Positions 1 through 59,362 of a DNA stretch of 59,362 bases are shown here, one piece after another. Under the pieces are notes generated by a model. The model was not told the DNA's origin and ran no database searches. It worked only from the letters and a program-made list of their open reading frames with translations. Both the position numbers and the translations under genes were made by a program. This DNA is from a virus. How positions within the stretch are numbered: position 1 is the stretch's first letter; each line of letters opens with the position of its first letter. The DNA is taken from the IMG/VR virus record IMGVR_UViG_3300018481_000024, positions 1 through 59,362 of that record; one strand, written 5' to 3'.

Positions 1-585
1 AGCAAGTACGCGGCCCCCGGCAACTTCATGCTCGGCGAGATCGGTCGGCTCTACGACGTGGTCTTCATCGAGACGACCCAGATCGGTGCGGTCCGCTCGC
101 CGAGTCCGGGCATCTTGGAGTCCTACAGGGACAACTCGCCGCTCGACTGGCGTGGTGATCCCGATGGCACCGACCCGGTCCTCGGTGTCGGCGCTCCCGG
201 CCTCGGTGGTGTCGGTACTCCCGGCCTCGTCGGTGACCACAACACCCCCGGTGGTGGTGCGGACATCGAAGGTGCCGATCCCGGTACCGTTCCCTCGGCG
301 CAGAACCCCGGTGAGCTGCCCGTTCCCGGCTGGGACCAGAAGTGGCCCGCCAGCTACGACGGCTTCGATCCGGTCACGCCCGCCTCCGACCTCGGTCTGG
401 AAGCGATCCTGCTCGGTGACAACGCCTTCGGTCACGCCGTGTCGCTGCCCGTCGAGCTTCGTGACGGTGGTGTCCTCGACTTCGGTCGTGAGCACGCGCT
501 GGCGTGGTACTCGATCTGGGGCTTCGGCCTGATCACCGACAGCGCCGTCGTCAAGATCCGCACCGACATGGACGTGGCGATCTGA
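1..585 (+). CDS. Major capsid protein, N4-gp56 family (C-terminal part, 5' truncated)
   Basis: The frame is open from the first base, so the gene begins upstream of the window; 194 residues are visible. The segment LGEIGRLYDVVFIETTQ and the ending ALAWYSIWGFGLI...VVKI match the C-terminal half of N4-gp56-type HK97-fold capsid proteins as I know the family. The protein forms the capsid shell. Between these two conserved parts, roughly residues 45-125 of the visible piece, lies a Gly/Pro/Asp-rich stretch (repeated GVGAPGLGG-like segments) that looks like an inserted surface loop. It is followed by a perfect hairpin, which suggests that this highly expressed gene ends a transcript. Family identity is likely but rests on motif memory, not an alignment. 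Confidence 0.8.
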   Translation, partial: SKYAAPGNFMLGEIGRLYDVVFIETTQIGAVRSPSPGILESYRDNSPLDWRGDPDGTDPVLGVGAPGLGGVGTPGLVGDHNTPGGGADIEGADPGTVPSAQNPGELPVPGWDQKWPASYDGFDPVTPASDLGLEAILLGDNAFGHAVSLPVELRDGGVLDFGREHALAWYSIWGFGLITDSAVVKIRTDMDVAI

Positions 586-596
586 TCGTCCCTTGG

Positions 597-622
597 TCGG
601 GGGGCGGGCAACCGCCCCCCGA
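597..622 (+). terminator. Hairpin terminator after the capsid gene
   Basis: A perfect 11-bp inverted repeat (TCGGGGGGCGG / CCGCCCCCCGA) encloses a GCAA tetraloop, 12 nt after the capsid stop codon. The U-tract is weak, as is common in GC-rich actinobacterial systems. It may act as a terminator or as a 3' stabiliser of capsid mRNA, with partial read-through into the next gene. Confidence 0.75.
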
Positions 623-649
623 CTCGTAGTTCTCGACTGGAGCATCAAT

Positions 650-976
650 ATGGCAGCAACCCAACGTGTCAAGGTTCAGGAAGAAGCCACCCCCGCCGAG
701 GTGGCCGATCGGATCGGCACCCTCAACAACGTCATGGGCGGTGGCGATCAGGTCATCGTGGACGGTGTGCAGGATCCTCGTGCCGAGGGGTCGGTCGCCA
801 AGACCGGTCCACAGCCCCCTCGCATGGTCGAGATCCGGGTGACCGAGGACATCGAAGAGATGTCCTACATCAGCGGTGGCGTCCGGGGTCGATTCACCTT
901 CAAGCAGGGAAACCGTTACAGGGTGCCGCTGGAAGTGGCGCTGGAGCTAGAGACACTGGGCAAGGTCTGGCACTGA
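650..976 (+). CDS. Small head-region protein of unknown function
   Basis: 108 residues. The ATG at 650 is chosen because GGAG lies 7 nt upstream; an earlier in-frame start at 593 would run through the terminator hairpin. The protein has an acidic middle (DIEEMSYISGG) and a compact C-terminal part with alternating hydrophobic residues. No motif is recognised. Its position just after the capsid gene suggests a head decoration, stabilising or completion protein, but this is inference from order only. Confidence 0.7.
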   Translation: MAATQRVKVQEEATPAEVADRIGTLNNVMGGGDQVIVDGVQDPRAEGSVAKTGPQPPRMVEIRVTEDIEEMSYISGGVRGRFTFKQGNRYRVPLEVALELETLGKVWH

Positions 977-1001
977 CCCTGCCCTCCGAGAGAGGGTCAA
1001 C

Positions 1002-1580
1002 ATGAGTCTTGTCAGCGTCCATATGCCAAGTTCGATGCTCGGTCAGGGCGGCGGAGGCGGCGGAGGTGGTGGAGTCAACGACCCGCACATCAACACGCTC
1101 TCTCCGAACACTCTGCCGGTGTCAGCGTCAGCCTCGACCATCACGGTCACCGGAACGCTGTTCGAAGCAGGTTCGGTGGTCGAGATCGCCCAGCAGGATC
1201 GTCCGACGACCTTCGTGTCGGCGACCTCGTTGACGGTCAGCTTCACCCCGGCCACCGCTGGGACGGTGAACTTCACCGTCCGCAACCCGAACGACGAGGA
1301 GTCCAACTCCGTCCCGTTCGTCATCACCGCCGCCGCAGGGGACCCGGAACCTGAGGCCGACACGACCTCAGGAAATGGCACCCCTCCAACCGAGGTGGTC
1401 CCCGGTGATCCGGGCGAGTTCCTCCCGAAGGGCTGCGCCGTCCCCGAGAACATCAGCGCACTGCGCGAGATCGAGCTGGAGATGGAGTCGCTCAAGAAGT
1501 GGAAGAAGGGTGAGCACGTCGCCATCGGAACGGGCAACGTCCACTGGGACGGCGAGGACTGGGCCAAGGGAATTGCCTGA
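1002..1580 (+). CDS. IPT/TIG-like immunoglobulin-fold virion protein
   Basis: 192 residues. An N-terminal tail leads into an uninterrupted glycine run (about residues 15-24), then an Ig-like domain (about 30-112) with the IPT/TIG pattern: a Pro/Asn-rich start (LSPNTLPVSASASTITVTG), a middle with F.AGSVVEI and the closing SFTPATAGTVNFTVRNPNDEES. A Pro/Glu/Thr linker and a short charged C-terminal helix (ALREIELEMESLKKWKKG) follow. Such Ig folds are common on phage surfaces, where they bind weakly to carbohydrates. GAGAGAGGG precedes the ATG. The role as head decoration is inferred from the neighbouring capsid gene. Confidence 0.75.
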   Translation: MSLVSVHMPSSMLGQGGGGGGGGGVNDPHINTLSPNTLPVSASASTITVTGTLFEAGSVVEIAQQDRPTTFVSATSLTVSFTPATAGTVNFTVRNPNDEESNSVPFVITAAAGDPEPEADTTSGNGTPPTEVVPGDPGEFLPKGCAVPENISALREIELEMESLKKWKKGEHVAIGTGNVHWDGEDWAKGIA

Positions 1581-1975
1581 TGTCCGAACCCGAGGAACGG
1601 TTGGCTGGCATCAAGGAGTTCGTGACGGGCGTCGAGAACTGGGCGGCTGACGACGGCCCGTTCGCCGACAACACCAACGGGGCCATCACGCCCCAGACGT
1701 TCCGTGACTTCGCCGCCGCCGTCGAGGATGCACTGACCCGTGTCCGCCTGTCATTGGGGATGCTCCTCGCCGAGATCTCCGAAGGTTCTGCGCCCACGCC
1801 ATTTCATCTCGATCCTGACAAGCCCGAGACGGGCTGGGTGGTACCGTCGAAGACGGTTCTGGATGCCTTGGAGTACGAAGGTGATCCATGGAGCACTGGT
1901 CAGTACATCCAACTGAAGAACGGTCGGTCCTACTTCTGGGATGGGTCGGCATGGGCTTCGGGTCAGAATGACTGA
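1580..1975 (+). CDS. Small structural-region protein
   Basis: 131 residues; its ATG overlaps the previous stop (TGATG), so translation is probably coupled. The N-terminal two thirds look helical (FRDFAAAVEDALTRVRLSLGMLLAEI). The C-terminal part (GDPWSTGQYIQLKNGRSYFWDGSAWASG) is a short aromatic beta-rich motif of a kind often found at the ends of phage tail and fibre proteins. No specific family is recognised. It may be an adaptor between the head genes and the fibre genes that follow. Confidence 0.65.
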   Translation: MSEPEERLAGIKEFVTGVENWAADDGPFADNTNGAITPQTFRDFAAAVEDALTRVRLSLGMLLAEISEGSAPTPFHLDPDKPETGWVVPSKTVLDALEYEGDPWSTGQYIQLKNGRSYFWDGSAWASGQND

Positions 1976-1985
1976 GGAGTAATCC

Positions 1986-3548
1986 GTGGCTCGTCCCGGC
2001 TTCATCATCCCCAATGCTGCGGACGCCACGAAGTCCTCGTTCATCGCAGAGCCAGATGCGGGCGACTTCGACATCCTCGGCCACCAGACCTACGGGGTCT
2101 GGCTCGGGTGTGACTACGTCCTGAACGGCAACCAGTTCTCGATCGTCAGTTCCGTCAACGTCTTCGCGATTCAGGGCAAGGTCTACGTCACCAAGATCGA
2201 CGGGACCGCCATCAAGATCCCGCCGTCCTCCTCCAACTACCCCCGCTTCGACCTCGTCGGGTACCGGTTGGCGAGCGGCATCCCCCAGCTCCACATCGTG
2301 CAGGGGCTGAGCAACAACTTGCGTCCGGTCTTCCCCGAGATCCCCGAAGACATGCTGGTCCTCGCCTCGGCGTACATCCCGGCGGGGTTGACCAACTGGG
2401 CCACGGTCACCGACGTTGAGGAGTACGTCACCGACAAGCGGGTCTTCCTGCTCTCCGGTGCCAAGGGTGTCGCCACTCCGTCGGAGCCGTTCGTTCAGGT
2501 CACCGACCCGACGACCGGTCAGACCAACTTCACCATCCGTGGTGGCGGTCAGATGCTCTTCTCCAACGGGGCATCGATCACGCCCGAGGGGAATCGTCGG
2601 CTGACGATCATCGAGACGCTCTACGCCGAGAACCTCGCCGGTCGGAATCTGAACATCACCCTTGAGGGCAACTTCGGCGGCAACATCTACGCCGCCAACC
2701 TCAAGTGGGGACACGGTCCTCCGAACACCAGCACGGGTGGCTCCACGGGAGCGATCTATCAGGATCAGGATGGCGGGCACATCTATGTGAAGAACAGCAT
2801 CGGCGAGTGGGAGTTGCTCGTCCCCGATGGCTACCCGACCGGGACGATCATGTCCTCGGTCCTCGGCGCTGCTCATCCGTGGCTCGACGGTGCGTGGCTC
2901 CTCTGCGACGGTCGTACCGTGTCGCAGGAGGAGGCCGGTCAGCTCTGGACCCTCATGCCGTCGTGGCAGCAGGACGGGCGGCTCGTCCTTCCCGACCTCA
3001 GGGAGCGGGTCCTGATGGGGGCGAAGACCCCCGGACTCATCGGTGAGATGGGTGGGTCGAACTCCTACACACTCGACCAGAGCCATCTTCCGAGTCACGA
3101 CCACACGGTCACGATCGGCTCCGCTGGTGGACACCGTCATGATGTCGCCACCAATACCGCCGGGTGGCACGGTCACGGTGTGAACGATCCGGGCCACGTC
3201 CACTACCCCAACTGGTACCCCCACCCCTTCACGCAGTTCCTTTCGAACCAGTGGGGCGGGCCGTTCGGAGTGTTCGGTCGCCAGCAGGCGTGGGATATCG
3301 CCCGTCACTTCTGGCCGGATCCGAACACGGAACCCGACAAGGGTGTGGCGGTTGGGTCCAACCCCGGAACCTTGAACGGGACGACGGGAATCACTCTCGC
3401 TGGCGCTGGTGAGCACGCCCACACCGCTTCCACCAGTGATGCTGCTCACCACACCCACACCGTGTCGGTGTCCAAGACCGGATCGTCGCAGTCCGTGGTG
3501 AGTAACCAGCAGGCATATATGACTATCAACTACTTCATCAAGAACTGA
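1986..3548 (+). CDS. Tail fibre with phage tail-collar domain
   Basis: 520 residues from a GTG start with GAGGAG upstream. Residues ~1-170 form a unique beta-rich head (MARPGFIIPNAADATKSSF) that probably attaches to the virion. Residues ~280-345 form a tail-collar domain: PTGTIMSSVL, W.DGAWLLCDGRTVS and LPDLRERVLMG are its hallmarks. A His-rich segment follows (SHDHTVTIGSAGGHRHDV...AHTASTSDAAHHTHTV) and the chain ends in MTINYFIKN, the usual collar ending. His-rich knobs in such fibres bind metal ions and stabilise a trimer (T4 gp12-like). The likely role is a host-receptor-binding fibre. Two more collar proteins occur at 33449 and 58409. Confidence 0.85.
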   Translation: MARPGFIIPNAADATKSSFIAEPDAGDFDILGHQTYGVWLGCDYVLNGNQFSIVSSVNVFAIQGKVYVTKIDGTAIKIPPSSSNYPRFDLVGYRLASGIPQLHIVQGLSNNLRPVFPEIPEDMLVLASAYIPAGLTNWATVTDVEEYVTDKRVFLLSGAKGVATPSEPFVQVTDPTTGQTNFTIRGGGQMLFSNGASITPEGNRRLTIIETLYAENLAGRNLNITLEGNFGGNIYAANLKWGHGPPNTSTGGSTGAIYQDQDGGHIYVKNSIGEWELLVPDGYPTGTIMSSVLGAAHPWLDGAWLLCDGRTVSQEEAGQLWTLMPSWQQDGRLVLPDLRERVLMGAKTPGLIGEMGGSNSYTLDQSHLPSHDHTVTIGSAGGHRHDVATNTAGWHGHGVNDPGHVHYPNWYPHPFTQFLSNQWGGPFGVFGRQQAWDIARHFWPDPNTEPDKGVAVGSNPGTLNGTTGITLAGAGEHAHTASTSDAAHHTHTVSVSKTGSSQSVVSNQQAYMTINYFIKN

Positions 3549-3555
3549 GTGTTCG

Positions 3556-4224
3556 ATGGATGAACCAGTACAGGGATCGTTCCTCCACACCTTCGCCGGT
3601 CTGACGAACGGCAACCCCTTCGACTTCTCGCAGGAGTTGGTCAAGGTCGCCTTCTACTCCGGGTCGCCGTCGTACCGGAACTACGTCAACTCCCAGCCCC
3701 ACAACATCTACGCCACCAGCACCGACCGGTACGGCGAGGGCATCTGGGATTCGGTCAATGACCCTGCGCCCTACATCAGCCCCATGGTCGAGGTCGTCTC
3801 CAGCACCCCGTCGGGTGCCCCGTCCATCCCCATCGGCGGCATCTTCCCGAGCGGTGGCGGTGCTCCCCCGACTCCGAACATCGGACCGGGTTCCCGTCCG
3901 TCGAAGATCATCGAGGCCCAGACCGACGATCCGTACGACGGTAGTTCGGTATATCTGATCCCAGATGTGTGGGTCGACAATGTCACCCTCGTCCGTGCCC
4001 GCCTTGACGACAAAGGCAACACGGTGGCAGCCGAGATCACGGGTGCCCTCATCTACCTCGACAGCGACAAGCGGCCCCTCTGCTTCGTGGACTTCGGCGG
4101 GCCGTCCCCCGCCGTCAACGGGATCCTGAACATCCGCTGGCCCCGGTACGGACGACCGAGCGATCAGACCCCCGATGACATCGGTGTCCTCATGTCCGCC
4201 ACCTTCGCCACGACGCTGGTCTGA
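3556..4224 (+). CDS. Virion-associated protein of unknown function in the fibre cluster
   Basis: 222 residues. The opening (MDEPVQGSFLHTFAGLTNGNPFDFSQELVKVAFYSGSPSY) is a beta-rich start similar in style to small phage adsorption proteins. A Pro/Gly-rich segment (~residues 78-118) separates it from a C-terminal domain with ...DDKGNTVAAEITGALIYLDSDKRPLCFVDFGG. It lies between two fibre genes, so a role as a fibre adaptor or accessory receptor-binding protein is plausible. No catalytic motif is seen. Confidence 0.65.
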   Translation: MDEPVQGSFLHTFAGLTNGNPFDFSQELVKVAFYSGSPSYRNYVNSQPHNIYATSTDRYGEGIWDSVNDPAPYISPMVEVVSSTPSGAPSIPIGGIFPSGGGAPPTPNIGPGSRPSKIIEAQTDDPYDGSSVYLIPDVWVDNVTLVRARLDDKGNTVAAEITGALIYLDSDKRPLCFVDFGGPSPAVNGILNIRWPRYGRPSDQTPDDIGVLMSATFATTLV

Positions 4225-4239
4225 CATAGGGGGAGGCGA

Positions 4240-7200
4240 ATGTCCAAGAGCGATCATCTTGAAGATGAAGTCCTCCTATGGGTCACCGGGCAGGACAGCA
4301 CTCTCGGCCCCGGTGTCGACGGTCCGTACCTCGCCCTCTACACCGACATCCCTTCTGATGTCGGTGGCGGGACCGAGGTGGTGGGCAACGGCTACGCCCG
4401 CGTAAACACCGACGGCAAGTGGACCGAGCCGTTCGACGGGGCGGCGAGGAACCAGACAGAGGTCATATTTCCTGAGGCCACCGGAGCTTCAGGATTCGGG
4501 ACCCTCGTCGCCATCGGTCTGCTCGACGCCCCGGTGGGAGGCAACCTCCTCTACTGGACGACCATCCCCGCCACCTTCATCGATGACCAGCAGACGCCGA
4601 AGTTCCCGCCGGGAGCGCTCGTCATCATCGAGGATGCCGCCGAGATCCCGAGCGGCGATGAGGTGATCGTCTCCCCCACCGATCCGGGGATGGGGTACGA
4701 CCTCTGGTACAACCCGAACGAGCCGATCACGCTCCGGGTCAACAACGGCGGCGTGTGGGCAGAGATCCCGACCGTCGGTCCACAGGGTCCGACCGGCGCA
4801 ACCGGAGCTGACTCCACAGTCCCCGGTCCTGTCGGACCTCAGGGTGTGCAGGGCATCCAAGGCGTGAAGGGAGATACCGGAGACGTTGGACCTCAAGGTC
4901 CCATCGGCGCTACCGGTGCCACCGGAGCTGACTCGACCGTGCCGGGACCGCAGGGTCCTCAGGGTGACATCGGCCCGCAGGGTGCCACCGGAGCGACCGG
5001 TGCTGATTCGACCGTGCCCGGTCCCACCGGTCCTGAAGGTCCGCAGGGCGTCAAGGGCGACACCGGAGCAACGGGTGCTGATTCCACCGTGCCCGGTCCG
5101 ACGGGACCGACTGGCGCAACTGGTGCGACGGGTCCTGAAGGCCCGCAGGGCATCCAAGGCCCGATCGGAGCAACCGGAGCTGACTCAACCGTTCCCGGCC
5201 CCACCGGTCCCACCGGTCCCGAAGGTCCCGAAGGTCCCGAGGGGCCGGAAGGTCCGCAGGGCATTCAGGGTGAGATCGGCCCAGCCGGTCCTGCTGGTTC
5301 AGGTACTGGTGACGTACTCGGTCCTGCGGCATCTGTTGCCAATCAGTTGGCTGTGTATGCCGACACGACCGGCAAGACCATCACGAACTCTCCTGCCACT
5401 GCTGACCCTGTAACTGGCAACCTTCGTGCCCCGCGGTTGCTGCTCAACGACCCCACCAACACCAACACGCTCACGCTCACCACCGACGTTGATTATTCGG
5501 CTGATGCCACCCTGACCCTCCGCACCGCCACCACAGGCGGTCCGGTGTCGTTGCAGATCCTCGGCGATTCTCGGATCAATCAGGACATGCGGACCGCCGC
5601 TCAGCCGACGTTTACGAACGTCTCGGCGACTACCGCCGCTCCGACCGATCCGGCTCATCTGACCCGCAAGGACTACGTCGACACGGCTGTAGCGGGGGCT
5701 GGCGGAGAGTCGTACTGGACCGACGATGGTGCAGGTGGCATCGAGTACGTCGATGCCGATGGTCCTGCTGCCGTCGGTGTGGAGGGTGTCGGGACGGGTG
5801 CCCTCACCTTCTCGGTTGACGGTGCGGTGATGGGCGTCCTCAGTGCCGACACCGGAAAGTTTGCGTTCTGGAACAACGCCGGACATTTGGGCATGTCGAT
5901 CAACAAGGACACCGGACAGGTCCGCATCGGTACCAACGGATGTGCAACGGCGATGAAAGGCACCGTCTCCCTCTCGCTCGATCCGGTGGCTCCGCTGGAA
6001 GCGGCCACCAAGCAGTACGTCGACAACACGATCGCCAGCACCGTACCCACTCTGCCGCCCGAGTCCGATGCGAATCGGAACACGGTCTACGGCCTCCCCA
6101 CGCCGGATCCGGTTCCTGCCGGGGCTACCGACAACACTGTGTTTGGTTACGACCTTCTGAATCGCCTAACGACAGGTTACAAAAATGTCGCCGTGGGATC
6201 GTGGTCCCTCAGGTATGTGACCTCAGGATCTAAGAACATCGTCTCCGGTTGTGCTGCTGCATATAACACCACGACAGGAAGTGACAATGTAGTCATCGGA
6301 GATTCGTCCCTATATACCAATACGGTGGGGACTGGTAATATCGCTGTTGGGACCAATTCCCTATATACCAGTACCGGCGGCAACAATGTTGCTGTCGGCA
6401 AGGATGCTCTGAGGACGTTGGCGACTGGTGCCAACAACACCGCGGTTGGCTTCAATGCCCTGTTTACGGCTGACCTCGCCGCCGGTAGCAACACTGCGGT
6501 TGGTGCCAACTCCGGTCTGTATGGATCGTCCACCAATGCCAGCTTCACAGTTGCCGTTGGTAACAACGCCAAGGCTGCTCATGCTTCGACTGCGATCGGG
6601 ACCGGGGCTGAGGCTCGCGCCAACGGTTCGCTCGCGCTCGGTGATTCCGCCGTTGCCGTCAACAGCAACCAGTATGTGATCGGTTCAGCCCTCAAGAATG
6701 TTGAGATACCCGGCACCCTCACCGTGATCGGGAGCTACACCGGCTACGCCCATACCGTCCTCTCCACCGTGAACGTGGTTGACGGCTTCAACTGCGGCGC
6801 TACCGTTTCCACCTTCTTCGGCAAGGTGAAGTCACCACCAGCACCGACCGATGCGGATGACTTGACGAACAAGGCGTACGTCGACACCACGGTCGCCGCT
6901 GGCGCGCCAGAGTCCGACGCTCTGTGGAACACCGCCTTCGGCACCAGATCCATTCCGACTGGCATCGCTGGTCAGCGGAACACGGCGGTAGGTGACTCGG
7001 CACTCACAGTCGTAGCTGGTGGGCTGGGAAATACAGCGGTAGGTCAGTTGGCTGGGACTGCGATTACAACTGGTAACAACAATGTAGCTATTGGTTATCA
7101 GGCTCTGCGTACCTCAGACGCTGGAAGTAACAATGTTGCGGTTGGTACTTCTGCTTTGAAGGATTCAACTTCAGGACCGGGCGGCAATGTTGCCGTAGGT

Positions 7201-8514
7201 ATGGGATCCCTGATGGCCCTGACCACTGGATACGCGAATGCCAGTGTGGGTACGAGTGCTGGTAGCGCTATCAGTACTGCGAATAACAACACCCTCGTCG
7301 GTAACGCAGCAGGACAACTTATTACGAGTGGAACGGGCAACACCATTATCGGTGGTTCTGCCAACCTGTACGGCAGCTCCGGCCTCTCAGCCAGAGCGAC
7401 TGTTGTTGGATATGAGGCAAAAGCTGCTCAGCAGGGAACTGCAATCGGGTGGAAGGCCGAGGCTCGGGGTTCTAATTCTACGGCGATTGGTGAGATGGCG
7501 ATTGCCATGAACGCCGGTGAGATCGTGCTCGGTTACGGTTCTAACAACACCTCCATTCCCGGCAACTTCGCCGTATTCGGAACGGCGAGGGCAGCAGCAG
7601 TACCGACTGTCCCTGACGACCTGACTAACAAGCTGTACGTCGACACGGCTGTGGCCGGTGCTGGTGGTGGCGGCGGGCTGACGGTGGATATGCAGGTGTT
7701 CACCGCATCTGGCAACAACACATGGACGAAGCCGCCGGGTGCGGTTCGCACTCTGGTGGAGCTTCAGGGCGGTGGCGGTGGTGGCGGTGGTGGTCGTAAG
7801 GGCGCTGCTGGTACTGCCCGCTGCGGCGGTGGTGGTGGAGGTGCCGGTGCTTACGCCGAGACGATCCTCGATGCGGCGCTCCTGCCAGCGACCATGTCAG
7901 TCTCGGTTGGTTATGGCGGCAACGGCGGAGCTGGTGCCACCGCCAATGACACCAATGGAACTGCTGGTTCGCCCGGTGCTCAGTCAAATCTGTGGTCGGC
8001 CTTCTATTACCTAATCGCCGGAGGCGGTTATGGAGGCGGTGGTGGAGGTCTAGGCGTAGGCGGTACAGGAGCACAGGGCGGCAGTGGCATGTTCAATGGC
8101 GGTTCTGGACATGCATCGAGTGCCGCTGGATCCCTCATCGGTGGAGCGTCCTCACCTAACGGTGCTCGGGCAGGTGGCGGAGGTTCCGGCAGTGGCGTTA
8201 CCACGGCGAATGTCGCGGCGAATGGTGGATCTTGCGGTTACACGCCTCGTTCGTCATCACCGTCTGGTGGGACTGCAAATACCGGTAACCCCGGAGTAAC
8301 CGATGTCGGGCCACCGGGAGTGTTGATTGGGTTCGGTGGCGGTGGTGGCGGTGGCGGATCCACCGTTGGCGACGCTGGTAATGGTGGCGGCGGTGTTCGG
8401 GGTTCTGCTGGTGGTGGCGGCGGTGGAGCGACCAACGATGTGGGCAACGGTGGTTCAGGCGGTAGAGGTGGAGATGGCATTGTTGTCATGACCACATGGT
8501 GTTTGCCAACTTGA
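4240..8514 (+). CDS. Giant tail fibre: adaptor head, collagen-like shaft, two YadA-like beta-rolls, glycine-rich tip
   Basis: 1424 residues; GGGGGAGG precedes the ATG. Order: residues 1-135, a compact head ([18 protein letters not shown]) that recurs as the whole protein at 8807; ~180-352, collagen-like GXY repeats with several ADSTVPGP units; ~355-490, a beta region ending in a [11 protein letters not shown] neck; ~600-830 and ~885-1110, two stretches of NNTAVG/NVAVG-type repeats as in the trimeric left-handed beta-roll of YadA heads, each followed by a DLTNK.YVDT neck; ~1150-1424, a glycine-rich C-terminal domain starting with [18 protein letters not shown] and holding many GGGGGG runs. This is almost certainly a trimeric receptor-binding fibre. 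The beta-roll DNA (about 6100-7500) is visibly more AT-rich than its surroundings, which suggests module exchange. Confidence 0.88.
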
Positions 8515-8524
8515 TGGAGGAATC

Positions 8525-8806
8525 ATGAGTTACCTGACCCAGAATGAAATCGCCAACGATCCGCACATGAACGCTCGGGTGGCTCAGGCTGCCGCCGAGG
8601 AAGACGCGGGCGGCACCGACCCCGACCGGTGGACCTACGAGAACCGGCGTGACTGGGCCTCGGCTCCCGGCTGGGACGACGCGTGGGAGTCGGCCAAGGT
8701 GACGCACGAAGCCGACCCGAACTACCAGCCCGGTCTGGACGAAGCCGTCATCACCGACGGGATGATCCTGTCGCAGGTGCAGGCGATGGCCGCTCCGGGG
8801 GCGTGA
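8525..8806 (+). CDS. Small conserved phage protein of unknown function
   Basis: 93 residues, ATG after GGAGGAATC. It starts MSYLTQNEIANDPHMNARVAQAAAEE and continues with an acidic Trp-rich middle (RWTYENRRDWASAPGWDDAWESAK). I recall this N-terminal pattern from actinophage structural clusters, without an assigned function. It sits between the giant fibre and the small paralogue of that fibre's head, with its stop codon directly against the next ATG, so the three are likely made together. It may be a fibre attachment or chaperone protein. Confidence 0.65.
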   Translation: MSYLTQNEIANDPHMNARVAQAAAEEDAGGTDPDRWTYENRRDWASAPGWDDAWESAKVTHEADPNYQPGLDEAVITDGMILSQVQAMAAPGA

Positions 8807-9199
8807 ATGTCCAAGTCTGATTATCTGGAGAATGAAGAACTGAAGTGGGCGACAGGTCAGACTGGCGCGTTCGGTGACGGGGCCAACGGCCCCTACCTCG
8901 CTCTCTACACAGCGCCCCCGACCGACATCGGAGGCGGCACCGAGGTGACCGGCGGCGGGTATGCCCGTGTGGATACCTCCGGTAAGTGGGCAGTCCCCGT
9001 CAATGGATCCACGACCAACAGCGTGGAGATCCTCTACTCCAAGGCCATATCCGATTGGGGAGCGATCATCGCCATCGGTCTGTTCGATGATCTCGCAGCG
9101 GGGAATCTCCTGTATTGGGGAGAGATTCCCGGCATGACGATCGGCATCAACGAGACGGCTCGGTTCATTGCGGGAGCGCTCCAACTGAACGAGGATTGA
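8807..9199 (+). CDS. Stand-alone paralogue of the giant fibre's N-terminal domain
   Basis: 130 residues. Nearly the whole chain matches residues 1-135 of the fibre at 4240: MSKSDYLENEELKWATGQ against [18 protein letters not shown], then [20 protein letters not shown] against [20 protein letters not shown], then IIAIGLFD..AAGNLLYWGEIP against [20 protein letters not shown]. The domain is thus a discrete fold that exists both as a fibre head and alone. It may cap or extend the same attachment ring, or compete with the fibre for its docking site. Its ATG directly follows the previous TGA. Confidence 0.8.
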   Translation: MSKSDYLENEELKWATGQTGAFGDGANGPYLALYTAPPTDIGGGTEVTGGGYARVDTSGKWAVPVNGSTTNSVEILYSKAISDWGAIIAIGLFDDLAAGNLLYWGEIPGMTIGINETARFIAGALQLNED

Positions 9200-9201
9200 C
9201 C

Positions 9202-9705
9202 ATGGCCGAAGTCAATCTCTCCGGGGTATTTGCCAACGTCAGTTCGTTCACGGCGATATTGACGGTTACGGATTCTCCGAAGGTTGACCTATCGGCGAGC
9301 TTGAGTGGGTCGGGCAGCCTGACATCCACCGGGTTGGACATGATCCCGGCGGGATATGTCGAACTGACAGGGACGCTCAGCGGTACCAGCTACCTGTACG
9401 GACGGCTGTCGTCGGAAGTGGAGATCCACGACGCCTTCATCGACCTGACGCACCGGGCACCTCTGTCGTACCTACGGCTCCCGTCGGTCATCAACCCCAC
9501 CGTGATCGTCAGCCGGTCGCCGATGTGCTGGCTCGGCCCCCCGCTGGTCGAGTACCACGACGACCGTTCATCGTCGGTGGTCACCTTCCCGTCGGTCGGT
9601 ACCAACTGGACGGTTGTCAGCGGCGGTACTGTATTGGCAGTCAATGGTGTTCAAGTTCGGCAATCTGCTGAAGATGAGATCTTCGATGGGGTGTATGAGC
9701 CATGA
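9202..9705 (+). CDS. Beta-rich structural protein of unknown function
   Basis: 167 residues. The ATG at 9202 is chosen because it follows the preceding stop by 2 nt; the longer in-frame version would lie inside the upstream gene. The sequence is Ser/Thr/Val-rich (VSSFTAILTVTDSPKVDLSA) and mostly beta-like. The segment HDAFIDLTHRAPLS resembles the first residues of the next protein (MTDAFIDLSTKTP), perhaps a shared docking motif. No family is recognised. Confidence 0.65.
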   Translation: MAEVNLSGVFANVSSFTAILTVTDSPKVDLSASLSGSGSLTSTGLDMIPAGYVELTGTLSGTSYLYGRLSSEVEIHDAFIDLTHRAPLSYLRLPSVINPTVIVSRSPMCWLGPPLVEYHDDRSSSVVTFPSVGTNWTVVSGGTVLAVNGVQVRQSAEDEIFDGVYEP

Positions 9706-10616
9706 CCGACGCTTTCATCGATCTCTCCACCAAGACCCCTCAGGACACGCCGTTCACCGTCCACGGGCGCTCGATCACCGACCCTTGCAAGTGCGAGCCG
9801 TATAACGGCGGGCTGCCGATATACGACTTCAATGGGAACGTCCCCGGCACCAAGCCCGACGATGGGAAGGACGAGTTCCCGATCGTCAAGGACATCTCCT
9901 TCGTCCGGGGTGACCAGTGGGAAGGCGAGTACCTGTTCGTCGGGAAGGTCTGGACCCCGTCCCGCCCCATCGATGAGGACGGCCTCCTGCTCTACGCCGA
10001 GGGTGAGATCTACCCAGAGCTTCAGGGCGACATCTCGCCCATCGTCCTTCCGTCGCCGTGGGAGCGGACTCACTGGTTCTCCCAGATCCGGGCGACCTAC
10101 GGAGCGGCCATCCGGTACTACAACGGCTGGATCCCGTGGTACGGATCCAACCCCGGCAACTGGTGGTTCCGTCACTCCAAGGTCGCCGAACTCGTCTGCA
10201 TCGCCGAGTACTCCGACATCCACGGCGGCACGATCGTGAAGCTCATCTGCCCGTCCAACTCCACCTACCGGATCTACCCGTCGCAGACTGCCTACCGGTG
10301 GAGCTGCATCCGGTCACAGCCGTCGGTGGTCGATGCGACCTCACTCCCAGAGCCTCCCGACGACGAGCCGATCCAGACGACGGGCTGGGCCAACATCCAC
10401 ACCATGCTGGCGGGCAAGGTCGTGGTGGATCCGTCGTGGACCGCTGTGCCGATTGATTTTCCTGATCAGAACCTCCACTTGGGAAATGAGCCGCACCTCA
10501 ACGAGAACATCTGGATCCGGCCCCCGACCCCCAACCCGAACTGGCTGCCGCCTGCCACGCCTGAGTTCGCTCCGCAGAAGCCCGTCGAAGCCAAGCCTCC
10601 CGAGGTCACTCCATGA
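9702..10616 (+). CDS. Aromatic-rich structural protein of unknown function
   Basis: 304 residues, start overlapping the previous stop by ATGA. It is rich in Trp, Tyr and Pro (YYNGWIPWYGSNPGNWWF) and has a Cys pair (DPCKCEPYN, residues ~27-33). The C-terminal ~40 residues are Pro-rich and probably extended. It lies between fibre genes and connector-like genes and may belong to the neck or to whiskers. No catalytic motif is visible. Confidence 0.65.
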   Translation: MTDAFIDLSTKTPQDTPFTVHGRSITDPCKCEPYNGGLPIYDFNGNVPGTKPDDGKDEFPIVKDISFVRGDQWEGEYLFVGKVWTPSRPIDEDGLLLYAEGEIYPELQGDISPIVLPSPWERTHWFSQIRATYGAAIRYYNGWIPWYGSNPGNWWFRHSKVAELVCIAEYSDIHGGTIVKLICPSNSTYRIYPSQTAYRWSCIRSQPSVVDATSLPEPPDDEPIQTTGWANIHTMLAGKVVVDPSWTAVPIDFPDQNLHLGNEPHLNENIWIRPPTPNPNWLPPATPEFAPQKPVEAKPPEVTP

Positions 10617-11422
10617 GCGACACCACGGTTGCCGACAACACGGAGGTCGCGGCGGAGGCCCGGTCGATCCTTCGGGACTTCCCGAAGTTCTTCGAAGAGA
10701 CGTACGCCCCGCTCCAAGCGGCCACCATCAAGCTGGCGGCACCGCTCATCTCCACGCTGGAGGTCCGCAGCATCGGTGACCGGAGCGTCGTCGGTGACTT
10801 CTCCCTCGACCAGCGCAACGGAGTCCTGAAGCTCCACAACCCCGACGCCTACCTGAGCGGGATCCACACCATCGGCTACCACTACACATGGTTCACCGAT
10901 GGTGACCTTGAGTACTTCGCCGATGTCTCCTTGGCCGAGATCGGCCACGGTCGGGCTGATGGCATCACTTACGACGGCTACGGCTCAGCGGAGCAGCATC
11001 TCGTTGCTATCGGCGCAGTGACGTGGGCGCTCTGGTCGTTGGTGACCGAGTTCGCCACCGACATCGATGTGTCCACTCCCGAGGGGATGTCGATCCCGGC
11101 GCACCAGCGGTTCCAGCAGGTGCTCCAGATGTTCCAGTTCTGGAAGGCGCAGTACGACCACATGGCGGCTGCCCTGAATATGGGCCTGTTCGCCATCGAA
11201 GGATTCGAATTCCGGCGGGTGTCGTACCTGACCAACCGTCTGGTCCCGCTGTTCCGCAACCACGAAGTTGATGACCCCTACCCGCCGGTCCGGGTGTTCC
11301 CGCCCATCGACCAGTTGGCGAAGTCACCGGCTGAGGGCGGATCGATCGCCGGGTCCGGGTACGCCGACAACTACGGCATCGCCAACGGAGGCTGGGAATC
11401 AGTCGGCAGTAGTGGTGCCTGA
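10613..11422 (+). CDS. Putative neck/connector protein
   Basis: 269 residues, overlapping the previous gene by ATGA. The N-terminal part is helical and acidic (AEARSILRDFPKFFEETYAPLQAATIKLAAPLI). The middle has WFTDGDLEYFADVSLAEIGHGRADGITYDG, followed by long amphipathic helices (RFQQVLQMFQFWKAQYDHMAAALNMG). It sits in a run of four overlapping genes between the fibre module and the tail sheath, where myoviruses encode head-completion and tail-connector proteins. That position is the main evidence. Confidence 0.6.
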   Translation: MSDTTVADNTEVAAEARSILRDFPKFFEETYAPLQAATIKLAAPLISTLEVRSIGDRSVVGDFSLDQRNGVLKLHNPDAYLSGIHTIGYHYTWFTDGDLEYFADVSLAEIGHGRADGITYDGYGSAEQHLVAIGAVTWALWSLVTEFATDIDVSTPEGMSIPAHQRFQQVLQMFQFWKAQYDHMAAALNMGLFAIEGFEFRRVSYLTNRLVPLFRNHEVDDPYPPVRVFPPIDQLAKSPAEGGSIAGSGYADNYGIANGGWESVGSSGA

Positions 11423-12036
11423 TGACTGTCGACACACGCCGCGAGACGGAGTACATCTCACGCCGTTTTCTGGAGTATCAGCACGTCATCGGTGAGCACG
11501 TCGTGTGGTTCAAGTTCGACACCACCAACTCCCGGTGGGACGACGTGTATGACGAGGGCGGGCACACCTACGAGTGCGGCATCCATCTGCCCGTCCTCTG
11601 GGTGGATCAGGTGGAGGATCCGGCGCAGTACTCCGGGGAGGGACGGCGACCCACCCAGAGGATGAGGTTCGCCTGCTCGGCCTCGGACATGCGTGCCCGA
11701 GGGATCGACACCACCGAGGCCCATGGCCGGACGGTCGGGATCATGGACAACCGTGTTCCGGCTCCGTTCCCCGGTCAGGTCGGACGGCCTTCAGCGACGT
11801 GGTACAAGGACCGGCTCAACGACGTGACGTTCTACGACGGTCGCTTCTTCGCCGTGTCGAACTTCCAGATCCGTGGTCGTACTCCGGGCAACGACGTGAT
11901 CATCGGCGTCTCGACGCTGGAGATGCAGGAGGACGAGTACGCGCTCGACGCCTTCCCGTGGAACACCCAGTGGTCCGAGCCGTTCCCGTGCAACAACACC
12001 CGCTCGTGCTGCTGCTCCAAGTGTGGAGGTTCCTGA
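11422..12036 (+). CDS. Putative head-closure or neck protein
   Basis: 204 residues, start coupled to the previous stop (TGATG). An N-terminal domain (RFLEYQHVIGEHVVWFKFDTTNSRWDDVYDEGG) is followed by an extended beta-type fold, then a C-terminal cysteine cluster (CNNTRSCCCSKCGG, last 14 residues) that could bind zinc or form disulfides. The HVVWFKFD..NSRWDDVYDE pattern resembles small connector proteins of actinophages, from memory. Assignment as neck or head closure is inferred from order. Confidence 0.6.
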   Translation: MTVDTRRETEYISRRFLEYQHVIGEHVVWFKFDTTNSRWDDVYDEGGHTYECGIHLPVLWVDQVEDPAQYSGEGRRPTQRMRFACSASDMRARGIDTTEAHGRTVGIMDNRVPAPFPGQVGRPSATWYKDRLNDVTFYDGRFFAVSNFQIRGRTPGNDVIIGVSTLEMQEDEYALDAFPWNTQWSEPFPCNNTRSCCCSKCGGS

Positions 12037-12894
12037 ATGCCGAATCCGACTCTGCCCGACACGATCGGCCTTCCGAATCCGCTGTGGGCCAACGACCTCA
12101 ACAACTGGCGGGCGGAGGATGCCTCTTGGCTCCTTGCCCGATCGAACCTCCGGTTCGGCACAGCGGCTGACTGGTTTTCTTCAGCGACCTTTGGTCGGGG
12201 AGCCGTTGCCTTTCTCGACGGTACGGAAGAACTCGCTGTCGCTTCGGGACCGGGTAGCGCCTCGTACATCCTCCATGGCAAGAACCTGAAGCGCTCGGAT
12301 GACGGGTTGCTCCACCGGTCGTCGGGTTCGTCGGTCATCCTCTCGGCCACTGATGTGACGATCAACCCGGAACTCAAGATCGTCAGCTCCGGTGGGACGG
12401 CGAGGTACACCGGGTCGAGCGTGTCCCTGAACTCTGATGCGCTGGTCATCACGGCTGGTGCGACAGCCGTCACCATGGTGTCGACCAAGCCCGTGACCAT
12501 CACGGCATCGAACGTCCACATCACGAACACCCTCACCGTCGGTGGAGCGCTCAACGTCACCGGGACGATCACAGCCGCTCAGCCCATCACTGCTCCCGAG
12601 TTCATCGGCAAGGTCACCAGCAGCACCATCGAGACGCCGACGGCGAAGTTCGGCAACTTCGACTTCAACGCCAGCACCTTCAAGAACTACGTCGGCCCTG
12701 TGACACTGGACTTCGCCGGTCAGAGCACCGAGGTGAGGGCCAACAAGCTCACCCTGAAGGTTCCGCCCGGTGGAGCCGTGATCGATGACGGCAGCACCAC
12801 TCAGGCTCAGGTGGCATCGGTGGTCGTGAAGACGGTGCCCCCGGTCAACGGGACCGACAACTACCCACTGGGAACGATCTGGGTCGTTGTCTGA
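12037..12894 (+). CDS. Beta-helix-like virion protein (possible whisker or short fibre)
   Basis: 285 residues, ATG immediately after the previous stop. After an N-terminal Trp-rich adaptor (PNPLWANDLNNWRAEDASWLL) the chain is a series of short Val/Thr/Ser-rich strands (VILSATDVTINPELKIVSSGG, VTITASNVHITNTLTVGG). That pattern is typical of trimeric beta-helical fibres. It ends in PPVNGTDNYPLGTIWVVV. It may be a neck whisker or a small adsorption fibre, and it is not an enzyme by any visible motif. Confidence 0.65.
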   Translation: MPNPTLPDTIGLPNPLWANDLNNWRAEDASWLLARSNLRFGTAADWFSSATFGRGAVAFLDGTEELAVASGPGSASYILHGKNLKRSDDGLLHRSSGSSVILSATDVTINPELKIVSSGGTARYTGSSVSLNSDALVITAGATAVTMVSTKPVTITASNVHITNTLTVGGALNVTGTITAAQPITAPEFIGKVTSSTIETPTAKFGNFDFNASTFKNYVGPVTLDFAGQSTEVRANKLTLKVPPGGAVIDDGSTTQAQVASVVVKTVPPVNGTDNYPLGTIWVVV

Positions 12895-13160
12895 TGCCAG
12901 CGTGGATCGTCCCGCCGTACAACACATGGTCGGATGTCGATGACTTCGTCACCCCCGACAACACGACGTGGGGACAGGTCAAGGGACTCGGCCTGACGTG
13001 GCGGGATGTACCGGTCCGTGTACCTCCGAGTGGAATCTTCGAAGAGAACTGGCGGTCCATCAAGGGTTTATATGTGAATAACCCCCTTGATGAGTGGCGT
13101 CCTCCAGCAGGAGGAATCTGGTTGAAGGAAGCCGGTGGCTGGACTCCAGTGCTATTCTGA
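12894..13160 (+). CDS. Small Trp-rich structural protein
   Basis: 88 residues with ATG overlapping the previous stop (TGATG). Six or more Trp residues occur in short repeats of the type TWSDVDDF, TTWGQVKGLGLTW and ENWRSIKGLYVNN. It resembles small tail or fibre accessory domains that pack by stacked Trp motifs. No known family is recognised. Confidence 0.6.
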   Translation: MPAWIVPPYNTWSDVDDFVTPDNTTWGQVKGLGLTWRDVPVRVPPSGIFEENWRSIKGLYVNNPLDEWRPPAGGIWLKEAGGWTPVLF

Positions 13161-13216
13161 TTTCTGATTCCCGACAGGCGTCAGGAATCCTCAACTGCTT
13201 ATCTGCTGGAGCCGGA

Positions 13217-13669
13217 ATGGCCGTGGACTTGATTCCAGAGTCCTATATGCGTGAACTCACGCACACGGTGCATGACCTCAGTGACTCCGCAGAAGAGCAG
13301 TCCGACGAGTCGAAGGAATACCTCTACAACGATGTGATGCGCCGGATCGGGGCGTCCGAGAGGTGGGTCGGCCTCGCCGACTACGTTGATTCGTGGACCG
13401 AGGGAGATCGGTTCTGGGTCGGTATCCGGGGGAAGATGTACGTCTCCGAGGCGTTCGCCGCCGAATACGGGACGGATGAATATCCACCAGACCCGGTGTT
13501 CCGGGTGCTGGACGATCTTCCGTACAAGCCACTCCCCGGTTATCGGTCGACGGCAACTCAGGATGAGGTCGTCGCTGGGTCGATCGAGACGTACTCGCAG
13601 AACGACATCTACGAGAACATGCAGGATTCGACCTACGGGCATGTGGAGGATCCTTATGGGCCTGCCTGA
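13217..13669 (+). CDS. Putative connector/tail-completion protein
   Basis: 150 residues. The ATG at 13217 has CTGGAG 6-9 nt upstream; earlier in-frame codons lie in the preceding gene. The protein starts MAVDLIPESYMRELTHTVHDLSDSAEEQ and continues with an aromatic beta region (EGDRFWVGIRGKMYVSEAF). It overlaps the next gene by 14 nt. Its size and position before the tail sheath fit a head-tail joining or tail-completion component; sequence alone does not settle this. Confidence 0.6.
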   Translation: MAVDLIPESYMRELTHTVHDLSDSAEEQSDESKEYLYNDVMRRIGASERWVGLADYVDSWTEGDRFWVGIRGKMYVSEAFAAEYGTDEYPPDPVFRVLDDLPYKPLPGYRSTATQDEVVAGSIETYSQNDIYENMQDSTYGHVEDPYGPA

Positions 13670-14483
13670 TCCCAAGTCGACGGTGATCTCCAATCCCGAC
13701 CCGGTCGACCACTCAGGATTCATCTTGGCCGAGGAGGAGGGACTCAAGAGGTACCTCGCGGGGTTGAAGGTCCCGACCACCACCCGAGGCGGCACCGTGA
13801 TCGAAGAGGTGCCGGTGTATTACCGGTTCGCCTCCTCGGAGCGACGGATCGAGTACCCGTACATCACGATCGATCTGCTGAACGTCTTCCCCGACTTCCA
13901 GAGGCTCTACTCGGTCATCAACGAGTGGGGGATGCCCTCGCGGTACGAGTGGGGCCATCAGCAGTACGCCGGGGACGGCTACTACTACCCGGATCAGTTC
14001 AAGGTGGACGATCCCGCCGACGAGGGGATGGTGGCCTCCACCGGGAACTTCATGGCCTACAAGCTCCGATTCCAGATCACCGTCTGGAGCCGGAACATCA
14101 CCCACGACCGGATCCTGATGTCCCACGTCTTCTCGGACCTCTTCCGGGTGGGTGGCTTCTTCGTGCCGACCGAGCCGGACGGGGTCTGGCATCGGTGCTT
14201 CCTTGAGGAGTGGGTCCAAGGGGACACGATCGAATCGATCGAAGCCACCAAGCGCATCCTCCGCAAGATCTACACCATCTCCATGGATACGGAGATGCCC
14301 GCTACGCGGGTGCAGCAGATCTCCAAGGTCCGCAAGATCCATGTGGACCTGTACGAGAAGTACCTGATGGACGAAGGTCAGGTTCTCGGTCCGCACGCCG
14401 ACGACAGTCCTCTTCACGATGACATGACGGTGGCTCACTGGACCCACACCGGACAGCCAGATGGCACGGTAGATACAACGTAA
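13656..14483 (+). CDS. Putative tail terminator/completion protein
   Basis: 275 residues. The ATG at 13656 has GGAGG 6 nt upstream. The sequence contains RRIEYPYITIDLLNVFPDFQRLY and MAYKLRFQITVWSRNITHDRILMSHV, a beta-alpha arrangement like phage tail-terminator proteins that cap the tube and sheath. It lies directly before the sheath gene, the usual place for such a protein. Only the order and this pattern support the call. Confidence 0.6.
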   Translation: MGLPDPKSTVISNPDPVDHSGFILAEEEGLKRYLAGLKVPTTTRGGTVIEEVPVYYRFASSERRIEYPYITIDLLNVFPDFQRLYSVINEWGMPSRYEWGHQQYAGDGYYYPDQFKVDDPADEGMVASTGNFMAYKLRFQITVWSRNITHDRILMSHVFSDLFRVGGFFVPTEPDGVWHRCFLEEWVQGDTIESIEATKRILRKIYTISMDTEMPATRVQQISKVRKIHVDLYEKYLMDEGQVLGPHADDSPLHDDMTVAHWTHTGQPDGTVDTT

Positions 14484-14526
14484 TACTTATCGGCTCTCGG
14501 AAACTCAACCTCTACAGGAGTCGTAT

Positions 14527-16803
14527 ATGTCCTTCTACTCATACAAGCGACCGGGTGTCTACATCGATGAGGCACCCTTCCAAGGGTTCACCGATGTCGG
14601 CATGTCCACCTCGGTGGCCCTGTTCGTCGGCATGGCGGTGCAGGGTCCGACCGAAGACCCCGCGCTCGTGACCTCGTGGCAGGAGTACGTCGCCCTCTTC
14701 GGCGGCTTCACCCAGCCCAAGTCGACGGCGGCGCAGCCCAACGCCGACTTCACCTACCTGCCCTACGCCGTCTACTCGTTCTTCCAGAACGGTGGCCGCA
14801 ACGCCTACGTCCGACGGGCGGTGTCGCCGTCCGGTGGGTTCACCCACGCCACGGTCGACCTCTACGGAACCCTCATCGAGGTGGAGGATGGGGGCGAAGA
14901 GCTGCCCGACTTCACGGCGGCTGAGCCGGGTGACCACTTCACCGACGCCATGTTCCTGACGGTGCCGAACCAGACGGCACTCCTGACGATGCTGAACGGC
15001 GACACCATCGCCTACGCCCCGGCCCCGTTGTACAGCGACGAGTGGTTCAACGGTCGGACCGTCAAGGTCGACATCCAGCCAGTCTCTCCTCCTGCTGTCA
15101 CCACGACCGAGGTCCACTGGAACGGCACGGCGTGGGCGGCGGATGCCCCGACGCTTGTCGATCACACCAACATCGAGCCGAACGATGTCATCGATCTGGC
15201 CGACTTCACCAGCGTCATTGGCACCCCGCCTGCCGACCTGTCTGACTTCGTCGCTCTCTCCACCTACCTGTTGGCGGAGGGCTTCGACCCATCGACCCTG
15301 CATCAGGCGGCGTGGACGCCGACGACCTTCTGGACCATCACCGACGAGGGAGGCACCCCGGCCTCAATCGCCCTCATCTGGGACGGCGTGACGTGGCAGG
15401 AGACGCTCGACCCCGGTACGACGGGCTTCAGCCCCGGTGTGCAGACCACGAATGGGGTCCGCCCCCGAGCGACGGCGACGGCTGAGTCGTCCCTGATCTC
15501 CTTCAGCGTCCGGTCGAAGTCGGCGGGCACATGGGCCAACAGCAACGTGGCCGTGGTCATCATGCCGCAGACGTACCTGCCCGATCCCACGAACCCGTCG
15601 GACTTCGCCGCTCAGGTGTACACGCTCGGCGTGCTCGTCAACAACGGGACGGCCACCACTCCGGTCTGGTCACAGGTCGAGACGTTCCAGAACCTCTGCA
15701 ACCAGCAGATCCCCGGCACCCAGCGTCCCGACGTGGTGGTCAACTCGTCCTCGTCGGGATCGCAGTTCATCACGGTCCTCGACGTGAACATCGATTCGAT
15801 GCCGTACTTCCCGATCGCTGCCAACGGTCAGCCCGATCCGGTCGTCCTGACCGGCGGCACCGACGGGCCTCCGCCGCTGTCCGCCGATCTCGTGGGCATC
15901 ACCAGTGACTCGGTCGGCAAGATCGACAACCCACTGATGGTCAACATCGCCGGGTACGACACCGACGCGTTGTCCGGTGGCAGGGAGTACGTCGCTGCGT
16001 TCTGGTCGCCGTCCACGTCCCAGCGGACCGATGTCATCTCGATCAACGACTACGCCCGCAAGCGGAACCTCGATGAGACTTCAGCGGACTACGCCTCCCT
16101 CCTCAGGGGGACGAACAACGCTGGCGGTCTGCTGACTGATGACACCGGCAACAGCCGGGTCGCCGCCTACACCCCGTGGATCACCATCCCCGATCCGGCG
16201 GTCAACGGTGGAACGATCACCATTCCGCCCGCCGGGTTGGTGTCGGGCCTCATCTCCCGCAACGACTCCACCCGTGGCGTGTACCAGACGCCTGCCGGTG
16301 TCACGGCGGTTCTGTCGAACGCCCTCAACGTGGACTGCCGGTTCACCGACAACGAACTCGGCGACCTCAACGTGTCGAACATCAACGCCATCCGTCCGGT
16401 GGCCGGTTCCGGCATCTGCATCATGGGTGGCCGTACCCGGAAGACCTACGGGGTCGACAAGTACCTCGCTCCCCGGCGGACCCTCATCTTCATCGAGGAG
16501 TCGCTGCGCCGGTCGACGGAGTTCGCCGTCTTCGAGAACAACGACGCCGTCCTGTGGGCGCGGCTCCGCAACGTGGCCGAGCGGATCCTCCGTCCCATCT
16601 GGAGCGACGGTGGCCTCAAGGGCGCTTCCGCCACCGAGGCGTTCCGCATCATCTGCGACGCATCCAACAACACGCCAGACGTGATCGCCGCAGGCGAAGT
16701 GCGAATGGACGTTGGGGTGGCCCTCCAGTACCCCGCAGAGTTCGTGATCATCCGACTGTCCCAGTACGACGGTGGAGCCTCTTCCGTCACGGCGACGACC
16801 TGA
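14527..16803 (+). CDS. Tail sheath protein
   Basis: 758 residues; CAGGAG precedes the ATG by 7 nt, after a 43-nt gap, the largest untranslated gap in the tail operon. The N-terminus MSFYSYKRPGVYIDEAPFQG and the following DVGMSTSVALFVGMAVQGP are the typical sheath start. The C-terminal part NDYARKRNLDETS..., INAIRPVAGSGICIMGGRT, YLAPRRTLIFIEESLRRSTEFAVFENND and ILRPIWSDGG is the conserved core that contacts the tube. The middle (~residues 120-300) is a variable, outward-facing insertion. The protein forms the contractile sheath that drives the tube through the envelope. Confidence 0.95.
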   Translation: MSFYSYKRPGVYIDEAPFQGFTDVGMSTSVALFVGMAVQGPTEDPALVTSWQEYVALFGGFTQPKSTAAQPNADFTYLPYAVYSFFQNGGRNAYVRRAVSPSGGFTHATVDLYGTLIEVEDGGEELPDFTAAEPGDHFTDAMFLTVPNQTALLTMLNGDTIAYAPAPLYSDEWFNGRTVKVDIQPVSPPAVTTTEVHWNGTAWAADAPTLVDHTNIEPNDVIDLADFTSVIGTPPADLSDFVALSTYLLAEGFDPSTLHQAAWTPTTFWTITDEGGTPASIALIWDGVTWQETLDPGTTGFSPGVQTTNGVRPRATATAESSLISFSVRSKSAGTWANSNVAVVIMPQTYLPDPTNPSDFAAQVYTLGVLVNNGTATTPVWSQVETFQNLCNQQIPGTQRPDVVVNSSSSGSQFITVLDVNIDSMPYFPIAANGQPDPVVLTGGTDGPPPLSADLVGITSDSVGKIDNPLMVNIAGYDTDALSGGREYVAAFWSPSTSQRTDVISINDYARKRNLDETSADYASLLRGTNNAGGLLTDDTGNSRVAAYTPWITIPDPAVNGGTITIPPAGLVSGLISRNDSTRGVYQTPAGVTAVLSNALNVDCRFTDNELGDLNVSNINAIRPVAGSGICIMGGRTRKTYGVDKYLAPRRTLIFIEESLRRSTEFAVFENNDAVLWARLRNVAERILRPIWSDGGLKGASATEAFRIICDASNNTPDVIAAGEVRMDVGVALQYPAEFVIIRLSQYDGGASSVTATT

Positions 16804-16819
16804 GTAAGGAGACAAGAGA

Positions 16820-17443
16820 GTGGCAAATCCGACCATCGCAGAGCGGACTCGGGCCAAGGCCGATCCGGTTCGCAACTTCAAGTTCCAAGTCCAGTTCTTC
16901 CCCGCCGGGAACAACGGGGCCGATCAGGCGCTCGCCTACATCGGCTTCACCTCGGTGGAGGGACTGGGCATGACCACCGAGGTCATGACGTACCGGGAGG
17001 GCGGATGGAATACCAATCCGCACAAGCTCCCCGGCATGTCGGACTTCCCGCCGCTCACCTGCTCGTCCGGTCTGTTCTTCGACCGACCGGGCATCTGGCT
17101 GGCGGCGAAGAAGCTGTTCTCCGCCCAGTGGGGTGACGGCACCATCGGACTGGGTGAGGACTTCCGGTTCGACATGGCGATCCGGGTGCTCGACCACCCG
17201 GTCACCGCCGGGGTGGCCTCGGGTTCCCGTGGCACCCCCGAGGGAGCCGTGCTGGGCTACAAGCTCTACAACGGCTGGATCGCCAACGTGAACTTCTCGG
17301 GCCTCGACGCCTCGACCAGCGGGATCATCGTCCACCAGATGACGATCCACCACGAGGGCATGGCCGTCTTCTACGGACACGACGAGGTCATCCGCGAGAT
17401 CGGCAGCGCTGCCGTCGGTACCCTCGGCAACCGTCCCTACTGA
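16820..17443 (+). CDS. Tail tube protein (T4 gp19-like)
   Basis: 207 residues from a GTG start after AAGGAGACAAGAGA. The opening TRAKADPVRNFKFQVQFFP and the segment YIGFTSVEGLGMTTEVMTYREGG, followed by NTNPHKLPGMSDFPPLT, match the gp19 family of tube proteins, which are usually 140-200 residues. The protein stacks as hexamers inside the sheath and carries the DNA. The order sheath-tube-chaperone-tape measure is the standard myovirus order. Confidence 0.93.
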   Translation: MANPTIAERTRAKADPVRNFKFQVQFFPAGNNGADQALAYIGFTSVEGLGMTTEVMTYREGGWNTNPHKLPGMSDFPPLTCSSGLFFDRPGIWLAAKKLFSAQWGDGTIGLGEDFRFDMAIRVLDHPVTAGVASGSRGTPEGAVLGYKLYNGWIANVNFSGLDASTSGIIVHQMTIHHEGMAVFYGHDEVIREIGSAAVGTLGNRPY

Positions 17444-17457
17444 CCTGAAGGCAATCC

Positions 17458-18282
17458 ATGGCTGATACCACCGAGCTACTTGACGTTCCCGACGACATCC
17501 CCGATGAGATGCGTCAACAGATACTGGGAGGCTCCCCGACCACCAGCTTCCCGGTCATGCGTGACCCCGAGGCCGGGACCACGGTCCTGCCCCGAGGGAT
17601 CAGGGATGACGCGGGAGCCTTCCACACCGATGTGGTGTTCCGAGAACTCAACGGACGCGATGAGGAGTACCTCTCCAAGTTCACCGACGAGTCGCAGTTG
17701 TTCGATGCCGTCATCGAACGAGGGGTTGACCGGGTCGGCTCGCTCTCCATCTCCGAGATGGGGCAGTCGGAAGCGAGCGCCCGTCTCAACTCCCTGCTGG
17801 TCGGGGAGCGGAACATCCTGTTCCTCGGAGTCCTGCGGTCCTCCTTCGGCAACGAGCGGAAGATCGACTGGCTCTGTATCGGCTGTGGTGCCGAGAACGA
17901 GACGACCGTCATGCTCGATGACGATCTGAAGGTGAACATTCCTGAGGGTCTGGGTGACTCACATTTTTACGTCGACTCCAAGGACCGGAAGATCCAGTGG
18001 CGTGGCCTGACCGGCTCGGACGCCACGTTGGTGAAGCCGACGATGAACGCCGGGATGCAGTCATCGACCATCCTCGCTCAGGTCATCACTGCGGTGGACG
18101 ACGAGATGGTGCTCAGCCCGGAGCGGTTCGTGGCCGACATGTTGATGCGGGACAGACGGAAGCTCATGGAGTTGGTGTCGGAGAACCAGCCGATCATCGA
18201 CACCGATGTCAGCGTCTCCTGTCCCTCTTGTGGAAGGGAGCAGACCAAGCCCCTCTCATGGGGTGAGCTGTTTCTCGTATAA
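17458..18282 (+). CDS. Tail assembly chaperone / T4 gp26-like baseplate assembly protein
   Basis: 274 residues. It contains RELNGRDEEYLSKF..., RVGSLSISEMGQSEASARLNSLLVGERNILFLGVLRSSFGN and two Cys pairs (CIGCGAEN and CPSCGREQ) that could bind zinc. This resembles the T4-type gp26 baseplate protein that occupies the assembly-chaperone slot between tube and tape measure. The last codons are CTG TTT CTC GTA TAA; the +1 frame stays open through and past this stop to 18424 (see the extension feature), which suggests programmed frameshifting. The protein probably helps fold or load the tape measure. Confidence 0.75.
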   Translation: MADTTELLDVPDDIPDEMRQQILGGSPTTSFPVMRDPEAGTTVLPRGIRDDAGAFHTDVVFRELNGRDEEYLSKFTDESQLFDAVIERGVDRVGSLSISEMGQSEASARLNSLLVGERNILFLGVLRSSFGNERKIDWLCIGCGAENETTVMLDDDLKVNIPEGLGDSHFYVDSKDRKIQWRGLTGSDATLVKPTMNAGMQSSTILAQVITAVDDEMVLSPERFVADMLMRDRRKLMELVSENQPIIDTDVSVSCPSCGREQTKPLSWGELFLV

Positions 18283-18424
18283 GGAACGACCTCTGTTCTT
18301 CGATTATGAGGTCATCTCACGAGATCACGGCGGCTGGTCCTTGGGGGACATAAAGGACATGAGTTCTCGTGAACGTGATTATTGGGTGGCCGTGATGGAA
18401 TGGAGGAGGTCGGATGCCGGATAG
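18275..18424 (+). CDS. +1-frame extension of the tail assembly chaperone (gp51-like), probably made by frameshift
   Basis: From TTT at 18271 a shift of +1 (tRNA-Phe moving from UUU to UUC) would continue as SYKERPLFFDYEVISRDHGG, then WSLGDIKDMSSRERDYWVAVM, ending at TAG 18422-18424. The motif WSL..I..MSSRERDYW is typical of the second product of the chaperone locus in phages. No ATG with a ribosome site precedes it in frame; the only candidate is GTG at 18263, without a Shine-Dalgarno sequence. It overlaps the tape measure start by 11 nt. Whether the shift is +1 or -2 cannot be told from sequence. Confidence 0.6.
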   Translation, partial: SYKERPLFFDYEVISRDHGGWSLGDIKDMSSRERDYWVAVMEWRRSDAG

Positions 18425-21227
18425 TGATGCAATCGGCCAGTTGGGCGGTCTGGAGAAGATCGTCAAGAGCCTCCTTCCGGCTGTCAAGGAACTCACCTCT
18501 GGGTTCAAGGACGCCAGCAAGAGCGCTGCTGGCCTCGGGTCCTCCGTCTCCGCTGCCGGGAAGTCCATGCATGGCATCGGCGGTGGCAACGGCCTGATCC
18601 CGATGAACCAGTCCGTCGACATGATGAACAACGCCATGGGCGGCGGCGGCAGGGTGATGGGCGGTGGTACCGGTCAGGTCAACTACGGAGCGAACCAAGG
18701 CTATGTACCAGCGGGGAACGCGGGTGGTGGTGGAGTAGCAGGAGGCGGTGGGACCGGTGCCTTCGGCATCGGTGAGCAGGGTGGCTTCACGGGGGCGACA
18801 GGCAGCGGCCTCCTGTCCAACCTGATGAACCTGATGATGATCGGCCCGCAGTACATGTTCAACCGGGTCGAGGGGAACCGGGCACTGGCCGCAGGTATCT
18901 CGCAGGATGTCCGGTCGATGTCGCTGTACGCCGGTCGGCCCTCCAACGACATCCTTGAGGCTCTCGGCAACAAGATGCCGCTGATGGGTAACGCCAACCA
19001 GATGGCGGCGGCGGGGAACATGGCCGGGGCGTACGGCTACGGCAACCTCATGCGACCCGAGTTCGGCAGCGGTCGCTTCATGCAGGGTGCCCGTGAGATG
19101 CAGTTGCTCACGCCGGGTGTCGCTGGCGAGCAGATCGTCAAGGAGCGGGGCGAGTTCCTCGGCAACACCGGGGGGCACCAGAAGGCACTGATGCTGACCG
19201 GCGGGGCCATGAGCGGGTTCACCGCTGGTGGTCAGCCGAAGACCTTGGTGGAGTGGGCCGAGAGCGTCCTGAAGTGGTTCGAAGGTCTGCGCCCCGGCAA
19301 GGACAAGGGCAAGCCGTTCTCACAGGACGAGATCAACACCCAGATGTTCCCCGGCTCCAACATGCGGGCGTGGTTCCAGTCGATGGACACCCCGCCCTAC
19401 ATGATCGATGCCTTCTGGAAGTACGCCATCAACATGCGTTCGGGGACCAAGTCCACGTTCGAAGAGACGTTCAACGAAGGGAAGATGGGGAACGATCTCG
19501 CTCTCCGTCGACTCCAGACGGCCACGTCCGGTGCTGAGCGTGAGATGAAGTTCATGTCAGCGGGCGGTCCCGGCAGTTCGTGGTACGAGCAGTACATCAA
19601 GCGGGAGCAGGCCGACACCGGGTTCAACCGGATCATGAAGACCCTCATCGACAACCTGATGGGGGCGACCTCGGGTTCGTTCATGAGCGACATGATCGCC
19701 GGGACGCCCACCCCGATCGCCAACATGATGTCGCAGATGATGTTCTCCACGATCCCGCACATGATCTCGGAGAGCGTGTCGAGCATCCCGATCATCGGTG
19801 GGATGCTCGGCGATCCCGATGTCGGGGATCCCGGTGACTACGGCGACTACGGATCCACCAGCACGACGGGTCTGGACCAGTCCTTCGGGAAGCGGCTCAA
19901 GGGGATGATGAAGGCCAATCCCCGGCTCAAGATCAACAGTGGTTTCCGTGAGGGGACGACCCAGACACGGTTGGCGAAGAAGGGTGTCGGGCGGGTCACG
20001 CCCCACCTCGACAAGTCGATGCACACGAAGGGTCTGGCTGCTGACCTCGGACCTCGGTCCGAGTACGGCTGGATCGCCCAGAACGCCAGCCGGTTCGGAC
20101 TCGACCAAGCCTCCCGACACGGTGAGCCGTGGCACGTCGGACCACCCGGCACCATCGGTGATCCCGGTAAGGGCTGCTGCGTGGGCTGTGGCGGTGCCGG
20201 GGTGTCGATCGGCGATCCTGCCTTGGGCATGTTGTCGAGCGGGTTCGGTGACATCGGAGACACCAGCGGCAAGATGGGCGCAGGCATGGAGAACACTCCG
20301 TGTGGTCAGGCCGTCATGCAGATCTGGCCGAAGGAGCTGTGGCCGTGGGCCTTCGCTGTCATCCAGCGTGAGTCGGGCGGCGATCCGAACGCCAAGAACA
20401 AGAACTCCAGTGCGACCGGCTGCTTCCAGATGATGATGTCGATCCACGCCCATCGGTTCAACGGGAAGCCGGGTACTGATCCGCTCGCCAACGCAGCGGC
20501 GGCACTGGAGCTGTTCAAGGAGCAGGGGGCCAAGCCATGGGCGGCGTCGAACTCCAACTCGTCGGCGATGATGGCTCTGCTGCCGCCCAACGCTCAGGAC
20601 ATCGCCAAGAAGGGTGGAGGTGGCGGGGGTGGCCTCAGCGGTGTGATCGACGCCGGGAAGTCGGTCCTCGGGGGCATCGGGTCAGCTATCGGCGGGGCGG
20701 TGTCCGGTGCCACCGGCTTCTTGAAGTCCATCGCTGGCGGACCGTTCGACGTGTTCAAGGATCTGGCTCTGGGCTTCGCCAGCGGCGACTTCACCTCGAT
20801 GTTCGACTTCGATGTCATGGGCAAGATCGTGAAGATGATGAACTCCATGACAGCCGGGATGGGGTTCTCTCCCGGCGGTGGGGCCATGTCGACCAGCACC
20901 GGGTTTGCCAACATGCTGGCCGACAAGATCGGCGGGGCGTCTGGGATGTCGGGCATCTTCGGAGGCGGCGGTGGATTCTGGGGAGGGGATCCGGTCGGTG
21001 ATCCTGCGATGTCGATGGGCGGGGCACCGTCCATGGCTCAGGTGTCGGGCTATGCCAATGGTGGAGGTGGTGGCGGGGCCAATGTCTCGCTCCAAGGCGG
21101 CAGCGTCGTCATGCACAACAATTTCAACATCTCCGGTGCCTCGGCACAGGACGCCAACCGCACTGCTCAGGTGGTCGCCAGCCACCTCAATTCGATGATG
21201 AACGACCGGAACAGGAGAGCTTCCTGA
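18414..21227 (+). CDS. Tape measure protein with M15 peptidase and lysozyme-like (SLT) domains
   Basis: 937 residues, GGAGGAGG before the ATG. Residues 1-480 are Gly/Ala/Met-rich helical tape. Residues ~495-582 form a D,D-carboxypeptidase/endopeptidase M15 (VanY-like) domain: SMHTKGLAADLG (metal His and Asp) and EPWHVG (second His). Residues ~632-715 form a transglycosylase-type domain: VIQRESGGDPNAKNKNSSA with the catalytic-type Glu, then GCFQMMMSIH. The C-terminal ~200 residues are glycine-rich, with QGGSVVMHNNFNISG near the end. The protein sets tail length, and its lytic domains would cut peptide and glycan strands of the wall during injection. Confidence 0.9.
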   Translation: MPDSDAIGQLGGLEKIVKSLLPAVKELTSGFKDASKSAAGLGSSVSAAGKSMHGIGGGNGLIPMNQSVDMMNNAMGGGGRVMGGGTGQVNYGANQGYVPAGNAGGGGVAGGGGTGAFGIGEQGGFTGATGSGLLSNLMNLMMIGPQYMFNRVEGNRALAAGISQDVRSMSLYAGRPSNDILEALGNKMPLMGNANQMAAAGNMAGAYGYGNLMRPEFGSGRFMQGAREMQLLTPGVAGEQIVKERGEFLGNTGGHQKALMLTGGAMSGFTAGGQPKTLVEWAESVLKWFEGLRPGKDKGKPFSQDEINTQMFPGSNMRAWFQSMDTPPYMIDAFWKYAINMRSGTKSTFEETFNEGKMGNDLALRRLQTATSGAEREMKFMSAGGPGSSWYEQYIKREQADTGFNRIMKTLIDNLMGATSGSFMSDMIAGTPTPIANMMSQMMFSTIPHMISESVSSIPIIGGMLGDPDVGDPGDYGDYGSTSTTGLDQSFGKRLKGMMKANPRLKINSGFREGTTQTRLAKKGVGRVTPHLDKSMHTKGLAADLGPRSEYGWIAQNASRFGLDQASRHGEPWHVGPPGTIGDPGKGCCVGCGGAGVSIGDPALGMLSSGFGDIGDTSGKMGAGMENTPCGQAVMQIWPKELWPWAFAVIQRESGGDPNAKNKNSSATGCFQMMMSIHAHRFNGKPGTDPLANAAAALELFKEQGAKPWAASNSNSSAMMALLPPNAQDIAKKGGGGGGGLSGVIDAGKSVLGGIGSAIGGAVSGATGFLKSIAGGPFDVFKDLALGFASGDFTSMFDFDVMGKIVKMMNSMTAGMGFSPGGGAMSTSTGFANMLADKIGGASGMSGIFGGGGGFWGGDPVGDPAMSMGGAPSMAQVSGYANGGGGGGANVSLQGGSVVMHNNFNISGASAQDANRTAQVVASHLNSMMNDRNRRAS

Positions 21228-22738
21228 TGTCGGATCACGGCGACGGCAGCGGTGCTGGTTACAACCTCGGACAGGCTCTCGGAGAGTCTGTCAGCGGCGA
21301 CGGCCCTGCTACAGGGGGAGGAGGAGTCAGCTCCGCTGGTGAGGACCGGGAGCAGGCGTTCGAACAGTTCTACAGCGACCCGGATCACGGGCCGACGAAC
21401 AAGCCGTTCGCGTTCGACAACGCCCTCCCTCAGCCTGACGCCATCGGACAGATCGCCCGTGGCTACATCCGGCGGGCCAACTACAACGAGGACGCCTCCT
21501 CAAGGTTCACCCTCAAGTTCATGTTCAATCCCGAAACCATCAAGCGGGATTATCTGAGTTATCTGGATCAGGCGGCGCTGGACCCGTTCAACACGATCTA
21601 CAACTCGGGCAACCTCATCGCCCCACCGTCGTTCATCAACTTCTCGTTCAGTCTGGTGTTCGACCGGCAGATCCAAGAGCACGACATCAGGCCCGAGACG
21701 CGCATCCCTGACGGGGTGCTGCACGATTACCAGTACTTCGACATCGTCGTGAGGAACGTCCCACCGTTCACCGACGACGCGCCGTTCAGGGACAACGGCG
21801 TGATGATGGTCAACCCGCAGGAGATCGTCGTCTTCTTCTCTCGGGAGCTTGTGGTCCGGGGCCGTCCCACCAACGCAGCGGTGAACTTCATCAAGTTCTC
21901 CCACAACATGATCCCCACCCGGATGGAGATCGAGCTGACGATGATCATCAGCTACTTCGGCCACGAGGCTGGCCTTGGTAGCGGGCAGATGGAACCGGCC
22001 CAGCCGGACAACATCTATCCAGCCCTCGTTCCGTACGACACCTACTTCGAACTGCCCACCGAAGAGACGATCAGGAACGCCGCCAGCGCCGCGAAGGAGG
22101 CGTTCAAGAAGGTCAAGGATCTCTTCACCTCGGTCACCAAGTCGTTCCTGTCGGCGATGGGTACCGGGTTGTCGGCGATCATCAGCCTGTTCAAGGGGTC
22201 AGCCGGTGCGGGTAACGGGGCAGCATCAGCCGGTGATCCCGCCGCCTTCTCTGGTACTGGTGCCACATCACCACCGGGGGGAGGGGCGGGGGTCGGCAAC
22301 GAAACGGCGATCGCCAACTCCTACGGCGGCAGCTCATCACCGAATCAGATTCCGAAGACGAGCTTCAACATGGGCGGTAAGTCCGTCACCATCGCCACGG
22401 CCACTGTTCCAGCGTGGGCGGCGATGGACGCCATTATCAGGAAGCACGGGTATCAGGTCCGAGAGGCGGGTGGGTTCTGCTGGCGGACGAAGCGTGGGAG
22501 CAGTGGGCGCTCGGTTCACTCCTACGGTCTGGCCGTGGATATCAACCCCGGTCAGAATCCCATGTCTAAAGCGTTCAAGACGGATATGCCAGCCGCCATG
22601 ACCAACGAGATCTGCGCCCTCAAGACCGGTAATGGGGTGACTGTTTTTTCTTGGGGCGGCAATTGGAACTCTACAAAGGACACGATGCATTTTCAGATAC
22701 GCTGCATGTCCGGTGATATAGCGACAGGTATCAAGTAA
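21227..22738 (+). CDS. Baseplate/tail-tip protein with C-terminal M15 peptidase domain
   Basis: 503 residues; ATG overlaps the tape measure stop. A Gly/Ser-rich start is followed by a beta domain (~residues 85-255) with SRFTLKFMFNPETIKRDYLSY, as in baseplate proteins that hold a LysM-like adaptor. A linker with helices follows, then an M15-type domain (~371-498): GRSVHSYGLAVDINPGQNP (metal ligands) and KDTMHFQ near the end. This pattern fits the M15_4 type of D-Ala-D-Ala carboxypeptidase. It provides a second tail-borne wall peptidase next to the tape measure's own. Confidence 0.82.
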   Translation: MSDHGDGSGAGYNLGQALGESVSGDGPATGGGGVSSAGEDREQAFEQFYSDPDHGPTNKPFAFDNALPQPDAIGQIARGYIRRANYNEDASSRFTLKFMFNPETIKRDYLSYLDQAALDPFNTIYNSGNLIAPPSFINFSFSLVFDRQIQEHDIRPETRIPDGVLHDYQYFDIVVRNVPPFTDDAPFRDNGVMMVNPQEIVVFFSRELVVRGRPTNAAVNFIKFSHNMIPTRMEIELTMIISYFGHEAGLGSGQMEPAQPDNIYPALVPYDTYFELPTEETIRNAASAAKEAFKKVKDLFTSVTKSFLSAMGTGLSAIISLFKGSAGAGNGAASAGDPAAFSGTGATSPPGGGAGVGNETAIANSYGGSSSPNQIPKTSFNMGGKSVTIATATVPAWAAMDAIIRKHGYQVREAGGFCWRTKRGSSGRSVHSYGLAVDINPGQNPMSKAFKTDMPAAMTNEICALKTGNGVTVFSWGGNWNSTKDTMHFQIRCMSGDIATGIK

Positions 22739-23403
22739 TGAGCACCGTCGATAATCCGGCATGGTGGTGGGGCGACGATGCCCTGTGGCAGTCGCTCGGG
22801 TACGAGAGCGCCGAGGAAGGCCAAGCCGCTCTCGGTATCACCGAGCCGATCATGGACCCGGAGGATGTCAAGGACGACCCGCTCGCCGGTCAGGATGACG
22901 AGTTCGAAGAAGCCTTCACCGAGATGCACGTCAACGACATCTCCTATCTGTGCGCCGTGTATCGGTTCAACAACTCGGAGCACCGGCTCAAGCGGCGGGG
23001 ATTCAACAGCCTGCGGAACTTCTTCGACAGCCAGTTGAAGTGGACTGAGTTCACGCCGGTCGTGGACTTCAGATACGCGGAAGTTGATTATGTGTATCAG
23101 GTGCTGCCCGGTGATCTCCTGATCCGGTACGAGCCGTTCATGCCGAACATCGTCGGGATGGTGGAGAGCATCCCCGAAATCACCATCACCGAGGAGACGG
23201 AGTACAAGGAGGCCCGGATCGAAGTCCTCTTCCCACAGTTCCCCGTCGTCGGAGAGGTGGTCATCCCGACCGCCGTCACCATGAACCTTGAGCAGTTGAA
23301 GTCGAGCAAGTTCAGCTACGTCATCCGCTCGACCATGTCCTCGGCGGGCAACCTGTTCCGGCTCGGATATGAGACTGGAGTGAGAGGGATGTTGCCGTCA
23401 TGA
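22738..23403 (+). CDS. Baseplate-region structural protein
   Basis: 221 residues; ATG overlaps the previous stop by one base. The N-terminal ~60 residues are acidic and Trp-rich (NPAWWWGDDALWQSLGYESAEEG). The rest is a beta-rich domain (VDFRYAEVDYVYQVLPGDLLIRYEPFMPN). It lies between the M15 tail protein and the small gp53/LysM-like gene and is probably part of the baseplate hub or wedge. No family is recognised. Confidence 0.6.
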   Translation: MSTVDNPAWWWGDDALWQSLGYESAEEGQAALGITEPIMDPEDVKDDPLAGQDDEFEEAFTEMHVNDISYLCAVYRFNNSEHRLKRRGFNSLRNFFDSQLKWTEFTPVVDFRYAEVDYVYQVLPGDLLIRYEPFMPNIVGMVESIPEITITEETEYKEARIEVLFPQFPVVGEVVIPTAVTMNLEQLKSSKFSYVIRSTMSSAGNLFRLGYETGVRGMLPS

Positions 23404-23732
23404 CCAGTCCTGACTCCCGGTACTACGGCTTGGACACCACGCCGTTCGATCGGTACGACTACGACGCCCAGAATCATCCGTCGAAGACCGAGAACAACGA
23501 CGAGCTGAAGATCGACTCCATCACCTCCGTCTACCGGATTGTGAAGACGAAGAACTTCCCGTCCTCGGTGCGCCGCCAGCGACGGGCGAACGTCACCGAC
23601 ACGATGAGCCTGTTCGCCCACACCTACCTCAAGGACGCCAAGAAGTTCTGGGTGATGGCCGAACTGAACCCCCACATCCGCCACCCGTTCGACATCACCG
23701 TCAACGACGTGATCAACCTCCCTCCGGGCTGA
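23400..23732 (+). CDS. Baseplate wedge protein, gp53/LysM-like
   Basis: 110 residues, ATGA overlap with the previous stop. The C-terminal 60 residues (DTMSLFAHTYLKDAKKFWVMAELNPHIRHPFDITVNDVINLPPG) have the LysM/tail-X layout: a small helix-strand fold ending in a V.DVI.LPP motif. Such proteins (P2 gpX, T4 gp53) join the tube end to the baseplate. The order before a gp27-like hub gene fits. Confidence 0.7.
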   Translation: MTSPDSRYYGLDTTPFDRYDYDAQNHPSKTENNDELKIDSITSVYRIVKTKNFPSSVRRQRRANVTDTMSLFAHTYLKDAKKFWVMAELNPHIRHPFDITVNDVINLPPG

Positions 23733-23733
23733 C

Positions 23734-24855
23734 ATGGCGATCACAGTCGTATCTCCCAACGATGTCCTGAGGAACCAGTTCAGGACCATCCCGGCCTACA
23801 TGAACATCGCCGGGATGGAGACGGACATCTACATCAAGGAGATCGAGGTCAATCAGGAACTGGGGATGCACGACAGCATCTGGATCAACGCCGAGTTCGG
23901 CATCACCGATCCGATGCAGTTGGCCGACAAGCCGTTCCAGCTCCGGTACGGACAGGGTGCCAACTCAAATGTGTTCTACGGGTACTTCGAAGCCATTCTG
24001 AAGAACCAGTCGCTCCACTCCACGATCGACATCACCGCGCAGGGACTGGGCTGGACCGCCATCATGCGGCGGGGAGCCAGACGGATCCTTGAAGGGACCA
24101 CCCTCACCGATGTCGTCCGGCCCCTCGTCACGCCTCACGGGTTCCGGTTCAAGGTTGATGAGCCGACGTTCTCCTCGTACCGGGAAGCTCAGGTGGATGA
24201 GTCGGACTGGGGCTTCCTCGTTCGGATCGCTGGCAGCCTCAACCGCTTCGTCAGCTCGGTGAACGGGACGGTCTGGGTCCTCGACCCGATCGCCGAACTG
24301 AAGAAGGGAAAGGCGCTCCTCACGTTCGACCGGAACAGTCAGGACCCTGACGCCGTCGACTACCTGTTGGACTATGCACCGAACTCCGTGTCCGGTGACA
24401 TGTCGACGTATCGAGACACCGTCGGTTACTCATACTTGAATTCGGCGGGGAAGGTCGTTACAAGAACGCCAAAAGACACGGAAGATACGACCAACTTCTA
24501 TACCGGATATATCCCGAACGCTGACTGGGCACGACGGGTCAGCGACCTTGTCGACCTCACGTCGTTCCACACGGCGACGGCTCGGATCAACGGCAACGCC
24601 CTATTGGCTCCCGGTCTGGTGTGCGCCTTCATGACGACCCGCCCGGAACAGCGGCCTATGGACAAGTTCGACGGGCTGTGGATGATCCAGTCGGTCCAGC
24701 ACAAGATCGGGATGAACTTCTTCCAGACCAACCTCACGATGATCAGGGACGAGATTCGGCTGCCGATTGTCGGCGCTCCATATGTGTGGCCCATCACCAC
24801 CCGTCCCGGCAAGCTCGTACCATTCATCATCGTGAACGATCGCTGGAGGATGTAG
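23734..24855 (+). CDS. Baseplate hub protein (gp27/gpD-like)
   Basis: 373 residues. The N-terminal beta domain (MNIAGMETDIYIKEIEVNQELGMHDSIWINAEF...PFQLRYGQG...YGYFEAI) and the following TAQGLGWTAIMRRGARRILEGTTLTDVVRPLVTPHGF, VDESDWGFLVRIAGSLNRFV and the closing beta domain match the late-control-D/gp27 fold at the centre of contractile baseplates. It forms the trimeric hub ring below the tube. Neighbours X-like and gp25-like support the call. Confidence 0.8.
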   Translation: MAITVVSPNDVLRNQFRTIPAYMNIAGMETDIYIKEIEVNQELGMHDSIWINAEFGITDPMQLADKPFQLRYGQGANSNVFYGYFEAILKNQSLHSTIDITAQGLGWTAIMRRGARRILEGTTLTDVVRPLVTPHGFRFKVDEPTFSSYREAQVDESDWGFLVRIAGSLNRFVSSVNGTVWVLDPIAELKKGKALLTFDRNSQDPDAVDYLLDYAPNSVSGDMSTYRDTVGYSYLNSAGKVVTRTPKDTEDTTNFYTGYIPNADWARRVSDLVDLTSFHTATARINGNALLAPGLVCAFMTTRPEQRPMDKFDGLWMIQSVQHKIGMNFFQTNLTMIRDEIRLPIVGAPYVWPITTRPGKLVPFIIVNDRWRM

Positions 24856-25230
24856 ATGGAAGCGCTGGAGTTTCCCTTCGTCATCCGAGGCGGGAAGTGG
24901 CAGACCACCCGAGACATCAACCGGATCGTCCGGGGACAGGTCATCGATGTCGCCATGACCAACTTCCGTGAGCGGGCCATGCGACCCATCTACGGATCCG
25001 ATGCCCAGAGCTTCGTCTTCCGGCCTCAGGACGCGCTGGTGAAGGAGGATGCTGTCCGCATCATGAAGCAGCGGTTGGTGGCGCTGTGTCCTCGGGCGGT
25101 CATCGATCGGGTCAACATGGAACGGTCCCCGACGGATCCGGCGGCGGTCATCTTCACGGTCACGTTCCGTGCGTCCCTCCATGAGGATCCGGTCGTGCTG
25201 ACGTACGAACTCACGAGGGATGACAAATGA
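24856..25230 (+). CDS. Baseplate wedge protein, gp25/gpW family
   Basis: 124 residues, ATG directly after the previous stop. PFVIRGGKWQTTRDINRIVRGQVIDVAMTNFRERAMRP is the family's pattern: an initial strand then a helix with repeated hydrophobics. A helix with RIMKQRLVALCPRAVIDRVNME follows, then strands VIFTVTFRASLHEDPVVLTYEL. Gp25 proteins polymerise the wedge and resemble the start of the sheath. Its end overlaps the next gene by ATGA. Confidence 0.87.
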   Translation: MEALEFPFVIRGGKWQTTRDINRIVRGQVIDVAMTNFRERAMRPIYGSDAQSFVFRPQDALVKEDAVRIMKQRLVALCPRAVIDRVNMERSPTDPAAVIFTVTFRASLHEDPVVLTYELTRDDK

Positions 25231-26801
25231 GTAGCTACTACGACGAGAACACCAATGACGTGATTCTCGACTACACCGCCCGAGACTTCGAAGCCATCAG
25301 GGAGATGATCGTCGGGGTCGCCCGCGGCGTGTATCCCGAGTGGCAGACGGTGGGTGAGGCCAACGACTTCGGCACTGTGCTGTTGGAGATGTATGCGTAC
25401 GTCGCAGATGTCACCAACTTCTACATCGACCGGGTGGCGGCGGAAGCGTTCATCCAGACGGCCACCCTGAGGGAGTCGGTCAACAACATCGCCGAGATGA
25501 TGGGCTACCGGCCCATCGGTCAGCGGGCGGCGCTGTGCGAGGTGAAGTTCACGATCGATCCCGCCCACCCTGCCGACATCACGATCCCGGCCAAGACCCG
25601 ACTCCTGACCGACATCCCGAACCAGCAGCAGCCGTTCGTCTTCGAAACGGACCATCCGATCACCCTGTACATGGGTGGGGAGGCCCAGTACACGACGGCC
25701 ACCGAGGGGCTGACGACCGACTGGACGACGATCCATGTGTCGGTCGGGAACCCGGCACTGTCGGTACGAATTCCTGAGGCCAACGTGATTCAGGATTCAG
25801 TAGCTGTGCGAACCCGTGAGGGGACCTTCGTCCACAACAACTCCCTGACCGACACCCCCAACTACATCTTCTGGACCGAGATCGATGCGGTGTCGACGGC
25901 TCGTCCCAACCAGTCGGCCTACGCCACCCGAGTGGATGACGCCGGATACACCTACCTGATCTTTGGTGACGGGTCAGCCGGACGGATCCCTCCGGTCGGT
26001 GCCGAGATCGACGTGACCTACCGCTCCGGTCGGGGAGCGGCAGCCAACTCCGTGGCGATCGGTGACATCAGCATCATCGACTCGATGGTCGTCAACCCTG
26101 CCTTCTGCTCGGTGACCAACCCCACCATCCCAGTGGGCGGGGCAAATCCTGAGTCTCTGGAATCCATGCGAAAGTCGATTCCGAAGGCGAGGCGGATCCG
26201 TGACCGGGCCGTATCTCTGAAAGATTATGCCGATCTGGCGATTCAGGTTCCCGGTGTGGAGAAGGCTGTCTCGTTCGGACAGATCTACTCCGCCGTGTCG
26301 ATCAAGATCGCTCCGGTCGGGGACCGGGACACCTTGGAGAGCAAGCCCCTCATGGATGCTCTGGCTGGTCGGGTTTCCGACTACATGTCCGACAAGGTGA
26401 TGATCGGGTCGGTCGTCTACGTCGACCCCGCCGAGATCAGCGACTTCTACCTGAGCATGGAAGTCCATGTGAAGCCGGGGTACGGCCAGCAGGTGACGTT
26501 GCAGGAGGTGCGTGGTGTCCTCTACGAGCTGGCGAGCTACGTCGAGATGGACATCGATGAGGAGCTGTTCATCGGTGAGGTGTACCGGGCAGCCATGAAG
26601 ATCGACGGCGTCGACTGGGTCAACATCCTCCACTTCAGCCTCTCCGAGCCGGTCACCGAGGGGGCCACCAGCGGAGTGGTCGAGAACCTCAAGCCGCTGT
26701 TCGGTTCCATCCTCCAGTTCGCCCCGATCCCGACCGATGTCACCGACATCAACGGCGGTGGCCTGAAGCTCTTCGGATACGGGGGCGTCGTCGCCTCATG
26801 A
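25227..26801 (+). CDS. Baseplate wedge protein, gp6/baseplate J family
   Basis: 524 residues. The N-terminal DYTARDFEAIREMIVGVARGVYPEWQ...NDFGTVLLEMYAYVADVTNFYIDRVAAEAF is the conserved baseplate-J/gp6 helix set. Later parts include TYLIFGDGSAGRIPPVGAEIDVTYRSG and RDRAVSLKDYADLAIQVPGVEKA, also typical. The protein forms the iris ring of the wedge that opens as the tail contracts. It overlaps its downstream gene by ATGA. Confidence 0.9.
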   Translation: MSSYYDENTNDVILDYTARDFEAIREMIVGVARGVYPEWQTVGEANDFGTVLLEMYAYVADVTNFYIDRVAAEAFIQTATLRESVNNIAEMMGYRPIGQRAALCEVKFTIDPAHPADITIPAKTRLLTDIPNQQQPFVFETDHPITLYMGGEAQYTTATEGLTTDWTTIHVSVGNPALSVRIPEANVIQDSVAVRTREGTFVHNNSLTDTPNYIFWTEIDAVSTARPNQSAYATRVDDAGYTYLIFGDGSAGRIPPVGAEIDVTYRSGRGAAANSVAIGDISIIDSMVVNPAFCSVTNPTIPVGGANPESLESMRKSIPKARRIRDRAVSLKDYADLAIQVPGVEKAVSFGQIYSAVSIKIAPVGDRDTLESKPLMDALAGRVSDYMSDKVMIGSVVYVDPAEISDFYLSMEVHVKPGYGQQVTLQEVRGVLYELASYVEMDIDEELFIGEVYRAAMKIDGVDWVNILHFSLSEPVTEGATSGVVENLKPLFGSILQFAPIPTDVTDINGGGLKLFGYGGVVAS

Positions 26802-28753
26802 CCGAGGACATCCTTCCCCGCAGTAACGACCCGGAGTACGCCGCCTTCAAGCTCCGGCGTGTCGATGGCTCCGGCGATGTCGCTCGCGGTCGTAGTGCTG
26901 AAGAAATCCTGCAAGACCTTCGACCGGGTATGGCGGCGGCTGCGGCGATCAGGTTCGCCAGTGAGGTTCCAGAAGGTCTGGACATCGTCGGGGTCATGTC
27001 GACCCGTCCCATCTCCTACGACACGATGGAGATCCTCTGGGGCATCCCGGCGACCATGAAGGACGTGTGGAACGAGATGACCATCGTCCGTTCGGCGTTC
27101 GGGTACCCCATGACCCCAGCCGACGGCGTCATGGTGATGCACCGGTACAACCGAGCAGCGCTCGACACTCTCGTCCCGCCGGACTCCGACTTCAGCCCCG
27201 AGACGGTGCTCACGTCCGAGACTGCGGGGATCACCTACGACAAGATCCTCCAGTCGGGGCGGTTCTACTACTACACGTTCTTCTTCAAGGTCGGGACGAC
27301 GTGGGCGGTGGCGAAGCGCCACAGCAACCTGATCCCGTTCGACTACCGCCACCGTGACTCCATGGAGATGGAGACGGCCCCCTTCTACTTCCGTCACCAG
27401 AGCGAGGCCAACCTCGACTTCCTGAAGCGGTGGTACTGGCTGATCGGGTTCGAAGCCGACTACACCCGCACCCTCGCCTACGGAGTGGAGCAGCTCTACA
27501 ACGCTGACATCGCTCCCCTGTCGCTCCTCAAGGAGTTGGGCAAGCAGAACTTCGGATTCAACTTCTCACATTGGCGACGGACCGTCGGGGAGATCCGGTA
27601 CCGGGCGCTGCTGGCGAAGGTGCGCCGCATCCTCGACGCCCGCGGCACCTTCGTCGGTCTTCAGGACATGTGTGAGGCAGCGTCGGGCTACGAGTGCTTC
27701 GTCCTGCCCGGTGTCAACATCATGACCCTCGCCGATGACTCGGAGTTCCACGGCGGGATCGGCAACTGGGCACCGTCCCCCTTTGTCATCTCCCGACAGG
27801 CTCGACACCTGCTCGGCCTGTCACCGTTGGAGGGTGGCCTCGGGAAGGTCACCATTCCCGACGAGGTCCCCAACACCCGACATCTCGTGATGCAGAACTA
27901 CACCCTCGACCCCAACGACACTCCGCCCGAGACGCCGTGTCGGGGAGAGATGAAGGTGGTGGCCGACGCCGAGAACCAGATGCTCTTCACCTGCGGAGCG
28001 GGGCAGGCGAGGTACATGCTCGGCGACCGGGAGATCGAGTCGCAGATGGACCCGGCCATGCGGGGTGTGCCGGTCTACGAGGGGACCGGCTACTACTTCT
28101 CGTTCTACATGCGACGTGATCTCGCGGTGGTGGACCCGGCTGACACCGTCCTCTTCGGGTTCGCCTACTTCACGTCCGAACAGATGGACGCTGGGTACAG
28201 CGACGCCTTCGGCTCCCAGCCTGATCAGGTGGACGCCACCTCCAACCCTCCCCGCGACTTCGATGAGGTCGACTCCACCTATGCCACATGGGATGCCCTC
28301 TACGCCGACGATGTGACATGGGACGAGGTGGCTGGGCATTTCACGACCGGTGGAAGGGGCGACCTCGACTGGATGTCTGGGTACGAGTCGTTTATCAACA
28401 TGCGTCTCGCCGGGATGGAGATCGTGGAGGAACTCCGTCCCGCACCGATCGACGCCCAGTGGTCCCAGTATGACTCCGAGTTCTTCGTCCCGGTCGGGAA
28501 GGAGATCCGGTTCGCCGTCCCGTTCGTGTGGGTTCATGACTCGTCGTCCTACGGGGTGCCGACCAGCGCTCGGTACTTCACCGGCTTCATGGTGAACTCT
28601 GCTCAGGTCGGTGACGACATCTCGACCTATCGCCCGCAGGGCCACCTCAGGCTGAAGGCACAACTGGAGGGGGACCACGTCCTGACCGACGGGTCCGAGG
28701 TTCCCGGTATGACCGTCAGGTACGTCGGCACCGACTACGGACAGGGCAACTGA
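26798..28753 (+). CDS. Tail protein I-like/baseplate wedge protein with C-terminal extension
   Basis: 651 residues. Residues ~145-300 include FYFRHQSEANLDFLKRWYWLIGFEADYTRTLAYGVEQLYNADIAPLSLLKELGKQNFGF and RRTVGEIRYRALLAKVRRILDARGTFVGLQDMCEAASGY, the layout of tail protein I/gp7-type wedge proteins where the fibre is attached. The last ~330 residues are beta-rich and look like a carbohydrate-binding or fibre-docking extension. The likely role is a peripheral baseplate protein that holds fibres. The neighbouring J-like gene supports this. Confidence 0.72.
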   Translation: MTEDILPRSNDPEYAAFKLRRVDGSGDVARGRSAEEILQDLRPGMAAAAAIRFASEVPEGLDIVGVMSTRPISYDTMEILWGIPATMKDVWNEMTIVRSAFGYPMTPADGVMVMHRYNRAALDTLVPPDSDFSPETVLTSETAGITYDKILQSGRFYYYTFFFKVGTTWAVAKRHSNLIPFDYRHRDSMEMETAPFYFRHQSEANLDFLKRWYWLIGFEADYTRTLAYGVEQLYNADIAPLSLLKELGKQNFGFNFSHWRRTVGEIRYRALLAKVRRILDARGTFVGLQDMCEAASGYECFVLPGVNIMTLADDSEFHGGIGNWAPSPFVISRQARHLLGLSPLEGGLGKVTIPDEVPNTRHLVMQNYTLDPNDTPPETPCRGEMKVVADAENQMLFTCGAGQARYMLGDREIESQMDPAMRGVPVYEGTGYYFSFYMRRDLAVVDPADTVLFGFAYFTSEQMDAGYSDAFGSQPDQVDATSNPPRDFDEVDSTYATWDALYADDVTWDEVAGHFTTGGRGDLDWMSGYESFINMRLAGMEIVEELRPAPIDAQWSQYDSEFFVPVGKEIRFAVPFVWVHDSSSYGVPTSARYFTGFMVNSAQVGDDISTYRPQGHLRLKAQLEGDHVLTDGSEVPGMTVRYVGTDYGQGN

Positions 28754-30228
28754 TGGAGATGATCTTCTCCGACTGGGCGACGACCGTGGGTCTGCGGGAG
28801 ATGTCCACTCACCAGACGGTTGACCTGAGGATGACCCTCTTGGTCAGGTGTCCGTACTTCTTCTCGTCCGACTCCCCCGACCCAGCGGGCGGTAACAACT
28901 ACGACCACATCCTCCGCTGCGAGACTCTCGGTGAGATCCTCGCCAATCCCATGTGGCAGAAGGTGTCCCCCGAACAGGACTTCAAGAACCCTGAGGCTGC
29001 TGTCGCCCCGGTCAGCTTCCGGGGCCAAGGGTCACAGGTCCAAGCTCTCGGCTCATGGGACTACACCTCCGATGAGGACGCCCTGATCTTCGGGTGGGTC
29101 CTGACGGAGGCGACCGATGGTGATCCGTTGGACGAGAACGTCGTCTGCTCCGCCCGGTACAACCGGCTCGTCTTCATCACTAGCAAGGAAGGCCCGCCGG
29201 TCCGTTCGACCACGTTCACCTATGAGACGGAGGGGACGGAGCGAAGTCATCTGTTCGCCTTCGACCTGACCGATGTCGATGAGAAGAACCGGGTCAGGGC
29301 ATGGATCGGAAGCCCGGTTCTGAAGATGCCGCCCATGAAGTGGGAGAGCGCACGCTCCGTCCATGTCTGGATGGATCCGACGAGGACCAACTACATCTCC
29401 AACCCCTCGTTCCAGATCAGCGCAGGCGGTCTGACTGGGTGGCGGTCGAACGCCAAGAACGGAATCGAGTCCATCGTCGGTGGCCGGTTCCGCGGCCTTA
29501 CGTCAGACCTCAAGTGCGGGAAGGTCGGTCTGTACGCCGGGGATCCTGATCTGGTGGTGGAGAGCAACCCGTTCCCGACCCAGAACCGGGAGGGCTGGAC
29601 CTCACAGATCTCCATCTGGATCGAACATCCGAACGTGGAGGTGAGGGCCGGGATCCTCCTCATGCCCAACGACGGGAACGTCGATCCGGGTCACTTGCTG
29701 TACCTGAATTCCGGGTGGCGACGGCTCACGGCTCAGACGTGGTTCGACATCAGGAACGCCCTGCCTCAGGTCGACGGGTTCAAGGAAGGTGTCCTCCGGT
29801 TGGAAGCCCGCCTCATCGAAGGGTCGGACTCAGCCGAGGTCCGTCTTGATGACGCCATCGTGGAGCCGAACATATCCAACAAGGGATTCTTCGACGGCGC
29901 ATATGGAATGGGATTCTCCACCGACTTCAGGTGGGTCAACGGGAGCGATGATGCCAATGCGTCATTCTCCACCTTCTATAACAACAGAGATGCGGTGCAG
30001 CAGTTTCTGTTCGGTACATGGATCCAGATCCGAGACTCCGTCTCCATGGAGGAGACGACGGCGTGGAGCAAGGGCGTAGCCGAAGAGTGGGTACCTGAGG
30101 GTGTTAGGGTCATTGACCACTGGGATGATGTCTCGCTCAAGCGGACGCACTCATGGATGCAGGACGTTCCACTACCGGCGTACGATTATCCAGACAAGTC
30201 TGTTGTATTTGATTTGGAGAACTCATGA
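28753..30228 (+). CDS. Baseplate-associated protein with carbohydrate-binding-like domain
   Basis: 491 residues, TGATG coupling to the preceding gene. The central part TNYISNPSFQISAGGLTGWRSN...IESIVGG and the later segment ISIWIEHPNVEVRAGILLMP have the NPSFE..GW layout of jelly-roll carbohydrate-binding modules. A VRLDDAIVEP strand ends the module. It may attach the baseplate to surface polysaccharide or form part of a short fibre. The call rests on this pattern. Confidence 0.65.
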   Translation: MEMIFSDWATTVGLREMSTHQTVDLRMTLLVRCPYFFSSDSPDPAGGNNYDHILRCETLGEILANPMWQKVSPEQDFKNPEAAVAPVSFRGQGSQVQALGSWDYTSDEDALIFGWVLTEATDGDPLDENVVCSARYNRLVFITSKEGPPVRSTTFTYETEGTERSHLFAFDLTDVDEKNRVRAWIGSPVLKMPPMKWESARSVHVWMDPTRTNYISNPSFQISAGGLTGWRSNAKNGIESIVGGRFRGLTSDLKCGKVGLYAGDPDLVVESNPFPTQNREGWTSQISIWIEHPNVEVRAGILLMPNDGNVDPGHLLYLNSGWRRLTAQTWFDIRNALPQVDGFKEGVLRLEARLIEGSDSAEVRLDDAIVEPNISNKGFFDGAYGMGFSTDFRWVNGSDDANASFSTFYNNRDAVQQFLFGTWIQIRDSVSMEETTAWSKGVAEEWVPEGVRVIDHWDDVSLKRTHSWMQDVPLPAYDYPDKSVVFDLENS

Positions 30229-32342
30229 CGCTGGAAGCGCCAGATCTCAAGTGGACTGAACTCCTTCAGGAGATGTCCGACAACAACATCGGGAAGATCA
30301 CCGAAGAGGTGATGAGGTCGGCCCTCCGCTTCTCCCAGTTGTCGTTCCTGCTGCTCGGCGGGTCGAGCCTCAACCTCTCGTCCAGTTGGATCCAGACGAT
30401 CACCCCGGCGAACAGGGGTGGAATCCCGAGTGAGGTACTTCATCAGGAATATGTACTCAACGACATACCCCTGACCGGGTCATCGAACTCCTACGTCTTC
30501 TCCCAGAACTACCTGAGCTTCGGTTCCATCGACGGGGTCCACAAGGGCGTCAAGTACACCACCACCGGAGCTATCGAGGCTCCGACGGCCCAGCGGGTCT
30601 TCCGGGCGGCGTGGAACTTCCAGTACCGGGACACCGCACTCCAGACATATGCCTTGGTGTTGTATGTCATTCCCGCCGAGGTGGACGACGGAGCAGGTGG
30701 CACCCGAGCCGGAGTCTTCCCCGATGACCTCCGCATGGTCGGATCGTTCCCGCTCACCGATGTCTCCCAAGCCATCACCTACGAGACGCCCGAGTCGGAA
30801 CCGAAGGTAGATTCCTACGTCTACCACAGCGTCGGTGACATGCTCCTCGCCTTGGCTCCGGGCGACTTCGTCCTCCCGGCGCTGGCCCACTACGGGCCGT
30901 CGCAGTCGGCGTCGGCGCTGAACCACGACATGTCGATCCAGTTCTCGATGACCTCACTGGGATCGATCGAGGACGTGACGTTCACCGAGGGGTACTGGAC
31001 GGCCTCGGCGTACAACTCGGCCCTCCAAGACGTGGCGCTGGCCGACGGCATCTCGGGCATCGTCCCGGCCATCAGTCCTCCGCTGGCCGGTGGTGTCATC
31101 GGCGGTGACTCGACGCTGCCGCCCATCACGTCCACCGGGAACATGAAGTTCCTGACGGCCCAGACGGGTTCGCCGGGGACCTATCACTGGCGTGATGTCA
31201 TCCACGAGGACGCCAACAACCCTCCGACGGGGACCATCACCGTCGACTGGGCCAACGAGGCCACCATCCCGGCCCAGTGGTGGGCCAACACGACGAACGC
31301 GTCGATCTACTACTTCAAGTGGGGATCCTCCACGACCGGGACGTGGACGCTGCTCGGTGCGATGGTCCCTCCCCGAGGTGCTCATCTTGACGGCGATGTC
31401 CTGACCCTCGGTCCGTCCGGGGTCCTGTGGCAGACCCCCAGCGGGGCGATCACCTTCATCGCCACCGGCTCTCTGCCTCCGTCAGGCCCGCCGGGAGCGG
31501 TGAACATCGATCCGCTCACGGGCGAAGTTCGTCAGTGGTCCGGTACGGCGTGGAACCAGACGATGTTCGTCAGCACCGATGTGCTGCCAGCGTCTCGGGC
31601 CGACGGACAGGTTCTCCAGTGGGAAACCAGTCCGACCCCTCACTGGCAGATGGTCGGCCTCGCCGGGTTCCTGCCCACCGCTGCCAACGGCGACACCCTC
31701 GTCACGGAGGCGGGTAGCTGGATCGCGAAGACGTACAAGCTCACTTCCCTGTACGACGTGGGAACGGTGGCTCCACTCAACGATCAGGTCCCGACATGGG
31801 ACACGACGGAGTCCAAGTTCGTCATGAAGAACCGGCTGCCGTCCGGTACCGGTGTCCCGGTCTACAAGTTCCGAACGATGGAAGCGGCGGCGGTCGTCGG
31901 GACCACGGTGGTACCCGATCCGATACTGATGGCGACGGTGTCGGGCGGTGACAAGTGGTACGAGTACGAGGCCATCATCAGCTTCGCCGCTGATGCTGCC
32001 GCCGACATCCAGTTGGGTACCCAGTTCACGATCTCGGTGGGGACGGGAGCCGTGTCGAACAACTGGTCGATCCTCGGTGTCGTTCCCAATGGAACGTCCC
32101 AGATGTGGAGTGGGCACATTGACACCAACGGAGCGGTCGGCTCTGTGTTCTTCGACGGCCTCGGTGTCACCCCGGCTGACCGGCGCTCGGTGACGATGAG
32201 GGGCGTCGTCTATGTGGACGCAACCGTCACCGAGGCTGAACTCGCCATCGTGTCGTCAGAAGCCACCGCAGGAGGTGGCTGCTACATCTACGAGTCGTCG
32301 TTCCTCAAGGTGACCCCCATGAACAACGGGTCTGTGACGTAG
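30225..32342 (+). CDS. Large fibre/baseplate protein, beta-rich
   Basis: 705 residues, ATGA overlap with the previous gene. The N-terminal helix (LKWTELLQEMSDNNIGKITEEVMRSALRFSQLSFLLLGG) probably attaches to the baseplate. Long Gly/Thr/Ser-rich beta regions follow, with a collagen-unlike PPSGPPGAVNIDPLTGEVRQWSGTAWNQ linker near 415-440 and a compact C-terminal domain (~545-705) of the KWYEYEAIISFAADAAADIQLG type that resembles a C1q/jelly-roll receptor-binding head. The best call is a tail fibre or spike. Confidence 0.65.
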   Translation: MTLEAPDLKWTELLQEMSDNNIGKITEEVMRSALRFSQLSFLLLGGSSLNLSSSWIQTITPANRGGIPSEVLHQEYVLNDIPLTGSSNSYVFSQNYLSFGSIDGVHKGVKYTTTGAIEAPTAQRVFRAAWNFQYRDTALQTYALVLYVIPAEVDDGAGGTRAGVFPDDLRMVGSFPLTDVSQAITYETPESEPKVDSYVYHSVGDMLLALAPGDFVLPALAHYGPSQSASALNHDMSIQFSMTSLGSIEDVTFTEGYWTASAYNSALQDVALADGISGIVPAISPPLAGGVIGGDSTLPPITSTGNMKFLTAQTGSPGTYHWRDVIHEDANNPPTGTITVDWANEATIPAQWWANTTNASIYYFKWGSSTTGTWTLLGAMVPPRGAHLDGDVLTLGPSGVLWQTPSGAITFIATGSLPPSGPPGAVNIDPLTGEVRQWSGTAWNQTMFVSTDVLPASRADGQVLQWETSPTPHWQMVGLAGFLPTAANGDTLVTEAGSWIAKTYKLTSLYDVGTVAPLNDQVPTWDTTESKFVMKNRLPSGTGVPVYKFRTMEAAAVVGTTVVPDPILMATVSGGDKWYEYEAIISFAADAAADIQLGTQFTISVGTGAVSNNWSILGVVPNGTSQMWSGHIDTNGAVGSVFFDGLGVTPADRRSVTMRGVVYVDATVTEAELAIVSSEATAGGGCYIYESSFLKVTPMNNGSVT

Positions 32343-32348
32343 CCCGAG

Positions 32349-32726
32349 ATGGGCTGGGATGAGGTAGATCTCATCGGACCGTATCCACATAGGATGAGAT
32401 TCAGTAAAGAGGATAAAGGTGGGTTCTCATTCTTCACATCCCGTTGTGGATGTGGCTGGAAATACGCAGCACTGAATCAACGAGAGGTTCTTGGTAAGGT
32501 GGCAGAGCACCAAGAATCGGTGGAAAATGAGGTGGCCTCCATGAGTGACGACGACGAGGATCGCAACCTTCGGGAGCGGCTCGGCGACGCTATTGACGAC
32601 CTCGGAGACAGGATCCGGGGACGTGATGACGACGTGGACCCCGAGGTCGAGCTGCGTCGGCTCGGTGACGACGACCAAGACGCCACGCCGAGTGACGACG
32701 AGCTGGTGACGGAGGACGAGCGATGA
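32349..32726 (+). CDS. Small acidic protein with N-terminal CxC motif
   Basis: 125 residues. The first half has SRCGCGWKYAALNQREVLGKVAEHQ; the second half is strongly acidic and hydrophilic (DDDEDRN...DDLGDRIRGRDDDVD) and likely unstructured or helical. The start at 32349 has a weak ribosome site. An in-frame ATG at 32541 after GAGGTGG is an alternative that would give only the acidic half. It lies just before the endolysin and overlaps it by ATGA. Function unknown. Confidence 0.55.
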   Translation: MGWDEVDLIGPYPHRMRFSKEDKGGFSFFTSRCGCGWKYAALNQREVLGKVAEHQESVENEVASMSDDDEDRNLRERLGDAIDDLGDRIRGRDDDVDPEVELRRLGDDDQDATPSDDELVTEDER

Positions 32727-33445
32727 GCTGGTATGTCGGTAGTTCCCTCGATCAGCTTCTGAACGAGATCAACGCCTCGGCCCCGAACCGGAACAAGGCG
32801 AGCGATGGAAGCATCGGGGACGCCAGTCACAGCGCGTCCACCAGCGACCATAATCCGTGTGATTGCCACAACGCTGTGTGTGCTCGGGACTACACGCATG
32901 ATCCCGGCGGTGGCTTCGACAGCTACGCCTTCGCCCACTGGCTGGCGGACCGGACCAAGGGTCCCGAGGCTCGGGTCAAGTACATCATCAGCAACGGGCA
33001 GATCGCGAGCGGGCAGGGTCAGTCATATCCGGCTGGACAATGGCGTCCATATACCGGATCCAACAAACATGACCATCATGTACACGTTTCTGTCCGCCAC
33101 GGTTCGGAGTACTTCGACAACGCTGGCGGATGGAGCTGGTCGGGCGGAGCGCCCGGTCCCGACAACCCACCCCCGGAGATTGGACTTGATCAGATGTTCG
33201 CACTCATCAGATTCGACAACAAGGTATATCGCTGGAACGGCATCAACCGCGTCCACGTCCCCAACGAGCAGATGCTCGGCGGCGACCAGATCATGCTCGG
33301 TGTGATGGGCATGGACCAGACGATCTGGGATGTCGACCCGTGGTGGGGTTCGACCTACCCCGAGGCGACCGACAGCCAGACGTACTGGAACACCTCGGTC
33401 ATCGCGCAGCACACGCCGGGTCTGCCTCCCGACCACATCGCCTGA
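32723..33445 (+). CDS. Endolysin, M15-type peptidase with C-terminal wall-binding-like region
   Basis: 240 residues. Residues ~30-125 carry the M15-type zinc pattern of actinophage endolysins: GDASHSASTSDHNPCDC, then CARDYTHDPGGGFD (metal Asp) and DHHVHVSVRHG (metal His). A Gly/Pro linker (~136-152) leads to a C-terminal region with MFALIRFDNKVYRWNGINRVHVPNEQML, similar to repeats at the ends of actinophage lysins. It should cut peptide cross-links of peptidoglycan at lysis. No signal peptide is present, so it needs a holin; candidates are at 34750 and 34958. Confidence 0.8.
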   Translation: MSWYVGSSLDQLLNEINASAPNRNKASDGSIGDASHSASTSDHNPCDCHNAVCARDYTHDPGGGFDSYAFAHWLADRTKGPEARVKYIISNGQIASGQGQSYPAGQWRPYTGSNKHDHHVHVSVRHGSEYFDNAGGWSWSGGAPGPDNPPPEIGLDQMFALIRFDNKVYRWNGINRVHVPNEQMLGGDQIMLGVMGMDQTIWDVDPWWGSTYPEATDSQTYWNTSVIAQHTPGLPPDHIA

Positions 33446-33448
33446 TCG

Positions 33449-34027
33449 ATGCCATCTTCCTACAGGGGCATCACCGTCCCTGATGACACCGACTGGGCTG
33501 ACATCGAGACTGCGTTCCGCAGCTTCCTCGACAAGTTGTCCCCGGTCGGAGAGGTCAGGATGTTCGCCGGGGCTGCTGCCCCGGCTGGGTTCCTCCTGTG
33601 CGACGGAGCGGCCATCCCTGCCGGGACGGACTACAACGCTCTCAGAACCCTGATTGGTGCGAACACTCCAGATTTCAGGGGTCGTTCGCCCTTCGGTCCC
33701 GGTGCCAGTGGTGTCGCTCTGAACGCTGCCGGTGGAGCGCAGACCGTCGCTCTCTCCGAGGCGCAGATCGGAAGCCACGCTCACGCCGGGGGTACCGCTG
33801 CGGCGGGGAACCACTGGCACTACATCCAGTCCATCGCCGGGGTCGGTACCGGCAACAACTCATGGGGCATGGGTACGTTCACCATCTCCGGGCAGCGTGA
33901 CTACAACACCGACTGGGCTGCTCAAGGGGACCACGCTCACAACTTCTCCACCGATTACCGAGGCGGCAACCAAGCTCATGAGAACATGCCGCCGTGGCGG
34001 GGCATCAACTTCATCATCAAGTGGTAG
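33449..34027 (+). CDS. Short tail fibre with tail-collar domain
   Basis: 192 residues. Residues ~30-80 are the collar domain (PVGEVRMFAGAAAPAGFLLCDGAAIPAG, TPDFRGRSPFGPG), followed by a His-rich segment (SEAQIGSHAHAGGTAAAGNHWHY) and the usual closing MPPWRGINFIIKW. It is a second collar fibre, much shorter than that at 1986. The N-terminal ~25 residues would dock it. Its stop is 6 nt before the next ATG. Confidence 0.82.
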   Translation: MPSSYRGITVPDDTDWADIETAFRSFLDKLSPVGEVRMFAGAAAPAGFLLCDGAAIPAGTDYNALRTLIGANTPDFRGRSPFGPGASGVALNAAGGAQTVALSEAQIGSHAHAGGTAAAGNHWHYIQSIAGVGTGNNSWGMGTFTISGQRDYNTDWAAQGDHAHNFSTDYRGGNQAHENMPPWRGINFIIKW

Positions 34028-34033
34028 GGGATA

Positions 34034-34738
34034 ATGGCTCAATACGGGACACATAATCTGGAGATACCGGACGGGAGTGACCGGGCCAGCGCGACGGTGG
34101 CCTTCTCCGAGTTCACCAACACCCTCGACCCGGTGCTGGACGCCATCTCCACTCAGGCCGACAACGCTGCCAGTTCGGTCGGCGAAGTCTCCGACCAGTA
34201 CGGATCTCTGAGCGCCACCGTCGCTCAGCAAGCCACCAGCATCAGCAACCTCAACACCAAGACCACCAACCTCGCCAAGGCCGGGACCGTGCTGGTGGTT
34301 CGGCTGACCGCTGACTTCCACGTCGGCACTGACGCTGCTCACATCACCCTTCCGTTCGACACGGTCGATTACCGACATCCCTCGGGTACGTTCGCCAACG
34401 GGGTCTGGACCGCTCCTGCTGCTGGCCGGGTCAGGGTGACGGCAGGAGCGATGCCCTGCTACGGATCTGCTTGGGGAGCGGCGGACCTACAGGGGTTTCC
34501 GTCAATCCTCTCCATCGTCAAGTCGGGGACGCTCTACCGGATCGGCCAAGTCGGGGCGCATCACAACTTCTTCATTCTCAACGGGTCAACGACCTTCACG
34601 GTTGCTGCTGGGAACCAGATCACCGCCGCTATCTACATGAATGCCATAAACATCTACAAGACGGTCAGGGCCAGTCCCACCGACGACAATGGCAACTTCA
34701 TGATGATCGAGTATCTCCGAGATGCGGAGATCTCATAA
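34034..34738 (+). CDS. Fibre-like protein with coiled coil and C-terminal jelly-roll-like head
   Basis: 234 residues. Residues ~25-90 form a coiled coil (TLDPVLDAISTQADNAASSVGEVSDQYGSLSATVAQQATSISNLNTKTTNL). The C-terminal ~140 residues are beta-rich with FANGVWTAPAAGRVRVTAGA and FFILNGSTTFTVAAGNQITAAIYM, similar to the C1q/TNF-like heads found on phage fibres. It is probably a trimeric short fibre or receptor-binding tip. It lies between a collar fibre and the holin-like genes. Confidence 0.65.
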   Translation: MAQYGTHNLEIPDGSDRASATVAFSEFTNTLDPVLDAISTQADNAASSVGEVSDQYGSLSATVAQQATSISNLNTKTTNLAKAGTVLVVRLTADFHVGTDAAHITLPFDTVDYRHPSGTFANGVWTAPAAGRVRVTAGAMPCYGSAWGAADLQGFPSILSIVKSGTLYRIGQVGAHHNFFILNGSTTFTVAAGNQITAAIYMNAINIYKTVRASPTDDNGNFMMIEYLRDAEIS

Positions 34739-34749
34739 AGGGGTAAATC

Positions 34750-34944
34750 ATGCTTTCAGTCATCGTTTCCAATGGGGATACCGCCGAGGTGTTCTTCCTC
34801 ATCGCCCTGATCCTCTTCGTGATCGCTGCGGTGGCTGGGTTCATCCGTCCCGGCACTCCCAACGGTCCGTACGCCTACCCATGGAACTCGGTGCTGGTGG
34901 CGGCGGGGTTGGCCTTCACCGCAGCCGGTTTCCTCTGGCTCTAA
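34750..34944 (+). CDS. Small membrane protein, holin candidate
   Basis: 64 residues with two hydrophobic segments: ~14-33 (VFFLIALILFVIAAVAGFI) and ~47-64 (SVLVAAGLAFTAAGFLWL), joined by a short loop with PGTPNGPYAYPW. Size and layout fit a two-span holin that opens the membrane for the endolysin at 32723. The ATG follows AAGGGG. Another small membrane gene follows in the same operon, so either could be the holin. Confidence 0.65.
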   Translation: MLSVIVSNGDTAEVFFLIALILFVIAAVAGFIRPGTPNGPYAYPWNSVLVAAGLAFTAAGFLWL

Positions 34945-34957
34945 GGAGCAGGACGGT

Positions 34958-35209
34958 GTGGACCTCCAGACGTTCGCCCTCGGCCTCGGCACGGTTCTAA
35001 CTGGGGCTGGTGGGGTGACGCTGGCGGTTCATGAATTTCGCAAGCGTGACAGGCGGGCGTTGAACGACGAAGCTGGAGCTATGTCGGACGACCTGACACG
35101 GGTCCGCCACGATCTGGTGGTGTGCCGCCGCTACTCCTTCGACCTCGCCGAGCGGTTGGCCGACCATGGACTTGAGGTGCCCGATCCTCCTGAGACGAAG
35201 CTGCCATGA
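34958..35209 (+). CDS. Small one-span membrane protein, lysis-cassette accessory
   Basis: 83 residues from a GTG start with AAGGAG upstream. One hydrophobic segment (~5-24, [20 protein letters not shown]) is followed by a charged helical tail ([31 protein letters not shown]). This layout is like class III holins or holin-associated proteins of actinophages. It overlaps the next gene by ATGA. Functional call is inferred from the neighbours. Confidence 0.55.
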
Positions 35210-35865
35210 AGCGGAGCAGCGTATGGGCGCTGGTCGGGGTGATGCTGTTCATGACGGCGGTGCTGTTCTCGGCGACGGTCACCTCGGCGATCCCCGAGCC
35301 GATCGCTGGGGTGTCAGGACCAGCGGGACCGCCCGGACCAGCGGGACCGCCGGGTGAACGCGGTGAGAATGGCGTCACCGTCATGGGACCACCGGGTGTG
35401 CAGGGCGAACCCGGTAGGGCAGGTGCTGCTGGTGCGACCGGCAGAGCCGGTGACTCGATCATCGGTCCGCCGGGTGAGTCGATCATCGGACTGCCCGGTG
35501 CCAATGGCTCCGACGGTGCGGCTGGTGCCAACGGCGCTGACAGCACGGTGCCCGGACCGGCTGGCTCACCGGGAGCTACAGGTGCTCCGGGTTCGACAGG
35601 AGCGCCGGGACCACAGGGCGCTGACTCCACGGTGCCGGGACCGCAAGGCGAGCCGGGAGCGACAGGAGCGCCGGGTCCCCAAGGTGCCACGGGTGAGCCG
35701 GGTCCCCGAGGATTGCCCGGACCTCAGGGCGTACAGGGGCCGAAGGGTGATCCGGGTGAACCCGCTCCCCTCATCGAGTGCCCGCCGGGGTACTCCAATC
35801 AGGAGGTCACGGTCGATGTGAAGGGACGTGGGGAGGTCACGATCTATGGATGCATCAAAAACTAG
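35206..35865 (+). CDS. Secreted or membrane-anchored collagen-like protein
   Basis: 219 residues. The N-terminus has a basic start (MKRSS), then a hydrophobic stretch (~7-27) ending ...VTSAIPEP, i.e. a signal peptide or anchor with a possible cut after TSA. Residues ~35-182 are Gly-X-Y repeats with GADSTVPGP units like those of the fibres at 4240 and 55798. The C-terminal ~35 residues ([27 protein letters not shown]) have two cysteines that could form a disulfide outside the cell. A phage collagen-like protein with an export signal is unusual. It sits next to holin-like genes, so it may act on the cell surface or at lysis. Confidence 0.75.
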
Positions 35866-35882
35866 TGACGACACGCTAGTAT
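35861..35882 (+). promoter_or_regulatory. Candidate leaderless promoter with overlapping dyad
   Basis: A TAGTAT box (35877-35882) ends 7 nt before the ATG at 35890, the spacing for a leaderless transcript. It is overlapped by an inverted repeat ACTAG...CTAGT (35861-35880) that could be an operator. No good -35 box is seen. Confidence 0.35.
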
Positions 35883-35889
35883 CTGGCTC

Positions 35890-36138
35890 ATGCTGATTCT
35901 CCTACTGATCGTCGCAGTTTCTGTCCTCGGGATCGCCACCGTCCTCATCAAGCGGGCGGAGCGGACGATCCACGACCGGTTCGAATGGAAGACGACGGCC
36001 CTCGATCCTCCGGTCAAGCAGGCCGAGGCCCACCTCGTCACGAACTTGAAGGTCATCCACTACCTGTACGACTGGGAGCGGGAAGGCTGGTACGTCTCCT
36101 CAGAGAAACGGACAGGACGCCTTGATGAACTCGCGTAG
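35890..36138 (+). CDS. Small membrane-anchored protein, last rightward gene of the late block
   Basis: 82 residues. An N-terminal hydrophobic segment (~2-19, LILLLIVAVSVLGIATVLI) is followed by a basic and then mixed helix (KRAERTIHDRFEWKTT) and ...VIHYLYDWEREGWYVSSEKRTGRL. It has no Shine-Dalgarno sequence and appears leaderless. Its last 39 nt overlap the end of the leftward primase gene, so the two operons converge here with no visible terminator hairpin between them. Function unknown. Confidence 0.55.
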   Translation: MLILLLIVAVSVLGIATVLIKRAERTIHDRFEWKTTALDPPVKQAEAHLVTNLKVIHYLYDWEREGWYVSSEKRTGRLDELA

Positions 36139-37002
36139 TTCGGTGTCGCTGGGGAACTCACCCGGATCCTTGTAGGGGTACCCTTCATAATCGGCACGGA
36201 ACACGGCCTTCCCCATTCTCGTCAGTCGTTGAACGAGAAACTGATTGCCCTTGTAGCCCGCCGGGTCGTTGTCGAGGCAGGCGATGATGCCGAAGTACTC
36301 GGCGAGCAGATCGATCTGGGCGATGGAGACGTAGCTCCCCATGATGGCGACGGCCTGAACCCCGCACTGGTGGAGCCGGACCACGTCGAGCGGTGACTCC
36401 ACGACGGCGGTGAACTTCGACGGTGAGTTGCGGTGGTGGCCGAACAGGAGCTTCGCCTTGTCGATCCCCTTGGGCAGCGTGTAGACGGCCCCGGACTGCT
36501 TCACCTGCGACCCGACCAGTTCGCCGTCGGGATCGTGCAGCGGGATGACCCAGCACTTGGTCTGGGTGCTCCACCGGATCTCGTAGCGGTCGAGAGTGTC
36601 CGGTACCAGCTTCCTCCGGTCCGCCAGCCGTTTCGGGACCTCGATGATCGTCGGGTCCAGCTCCTCCTCTGCCGGAGGACGAGCGGGGTGGTGCGCCATG
36701 CTCCGGCGACGGTCCGCCACCACCGCGGTGTTCCGGTAGTTGGAGAGCGACACCACCAGCATCTGGCCCCGGAGATCCTCGGGCGGCTCCTGTCCGAGGT
36801 CACGGAACAGGCCGATGATCGTGCCCTTGTACCCGCAGGAGAAGCAGTAGTGGACGAACGGCGGCTCGGTGTTCATCGACCACGACGGCTTGTGGTCGAC
36901 CGAGCCGGTGCGTTCCTCGTGGAGCGGGCAGTGCCCGATCACCTCGTCGCCCTTCTCGTGGAGTCCTTCGACCCCGAGTTCGGTGAGGAGGTCGAGGATC
37001 AC
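36100..37002 (-). CDS. DNA primase: zinc finger plus toprim domain
   Basis: 300 residues. The N-terminal zinc finger has Cys25, His28, Cys53 and Cys56 (HCPLHEER...YCFSCGYKG). The toprim part includes VVESPLDVVRL (acidic Glu, ~residue 200) and CLDNDPAGYKGN (DxD, ~245). This is a DnaG-type primase of reduced size; a separate helicase follows upstream in the same operon. It makes primers for lagging-strand synthesis. Its start overlaps the helicase stop by ATGA. Confidence 0.88.
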   Translation of the reverse strand: MILDLLTELGVEGLHEKGDEVIGHCPLHEERTGSVDHKPSWSMNTEPPFVHYCFSCGYKGTIIGLFRDLGQEPPEDLRGQMLVVSLSNYRNTAVVADRRRSMAHHPARPPAEEELDPTIIEVPKRLADRRKLVPDTLDRYEIRWSTQTKCWVIPLHDPDGELVGSQVKQSGAVYTLPKGIDKAKLLFGHHRNSPSKFTAVVESPLDVVRLHQCGVQAVAIMGSYVSIAQIDLLAEYFGIIACLDNDPAGYKGNQFLVQRLTRMGKAVFRADYEGYPYKDPGEFPSDTELREFIKASCPFL

Positions 37003-38264
37003 AGGGCGCTCGCCGGGTGTCCGGTTGACGATCCGCCGTTCCCGCTGGGGTCGAGGACGGCCAGCAGACCAGCATCGCCACGGTCGACCTCGGAGATGTC
37101 GCCGTTCACCCAGTCGACCTTGACGTAGGCGAGGGTCGGGACGCCGGATCTCATGGCGAGGATCTCGATCTCGACATAGTCCCCGCCGAGGCGACGGAGT
37201 CCCAGCAGCACGTCACTGTCCTGAGCGTAGGAGGACGAGTAGCCGCCCGAGTACATGTTGAGCTTCCCCCGCACCGTCTTGCTCATCAGGCTCTGGGTCG
37301 AGGCGACGACCGGGATCTCCCGCTCCATGGCGAGTTCCTTGAGGCCACGGGTGATGTTGGTGATGGCCCGAGGGGAGCCGGACGGCTCTCCCTGCTCGTC
37401 GGTCATCATGTAGATGCCGTCCACGATGATCAGGTCCGGTTCGAACGTGGTGTGCAGTCCCCGGAGCTTGGTGATGGTGTCGATCTCCCGGCGGGTGTCG
37501 ATGATGCGGGCACCCTCCAAGGTTCGGAGACGACGGATCTCCGCTCCGACCCGGTCCCGTTCCTTCTTGGTCAGCGACCCCTCCCTGAGGGCGGTCAGGT
37601 CGACTTCGAAGGCGAGCGAGACGTACATCCGCAGCAGCTCGTCGGTGGTCATTTCGAACGAGCAGAACAGGATGTTCCGACCGGCGATCTTGGCGGCGTA
37701 CATCATCTTGACCAGCGCCGTGGTCTTGCCCTGCTTGGCGAGGGCGGTGAGGGTGATCAACTGACCGGGCTGCCAGCCGCTGGTGGCCTTGTCGAGGGAG
37801 GGCAGGCCGAAGGGTATTCCCTGAGTCCGCTGCCGCCTCAGGATTTCAGCACTGTTGGCAACGGCGTGGGGGTGGATGTCGGTGCTCTCGGCGACGGAGC
37901 CGAAGCGGTACTTCTGCTGGACCTCCGTCGCGATGATGCCGTTGACGTGGGCGTTGAACTCGCCGTCGTTGATGGCGACGGTGATCCGTTCGATCAACTC
38001 GTCCTGCGCCCTCGTCTCAACGAGGTGGCCGAGGTACACCGACAGCGGCTGGGTCGCCTCGACCGGCTGCCAGTTCGGGTACACCGTGTGGATGATGGTC
38101 AGGTCCGTGAGTGGTCCGTACTCGATCATTTTCCTGAATATGTTCAGGTGTATGGATTTACGGAAGACATCCTCGTGGATGCTGGCGTCGAGCAGATCCA
38201 GCACTCGGCTCTGGGTGATGGCTGCGCTCAGGACGAGCGCCTCGTAGTCGGTGGTCTGGTCCAT
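36999..38264 (-). CDS. Replicative DNA helicase, DnaB-like
   Basis: 421 residues from an ATG at 38264 preceded by GAGAGAG; the upstream extension of the frame is read-through in other genes. Residues ~1-100 resemble the DnaB N-terminal helical domain. Walker A is at ~173-182 (TALAKQGKTTALV), then FCSFEMTTDELLRMYVSLAFEVDL, Walker B LIIVDGIYMM and the DnaB-type VVASTQ...GGYSSSYAQDSDVLLGLRR. It unwinds DNA at the fork together with the adjacent primase. No loader with a Walker motif is found nearby. Confidence 0.88.
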   Translation of the reverse strand: MDQTTDYEALVLSAAITQSRVLDLLDASIHEDVFRKSIHLNIFRKMIEYGPLTDLTIIHTVYPNWQPVEATQPLSVYLGHLVETRAQDELIERITVAINDGEFNAHVNGIIATEVQQKYRFGSVAESTDIHPHAVANSAEILRRQRTQGIPFGLPSLDKATSGWQPGQLITLTALAKQGKTTALVKMMYAAKIAGRNILFCSFEMTTDELLRMYVSLAFEVDLTALREGSLTKKERDRVGAEIRRLRTLEGARIIDTRREIDTITKLRGLHTTFEPDLIIVDGIYMMTDEQGEPSGSPRAITNITRGLKELAMEREIPVVASTQSLMSKTVRGKLNMYSGGYSSSYAQDSDVLLGLRRLGGDYVEIEILAMRSGVPTLAYVKVDWVNGDISEVDRGDAGLLAVLDPSGNGGSSTGHPASAL

Positions 38265-38269
38265 CTCTC

Positions 38270-38689
38270 TCAATCCGGTAGGTAGCCCATGGCCGGGACG
38301 AGGATGCCCCGCTGCCCGTAGTGGTTGATCCGGTCGGGGTCGCTGTCGTACACCCCGAGCACCCGGAAGGTCTTCAGCACCAGCGTGGAGCAGAAGACGT
38401 TGTAGTCGTAGGGGATCACGCCCCCGACCGCGACATCGGCGTTGTTCAGGAAGTCGCTGGCGTCGTCGGCCACCTCCTCGCCGAGGAACGTGACCACCTC
38501 CACGTCGATCCCCTGAGTGGTCCAGCGGTACGCCTGCTTGAGGCCCAGCATGTTCCACGCCCACGTCGTGGCGGGCGTCCACTGGTTGGACAGGATCAGG
38601 CGCTTCCGCAGGACCGGTTGGGTGAGCACGCCCTCCAGCACCACGATGATCTGGTCCGTCTCCCTGACGCCGAGGTCGTTGCCCTCCAT
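38270..38689 (-). CDS. Small protein in replication operon (weakly HAD-like)
   Basis: 139 residues; ATG at 38689 with GGGGAGGAC upstream, sharing a base with the stop of the small zinc protein before it (TGATG). The sequence has an initial strand QIIVVLEGVLTQPV in the place where HAD phosphatases have DxDGT; then IDVEVVTFLGEEVADDASDFL and RVLGVYDSDPDRINHYGQRG. The pattern recalls HAD-type folds, but the nucleophile Asp is missing, so catalysis is doubtful. A nucleotide- or DNA-end-related role is possible; otherwise unknown. Confidence 0.55.
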   Translation of the reverse strand: MEGNDLGVRETDQIIVVLEGVLTQPVLRKRLILSNQWTPATTWAWNMLGLKQAYRWTTQGIDVEVVTFLGEEVADDASDFLNNADVAVGGVIPYDYNVFCSTLVLKTFRVLGVYDSDPDRINHYGQRGILVPAMGYLPD

Positions 38690-38838
38690 CAGTCGTCCTC
38701 CCCGTAGACGATCTGCTCCCAGCACGGGCGGCAGGCGTCCTCACCGCTGAACGGTTCGCGGAACACCCGCACCCGTTCACCGCAGAAGTGACAGGTGCCG
38801 ATCTCGGCGAGCACCCATCGGTCGACATGCTCAGACAT
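38689..38838 (-). CDS. 49-residue zinc-finger-like protein
   Basis: Reads MSEHVDRWVLAEIGTCHFCG, continues with a charged linker, and then has CRPCWEQIVYGEDD. The two CxxC pairs (Cys16/Cys19 and Cys36/Cys39) are spaced as in a small zinc ribbon. Both ends are coupled: its ATG shares bases with the stop of the upstream gene and its TGA with the next ATG. The tight coupling on both sides supports a real gene despite its size. It may be a DNA- or protein-binding accessory of the replisome. Confidence 0.7.
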   Translation of the reverse strand: MSEHVDRWVLAEIGTCHFCGERVRVFREPFSGEDACRPCWEQIVYGEDD

Positions 38839-39407
38839 CACCCCACCCCGTACGGGTAGACGATGCCGTCGTGGCCGTTGGTCATGTGCAGGTAAGCGGT
38901 GTTCACCCGGTAGGCCATCCGCTGGAGGTTGGCCGACGAGGTCACGATGTACAGCTTGCGCTCACCGTCGGGGTTGTCGGCTTGGAAGTCCGTGATGAAC
39001 CCGCCGATGGTGGACCACTCCCAGCCGGTGGCGTCGGTCATGTCCAGCTCGCTGATCAGGACCGACATCGTCTTCGACAGGGACCGGATCCGGGCAGCCA
39101 CGACATCGTCGGACATGGCGAGGCGGAAGAGCCGCAGCAGGTTCGCTCCGGTGAAGTGCCAGAAGTTGTCACCGGAGTCACGCAGCACCCGGTAGGTGAG
39201 GGCGTAGGCGTCGTCCATCGACTTGCCGTTGTAGTAGATGAACGTCCGCAGCGGTATCCCGTGCGCCCGCTCCATGAACTCCTCGGCCTTCGACTGCTCC
39301 TTCAGGGCCATGCGTCCTCCGGTGACGTAGCGGTTCTTCATCGGCGAGTTGAAGTCATCGATGATCGACCACCAGATGTCATCATCCACCGGGTCGTCAT
39401 TCATCAT
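38838..39407 (-). CDS. Replication-operon protein of unknown function
   Basis: 189 residues with GGGAG 8 nt before the ATG. The N-terminal part is acidic (MMNDDPVDDDIWWSIIDDFN); then there are helices with KSMDDAYALTYRVLRDSGDNFWHFTGANLLRLFRLAMSDDVV. There is no Walker motif, so it is not an ordinary AAA+ helicase loader. Its position between an initiator-like gene and the helicase still makes a loader or adaptor role attractive. It overlaps the upstream gene by 11 nt. Confidence 0.55.
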   Translation of the reverse strand: MMNDDPVDDDIWWSIIDDFNSPMKNRYVTGGRMALKEQSKAEEFMERAHGIPLRTFIYYNGKSMDDAYALTYRVLRDSGDNFWHFTGANLLRLFRLAMSDDVVAARIRSLSKTMSVLISELDMTDATGWEWSTIGGFITDFQADNPDGERKLYIVTSSANLQRMAYRVNTAYLHMTNGHDGIVYPYGVG

Positions 39408-39855
39408 CGCGGTTCTCCCAGATGTCGATGAACCGCTGCTGCTCTTTCCGCCACCAGATCTCCTGCCGGATGGCTCGGCTCCCTTGGATGCTCATCCAGT
39501 TGGACAGGTTGGAGTGGGGAGCGAACGCGTAGGACCGCTCGGGCTGCTCGTAGAGGTACACCTCGTTGAAGAACTTGCTGACCGCCCACCGAGTCAGGTC
39601 GTGTCCCCACCTGTCCACCCACGAGGTGTAGTGGTCCCGCACGGTCTTCTGGTGGACCTTCCCTTCGTAGGTGTCAGGGAGCCGTGGGAGGTACTCGGGG
39701 TCGCACCGCTGGACGGCTTTCAGGAACTCCTTCACGCCATGATCCATCGTCCACTCCAGAGCATGTGCGTGGCCGGACGGATGAGCAGTAGCCATCGTCC
39801 GTTTCTCCCGAGCACCGAGCAGAGGTGGCTCCTCTTCCTGCTGTCGTCGTTTCAT
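39397..39855 (-). CDS. Replication-operon protein of unknown function
   Basis: 152 residues, ATG at 39855 preceded by GGAGACAGG; an in-frame ATG 20 codons later is a weaker option. It is basic and helical at the start (KRRQQEEEPPLLGAREKRT), then has VKEFLKAVQRCDPEYLPRLPDTYEGK and WVDRWGHDLTRWAVSKFFNEVYLYEQ. No known motif is seen. A ~130-nt gap separates it from the upstream initiator-like gene. Confidence 0.55.
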   Translation of the reverse strand: MKRRQQEEEPPLLGAREKRTMATAHPSGHAHALEWTMDHGVKEFLKAVQRCDPEYLPRLPDTYEGKVHQKTVRDHYTSWVDRWGHDLTRWAVSKFFNEVYLYEQPERSYAFAPHSNLSNWMSIQGSRAIRQEIWWRKEQQRFIDIWENRDDE

Positions 39856-39989
39856 CCTGTCTCCGGTCTGGTTTCCATAAGCGGCCGAGCGCCAGCGAGG
39901 TCGCCCTCTTCAAGAGGTGTTTTTATTTATCTCTGTTTTCTTCTCTGTTCCCTCTCTGGTGCTGTCTGTTGGCGTACATTGAACGGCGT
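39856..39989. other. AT-rich, strand-asymmetric intergenic stretch
   Basis: The gap between two leftward replication genes has the most T-rich run noted in the window on the plus strand (about 39917-39960, GTTTTTATTTATCTC and TTTTCTTCTCTG). A short hairpin CCTCT/AGAGG lies just before it. Read on the minus strand it is a purine-rich leader for the gene at 39855. It could hold a promoter for the helicase-primase operon or an easily melted origin element. Confidence 0.35.
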
Positions 39990-40712
39990 TCACATTTCGA
40001 ACCAGAGGCCGTCAATCGGCAGTCCCCAAGCGGGATCTGGCCTCCAGACCGGTGGCTCAGGCGAAGTGAGGAATGTGTAGGTTTCCACATTCCTATTGTG
40101 TAGATCTACACAATCCTCACCGTCAGAATCGACCCCTTCGTATAGCAGTGAGGATTTGACGGAGCCGTCGTAGAGGAAGTCCTCCAGCGTCAGTGAGGGG
40201 ACGTTCGGGCAGGGCCGACCCTTCACCTTGGACACCTTGAGGTGACCGGTCAGGGTGATGTCCTGCACCGTGAACTCGTAGCGTTCACCCCGGCAGAACC
40301 TGATGAGGTCAGGCGCTGCTTCCAGCACGGGATACCGGACCGGGATGCCGTGCCACTGACCACCGCGACCCTCCTGTTCCACCTTCCCGGCGTTGACGAA
40401 GCCCTTCCGCCTCAGGCCGCTGATGGCCCGCCGGAGTTCAGACTCGTTGGCGACGAGGAACCTGTTGCCGGTGAAGTGGCTCGCCCCCATGAGGACGTAC
40501 TTCCACGGCCACGTCGGTGTGGTCGAGGCGATCAGCTTCACCAGCACCGCCGCCTCGTTCTTGAGCAGCCCCATGGACTGCCAGTGGTCGGTGATGAAGG
40601 CGGCGACGTTGTCCCGGTCCCGGTAGTAGCTGCGCCTCCGGTCCGGCCAGAACGTGTTCAGCACACGGCGGTGGACAACCCAGTCAGTTGCGCTACGGTG
40701 CGAGTTGGTCAA
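39990..40712 (-). CDS. Winged-helix replication initiator-like or regulatory protein
   Basis: 240 residues from a TTG start at 40712, chosen because GAAGGGAGAAGG lies just upstream; an ATG further up would run into the promoter of the divergent gene. The segment RRRSYYRDRDNVAAFITDHWQSMGLLKNEAAVLVKLIAST and then FLVANESELRRAISGLRRKGFVN is a winged-helix layout. As first gene of the helicase-primase operon it may be the origin-binding initiator. Its 3' part carries two adjacent palindromes (40069-40114) coded by unusually AT-rich codons. Confidence 0.6.
   Translation of the reverse strand: MTNSHRSATDWVVHRRVLNTFWPDRRRSYYRDRDNVAAFITDHWQSMGLLKNEAAVLVKLIASTTPTWPWKYVLMGASHFTGNRFLVANESELRRAISGLRRKGFVNAGKVEQEGRGGQWHGIPVRYPVLEAAPDLIRFCRGERYEFTVQDITLTGHLKVSKVKGRPCPNVPSLTLEDFLYDGSVKSSLLYEGVDSDGEDCVDLHNRNVETYTFLTSPEPPVWRPDPAWGLPIDGLWFEM
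40069..40114. repeat. Two adjacent palindromes inside the initiator-like gene
   Basis: First, AGGAATGTG/CACATTCCT with an 8-nt loop (40069-40094). Directly after it, the perfect 20-bp palindrome ATTGTGTAGATCTACACAAT (40095-40114). Both share TGTGTAG-type half sites. They may be an origin or an operator. In lambda-like phages the origin lies inside the initiator gene, which is a precedent for this layout. Confidence 0.6.
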
Positions 40713-40748
40713 CAACCTTCTCCCTTCGAACAGGTGAGGGTCGACCGT

Positions 40749-40802
40749 AACAGGACCGTCGCTTCGTGCGGCGGTCCTGTTGCGTTGTGGGGCTGCTTTT
40801 TT
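40749..40802 (+). terminator. Strong hairpin and T-run in the divergent promoter region
   Basis: AACAGGACCG (40749-40758) pairs with CGGTCCTGTT (40772-40781). The inner bases extend it (T-G wobble, CGC/GCG) to about 14 bp around TTCGT. A six-T run follows at about 40795-40802. It lies between the divergent genes at 40712 and 40869. It may stop rightward transcription coming through the replication operon, or lie in the leader of the leftward operon. Confidence 0.55.
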
Positions 40803-40861
40803 CCTGAGTCCCTGAAGTCTCAGGTTTCCAATGGTGTATCTGTCACAAGATGGTATATAGT
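40803..40861 (+). promoter_or_regulatory. Candidate leaderless promoter with upstream CCTGAG/CTCAGG dyad
   Basis: A TATAGT box (40856-40861) lies 7 nt before the ATG at 40869, so the mRNA would start at or next to the start codon. There is no good -35 box. A dyad CCTGAG-N10-CTCAGG (40803-40824) lies upstream, with CTCAGG starting 37 nt before the -10 box, exactly as at the 43327 promoter. Confidence 0.5.
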
Positions 40862-40868
40862 CTTGTAC

Positions 40869-41993
40869 ATGGAGCCGACAGCGAAGAACGTACCGAAGAT
40901 CAGGACCCATCTCCTGAGGAAGCTGACGCTGGCCCAGCGCAACTGGAGCCAGTTCCCCGTCACTCGTTTCGAGAACTACACCCCCAAGGCCCGCGTTGAG
41001 GTCATGCAGAACGAGATCGACGGCCTCACCGATGCCACCAACCTCTGGGTGTCACCGGAGTGGGTCGCCCACCTCGACACCATCGCCGCTCAGGTCTTCG
41101 AAGCCGACGCCGACATCGTGTTGGAGGAGATCGGCCTGTTCGCCGACAGCGGGTTCGTGGTGTTCCCCGATCCGATCTACATCCCGGCGGTCGACAGCAA
41201 GGCCGAGTTCCCGGTCAGCGCCATGATGTGGACGATTGACGAGGTCCAGTCCCAGCACGGCCTCCGCCGTGCCATGACCACCACCTCCTACATCTGGCGG
41301 GAGCACTACGCCCTCAGCGGCGAGATCGGGCTGCGGGTGGTGAGTCCCGAGAACAAGGAGGGGGAGCCGTACCTCATCACCGCACCCGGCGACACGCTGC
41401 TGACGAGGGACAACCTCCACCTCAACCGCCTGACCGACGAGGAGCAGGCGGTCATCAACGAGCGGGGCATCAACGATGTCGAGGTCCAGAAGGTGTGGGA
41501 CTCCGTCCTCGACAGGGCGTTCGGCGACGAGCAGTGGATGGGGATCGGGCGCAACGACTGGTTCTTCGACACCGCCGCCGACGACATGGGCGAGTCCATG
41601 ACCATCGTCCACGCCGAGTACCCCGAGTTGGCGGCACGCCACATCGCCATCGACCGCACCCTGTTCTGGACCCTCAACAAGCTGCTGACCGCCGAGCGCC
41701 ACACCGAGCGTCAGGTCCGCCAGCCCTCCACCAACAAGTCGAAGAAGCGGCGGAAGGCCACCGTCGGCAACGACGAGGTCCACATCATCCACCTCCGTAA
41801 GAACGCCCCGACCAAGCCGACCCTCAACCCCGGCAGCGGGCGCAAGCTCACCCACGAGTCCGAGACGCAGGGCCACTGGAAGATGCAGCCCTACGGACCG
41901 GGCCGGTCCCTCCGCAAGCGGATCTGGGTCGGCAAGTTCAAGCGGGGAGTGGGCCTCCCCCCGAAGGAACAGGTCTACTCACTCGACCGATAG
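40869..41993 (+). CDS. Conserved-looking protein of unknown function with GHW..QPYGPGR C-terminus
   Basis: 374 residues, starting MEPTAKNVPKIRTHLLRKLT with no Shine-Dalgarno sequence, so probably leaderless. The middle part is acidic and helical. The last ~45 residues (TQGHWKMQPYGPGRSLRKR, then IWVGKFKRG) form a compact basic motif that I recall in actinobacterial and actinophage proteins of unknown function. It is divergent to the initiator-like gene and probably transcribed early. A DNA-binding or host-takeover role is possible, but none is shown. Confidence 0.65.
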   Translation: MEPTAKNVPKIRTHLLRKLTLAQRNWSQFPVTRFENYTPKARVEVMQNEIDGLTDATNLWVSPEWVAHLDTIAAQVFEADADIVLEEIGLFADSGFVVFPDPIYIPAVDSKAEFPVSAMMWTIDEVQSQHGLRRAMTTTSYIWREHYALSGEIGLRVVSPENKEGEPYLITAPGDTLLTRDNLHLNRLTDEEQAVINERGINDVEVQKVWDSVLDRAFGDEQWMGIGRNDWFFDTAADDMGESMTIVHAEYPELAARHIAIDRTLFWTLNKLLTAERHTERQVRQPSTNKSKKRRKATVGNDEVHIIHLRKNAPTKPTLNPGSGRKLTHESETQGHWKMQPYGPGRSLRKRIWVGKFKRGVGLPPKEQVYSLDR

Positions 41994-42018
41994 TCCATCA
42001 CCAACAAGGAGCAGTGCC

Positions 42019-42279
42019 ATGAGCCAGATGACAGTGGAGAAGATGAAGCAGCAGTTCGCCGATCCCGACGATTTCGAGAACGACCCCATGATCGCCTTGG
42101 TGGCGATGAAGGATCTCTCGGGCGTGACCGGCGGAATGATGTTCGGCGCAGCCGAGAAGCATGTGCGGGACAAGTACGACGGCAAGACCGAGATCCTCGG
42201 TTCCTGCCTGTCGGGGGAGCGCGATCGTGGACGCCCCGTGATCGCCGTCGCCCACCGGCCCCACGGAGAGGAGGCGTAA
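42019..42279 (+). CDS. Small protein of unknown function
   Basis: 86 residues with AAGGAG 8 nt before the ATG. It begins MSQMTVEKMKQQFADPDDFENDP and has MIALVAMKDLSGVTGGMMFGAAEKHVRDKYDG. It has no clear motif; the mixed helical pattern suggests a small soluble protein. It is in an operon with the gene at 40869 and is followed by a promoter-like region and a terminator. Confidence 0.55.
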   Translation: MSQMTVEKMKQQFADPDDFENDPMIALVAMKDLSGVTGGMMFGAAEKHVRDKYDGKTEILGSCLSGERDRGRPVIAVAHRPHGEEA

Positions 42280-42325
42280 ATACCTGAGGGACCCGGAATC
42301 TCAGGAATATCCCTGCTGGGGATCT

Positions 42326-42354
42326 TTGCGACTGACAACCGGATGGGTTACCGT
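42326..42354 (+). promoter_or_regulatory. Candidate promoter upstream of the lipoprotein gene
   Basis: TTGCGA (42326-42331) and TACCGT (42349-42354) are separated by 17 nt. A CCTGAG-N11-CTCAGG dyad (42283-42305) lies just upstream. A terminator hairpin begins only about 15-20 nt after the expected start site, so the promoter would need read-through or act as an attenuated control. Confidence 0.35.
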
Positions 42355-42376
42355 TCGATGACAGGACAAAGTCAAG

Positions 42377-42407
42377 AAGCCCGCCGAGCGCGAACTCGGC
42401 GGGCTTT
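42377..42407 (+). terminator. Rho-independent terminator
   Basis: A 12-bp perfect stem AAGCCCGCCGAG / CTCGGCGGGCTT with a 6-nt loop is followed by TTTCCC. It should end the 40869-42279 transcript and may attenuate the promoter at 42326. Confidence 0.8.
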
Positions 42408-42434
42408 CCCATATCCCCGACAGGAGCGTTACCA

Positions 42435-42863
42435 ATGACCCGTCGAGTCAGACATCTTCTACTACTGACCCTTGCGTGCGCCAGTGTCCTTCTGGCCTCC
42501 GCCTGTACGGAGGAACAGAAGTCGCTGTGGCTGAGCCTGCCGCACGACCAGCAGGTGGCGGTGGCGAACTACATCAACCAGCAGAGCAGCGGCGACTGCT
42601 TCTCAGCCCTCGGTCACTTCTCCGGTGACCACGGCAAGGCCCGTCAGGTCATCATGCGCGAGTCGGGTAACAACCCGAGCGCCGCCAATCCGGGTTCATC
42701 GGCCCGAGGGTGCTTCCAGACGATGATGTCGATCCACGGCCCGAAGTACTACCAAGTGGGCTGCACGCCGAACGACTGGGACAACGCCGTGTGCAACACC
42801 AAGGTGGCCGACATTTTGTACCGATCATCGGGTTGGTCCCCGTGGGCAGCCAGCGGCGGTTGA
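42435..42863 (+). CDS. Lipoprotein with lysozyme-like (SLT) domain, paralogue of a tape measure domain
   Basis: 142 residues, CAGGAG before the ATG. A basic start and hydrophobic segment end in a lipobox-like LLASAC (Cys24), predicting a lipid-anchored outer-face protein. The mature part has RQVIMRESGNNPSAANPGSS then GCFQTMMSIH and ends in SPWAAS. It closely matches the tape measure's RESGGDPNAKNKNSSATGCFQMMMSIH...PWAAS region. It may cut glycan strands to reshape the wall, or block superinfection by occupying the partner of the tape measure domain; the latter is inference. Confidence 0.82.
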   Translation: MTRRVRHLLLLTLACASVLLASACTEEQKSLWLSLPHDQQVAVANYINQQSSGDCFSALGHFSGDHGKARQVIMRESGNNPSAANPGSSARGCFQTMMSIHGPKYYQVGCTPNDWDNAVCNTKVADILYRSSGWSPWAASGG

Positions 42864-42878
42864 TAGCCTGAGAGGTTC

Positions 42879-43277
42879 ATGGATGAGGCGGACAGCACAT
42901 CGCTTCCCACCTTGAGTGGGGCTGTTCGTATCATTCAGGTGTCCGAGGGTGAGCCGGGTCCCGCCCCCCGCTCCCCTCGGACGCCTTTCTCGGAGATGCC
43001 GTTGAAGGTCGCCATCGGCGACTTCCTCCGCACCGCCGTCGTCGGTCGGTACCCGGTGTCCGCCGACGAGGAGTGGACGCTGATCCGCCTGACCCAGCAG
43101 CAGATACACCATGTCGCTGACTCCTACGACCGGCTGCTCGCGGAGAAGGACGCCTTCCAGCGGAAGTCGGAGAAGGTGACCGAAGTCCTCACCCTCCTCC
43201 GTCGGTCGAACACCCGGAAGAACCGGGAGTGGAACGATGCGATTGACACCGTGGCGAAATCACTGGATGAAATCTGA
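42879..43277 (+). CDS. Small helical protein of unknown function
   Basis: 132 residues; TAGCCT lies 9 nt before the ATG (leaderless option) and GAGAGG 4 nt before it. The N-terminus is Pro/Ser-rich; the C-terminal ~70 residues are a coiled-coil-like helix (IHHVADSYDRLLAEKDAFQRKSEKVTEVLTLLRR). It may bind a host protein or nucleic acid. The stop is followed directly by the CTGACGG...CTCAGGATC element. Confidence 0.55.
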   Translation: MDEADSTSLPTLSGAVRIIQVSEGEPGPAPRSPRTPFSEMPLKVAIGDFLRTAVVGRYPVSADEEWTLIRLTQQQIHHVADSYDRLLAEKDAFQRKSEKVTEVLTLLRRSNTRKNREWNDAIDTVAKSLDEI

Positions 43278-43299
43278 CGGCTCAGGACACTCAGGATCG
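43274..43299 (+). repeat. CTGACGG...ACTCAGGATC element, copy 1
   Basis: After the stop codon the bases CTGACGGCTCAGG-ACACTCAGGATC closely match 45169-45196 (CTGACGGTTCTCC, then ATACTCAGGATC). The second CTCAGG starts 37 nt before the -10 box at 43327, the same distance as at 40819/40856. It may be a phage activator-binding site. Confidence 0.5.
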
Positions 43300-43304
43300 C
43301 CGCT

Positions 43305-43332
43305 TTGACCTCCTGATCACCTGTTGTATGGT
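43305..43332 (+). promoter_or_regulatory. Sigma70-type promoter for the structured RNA
   Basis: TTGACC (43305-43310, five of six consensus bases) is 16 nt from TATGGT (43327-43332). The expected start site is about 43339. It is the best classical promoter seen in the window. Confidence 0.6.
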
Positions 43333-43338
43333 GATTAC

Positions 43339-43490
43339 AGGCGAAGGGTGTGGTAGCCCCTCGTCGCTGCGCTCCGGCCCAACCGGTTGCAGTTTCTCCT
43401 TGGAGGAGTTGAGCCAGCCCCTACGGGGAACCGGCTCCTTCTAGGTAGATGGGAACGACGGCCTGCCCTTCGGGGCGGGCCGTCGTTGTG
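43339..43490 (+). ncRNA. Candidate structured small RNA of about 150 nt
   Basis: The ~290-bp stretch between the genes ending at 43277 and starting at 43568 holds a promoter, a string of predicted hairpins and a terminator. Hairpins in order: GGG/CCC near 43346-43360; CTGC(gct)CCGG...CCGG(tt)GCAG; CTCCT/AGGAG with a 3-nt loop; GAGCC(ag)CCCC-tac-GGGG(aacc)GGCTC; then the terminator. No tRNA or tmRNA features are seen. An overlapping 38-codon frame (43328-43444) has no ribosome site, and its ATG lies inside the -10 box. It may be a regulatory RNA made early in infection. Confidence 0.5.
43454..43490 (+). terminator. Rho-independent terminator with UUCG loop
   Basis: A 15-bp stem (AACGACGGCCTGCCC / GGGCGGGCCGTCGTT, one T-G wobble) encloses TTCG and is followed by GTGTTT. 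This is the most stable hairpin seen in the window. Confidence 0.85.
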
Positions 43491-43532
43491 TTTACCGACA
43501 CATTGTGTTCTTCCTTTGTACCGGCGGGTACA

Positions 43533-43538
43533 TATACT
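43533..43538 (+). promoter_or_regulatory. TATACT -10 box for the 43568 operon
   Basis: TATACT lies 8 nt before the ATG at 43547 and 29 nt before the ATG at 43568, just after the UUCG terminator. No clear -35 box is seen. Confidence 0.4.
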
Positions 43539-43567
43539 GCTAACCAATGGCAGCACTGGAGGCAGCA

Positions 43568-43759
43568 ATGGTCACGGCGGAGTGGCTAGGCGGTCCGCTC
43601 GACGGCATGGAGATGACGGTCGTAGGCGACACCGTTCGGTACCCCATCCAGATCGATACTGATGAACTCGGCACCAAGTGGGTCGAGGTCATCGTCGTCC
43701 CCGTCGAGCAGAGGGCCGACGGGAAGTTCGTCCTGCGCTGGCCGCAACTGACTAGTTGA
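43568..43759 (+). CDS. Small protein of unknown function
   Basis: 63 residues from the ATG at 43568, which has GGAGG 6 nt upstream. A leaderless start at 43547 would add seven residues. The sequence MVTAEWLGGPLDGMEMTVVGDTVRYPI...VEVIVVPVEQRADGKFVLRWP is a small beta-type fold seen in many actinophages (GGP.DG motif), function unknown. Its stop overlaps the next start by TGATG. Confidence 0.6.
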   Translation: MVTAEWLGGPLDGMEMTVVGDTVRYPIQIDTDELGTKWVEVIVVPVEQRADGKFVLRWPQLTS

Positions 43760-44022
43760 TGGCGTACGTCCTGCTGGGCTTCGCGGTGTTCGCCGTGATG
43801 ACCTACGGCATCGAAGCACTGGACGACCACACAGGATTCGAACTGCCCAGATGGGTTTATGTTCTGATCCGTTGGATTCTCGGGATGAGTCTGGCTATAA
43901 TCTGGGGCGGCTGGAGTAATTGGTACTTCGGCCCCGCAGTGGTCGGCGTTTCACGGATCACACTCAAACTGGACACCTATCTCACGGTGCTGATCGAATC
44001 CATTTCTCGCCAGCGCCGGTAA
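43759..44022 (+). CDS. Small membrane protein with two spans
   Basis: 87 residues. Hydrophobic segments are ~3-17 (YVLLGFAVFAVMTYG) and ~33-55 (WVYVLIRWILGMSLAIIWGGWSNW), and the C-terminus is basic (SISRQRR). The ATG shares bases with the previous stop. Possible functions include superinfection exclusion or membrane remodelling, but there is no direct evidence. Confidence 0.6.
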   Translation: MAYVLLGFAVFAVMTYGIEALDDHTGFELPRWVYVLIRWILGMSLAIIWGGWSNWYFGPAVVGVSRITLKLDTYLTVLIESISRQRR

Positions 44023-44043
44023 CAACATCGGAGCACTACCACA

Positions 44044-45174
44044 ATGGACATGACACCACGGCCCTACGAGTTCATCATCGTCAGCGACGGTGACCCAGAC
44101 CACCTTCCACCGAAGGTCTTTGCCGAGGCACTCGCCGAGTTCGCGGAGATCACCAAGGGAGCCACCCTCATCGATGATGACGGCAACTCCGTCCCGACGA
44201 TGGACGTGAGCTTCCTCCCCTTCGCCACCGACGTTCTCCCCAAGCGGATCCTGACCGACATCGCTGCCATCTGCGGCAACGACCACGTCAGGGCGTACTC
44301 GTACTCCTACGGGGACACGCTGCCGTCGAAGGATGTGCGGGCCACCATGCCGCACCAGTTCGAATGGCCGGACGAGTACGGCGATGACATCGAAGTGGAT
44401 GGCCGGGAACAGGTCATCCTTCTGGCGGCTGGACATGACCTCGACCACGAAGCGCGCACCTTCATCGAGGAGGCGCTACAGCGGGGCCATCAGATCCTTG
44501 TCATCGATGAGGGTCTGTGGCAGTTGGACGCCATCACAGAACTGGAGCAACCCATGTCCGAGATCGACACCATGCAGGCGGAACTCGACGCCCTGACCGC
44601 CAGCGAGGAGGCGACACCCGAACCTTCGAAGGTCAGGACGAAGGTGAAGACGCCTCAGCCGGTGCCCGACAACGTGGCCGTCACCATCCCCTCGGTCGTG
44701 CAGAGCATCGATGAGGTCGACCCGGTCGATCCCAACTTCGGTGTCACCGCCGAGGACGACGCACCGATGGTGCCCGAGCAGATCCCGGTCACCCCCGCTG
44801 GTGAGCACGACGGCCAGCAGGGCGAGCACACCGGCCCGCCGCTCAACCCCGAGTGGGAAGCCATGGGTCGGAACGAACTGCGCGACCTCGTCAAGGAGAA
44901 GGGGCTGCACCCCACCGACTTCCGGTCGAAGCAGAGCCTGCTGGACTGTCTCTACGGACGGCCCGCCACGGTGAAGCCCCAGCGGCGCAGTCCCCTCAAG
45001 AAGAAGCAGGACGAGGTCGAGGCCATGACGGCCATGGACGCCGAGATCCCCGCCATCATCAAGGCGCTCAAGGGCGTGCTGGAAGAGCAGCAGGGCACGC
45101 TCGACAACCAGCAGGTGGTGCTGGCGAAGCTGGAAGCCCTGCTCACCATCGGTGAACGAGTGGGTGAATCCTGA
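44044..45174 (+). CDS. Acidic multi-domain protein with SAP/HeH-like motif
   Basis: 376 residues with CGGAG before the ATG. The first ~170 residues form a compact alpha/beta domain (YEFIIVSDGDPDHLPPKVFAEALAEF, HQILVIDEGLWQLDA). An acidic disordered linker (~185-285) is followed by RNELRDLVKEKGLHPTDFRSKQSLLDCLYG, which has the helix-extended loop-helix pattern of SAP/HeH DNA-binding motifs. A C-terminal coiled coil closes the chain. It may bind DNA in replication or packaging; it is not an enzyme by visible motifs. Confidence 0.6.
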   Translation: MDMTPRPYEFIIVSDGDPDHLPPKVFAEALAEFAEITKGATLIDDDGNSVPTMDVSFLPFATDVLPKRILTDIAAICGNDHVRAYSYSYGDTLPSKDVRATMPHQFEWPDEYGDDIEVDGREQVILLAAGHDLDHEARTFIEEALQRGHQILVIDEGLWQLDAITELEQPMSEIDTMQAELDALTASEEATPEPSKVRTKVKTPQPVPDNVAVTIPSVVQSIDEVDPVDPNFGVTAEDDAPMVPEQIPVTPAGEHDGQQGEHTGPPLNPEWEAMGRNELRDLVKEKGLHPTDFRSKQSLLDCLYGRPATVKPQRRSPLKKKQDEVEAMTAMDAEIPAIIKALKGVLEEQQGTLDNQQVVLAKLEALLTIGERVGES

Positions 45175-45196
45175 CGGTTCTCCATACTCAGGATCT
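45169..45196 (+). repeat. CTGACGG...ACTCAGGATC element, copy 2
   Basis: It starts at the stop codon of the preceding gene and matches the element at 43274-43299. It is followed within 5 nt by a terminator stem. Confidence 0.5.
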
Positions 45197-45200
45197 ATGT

Positions 45201-45230
45201 AGGAGGGACCGGAGCAATCCGGTCCCTTCT
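45201..45230 (+). terminator. Rho-independent terminator with GCAA loop
   Basis: A 13-bp stem, core GGGACCGGA / TCCGGTCCC with flanking pairs and one G-T wobble, encloses GCAA and is followed by GCGTT. The same tetraloop is used at 597-622. Confidence 0.8.
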
Positions 45231-45246
45231 GCGTTGGAGATCCAAC

Positions 45247-45256
45247 TGTGTAGTCT
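45247..45256 (+). promoter_or_regulatory. Leaderless promoter box with TGTGTAG half site
   Basis: TAGTCT (45251-45256) lies 8 nt before the ATG at 45265. It overlaps TGTGTAGTCTA (45247-45257), which resembles half of the 40095 palindrome. A regulator that binds the palindrome could therefore also control this promoter. Confidence 0.35.
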
Positions 45257-45264
45257 AGGGAGCC

Positions 45265-46824
45265 ATGCCTGAACTTCGCTCCTACCAGCTTGAGGCCGCG
45301 GGGCTTGCCCAGCAGCGGGGCAGCCTCCTCCTCGGACTCATCATGGGCAGCGGCAAGAGTGCCGTCGCCATCGAAGCGGTGAAGCGCCGACGTGCCCGCC
45401 GGAAGACCACCCGAGGGTCGATCGTCTGTCCGGTCAGCCTCAAGTACCAGTGGGCCGAGGAGATCAAGAAGTGGGATCCCGGTGCCTCCATCGTCGTGGT
45501 GGACGGCACCAAGGGACAGCGCACGGCCCAGTATCAGATCGAAGCCGACTACACGATCCTCGGGTACTCCAACATCCAGCACGACTGGGACGAGGTGCGG
45601 AAGTACCTCCCGACCGACTTCATGATTCTGGATGAGTGCAGCGCCATCAAGGGCTTGAAGACCCAGCGGTCGAAGCGTCTCAAGGCCATGGCCTCCAAGG
45701 TCAGCCTCCGCATGGCGCTGACCGGCACGCCCACCGAGAACCGGCCCGAGGAACTGTTCTCCATCATGGAGTGGGTGGACCCCACCGTGTTCGGGGACTT
45801 CCGCAAGTTCGACCGGGTGTTCATCGTGCGGGACAACTGGGGCAAGCCCGTTCGGTACCACAACCTGAACCGGCTCCATGAGCTACTCGGCGACGCCATG
45901 TACAGGAAGTCCCGAAAGGATTTGGAGGAGTTCCTGCCCGAGCGGGTGTTCACCCAGATCCCGCTCCACTACCCCTACCCCAAGACTCAGGCGATCATCG
46001 AGTACGTCGCCCACGACATCATCCGGGTGATGGACCAGCACGCCGAGCAGCCCGGTGGTCAGTTCGACATCTCCGAGCACTACGGGATGTCCACGAAGGA
46101 CGACAAGGGCAACCGGCTCAAGGGTGAGGTGATGCGTCGGGTCAACGCCATGCGCCTCCTGCTGGATCACCCCGACCTCCTCGCGTGGTCCGCCGACAAC
46201 TACGAGGACGAATCCACCAACGACGGGTCGGAGTACTGCTACAGCCTCCTGACCAACCCGGCCCTGTCCGAACCGGAGCCGAACTCGGCGAAGCTCGACC
46301 TGTTGCTGGAGCACCTGACCGAGGTCTTCGACGGTGACCCCGATGCCAAGGTGGTTGTGTTCGCATCGTTCAAGCCGATGGTCCGCATCATCGGGGCAGC
46401 GCTCAAGGCCCGAGGGTGGGGCTTCGTCTCCATGACCGGAGACACCGCAGCGGCCACCCGGCAGAAGAGGATCGTCGCCTTCAACAAGTCCTCCAAGGTC
46501 AGGGTGTTCCTCTCCACCGACGCTGGTGCCTACGGCGTGAACCTCGACAGCGGCACCCACCTCATCAACTACGACTTCCCGTGGTCGGCGGGTGTGTTCG
46601 CCCAGCGCCGTGCCCGGATCGACCGGACCTCCACAGCTCACCGCACCATATTCGTGAGCGATCTGTTCCATCAGGATTCAGTAGAGGCTTACCAACTCCT
46701 GATGCTGGAGCACAAGCAGGACGTGGCCGATGCGTGGATCGATGACGGTGAGGTGGAGACGCTCAACGTCGATCTGGATAATCTCAGGAAATATCTGGAG
46801 AAGGCGTATCTAGGGATTGCGTAG
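45265..46824 (+). CDS. SNF2-type DNA helicase/translocase
   Basis: 519 residues. It has an N-terminal RSYQLEAA (Q-type motif) and Walker A LIMGSGKSA at ~26-33. Motif II is ILDECS (123-126) and motif III is ALTGTP. The C-terminal RecA-like lobe has VVVFASFKPMVRII, STDAGAYGVNLDSG and QRRARIDRTS (motif VI, ~446). These are the hallmarks of SNF2 superfamily II ATPases. Phage homologues act in replication restart, recombination or removal of bound proteins. It lies in a leaderless, promoter-controlled position and precedes the PolA/RecA block. Confidence 0.88.
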   Translation: MPELRSYQLEAAGLAQQRGSLLLGLIMGSGKSAVAIEAVKRRRARRKTTRGSIVCPVSLKYQWAEEIKKWDPGASIVVVDGTKGQRTAQYQIEADYTILGYSNIQHDWDEVRKYLPTDFMILDECSAIKGLKTQRSKRLKAMASKVSLRMALTGTPTENRPEELFSIMEWVDPTVFGDFRKFDRVFIVRDNWGKPVRYHNLNRLHELLGDAMYRKSRKDLEEFLPERVFTQIPLHYPYPKTQAIIEYVAHDIIRVMDQHAEQPGGQFDISEHYGMSTKDDKGNRLKGEVMRRVNAMRLLLDHPDLLAWSADNYEDESTNDGSEYCYSLLTNPALSEPEPNSAKLDLLLEHLTEVFDGDPDAKVVVFASFKPMVRIIGAALKARGWGFVSMTGDTAAATRQKRIVAFNKSSKVRVFLSTDAGAYGVNLDSGTHLINYDFPWSAGVFAQRRARIDRTSTAHRTIFVSDLFHQDSVEAYQLLMLEHKQDVADAWIDDGEVETLNVDLDNLRKYLEKAYLGIA

Positions 46825-46887
46825 CTGATACCAAACGTGTACTCTTTGGAGGCAACCCATCTACCGAACCTCAAGGAGCACACCGAA

Positions 46888-47292
46888 ATGAACGAGCACT
46901 CCGGCTACGGCCAGCCCACAGGAACCGGGACGATCCCGATGAACGGCCCGTCCTACGGGCACTACGACCAGCCCTCCAACTGCAACCGTGGCTACGACTA
47001 CGACCGGGACGACTGGAACCTCAGCCCGTGGAACAGCACCTCGGCGAAGAACTTCGGCGCTGCCTACAGCGATGACCCCCGCATCCGCCACGCTGGCGTG
47101 GGCGGCGGCAACCTCAGCGGTGGCACCTACTACTCCGACGGCACCTACTACGGCAGTCAGGGTGGCGGCGGACAGGTCATCAACCTCGGTGAGGTCATCG
47201 TCGGCCTCGTCGTCATCATCGGCCTCCTCGCAGCCTTCGGACTCTTCGTGGTCCGTGGGATCCTGCGTGCCATGAACGGAGTCCGGCGATGA
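46888..47292 (+). CDS. Membrane protein with Gly/Tyr-rich N-terminus
   Basis: 134 residues; the ATG at 46888 has AAGGAG 8 nt upstream, whereas an ATG at 46837 has none. The first ~95 residues are Gly/Tyr/Asn/Ser-rich and probably disordered. A hydrophobic segment (~104-126, EVIVGLVVIIGLLAAFGLFVV) is near the C-terminus. It overlaps the next gene by ATGA, so the two may work as a membrane pair. Function unknown. Confidence 0.6.
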   Translation: MNEHSGYGQPTGTGTIPMNGPSYGHYDQPSNCNRGYDYDRDDWNLSPWNSTSAKNFGAAYSDDPRIRHAGVGGGNLSGGTYYSDGTYYGSQGGGGQVINLGEVIVGLVVIIGLLAAFGLFVVRGILRAMNGVRR

Positions 47293-47429
47293 GCGCCCCG
47301 ATGGGCGGTGATGGCCGTGGCTATCACACCGACCCCGACAACCCCTACTGGATGACGAAGCTCACCCCACAGTTCGTCATCCAGCTCGTCCTGCTACCCG
47401 TCTTCGTCAACCTCTGGAGTCAGTCATGA
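47289..47429 (+). CDS. 46-residue protein with hydrophobic C-terminus
   Basis: Reads MSAPMGGDGRGYHTDPDNPY, then WMTKLTPQFVIQLVLLPVFV and NLWSQS. It overlaps the genes on both sides by ATGA, which supports its reality. The hydrophobic half could be membrane-associated, perhaps a partner of the upstream membrane protein. Confidence 0.6.
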   Translation: MSAPMGGDGRGYHTDPDNPYWMTKLTPQFVIQLVLLPVFVNLWSQS

Positions 47430-48049
47430 GCGTCACCCGTACCCCCGTCAATCCCGAACCCACCTTCGATCCCACCGACCCCGACTCGTTCCCCGAGACG
47501 GTCTTCTACCGGGATCTGGAGCACCACCTCAAGGCCCGTGCTCTCTACGAGGCGGCGAAGGATGCCGCCGACCGGTACAAGGACCGGACCAAGGCCAACG
47601 TCGAGGCCATCGGCGACAAGGACAACACCGGCAGCTACGTCGTCTCGTTCGAAGAGAGCGACGAGGGCTATCTGACGGTCGCTGGCGAACAGGTCAAGTT
47701 CGTCAAGTCGGAGAAGTACAAGAAGTCCAAGGGCGGCATCAACCCCGAGAAGGCGAAGGAACTCCTGTCGGAGTCGCAGTGGGAGCAGTCCACGACCCAC
47801 GTCATCAGCATCGAGGTTCCCGGCCACGCCCCGGTCAAGGAGATCGTCGCCGCCGTGAAGGAGACGTTGAAGGACGCCGACATCACCGATGGCTTCGTCA
47901 TCGACCCGAACCTCGTCATCGATGAGGACAAGGTCACCAACCTGAACTACTTCGACGGCCCGGATCAGATCACCGACAAGCTGTTGAAGGAGATCACCGA
48001 CGACGACGAGTACGCCACCCGGCTGATCGTCAACAAGAAGAAGAAGTGA
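47426..48049 (+). CDS. Charged protein of unknown function in the replication block
   Basis: 207 residues, ATGA overlap with the previous gene. An N-terminal Pro/Asp-rich part is followed by helices with FYRDLEHHLKARALYEAAKDAADRYKDRTKANV, then beta segments and a very basic Lys end (VNKKKK). The pattern resembles proteins beside SSB and PolA genes in actinophages, without an assigned function. It may interact with DNA or the replisome. Confidence 0.55.
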   Translation: MSVTRTPVNPEPTFDPTDPDSFPETVFYRDLEHHLKARALYEAAKDAADRYKDRTKANVEAIGDKDNTGSYVVSFEESDEGYLTVAGEQVKFVKSEKYKKSKGGINPEKAKELLSESQWEQSTTHVISIEVPGHAPVKEIVAAVKETLKDADITDGFVIDPNLVIDEDKVTNLNYFDGPDQITDKLLKEITDDDEYATRLIVNKKKK

Positions 48050-48528
48050 TGCCCGACCCGGTCGAGGATCTGTTCGGTGACTTGATGGATAACCCTGAGT
48101 CTGGAGAGGCTCAGGATTATCCCGGTCGTCGGAAGCCTGCGAACCGGCCCGACAAGAAGACGGCCACCGATACTGTCACACCCCCTTGGGATGATCGTCC
48201 CCTACACCTTGTCCACAAGGGTCAGGTGAGGGAGTGGTTCACGATCAGGCACCTCGCGAAGGCGCTGGGTCGCAAGGAGGTCACCATTCGTTCATGGGAG
48301 AAAAAGGGCAGGATGCCACAGACCCCGTTCCGAACCGCACCACCGAGGGGTTCCAACCTCGCGCAGGCGGCGGGGCGGCGGCTGTGGACCCGTGAGCAGA
48401 TCGAAGGCATCGTCCAGATCGCCGAAGAAGAGAAAGTCATCGTTGACATGAAGCAGTCACCGCCAACGGATCGGTTCGCCATCCGGGTGGCTCGGTTGTT
48501 CGCAGAGATCAAGGCCAAGGAGGTCTGA
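48049..48528 (+). CDS. MerR-type helix-turn-helix protein
   Basis: 159 residues from the ATG at 48049, which shares bases with the previous stop; a GTG one codon earlier is possible. Residues ~63-120 have the MerR-like layout: WFTIRHLAKALGRKEVTIRSWEKKGRMPQTPFR, then RLWTREQIEGIVQIAEEE. It likely binds DNA and regulates middle or late transcription, or serves replication. The N-terminal ~55 residues are acidic and disordered. Confidence 0.75.
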   Translation: MPDPVEDLFGDLMDNPESGEAQDYPGRRKPANRPDKKTATDTVTPPWDDRPLHLVHKGQVREWFTIRHLAKALGRKEVTIRSWEKKGRMPQTPFRTAPPRGSNLAQAAGRRLWTREQIEGIVQIAEEEKVIVDMKQSPPTDRFAIRVARLFAEIKAKEV

Positions 48529-48531
48529 CCA

Positions 48532-49428
48532 GTGGTACGCAGAGCAGTGATTCCAGACGAGGATGAGTTCATCCCCGAGGACGACGACGAGGGCACGCCC
48601 GCAGAGGCTGCCGACGGCGGTGAGGACTACGAGGGTGAGCCGGAACCGGCACCCCGTCGTCAGCGACAGCGTGTCGCCGACGACGCCGAAGACCTCGACC
48701 CGCCCGCCACGAAGACGAGGCGTGCCCGTGTCACCGATGAGGACGGCGAGGAGGAGAAGCGTCTCCCCCGGAAGGCTGCGGCCTCGACCAACGGGACGAA
48801 GCGTCGGACCATCAAGCGTGGCTGGCAGGCCGGTCAGAAGACCATCGACAACAACCGTGGTCCGACCACCTACGCCAAGGCGTATCAGGACAACCCGACG
48901 ACTCAGGTTCTCAAGTTCCTTGAGGACGAGCCGTACGCCAGCTACGCCCGCCACTGGGTGGCTCGGGTCGACGCCGAGGGCAACAAGAAGAACCGCCCCT
49001 ACGTCTGCCTCGGCACCTTCGATGAGGCGTGCCCCCTCTGTGACGTGCTCGGTGACAAGCCGCAGTCGGTCAACTCGTTCAACATCGCGGTGCTGGACGA
49101 GGACGGCGAAGACGTGACCCACTACACATGGGATGTCGGTCCCCGGCTGTTCGACACGCTCAAGTCGTTCCGTGAGGACCCGAAGATCAAGACCCTCACC
49201 AAGGGCTTCTGGGGTTCCCGCCGGTCGGGCAAGGGCTTCCAGACCATGCACCACGTCACCCCCATCCGGTCCGCCGCCACCCTGCTGGAGGACTACGAGA
49301 TGGAGGCTCCTCCGACCTCGGTGTACGCCGAGATCGAACTGTACGAGGCCGACATCATCTCGGTCCCGACCTACGAGGAGTTGGAGGAGATCGCCGAGGA
49401 GTTGGCGAACTCCGACGATTACGAGTGA
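48532..49428 (+). CDS. Putative single-stranded DNA-binding protein
   Basis: 298 residues from a GTG start with AAGGAGG 9 nt upstream. The first ~80 residues are acidic and disordered; residues ~110-270 form the core with YVCLGTFDEACPLCDVLGD (a CxxC zinc site), SFNIAVLDEDGEDVTHYTWDVGPRLFDTLKSF and MHHVTPIRSA. The end is acidic (EELEEIAEELANSDDYE), as in SSB and gp32 proteins, where it recruits partners. The position just before PolA and the acidic tail support a gp32-like role, which is not proven. Confidence 0.6.
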   Translation: MVRRAVIPDEDEFIPEDDDEGTPAEAADGGEDYEGEPEPAPRRQRQRVADDAEDLDPPATKTRRARVTDEDGEEEKRLPRKAAASTNGTKRRTIKRGWQAGQKTIDNNRGPTTYAKAYQDNPTTQVLKFLEDEPYASYARHWVARVDAEGNKKNRPYVCLGTFDEACPLCDVLGDKPQSVNSFNIAVLDEDGEDVTHYTWDVGPRLFDTLKSFREDPKIKTLTKGFWGSRRSGKGFQTMHHVTPIRSAATLLEDYEMEAPPTSVYAEIELYEADIISVPTYEELEEIAEELANSDDYE

Positions 49429-49442
49429 GGTGTATCTACACC
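49429..49442. promoter_or_regulatory. GTGTA-TC-TACAC dyad between SSB-like and PolA genes
   Basis: GGTGTATCTACACC is a dyad with half sites GTGTA/TACAC like those of the palindrome at 40095, but with a 2-nt rather than 4-nt centre. It lies at the PolA start and might be a second site of the same DNA-binding protein. Confidence 0.35.
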
Positions 49443-49450
49443 CGCACCTG

Positions 49451-51451
49451 ATGCGCTCAGAGGAGGCGCTGGACCCGATGGTCCAGCGCCTTCTTCGCGC
49501 TCCGTACGTCGTGCTCGACGTGGAAACCGACGGCCTCGACACCACCAACAACTCGGTGATCTGGGTCGGCCTCGCCGCTCCCGGCCAGCGCCACGTCATC
49601 CCGCTCGGTCACCCTCTCGGGTTCTGCACCGAGCCTGCCCACGTCATCGAGGAGGACGACCTCTCGACGGTGCGGCCCTTCAAGAACAACCCCACCCGGT
49701 TCACCAAGCCGAAGAAGAAGCGGGTGAAGATCCCGGCGAAGTTCTCCGAGCCGCCGGTAGATCAGTTGCGACCCGACATCGTGTTCGCCGCGTTGAAGCC
49801 CCTGCTGTTCGATCCCGAGCGGATCATCGTCGGCCACAACGTGAAGTTCGATCTCCTGTCGGTGGCGAAGTACTACGGCGGGCAGATCCCGACGGCCCAT
49901 CCCCACGACACGATGATCCTCGCCCACATCCTCAACGAGAATCAGGCTGCCTACGACCTCAAGACCCTGACCACCAACTGGCTGCTCGGTCCGAAGGCCA
50001 CGCCCGAGAGGAAGGCGGAGTTCTACCCGGCGCTCGCCAAGGGCGGGATCATGGACAAGCCCTTCGACGCCATCGCCGAGTACCTGTGCCGGGACATCAC
50101 CTACACGATGTGGTTGTACCGCCGGTACATGAAGCGGCTCACCCCGAAGTTCCGTGACGTGTTCGAACTGGAGTCGGACACCCAGCAGGTGATCATGGAG
50201 ATGGAGCAGGTGGGGGTCCGGGTGGACCTGAGTGTCATACGAAACCTGACTACCAAGGTGGCTCAGGAAAGAGACGCCCTGATCCAGTCCATCTACGACG
50301 AGGCCGGTCGGGAGTTCAACATCGCCAGCGTCCCCGAGAAGGTGGCGCTCCTGTTCGGCTCCAAGGACGAGGGCGGCATGGGACTGGAGCCGGTGAGCTT
50401 CACCAAGAAGAACCAGCCTCAGGTCAACAAGGCCGTGATGCAGGCGCTGGCCGACGACGGTGTCGACATCGCCGAGATGCTCATGGAGTACGGCGAGCTG
50501 GACAAGATCCTGAACTCGTTCCTCGTCCCGTACGAGGAGGAGTTCGTCAACCCCACCACCCACCGGGTCCACCCCTCCTTCTGGCAGCACCGGGCGAGAA
50601 CGGCACGGCTCACCTCGTCGGAGCCGAACATCCAGCAGATCCCGGTGCGGACCGAACTGGGCCGGATGTTCCGTCGGTCCTTCACCGCTCCACCCGGTGG
50701 CGTCCTCGTCACGGTCGACTACGACCAGATCGAACTGCGCTGCACCGCCCACCTCTCGCGGGACAAGGCGATGCGGACGATCTTCATCCTCGGCGAGGAC
50801 ATCCACGCCCGGTCAGCGGCCAACGCCTTCACCATCTCCATCGAGAAGGTCACGCCGGAGCAGCGTGCCAACGGGAAGACCTTCTCGTTCGCCGTGCTCT
50901 ACGGGGCGTCCCCGAAGAAGGTGGCGAAGACGATCGGTCGTCCGATCAAGACCACCGAGAAGTTGCTGGAGGAGTTCTACAAGGGCTTCCCGGCGCTGGA
51001 GAGGTGGAAGCGGGAGGTGCTGGCGTCAGCGGTCCGCAAGGGTGACCCCAACATCCGAGGGGCTGACCCCTACGTCGAGATCCCCCCGTATGGACGACGA
51101 CGCCGACTGCCCGATCTGTGGTCTGGGGACACCAGCGAGTTGTGGAGGGCACAACGACAGGCCGTCAACGCCGTCGTCCAAGGGTTCGCATCCTGCATCA
51201 TGAAAGAGGCGATGGTGTTGACGGCGGATGAACTCCGCCGATCGGGTCTGGCTGCCCGGATCGTCGTACAGGTCCACGACGAAGTGGTGGTCGAAGTGGA
51301 TAACGTGTGTGACGCTGAAGCGGTGCTGGCCCTCGTGGTGAAGTGCATGGAGTCGATCACCGATCAGCACGGGGATCCGATCCTCGGAGACGTGCCACTG
51401 ATTGCCAGCGGAGGCTTCGGGCCGACGTGGGTTGATGCGAAGGACCACTGA
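49451..51451 (+). CDS. Family A DNA polymerase (PolA-like) with 3'-5' exonuclease
   Basis: 666 residues from the ATG at 49451. Alternatives are GTG 49430 (right at the operator-like dyad) and ATG 49478, which has AGGAGG 11 nt upstream. There is no 5' nuclease domain. Exonuclease motif I is VLDVETDGLD (~22-30), and motif II is HNVKFDLLS. Polymerase motif A is VDYDQIELR (~420), motif B is R.NGKTFSFAVLYG (~473) and motif C is VHDEVVVE (~608). The residue equivalent to E. coli Phe762 is Phe. It replicates the phage genome together with the helicase and primase. Confidence 0.92.
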   Translation: MRSEEALDPMVQRLLRAPYVVLDVETDGLDTTNNSVIWVGLAAPGQRHVIPLGHPLGFCTEPAHVIEEDDLSTVRPFKNNPTRFTKPKKKRVKIPAKFSEPPVDQLRPDIVFAALKPLLFDPERIIVGHNVKFDLLSVAKYYGGQIPTAHPHDTMILAHILNENQAAYDLKTLTTNWLLGPKATPERKAEFYPALAKGGIMDKPFDAIAEYLCRDITYTMWLYRRYMKRLTPKFRDVFELESDTQQVIMEMEQVGVRVDLSVIRNLTTKVAQERDALIQSIYDEAGREFNIASVPEKVALLFGSKDEGGMGLEPVSFTKKNQPQVNKAVMQALADDGVDIAEMLMEYGELDKILNSFLVPYEEEFVNPTTHRVHPSFWQHRARTARLTSSEPNIQQIPVRTELGRMFRRSFTAPPGGVLVTVDYDQIELRCTAHLSRDKAMRTIFILGEDIHARSAANAFTISIEKVTPEQRANGKTFSFAVLYGASPKKVAKTIGRPIKTTEKLLEEFYKGFPALERWKREVLASAVRKGDPNIRGADPYVEIPPYGRRRRLPDLWSGDTSELWRAQRQAVNAVVQGFASCIMKEAMVLTADELRRSGLAARIVVQVHDEVVVEVDNVCDAEAVLALVVKCMESITDQHGDPILGDVPLIASGGFGPTWVDAKDH

Positions 51452-51841
51452 ATGGATACGGACAAGGGCTGGTGGGCTAAGAAGCTAGGGGGTGGCTCAC
51501 CAGATGCTCATGTAGAGCAGCCGCAGCAACATCCACAGCAGTATCCACAGCAATATCCCCAACAGCAGATTCCACAGAACGGCTCGCAGCCTCAAGGCCA
51601 GATCCCTCCTTCCCAGATTCAGGTTACGCCCGAGAATCTTTTCGAGGCGATGAACCACTGGCAGGGAGGTGAGGCGTCCCGTACGGAACGGTACGGATGC
51701 CCCCGGTGCGGCGGGAACCACTACTACTCCCGGTCGCAAGGAACATCGAGAGGGCCAGCGCCCGCTCCGATGTGCTTCGACTGCGGGTTCAATGGCATGT
51801 TCGATCAGGGGGATCCGACTGTGTGGGGAACGACTGTCTGA
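51452..51841 (+). CDS. Gln-rich protein with C-terminal zinc ribbon
   Basis: 129 residues, ATG directly after the PolA stop. The N-terminal half has a low-complexity Gln/Pro tract (PQQHPQQYPQQYPQQQ, ~24-40). The C-terminal half has YGCPRCGGNHYYSR and MCFDCGFNG, two CxxC pairs of a zinc ribbon. It may be a DNA- or RNA-polymerase-binding regulator. The Gln tract uses AT-richer codons than the surrounding genes. Confidence 0.6.
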   Translation: MDTDKGWWAKKLGGGSPDAHVEQPQQHPQQYPQQYPQQQIPQNGSQPQGQIPPSQIQVTPENLFEAMNHWQGGEASRTERYGCPRCGGNHYYSRSQGTSRGPAPAPMCFDCGFNGMFDQGDPTVWGTTV

Positions 51842-51860
51842 CGTTCTCTACGGAGTGAAC

Positions 51861-52112
51861 ATGAAATCCGATCCCTACATGTTTCTGATCGACCTGTTGT
51901 CGAAGATGTACAACCCATTGGTTATAGAGGTATACGAAGATCGGATCAGACAGGCCGCTCTTTTCCTGAATGACCAGTGGGACTCAGATATCTGGTTGGT
52001 CTTCGACCGGGACTTCCACTGGAAGTTCGGTCGCCCGAACGTCGCCGACTTCACCCACGGCCCCAACGTCGTGATCAAGGTGCAGCACTACATATCGGAG
52101 TATCTAGATTGA
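51861..52112 (+). CDS. Small protein of unknown function
   Basis: 83 residues; GGAG lies 6 nt before the ATG at 51861. It has MFLIDLLSKMYNPLVIEVYEDRIRQAALFLNDQWDSDIWLVFD and a positively charged, aromatic C-terminal part. No motif is known. Its TGA overlaps the TTG start of RecA. Confidence 0.55.
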   Translation: MKSDPYMFLIDLLSKMYNPLVIEVYEDRIRQAALFLNDQWDSDIWLVFDRDFHWKFGRPNVADFTHGPNVVIKVQHYISEYLD

Positions 52113-53128
52113 CTGAACTCAACGACCTCATCCGCTCCTTCAACAAGAAGGAGAAGCGGGATGTCATCATCCGGGGAGCCGACCTCAAGGAGCGGGTGAT
52201 CCCCCGTGTCACCTCCGGGTCGCTCACCTTCGACGTGATCCTCGGTGGCGGCTGGCCCCTCAACGTGTGGAACGAGATCGTCGGCCAGCCCTCAGCCGGG
52301 AAGTCGGTGGTGGCGATGAAGAGCATCGCCGCCCAGCAGAAGGTGAACCCCAACCACGAGACGCTGTGGATCGCGGCGGAGGACTTCGTCCCCGACTGGG
52401 CGCAGACCTGTGGCGTGAACCTTGATCAGGTGGCGGTCGCCGAGCTGAACGAGGCGGAGAAGGCGTTCCAACTGGTGGTGGATGCATTGGAGACGCGGTC
52501 GGTCGACGCCGTCGTGATCGACTCCCTCCCTGCCCTCGTCCCCGTCGGTGAGAACGAGAAGGACGTGGGCGAGTGGATGCCCGGTCTTCAGGCTCGACTC
52601 AGCAACCAGTTCATGCGGAAGTCCGGCGGCACCCAGCGCCGATCGCTCGTCGCCCCGGACCGACCCTGCTTCTGCCTCGCCATCAACCAGTGGCGGTACA
52701 AGATCGGTGTCATGCACGGCGACCCCCGCACCACACCGGGCGGGGTCGGCAAGGACTTCGCCTACTTCGTGAGGGCCGAGGTGGCCCGTGACGAGTGGCT
52801 CACCGACACCAAGAAGCGGCGGGTCGGCCAGACGATCATGTGCCGGACCATCAAGAACAAGAGCGCCCCTCCCCAGCAGCGGTGCGCCTTCGACTTCTAC
52901 TTCGACGTGGGCGGTCCGGTCGACCCCGGTAGCTACGACACCATCGGTGAGCTGCTGAACACGGCGCTCGTCTTCGACGTGATCCAGCAGGGCGGCGGCT
53001 ACTACACCTTCAACGACGAGCGCATCGGTGATCGGGGACGGGACACGGTGCTGGAGTACCTCCGGTACGACCTCACCGTGCAGGAGCAGATCAGATCCGA
53101 AGTGATGAGGCTGGCTCTCCGGGCCTGA
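52109..53128 (+). CDS. recA: RecA-like recombinase
   Basis: 339 residues from a TTG at 52109 that overlaps the previous stop (TTGA), with GGAG 8 nt upstream. Walker A is GQPSAGKS (59-66). Walker B lies in VDAVVIDSLPALVPVGENE, followed by the conserved DVGEWMPGLQARLSNQFM and CLAINQWRYKIG. The C-terminal part is beta/alpha and ends with RSEVMRLALRA. It binds ssDNA and drives strand exchange for recombination-dependent replication and repair. It acts with the SNF2 helicase and the nucleases downstream. Confidence 0.85.
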   Translation: MTELNDLIRSFNKKEKRDVIIRGADLKERVIPRVTSGSLTFDVILGGGWPLNVWNEIVGQPSAGKSVVAMKSIAAQQKVNPNHETLWIAAEDFVPDWAQTCGVNLDQVAVAELNEAEKAFQLVVDALETRSVDAVVIDSLPALVPVGENEKDVGEWMPGLQARLSNQFMRKSGGTQRRSLVAPDRPCFCLAINQWRYKIGVMHGDPRTTPGGVGKDFAYFVRAEVARDEWLTDTKKRRVGQTIMCRTIKNKSAPPQQRCAFDFYFDVGGPVDPGSYDTIGELLNTALVFDVIQQGGGYYTFNDERIGDRGRDTVLEYLRYDLTVQEQIRSEVMRLALRA

Positions 53129-53134
53129 TACACT
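53129..53134 (+). promoter_or_regulatory. TACACT box, leaderless promoter candidate
   Basis: TACACT lies 8 nt before the ATG at 53143, which has no Shine-Dalgarno sequence. It is the sixth case of this arrangement in the window. It overlaps the end of the RecA reading frame. Confidence 0.35.
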
Positions 53135-53142
53135 GGTGACTC

Positions 53143-53484
53143 ATGCTGGATGAAATACCTGAAGGTCATCTCATCGGGAAGAGCATCTCCTCCTCGACCT
53201 ACAAGAACCTCGGGTGCCGCTGTGAAGGATGCCGCATCGAGGCCAAGTTGTACCAGCGGAAGATGAGGAAGCGGGGCGGGAGGATCAAGGCCCACGACAA
53301 GGCCCAGTCCGTCGCTACCTATCGGGCTGGTCAGTGGGTCCGAGAAGAGTTCCCTCGCGTGTGGTCACGCATCTACAAGGAGGCGCTGGCCGAGGCGCTG
53401 ATCTCCCACGACTTCACCCCGAAGGAGCAGAGTGTCACACCCTCAGAAGAGACTGTCGGACAAGCAGGAGCAGCGAACGGCTGA
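53143..53484 (+). CDS. Small basic protein with CxCxxC motif
   Basis: 113 residues. STYKNLGCRCEGCRIEAKLYQRKMRKRGGR is a possible zinc knuckle followed by a basic helix. The rest includes VATYRAGQWVREEFPRVWSRIYKEALAEALISHDF. It may bind DNA. Its last 53 nt overlap the start of the following nuclease gene in another frame. Confidence 0.55.
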   Translation: MLDEIPEGHLIGKSISSSTYKNLGCRCEGCRIEAKLYQRKMRKRGGRIKAHDKAQSVATYRAGQWVREEFPRVWSRIYKEALAEALISHDFTPKEQSVTPSEETVGQAGAANG

Positions 53485-53743
53485 GCAGTTCGGCGGCACC
53501 GTCAACCCCGGCAGTGGATCGGGATGGCGTCGACCGCAGGACGTGAGGGTCGGGCGGGAACTCCTGATCGAGAACAAACGTACCGGCAAGAAGGGCATCA
53601 CCATCAAGGCTGACGACTGGAAGCAGCTTCGGCTCAACGCTCTCAGTACAGGCCGGATGCCCATGATGAGCATCGAACTAGGTGGGGTCGACTACGTCAT
53701 GGTGAGACAGGTCGACTGGGAGGAAAAGTGCGGAGAACTCTGA
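53432..53743 (+). CDS. PD-(D/E)XK nuclease, Holliday-junction-resolvase-like
   Basis: 103 residues from a GTG start with AAGGAG 4-6 nt upstream. The pattern GSGSGWRRPQDVR (Asp), LLIENKRTGKKG (E-x-K) and ITIKADDWKQLRLNALSTGR is the layout of small PD-(D/E)XK enzymes often annotated as Holliday junction resolvases in phages. It would cut branched DNA left by recombination or packaging. It overlaps both neighbours in other frames. Confidence 0.7.
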   Translation: MSHPQKRLSDKQEQRTAEQFGGTVNPGSGSGWRRPQDVRVGRELLIENKRTGKKGITIKADDWKQLRLNALSTGRMPMMSIELGGVDYVMVRQVDWEEKCGEL

Positions 53744-54738
53744 GCGCCACAGCAGTAGAGAAACTGCGGGCGACACATAGCAGCAAACCCGATGGGCCGA
53801 TTCTTCTGCCCATCATCGAACGGCACGTCATGAAGGCCAGCGCCGGTCGGGACGAGGACCGGGATATCGCCCACCTCCACCCCTCCGAGATGGTGAAGGA
53901 CGACTGGTGCCCCCAGCGGAGCTACTTCCGCATCATGGATGCGGAGAAGGAAACGACGGACGCCAATCCGAGTTTCCGAATGCAGTCGGCGTTCGCCAGC
54001 GGCCATGACGCCCACAAGAAGTGGCAGCGGTGGCTCAGCGAGATGGGCATCCTCTGGGGCAAGTGGAAGTGCGGGTGCGACTCCACGGTCATGGGTGCCT
54101 TCACCCCGTTCGACCGGTGCCGGGTCTGCATGGAGAAGTGGCGCTACGTCGAGGTCCCCTTCGAAGACGAGGAGTACCTCATCTGGGGACACGCCGACGG
54201 CCTCGTCATCCTCAACGCCGGGGGCAGCTACCTCATCGAGATCAAGACCATCGGCATCGGCACGCTCCGGTTCGAAGCTCCCATCCTGTACGAGAAGCTC
54301 CAGAACGGTGTGCTCACCGTCGATCAGGTGTGGTCGGCCATCCGCAAGCCGTTCGCCTCCCACCGGATGCAGGCCCAGTTCTATCTGTGGCTGTTGCAGC
54401 GCCAATATCCTGAGTTCGCCAACGTCTCAGAAATGCTGTTCATCTACGAGTGGAAGCCCGACGGCGCGGTGAAGGAGTTCCGCATCGGAGCCACCGAGTC
54501 GGTCATCGCTCCCAAGCTGGAGCTGGCTCGCGAGGTAGCCAACCACGTCAACCACGGCATCCAGTACCGTGAGCGCCCCGACTGGGCAGCGCCCGACGGT
54601 CATGTCTGTTCGTCGTGTGAGTACCGGAGCATTTGCTGGGACATTGTGGAGGTAGACGATGGTGCAACGCCGACGGGTGTCTCGGTTCGACGTTCGACTG
54701 GGCGGGGTGGGAAGCGGACCCGCGTGGCAGCAGCCTGA
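53728..54738 (+). CDS. Cas4/RecB-like exonuclease with Fe-S-type cysteines
   Basis: 336 residues from a GTG with GGAGG upstream. It has HLHPSEMVKDDWCPQRSYFR (first Cys), GHADGLVILN (Asp), YLIEIKTIG (E-x-K), QAQFYLWLLQ and CSSCEYRSICW (three C-terminal Cys). This is the Cas4/AddB-type set of four cysteines for an iron-sulfur cluster around a RecB nuclease core. A further CGC...CRVC pair (~112-135) could bind zinc. It probably resects DNA ends to load RecA. No CRISPR array or other cas gene is near. Confidence 0.8.
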   Translation: MRRTLSATAVEKLRATHSSKPDGPILLPIIERHVMKASAGRDEDRDIAHLHPSEMVKDDWCPQRSYFRIMDAEKETTDANPSFRMQSAFASGHDAHKKWQRWLSEMGILWGKWKCGCDSTVMGAFTPFDRCRVCMEKWRYVEVPFEDEEYLIWGHADGLVILNAGGSYLIEIKTIGIGTLRFEAPILYEKLQNGVLTVDQVWSAIRKPFASHRMQAQFYLWLLQRQYPEFANVSEMLFIYEWKPDGAVKEFRIGATESVIAPKLELAREVANHVNHGIQYRERPDWAAPDGHVCSSCEYRSICWDIVEVDDGATPTGVSVRRSTGRGGKRTRVAAA

Positions 54739-55126
54739 CGACGAGATCCCACAGATACCGGACGACATCACCGGGATGTCCGACCGGGATCTGATGAACC
54801 TGTTCGCCGAGTTCACGGCATGGCAGAACTTCTTCTCCACCCAGTTGGCGAAGTGCGAGGCCGACGAGATCGAGCAGGCTGCCTTCCTCCGTCGGGCCGA
54901 GGCGAAGGCGCAGGCAGCGTCGGAGGCCAAGACCGTGGCGATGCGGAAGGCCGAGGCACAGGACGACCCGGCGGTCGCCAGATCCACCGACTCCTACGTC
55001 GAGATCAAGGCCAAGAAGAAGGCGCTCGCCATCTACATGGAGTCGCTGGAACGAGCGGCCAGCCTCCTCAGCCGGGAGCTGACCCGTAGGCTGGCCTATG
55101 TGAACCGACCTGACCGGGTTCCCTGA
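54659..55126 (+). CDS. Coiled-coil protein of unknown function in the nuclease cassette
   Basis: 155 residues with GGAGG before the ATG, overlapping the previous gene by 80 nt in another frame. Residues ~50-110 form a long Ala/Glu/Lys helix (FLRRAEAKAQAASEAKTVAMRKAEAQ) with a second helix after (YVEIKAKKKALAIYMESLERAASLLSREL). It may serve as a structural partner of the Cas4-like nuclease. No known family is recognised. Confidence 0.6.
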   Translation: MVQRRRVSRFDVRLGGVGSGPAWQQPDDEIPQIPDDITGMSDRDLMNLFAEFTAWQNFFSTQLAKCEADEIEQAAFLRRAEAKAQAASEAKTVAMRKAEAQDDPAVARSTDSYVEIKAKKKALAIYMESLERAASLLSRELTRRLAYVNRPDRVP

Positions 55127-55566
55127 TGGCATCACGGGGGAAGGGTGCCCTCGACCGGGGGAAGACCGCCGAGCGGAAGGTCGTTGAGTTCCTGAAGACG
55201 GTGCGACTCAGGAATGTCCGACGCCTGAAGGCGGGCGAGTTCACGGACAAGGCCGACATCATGTTCGACGGTTCCGTCTGGCATATAGACGTGAAGAGCC
55301 GGAACACAATCGCCATTCAGGCATGGTGGCGGGAGATCAGGGTCGAGGCCGAGGCTCTCAAGCTGAAGCCCATGTTGATTATCCACTTCCCCGGTGAGGG
55401 GAGCGCAGCGCATTGGCTCTGTATCACAGAACTCCAAGATGCGAACATCGGATGGACCGGCCAGTTACACTCAGCGTTGGCCGAGCCACCGATCGGGAAC
55501 GTACATGACGGACACAGTGATAGAGCCTCGGGCGGAGGTCATCCTCAAGGTCAGCTCCAACTCTGA
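55126..55566 (+). CDS. PD-(D/E)XK endonuclease-like protein (resolvase type)
   Basis: 146 residues, ATG sharing its first base with the previous stop. GKTAERKVVEFLKT, then RRLKAGEFTDKADIMFDG (Asp), VWHIDVKSRNTIAIQAWWREI (D-x-K) and KPMLIIHFPGEG form the core of small resolvase/VRR-like nucleases in phages. It is the third nuclease-type protein in 2 kb. Its last ~20 residues, Gly/His/Gln-rich, are read from DNA that also encodes the start of the SpoVS-like gene. Confidence 0.68.
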   Translation: MASRGKGALDRGKTAERKVVEFLKTVRLRNVRRLKAGEFTDKADIMFDGSVWHIDVKSRNTIAIQAWWREIRVEAEALKLKPMLIIHFPGEGSAAHWLCITELQDANIGWTGQLHSALAEPPIGNVHDGHSDRASGGGHPQGQLQL

Positions 55567-55801
55567 CCCCCACGCCGTCAGCGCAGCCATCTTCCGTTCC
55601 ATCTTCGACAGCCTCACCTTCCCGACGGTGCGCGCCATAGGCCACGGTGCCATCGGTCAGGCCACCAAGAGCATCGCCATCGCACGAGGCAACATCGCTG
55701 TGCGTGGCATCGACCTGTCGTGCAACATCGGGTTCGAAACCATCACTGGATCGTCCGGTGATCAGATCTCCTCGATGGTGTTTCGTCTATTCCCGAGATG
55801 A
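55505..55801 (+). CDS. SpoVS/Alba-like small DNA- or RNA-binding protein
   Basis: 98 residues from the ATG at 55505. The core [20 protein letters not shown], then [20 protein letters not shown] and [19 protein letters not shown] match the SpoVS pattern known from sporulating and other bacteria (VKVS..S.P..VA.AL, IGAGA..QA.KA.AIARG..AP.G.DL.C.P.F). SpoVS has the Alba fold, often linked to nucleic acid binding. It overlaps the nuclease gene by 62 nt and the next fibre gene by ATGA. It may condense phage DNA or alter host gene expression. It could also have been acquired from the host. Confidence 0.8.
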
Positions 55802-58398
55802 CCCAGACCACTTTCGGAGGCGTCTATGAGGCGCAAGTGGTTACCGATAATGGGGATAATCTGCGCCTTGTTGTTCCTCAGGTATTTGGCGACACGCAGA
55901 TCACCTGTACAAGATGGCTCGGATCTACTCGTCCCACCGCCAGTGAACGGGGATACGTTTCCTTCATCGGCGGCGACGCTGCTTGGCCGGTCTGGATGGT
56001 TGTCGCAGCCGGAAGCGGCATTATCTCCAATGGGTCGACGGGGGGCACGGACGAGGTATGGACCGGTCCCGATGAACCCGGAGCTGAACTAGAGCTTTGG
56101 ATTGACACCACCACCAATCCAGCCATTCTCAAGTCTCAGATAAACGGTGTATGGACGATTGTCCCGACCCGAGGTCCCCAAGGTCTGCGGGGACCCACCG
56201 GTCACACGGGTGCAGATGGTCCCCAAGGTCCACCCGGCCCGACGGGTGCTACTGGTCAGACCGGAGCGGCCTCCACCGTGCCCGGTCCTCCCGGCGCGAC
56301 TGGTCCTGCTGGTCCCAAGGGTGACACGGGGGCTGCCTCGACAGTTCCCGGTCCTCCCGGTGCGACCGGACCGACAGGTCCCAAGGGTGATACCGGTGCC
56401 GCCTCGACAGTCCCCGGTCCCCAAGGACCGAAGGGCGATACCGGAACCACCGGAGCAACAGGAGCTGCCGGTCCAGTAGGCCCGGAAGGCCCGGAAGGCC
56501 CGGAAGGACCCAAGGGCGACACCGGCACTGGCGTGACCATGAAGGGCACGGTCACGACCCCACCCACCGGGACGCTCATCCCGCCGGGTGTCACTGACGC
56601 CGGTACCCCAGCAGATATCGGCGACTCGGTCGTCATCCAAGGGTCGGCCATCCCCGAGGAGAACTCTCACCTCTGGACATATACCGATATGGCTGGTGTA
56701 TGGACCGACATGGGGAAGCTCCAAGGTCCCGAAGGTCCACCCGGTGAGGACGCTGTACTTCCGCCCGAGACTGATGCGTTGGGCAACACCAGCTACGGCA
56801 TCAGCACCCTTGAAGTCGTCACGACCGGCGGGAAGAACTCGGCGCTGGGCCAGTTGGCTCTCGCAGCGGTGACCACGTCGAACAACAACGTCGCCGTCGG
56901 TTATCAGGCGTTGACCGCGGTGACCACGGGCCTGAACAACACGGCGGTCGGTTACCAGACAGGTCGCAACCTGACGACCGGAGGGGCGAACACCGCTGTC
57001 GGTTACGGTGCGATGAGTGGCACCGCTGCGGGGAGCACGGCGATCACGGCTGTTGGTCAGAGTGCCCTCAACAGGGTGACGGGAGCGAGCAACACGGCTC
57101 TCGGTGCCAACACCTCGTACATGCTCACGTCGGCGACGGGGAGCACGGCGGTCGGTACGTCGGCGCTGTACGCGCCGAAGGGTGTAGCCGGTAACGCCAC
57201 CACCACTGCCATCAACCACACGGCCTTGGGGTTCCAGACGGGAGCGTATTCGTCGCTGACGGGTGGCAACATCCTCGCTGTCGGGGTGAACGCCATCGCC
57301 CACACCGATGGCACGGCGCTCGGTATGGGCACCGAGGCACGAGGTGTTGGGTCGACGGCGCTCGGCTTCGGAGCCATCGCCGAACTCGACTACCTCATCA
57401 GGCTCGGCGGAACGTCGATCACGAAGCTCGCGACGTACGCACCGACGATGGAGTTTCAGTACGGACCGGGAGCAGCGGCGTACACCAACTCGATAGTCAA
57501 CGTGCATTCGGGTACGTCGGCGAACCACGCGATGCTGTTCAAGCTGCGGTCGAACAGCATCGAGAAGACGCTGATGGAGTTGATCCACGACGGTCGGGTG
57601 AAGTTCCCGAACGGGCAGGCGTCCTTCGGCGTGACCCACACCCTCCCGCCGCCGGGGCAGCTACAGATCGGGCAGGCCACGCAGGGTGCTACGGCGCTGT
57701 CGATGGGAATGCCCGCCGACTACGGCTACCGGCTCGACATCAACACGACGTGGAGCGGCACGACCCCCGAAGCCAACTGGGCTGAGTTCAAGATCTGGTC
57801 GATGGCCCAGCCCGGTCTGTCGGTGATGAAGATCGTCGGCACTGGTTACCTTGAACTGGCGCGTGACCCGATCAGCCCGATGGGTGCTGCAACCAAGCAG
57901 TACGTCGACACGGCGGTCGCCGGGGCTACCGGTACCGAAGAGGTGGCGGTAGGACCGGACGATCCCGGCGGCACCTTCGACATCTGGTACGACACGGATG
58001 ATGTAGCTCCTCCGTTTCCCTCGATGTGGTCTGAACCCGGCACCCTGACGAGGCCGACAACGGGAGCCGCCATCGACACGACGTGGGGCCAAGCCGTCCA
58101 CGACAAGGTGTTCGCGAAACCCGTCATGGTTCACGCGGCCTACACGGCTGTCACCAACGGGGCAGGATCGTTCACGGTGCCCATAGCGTCGTTCGCTCCC
58201 GGCCTGTCAACGGTCACCGGGTGGGTCACCGATTGCTATGCGAACGACCCTAATAAATACCTGAGGGTCACCACGGCTCGTAAAACGACGGAGACATGGG
58301 AATGTGTCTTCGAGTGGTCGACCGGTGTCGGCGGTTGGAACTTGCTCACCGGTTGGGGCTGCACCCTGTATGTCATCGCGTGGGGGACACCGGCATGA
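55798..58398 (+). CDS. Second giant fibre: OB-like head, collagen-like shaft, YadA-like beta-roll
   Basis: 866 residues. Residues 1-75 ([26 protein letters not shown]...[18 protein letters not shown]) resemble the OB domain of gp5/baseplate V proteins, so the fibre may dock at the tail tip. Residues ~124-242 are Gly-X-Y repeats with [14 protein letters not shown] units. Residues ~325-525 carry [20 protein letters not shown] and TALGFG beta-roll repeats, and then a [14 protein letters not shown] neck (~700). The C-terminal ~120 residues are a beta-rich head. It is a trimeric receptor-binding fibre, sharing modules with that at 4240. Confidence 0.85.
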
Positions 58399-58408
58399 GG
58401 AGCAACTG

Positions 58409-58981
58409 ATGGGCACCCTCAAGGTGAAGGTCAACGGTGAGTGGGTCGCCGTTGGTGGTAGTGCGCCGGGACCCCCCACCGGATCGATGTCGGCTTTCGC
58501 TGCTGCGGTAGCCCCACCGGGTTGGCTCATCTGTGACGGTGCTGCCGTGAGTCGCACCACCTTCCCCGAACTCTTCGCCGTCATCGGAGTGACGTGGGGT
58601 GCCGGTGATGGGTCCACGACCTTCACGCTGCCGAACCTCAAGGGACGGGTGCCGGTCGGCATGGACGACACCGTGACCGAGTTCAACACCTTCGCCAAGA
58701 TCGGTGGGTCGGTCGCTGTCGTGCTCAGCGTGAACGATCTCCCTGCCCACAACCACTACAACCCGGATCACAACCACGTCATGAAGACGAGGGATTATGA
58801 CTTCGGTTCCAACCCCGGTGCTGGTGGTGCATGGACGGCGTTGGGAGCGAATGCCACCTTTGAGCGGACCAGCGATCTCGCGTACAACAGTGGTGCGTCA
58901 TGGAGTGGTAACACCGGGGCCGACTGGGGTCACGCCAACGTCCAGCCCTATGCCACCATGCACTGGATCATCAAGATCTGA
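58409..58981 (+). CDS. Third tail-collar fibre
   Basis: 190 residues from the ATG at 58409 (GAGGAG upstream); a longer in-frame version would start inside the preceding gene. The collar domain is at ~25-85 (PTGSMSAFAAAVAPPGWLICDGAAVSRTTFPELFAVIG, then LPNLKGRVPVGMD). A His-containing segment (LPAHNHYNPDHNHVM) and the closing YATMHWIIKI follow. It would form a short trimeric fibre, perhaps an alternative tip for the preceding giant fibre. Confidence 0.82.
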   Translation: MGTLKVKVNGEWVAVGGSAPGPPTGSMSAFAAAVAPPGWLICDGAAVSRTTFPELFAVIGVTWGAGDGSTTFTLPNLKGRVPVGMDDTVTEFNTFAKIGGSVAVVLSVNDLPAHNHYNPDHNHVMKTRDYDFGSNPGAGGAWTALGANATFERTSDLAYNSGASWSGNTGADWGHANVQPYATMHWIIKI

Positions 58982-58993
58982 CCGGAGGTCAAC

Positions 58994-59179
58994 ATGTGGA
59001 ACAAGTACGCATATCAGCCGCCGAAGATCGATCCGTACCAGACTGCCGAGGACATCCCCGAGGGTCAGGTCGGGGGTCCGGGCGTTCCCGGCGTCGCCGA
59101 GAGCAGTCCCGTGCCCGGTAGTGTCGGCGGCGCTCCAGAGGGCACCGTGCCGCCAGACCCATTGATGGAGGATGAATGA
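58994..59179 (+). CDS. Small Pro/Gly-rich acidic protein
   Basis: 61 residues with GGAGG 5-6 nt before the ATG. It begins MWNKYAYQPPKIDPYQTAED and continues as a Pro/Gly/Glu-rich, probably unstructured chain. It overlaps the next start by ATGA. Function unknown; it may be a head or neck accessory protein. Confidence 0.55.
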   Translation: MWNKYAYQPPKIDPYQTAEDIPEGQVGGPGVPGVAESSPVPGSVGGAPEGTVPPDPLMEDE

Positions 59180-59362
59180 GCACGAACAACGAAGAGATCC
59201 CGGCTCTCGCAGTCATCGAGGGATATAGGAAGCACCTCGCCGAGGCGACCGAGGAGAACCTGATCCTCCGGTGGCAGGTGCAGCAGAAGGACGAGCAGAT
59301 CGCGCAGCTCGTCGCCGCCTTGGAGCAGCAGGGCAGCACGAACGGCAGCGCCGCGAAGGCAG
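59176..59362 (+). CDS. Coiled-coil protein (3' end cut by the window)
   Basis: Sixty-two residues are visible. The chain reads MSTNNEEIPALAVIEGYRKH, then ENLILRWQVQQKDEQIAQLV, and continues Ala/Gln-rich to the edge. The heptad-like pattern suggests a coiled coil. A scaffold-like or structural role would suit a location shortly before terminase and capsid genes on a circular map, but this is only inference. Confidence 0.5.
   Translation, partial: MSTNNEEIPALAVIEGYRKHLAEATEENLILRWQVQQKDEQIAQLVAALEQQGSTNGSAAKA

Follow-up and report, generated by a model that had tools for sequence, protein, structure and literature searches.

Throughout one clade of phages, a SpoVS-family protein was found to be encoded downstream of a Holliday-junction resolvase whose fold has been exchanged repeatedly. 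The window examined here (the whole stretch of DNA analyzed, a linear IMG/VR record of 59,362 bases with a contractile-tail gene set that includes a tail sheath at 14527–16803 and a baseplate wedge at 25227–26801) carries one such gene on the plus strand at 55505–55801, at the end of a module of DNA-recombination genes. We lean toward the reading that this phage-adapted SpoVS assists homologous recombination as an accessory factor within a module of RecA, Cas4, and resolvase genes, where it would bind DNA joints together with whichever resolvase is present. The conserved pairing makes the function of SpoVS testable at the bench. If the reading is correct, the annotation of the gene in more than 550 viral contigs, where spoVS copies are now filed as sporulation genes, would be corrected, and phage recombination would gain a new accessory factor.

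SpoVS has been known since 1995, and we know of no molecular function assigned to it. The ORF in the window is intact and encodes 98 amino acids. The Pfam HMM for SpoVS (PF04232), whose curated cut-off is 24 bits, gave residues 13–94 of the product a score of 59.8 bits (E 2.3e-16); the match spans profile positions 2–81 of 83 and takes in the whole domain. The protein also matched the PHROGs family phrog_35646, annotated as "sporulation protein" (E 3.7e-16), and the Thermus SpoVS structures 2eh1 and 2ek0 (E 1e-6). A preliminary description of the sequence had assigned the 98-residue product to SpoVS from its signature and had proposed a profile search and a structure prediction as checks. The family assignment is borne out by the profile search, and the core motif G-x-G-A...Q-A-x-K-x-I-A-I-A-R-G is present with G46, Q52, K55, and R61 conserved; the wording of the first motif needs correction, as the protein reads LKVSSNSDP and not VKVSS. 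The Alba-type fold claimed for the protein is likewise supported by an AlphaFold2 model made from an 8-sequence alignment (pLDDT 90.7, pTM 0.79). The top Foldseek matches of this model in the PDB are the SpoVS structures 2eh1, 2ek0, and 9a7h (TM 0.76–0.80), followed by archaeal Alba/Ssh10b proteins, with six Alba-type chains at E 1.8e-4 to 6.5e-4 and TM of approximately 0.6–0.67. Weaker matches include the Alba-nucleic-acid complexes 3wbm (RNA) and 3u6y as well as RNase P proteins. No Alba family was matched in the Pfam search, in which PF04232 was the sole match at E ≤ 0.1. The phage proteins are more basic than their bacterial relatives (median pI of 8.6 and 8.8 for phage SpoVS versus 6.6 for bacterial SpoVS). 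Arg43 is invariant in 50 sequences of the clade, whereas Gln occupies the same site in bacteria (89%), and the clade further differs from bacterial SpoVS by G76 in place of Ala and I88-S89 in place of Arg-Thr; K55 and Q52 are invariant in both groups. Given the basic pI and the fold neighbors, the window protein may bind nucleic acid, and by analogy with Alba it is probably dimeric.

To place the gene in context, SpoVS proteins were clustered at 85% identity, which gave 54 viral clusters, 28 in the clade of the window and 26 outside it. The module in the window, all on the plus strand, begins after a family A DNA polymerase (49133–51451; PF00476, E 7.4e-87) that marks its upstream edge. It consists of, in order, a RecA/UvsX-like recombinase (51977–53128; PF00154, E 2.7e-42; phrog_97) whose true start is probably further in; a small nuclease of uncertain start that PHROGs annotates as a Holliday junction resolvase (53432–53743; phrog_2002, E 4.5e-18); a Cas4-like/PD-(D/E)XK exonuclease (53728–54738; PF12705, E 1.3e-6; phrog_2506, E 3.9e-26; phrog_1706); a helical protein (54776–55126, with an ORF open from 54659 and an uncertain start) matched by phrog_7138 alone, and weakly; a predicted PD-(D/E)XK (Hjc-like) Holliday-junction resolvase (55126–55566); and SpoVS. 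The first gene past this boundary encodes a collagen-repeat tail fiber (55798–58398; phrog_5073 and others). Homologs of the recombinase were found in 25 of the 28 clade clusters, of the phrog_2002 nuclease and the Cas4-like protein in 26 each, and of the helical protein, which lies between the Cas4-like gene and the resolvase gene and is conserved as well as SpoVS itself, in 27. Clusters without one of these homologs are mostly short contigs or loci of the type found in Streptomyces phage BRock. The overlaps noted in the preliminary description, 62 nt with the upstream gene and ATGA (55798–55801) with the downstream one, were confirmed, and its view of SpoVS as a long-standing part of a nuclease operon agrees with the retention of the module, including the Cas4-like neighbor it had suggested looking for in related phages, far beyond this one genome. 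Genes downstream of SpoVS vary by lineage, and a homolog of the tail gene follows it in just 12 of the 28 clusters. The nearest relatives of the window RecA and SpoVS belong to Streptomyces phages, and it is from these relatives that the host of the window is presumed.

The gene directly upstream of SpoVS in the window, at 55126–55566, matched phrog_244 (E 3.2e-11) and, weakly, PF24608 (PDDEXK_15). Residues E16, D44, D57, and K59 of its product align with those of relatives and are spaced as in PD-(D/E)XK nucleases; its last ~20 residues, within the overlap with SpoVS, look like read-through. Searching the PDB with a profile of the family matched Hjc alone, at weak E-values of 0.06–0.35, and the window protein was not picked up by a local HMM for Hjc from which it had been left out. 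Its AlphaFold2 model was unusable (pLDDT 51.7). By its match to phrog_244 the protein is a predicted Holliday-junction resolvase that would cleave four-way junctions; its Hjc-like PD-(D/E)XK fold is putative. PHROGs names phrog_244 "RusA-like", which is likely an annotation error, as the members seen here (in the window and in loci L012 and L017) show residues of the PD-(D/E)XK type and are not RusA.

A same-strand resolvase lies upstream of SpoVS in all 28 clusters of the window clade, within 210 bp in 22 and within 1.4 kb in every case, with small genes between the two in six clusters. When the first sets of loci were searched with HMMs built from the genes in this slot, 162 of 164 had a same-strand upstream resolvase, and the two exceptions, phages TS-12 and LysYB1, both carry a Firmicutes-type SpoVS. 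None of these resolvases was found in the 26 non-clade viral clusters by HMMs whose seeds came from the window clade, so other kinds of resolvase could be missed there. The two groups also separate on a SpoVS tree, in which cellular and Firmicutes-virus proteins fall together behind a stem of 0.86 (support 95/100). Because the first counts were conditioned on SpoVS, a reverse control was run in which viral contigs were scanned with a profile of the Cas4-like nuclease of the module instead of SpoVS. Of 55 loci whose downstream sequence extends for 4.5 kb or more, 52 have SpoVS inside the flank. A 53rd (L327) was rejected as a SpoVS-less locus, since its SpoVS gene is located farther along the contig, beyond the flank limit. 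The other two (L368 and L401) retain a phrog_244-type nuclease and Cas4 with no SpoVS in the contig, and represent natural losses of SpoVS among related phages. Every one of the 66 SpoVS loci in the Cas4-seeded set (which may include near copies; their SpoVS proteins form 22 clusters) has an upstream resolvase, and in 65 the distance is 210 bp or less. Ten Cas4-seeded loci at first had no recognized resolvase, and the idea that some SpoVS loci have none was abandoned once endonuclease VII (PF02945, E ~1e-27) was found in the slot.

Four unrelated folds occupy this slot: PD-(D/E)XK (phrog_244; L012 and L017, as in the window), RuvC (phrog_1770 in L013 and L014; phrog_159 in L003 and L016, and a few small genes away in L018), RusA (PF05866, E 1e-17; L010 and L011), and endonuclease VII. 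A tree of the Cas4-like protein (81 rows, 250 columns) requires at least eight changes of resolvase type, and the SpoVS tree (85 columns, with many forks unresolved) at least five; L061 and L067, for example, have phrog_244-type nucleases within an otherwise RuvC clade. The slot counts and the swaps therefore indicate that a resolvase is always there, that its fold is exchangeable, and that SpoVS is retained, which shows pathway-level and operon-level coupling of SpoVS and the resolvase. Since the phrog_2002 nuclease is constant besides the swappable resolvase, the module contains two such enzymes. Physical contact between SpoVS and the resolvase does not follow from this, since the slot would equally be preserved if resolvases were exchanged at homologous flanks; a search for fusions of the two proteins found none. 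The preliminary description had offered three functions for SpoVS, namely packaging or silencing DNA, modulating host transcription, and holding single-stranded DNA for recombination, and the last of these, taken as holding DNA for recombination, is the best fit, given that the neighboring gene always encodes a Holliday-junction resolvase. In the mechanism that we propose, a SpoVS dimer would bind the joints that RecA strand exchange and replication leave in the DNA, whether branched or in part single-stranded, and would keep them in a form that the neighboring resolvase can cut, such that phage DNA would be debranched ahead of packaging. SpoVS would act via the DNA or via a generic contact, and because of this any resolvase fold could fill the partner slot.

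The occurrence of spoVS in phages is itself common, and the preliminary description was mistaken in regarding it as an atypical phage gene. Profile scans of the viral contigs in IMG/VR returned at least 564, at least 550, and at least 520 confirmed relatives in overlapping sets, two of the scans thus each exceeding or reaching 550; profiles were needed, as a scan of viral contigs with the single window SpoVS sequence gave no matches. Among cultured phages, tblastn identified the gene in Streptomyces phages BRock, LuckySocke, Alone3, GiJojo, and pSt2308, in Stenotrophomonas phage TS-12, and in Lysinibacillus phages LysYB1/2. Two GenBank entries titled "Bacteriophage sp.", MT835471 and MT836246 (L008 and L009), were dropped as cases of phage spoVS, since a YmdB-type metallophosphoesterase gene precedes SpoVS in them; both are probably bacterial contamination because they contain the bacterial YmdB-type metallophosphoesterase-SpoVS locus. 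In environmental phages, spoVS has already been described in the literature as an auxiliary (metabolic) gene for "sporulation" (PMC6172770, PMC8940887). The gene being both widespread in phages and already reported, neither its presence here nor surprise at it is warranted as a novelty; the constant pairing with interchangeable resolvases is new, and was not found in the literature searched.

Recombination genes of other kinds adjoin SpoVS outside the window clade. In Firmicutes phages, SpoVS directly precedes RecT in three loci (L264, L271, and L274; 11–15 bp) and is near RecT in another (L273), with SbcC- or RecE-like genes upstream in these RecT-linked loci, and it directly precedes SSB in three more (L247, L252, and L253). 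Approximately half of the Firmicutes-phage clusters had none of the recombination genes sought. In L258, a Firmicutes-type viral SpoVS (5273–5554) is directly followed by a gene with an AbrB/SpoVT-like start, and the Firmicutes-type line may have another role. The broader proposal that the SpoVS family as a whole consists of chaperones of recombination joints, working with any resolvase here and with RecT or SSB elsewhere, and that the sporulation phenotype derives from an ancestral role at nucleic-acid joints, is one that we put forward as speculative and rather doubtful.

Alba proteins bind RNA too, and SpoVS could instead be an RNA-binding regulator that controls how the operon transcript is translated or degraded where DNA genes give way to tail genes. 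Its position at that border, the Alba-RNA complex and RNase P proteins among the fold matches, and the bacterial gene order, in which SpoVS follows YmdB within 300 bp in 33 of 80 loci and YmdB itself adjoins RNase Y, would suit such a role. The genes that vary between lineages are those downstream, however, and the constant part is the recombination module upstream; we consider RNA regulation unlikely. A somewhat smaller probability still is given to SpoVS as an auxiliary gene for sporulation, through which the phage would direct the development or dormancy of its host, with the adjacency to resolvases being simply inherited operon order. Streptomyces hosts make spores, which would favor this explanation, as would the published reading of viral spoVS (PMC6172770, PMC8940887) and the function of SpoVS in Bacillus sporulation (PMC8510167). 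Against it, actinobacteria offer no cellular SpoVS to mimic: among 297 genomes of Actinomycetes, the class of Nonomuraea, only two had SpoVS above the cut-off, both copies are phage-like with a RuvC-like gene just upstream, and the presumed host of the window would thus lack a cognate SpoVS pathway. Moreover, SpoVS has stayed fixed in a DNA-recombination module through at least eight resolvase swaps, and the copies in Firmicutes phages also adjoin RecT, RecE, or SSB. The two actinobacterial copies are L407 (G283:C44) and L169 (Nonomuraea sp. SYSU D8015); G283:C44 is 110 kb, the size of BRock-type phages, and is perhaps a prophage or phage-plasmid.

There is little to recommend a nucleoid-type role like that of archaeal Alba, with SpoVS coating or compacting the phage DNA, despite the Alba fold and basic pI, as a general coat protein needs no adjoining resolvase and the sequence carries no sign of high abundance or of packaging with the genome. 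Least probable of all is positional hitch-hiking, in which the role of SpoVS would be unrelated and its place by the resolvase would persist because breaks at this edge of the module are rare: conservation equal to that of SpoVS is indeed seen for Cas4, the phrog_2002 nuclease, and the helical protein, and recombination between conserved flanks could swap resolvases and keep the slot with no tie to SpoVS, but BRock-type phages have Cas4 far upstream and still have RuvC next to SpoVS, and RecT and SSB neighbors recur in unrelated Firmicutes phages.

Compared with bacterial SpoVS (PF04232; Thermus 2eh1/2ek0; B. subtilis), the window protein shares family, length, fold, the invariant G46, Q52, and K55, and the near-invariant R61, but the window type forms a separate clade marked by R43, G76, and I88-S89, is more basic, and has its gene beside that of a resolvase rather than beside YmdB. 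YmdB, the usual bacterial neighbor, was absent from all viral loci tested. The structure 9a7h is a crosslinking-based model of B. subtilis SpoVS with YunD, which we take to be of the metallophosphoesterase class, and together with YmdB beside many bacterial SpoVS genes it hints at a link to metallophosphoesterases. Archaeal Alba/Ssh10b proteins (1y9x, 1h0x, 3u6y, 3wbm) have the fold in common with the window SpoVS, at 12–22% identity. The viral spoVS genes described earlier (PMC6172770, PMC8940887) belong to the same family and are read there as sporulation genes, with no recombination context reported in the available parts of those papers. The partner nuclease matches phrog_244 and, as a putative Hjc-type resolvase, has catalytic-type residues with PD-(D/E)XK spacing, at variance with the "RusA-like" label. 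Also among the closest known systems are the Streptomyces phages BRock, LuckySocke, Alone3, GiJojo, and pSt2308, which have a SpoVS of approximately 41% identity, a resolvase directly upstream, and the nearest RecA relatives; in these phages the resolvase is RuvC-like and not PD-(D/E)XK, ThyX and other genes are inserted after Cas4, and the downstream genes are different from those of the window.
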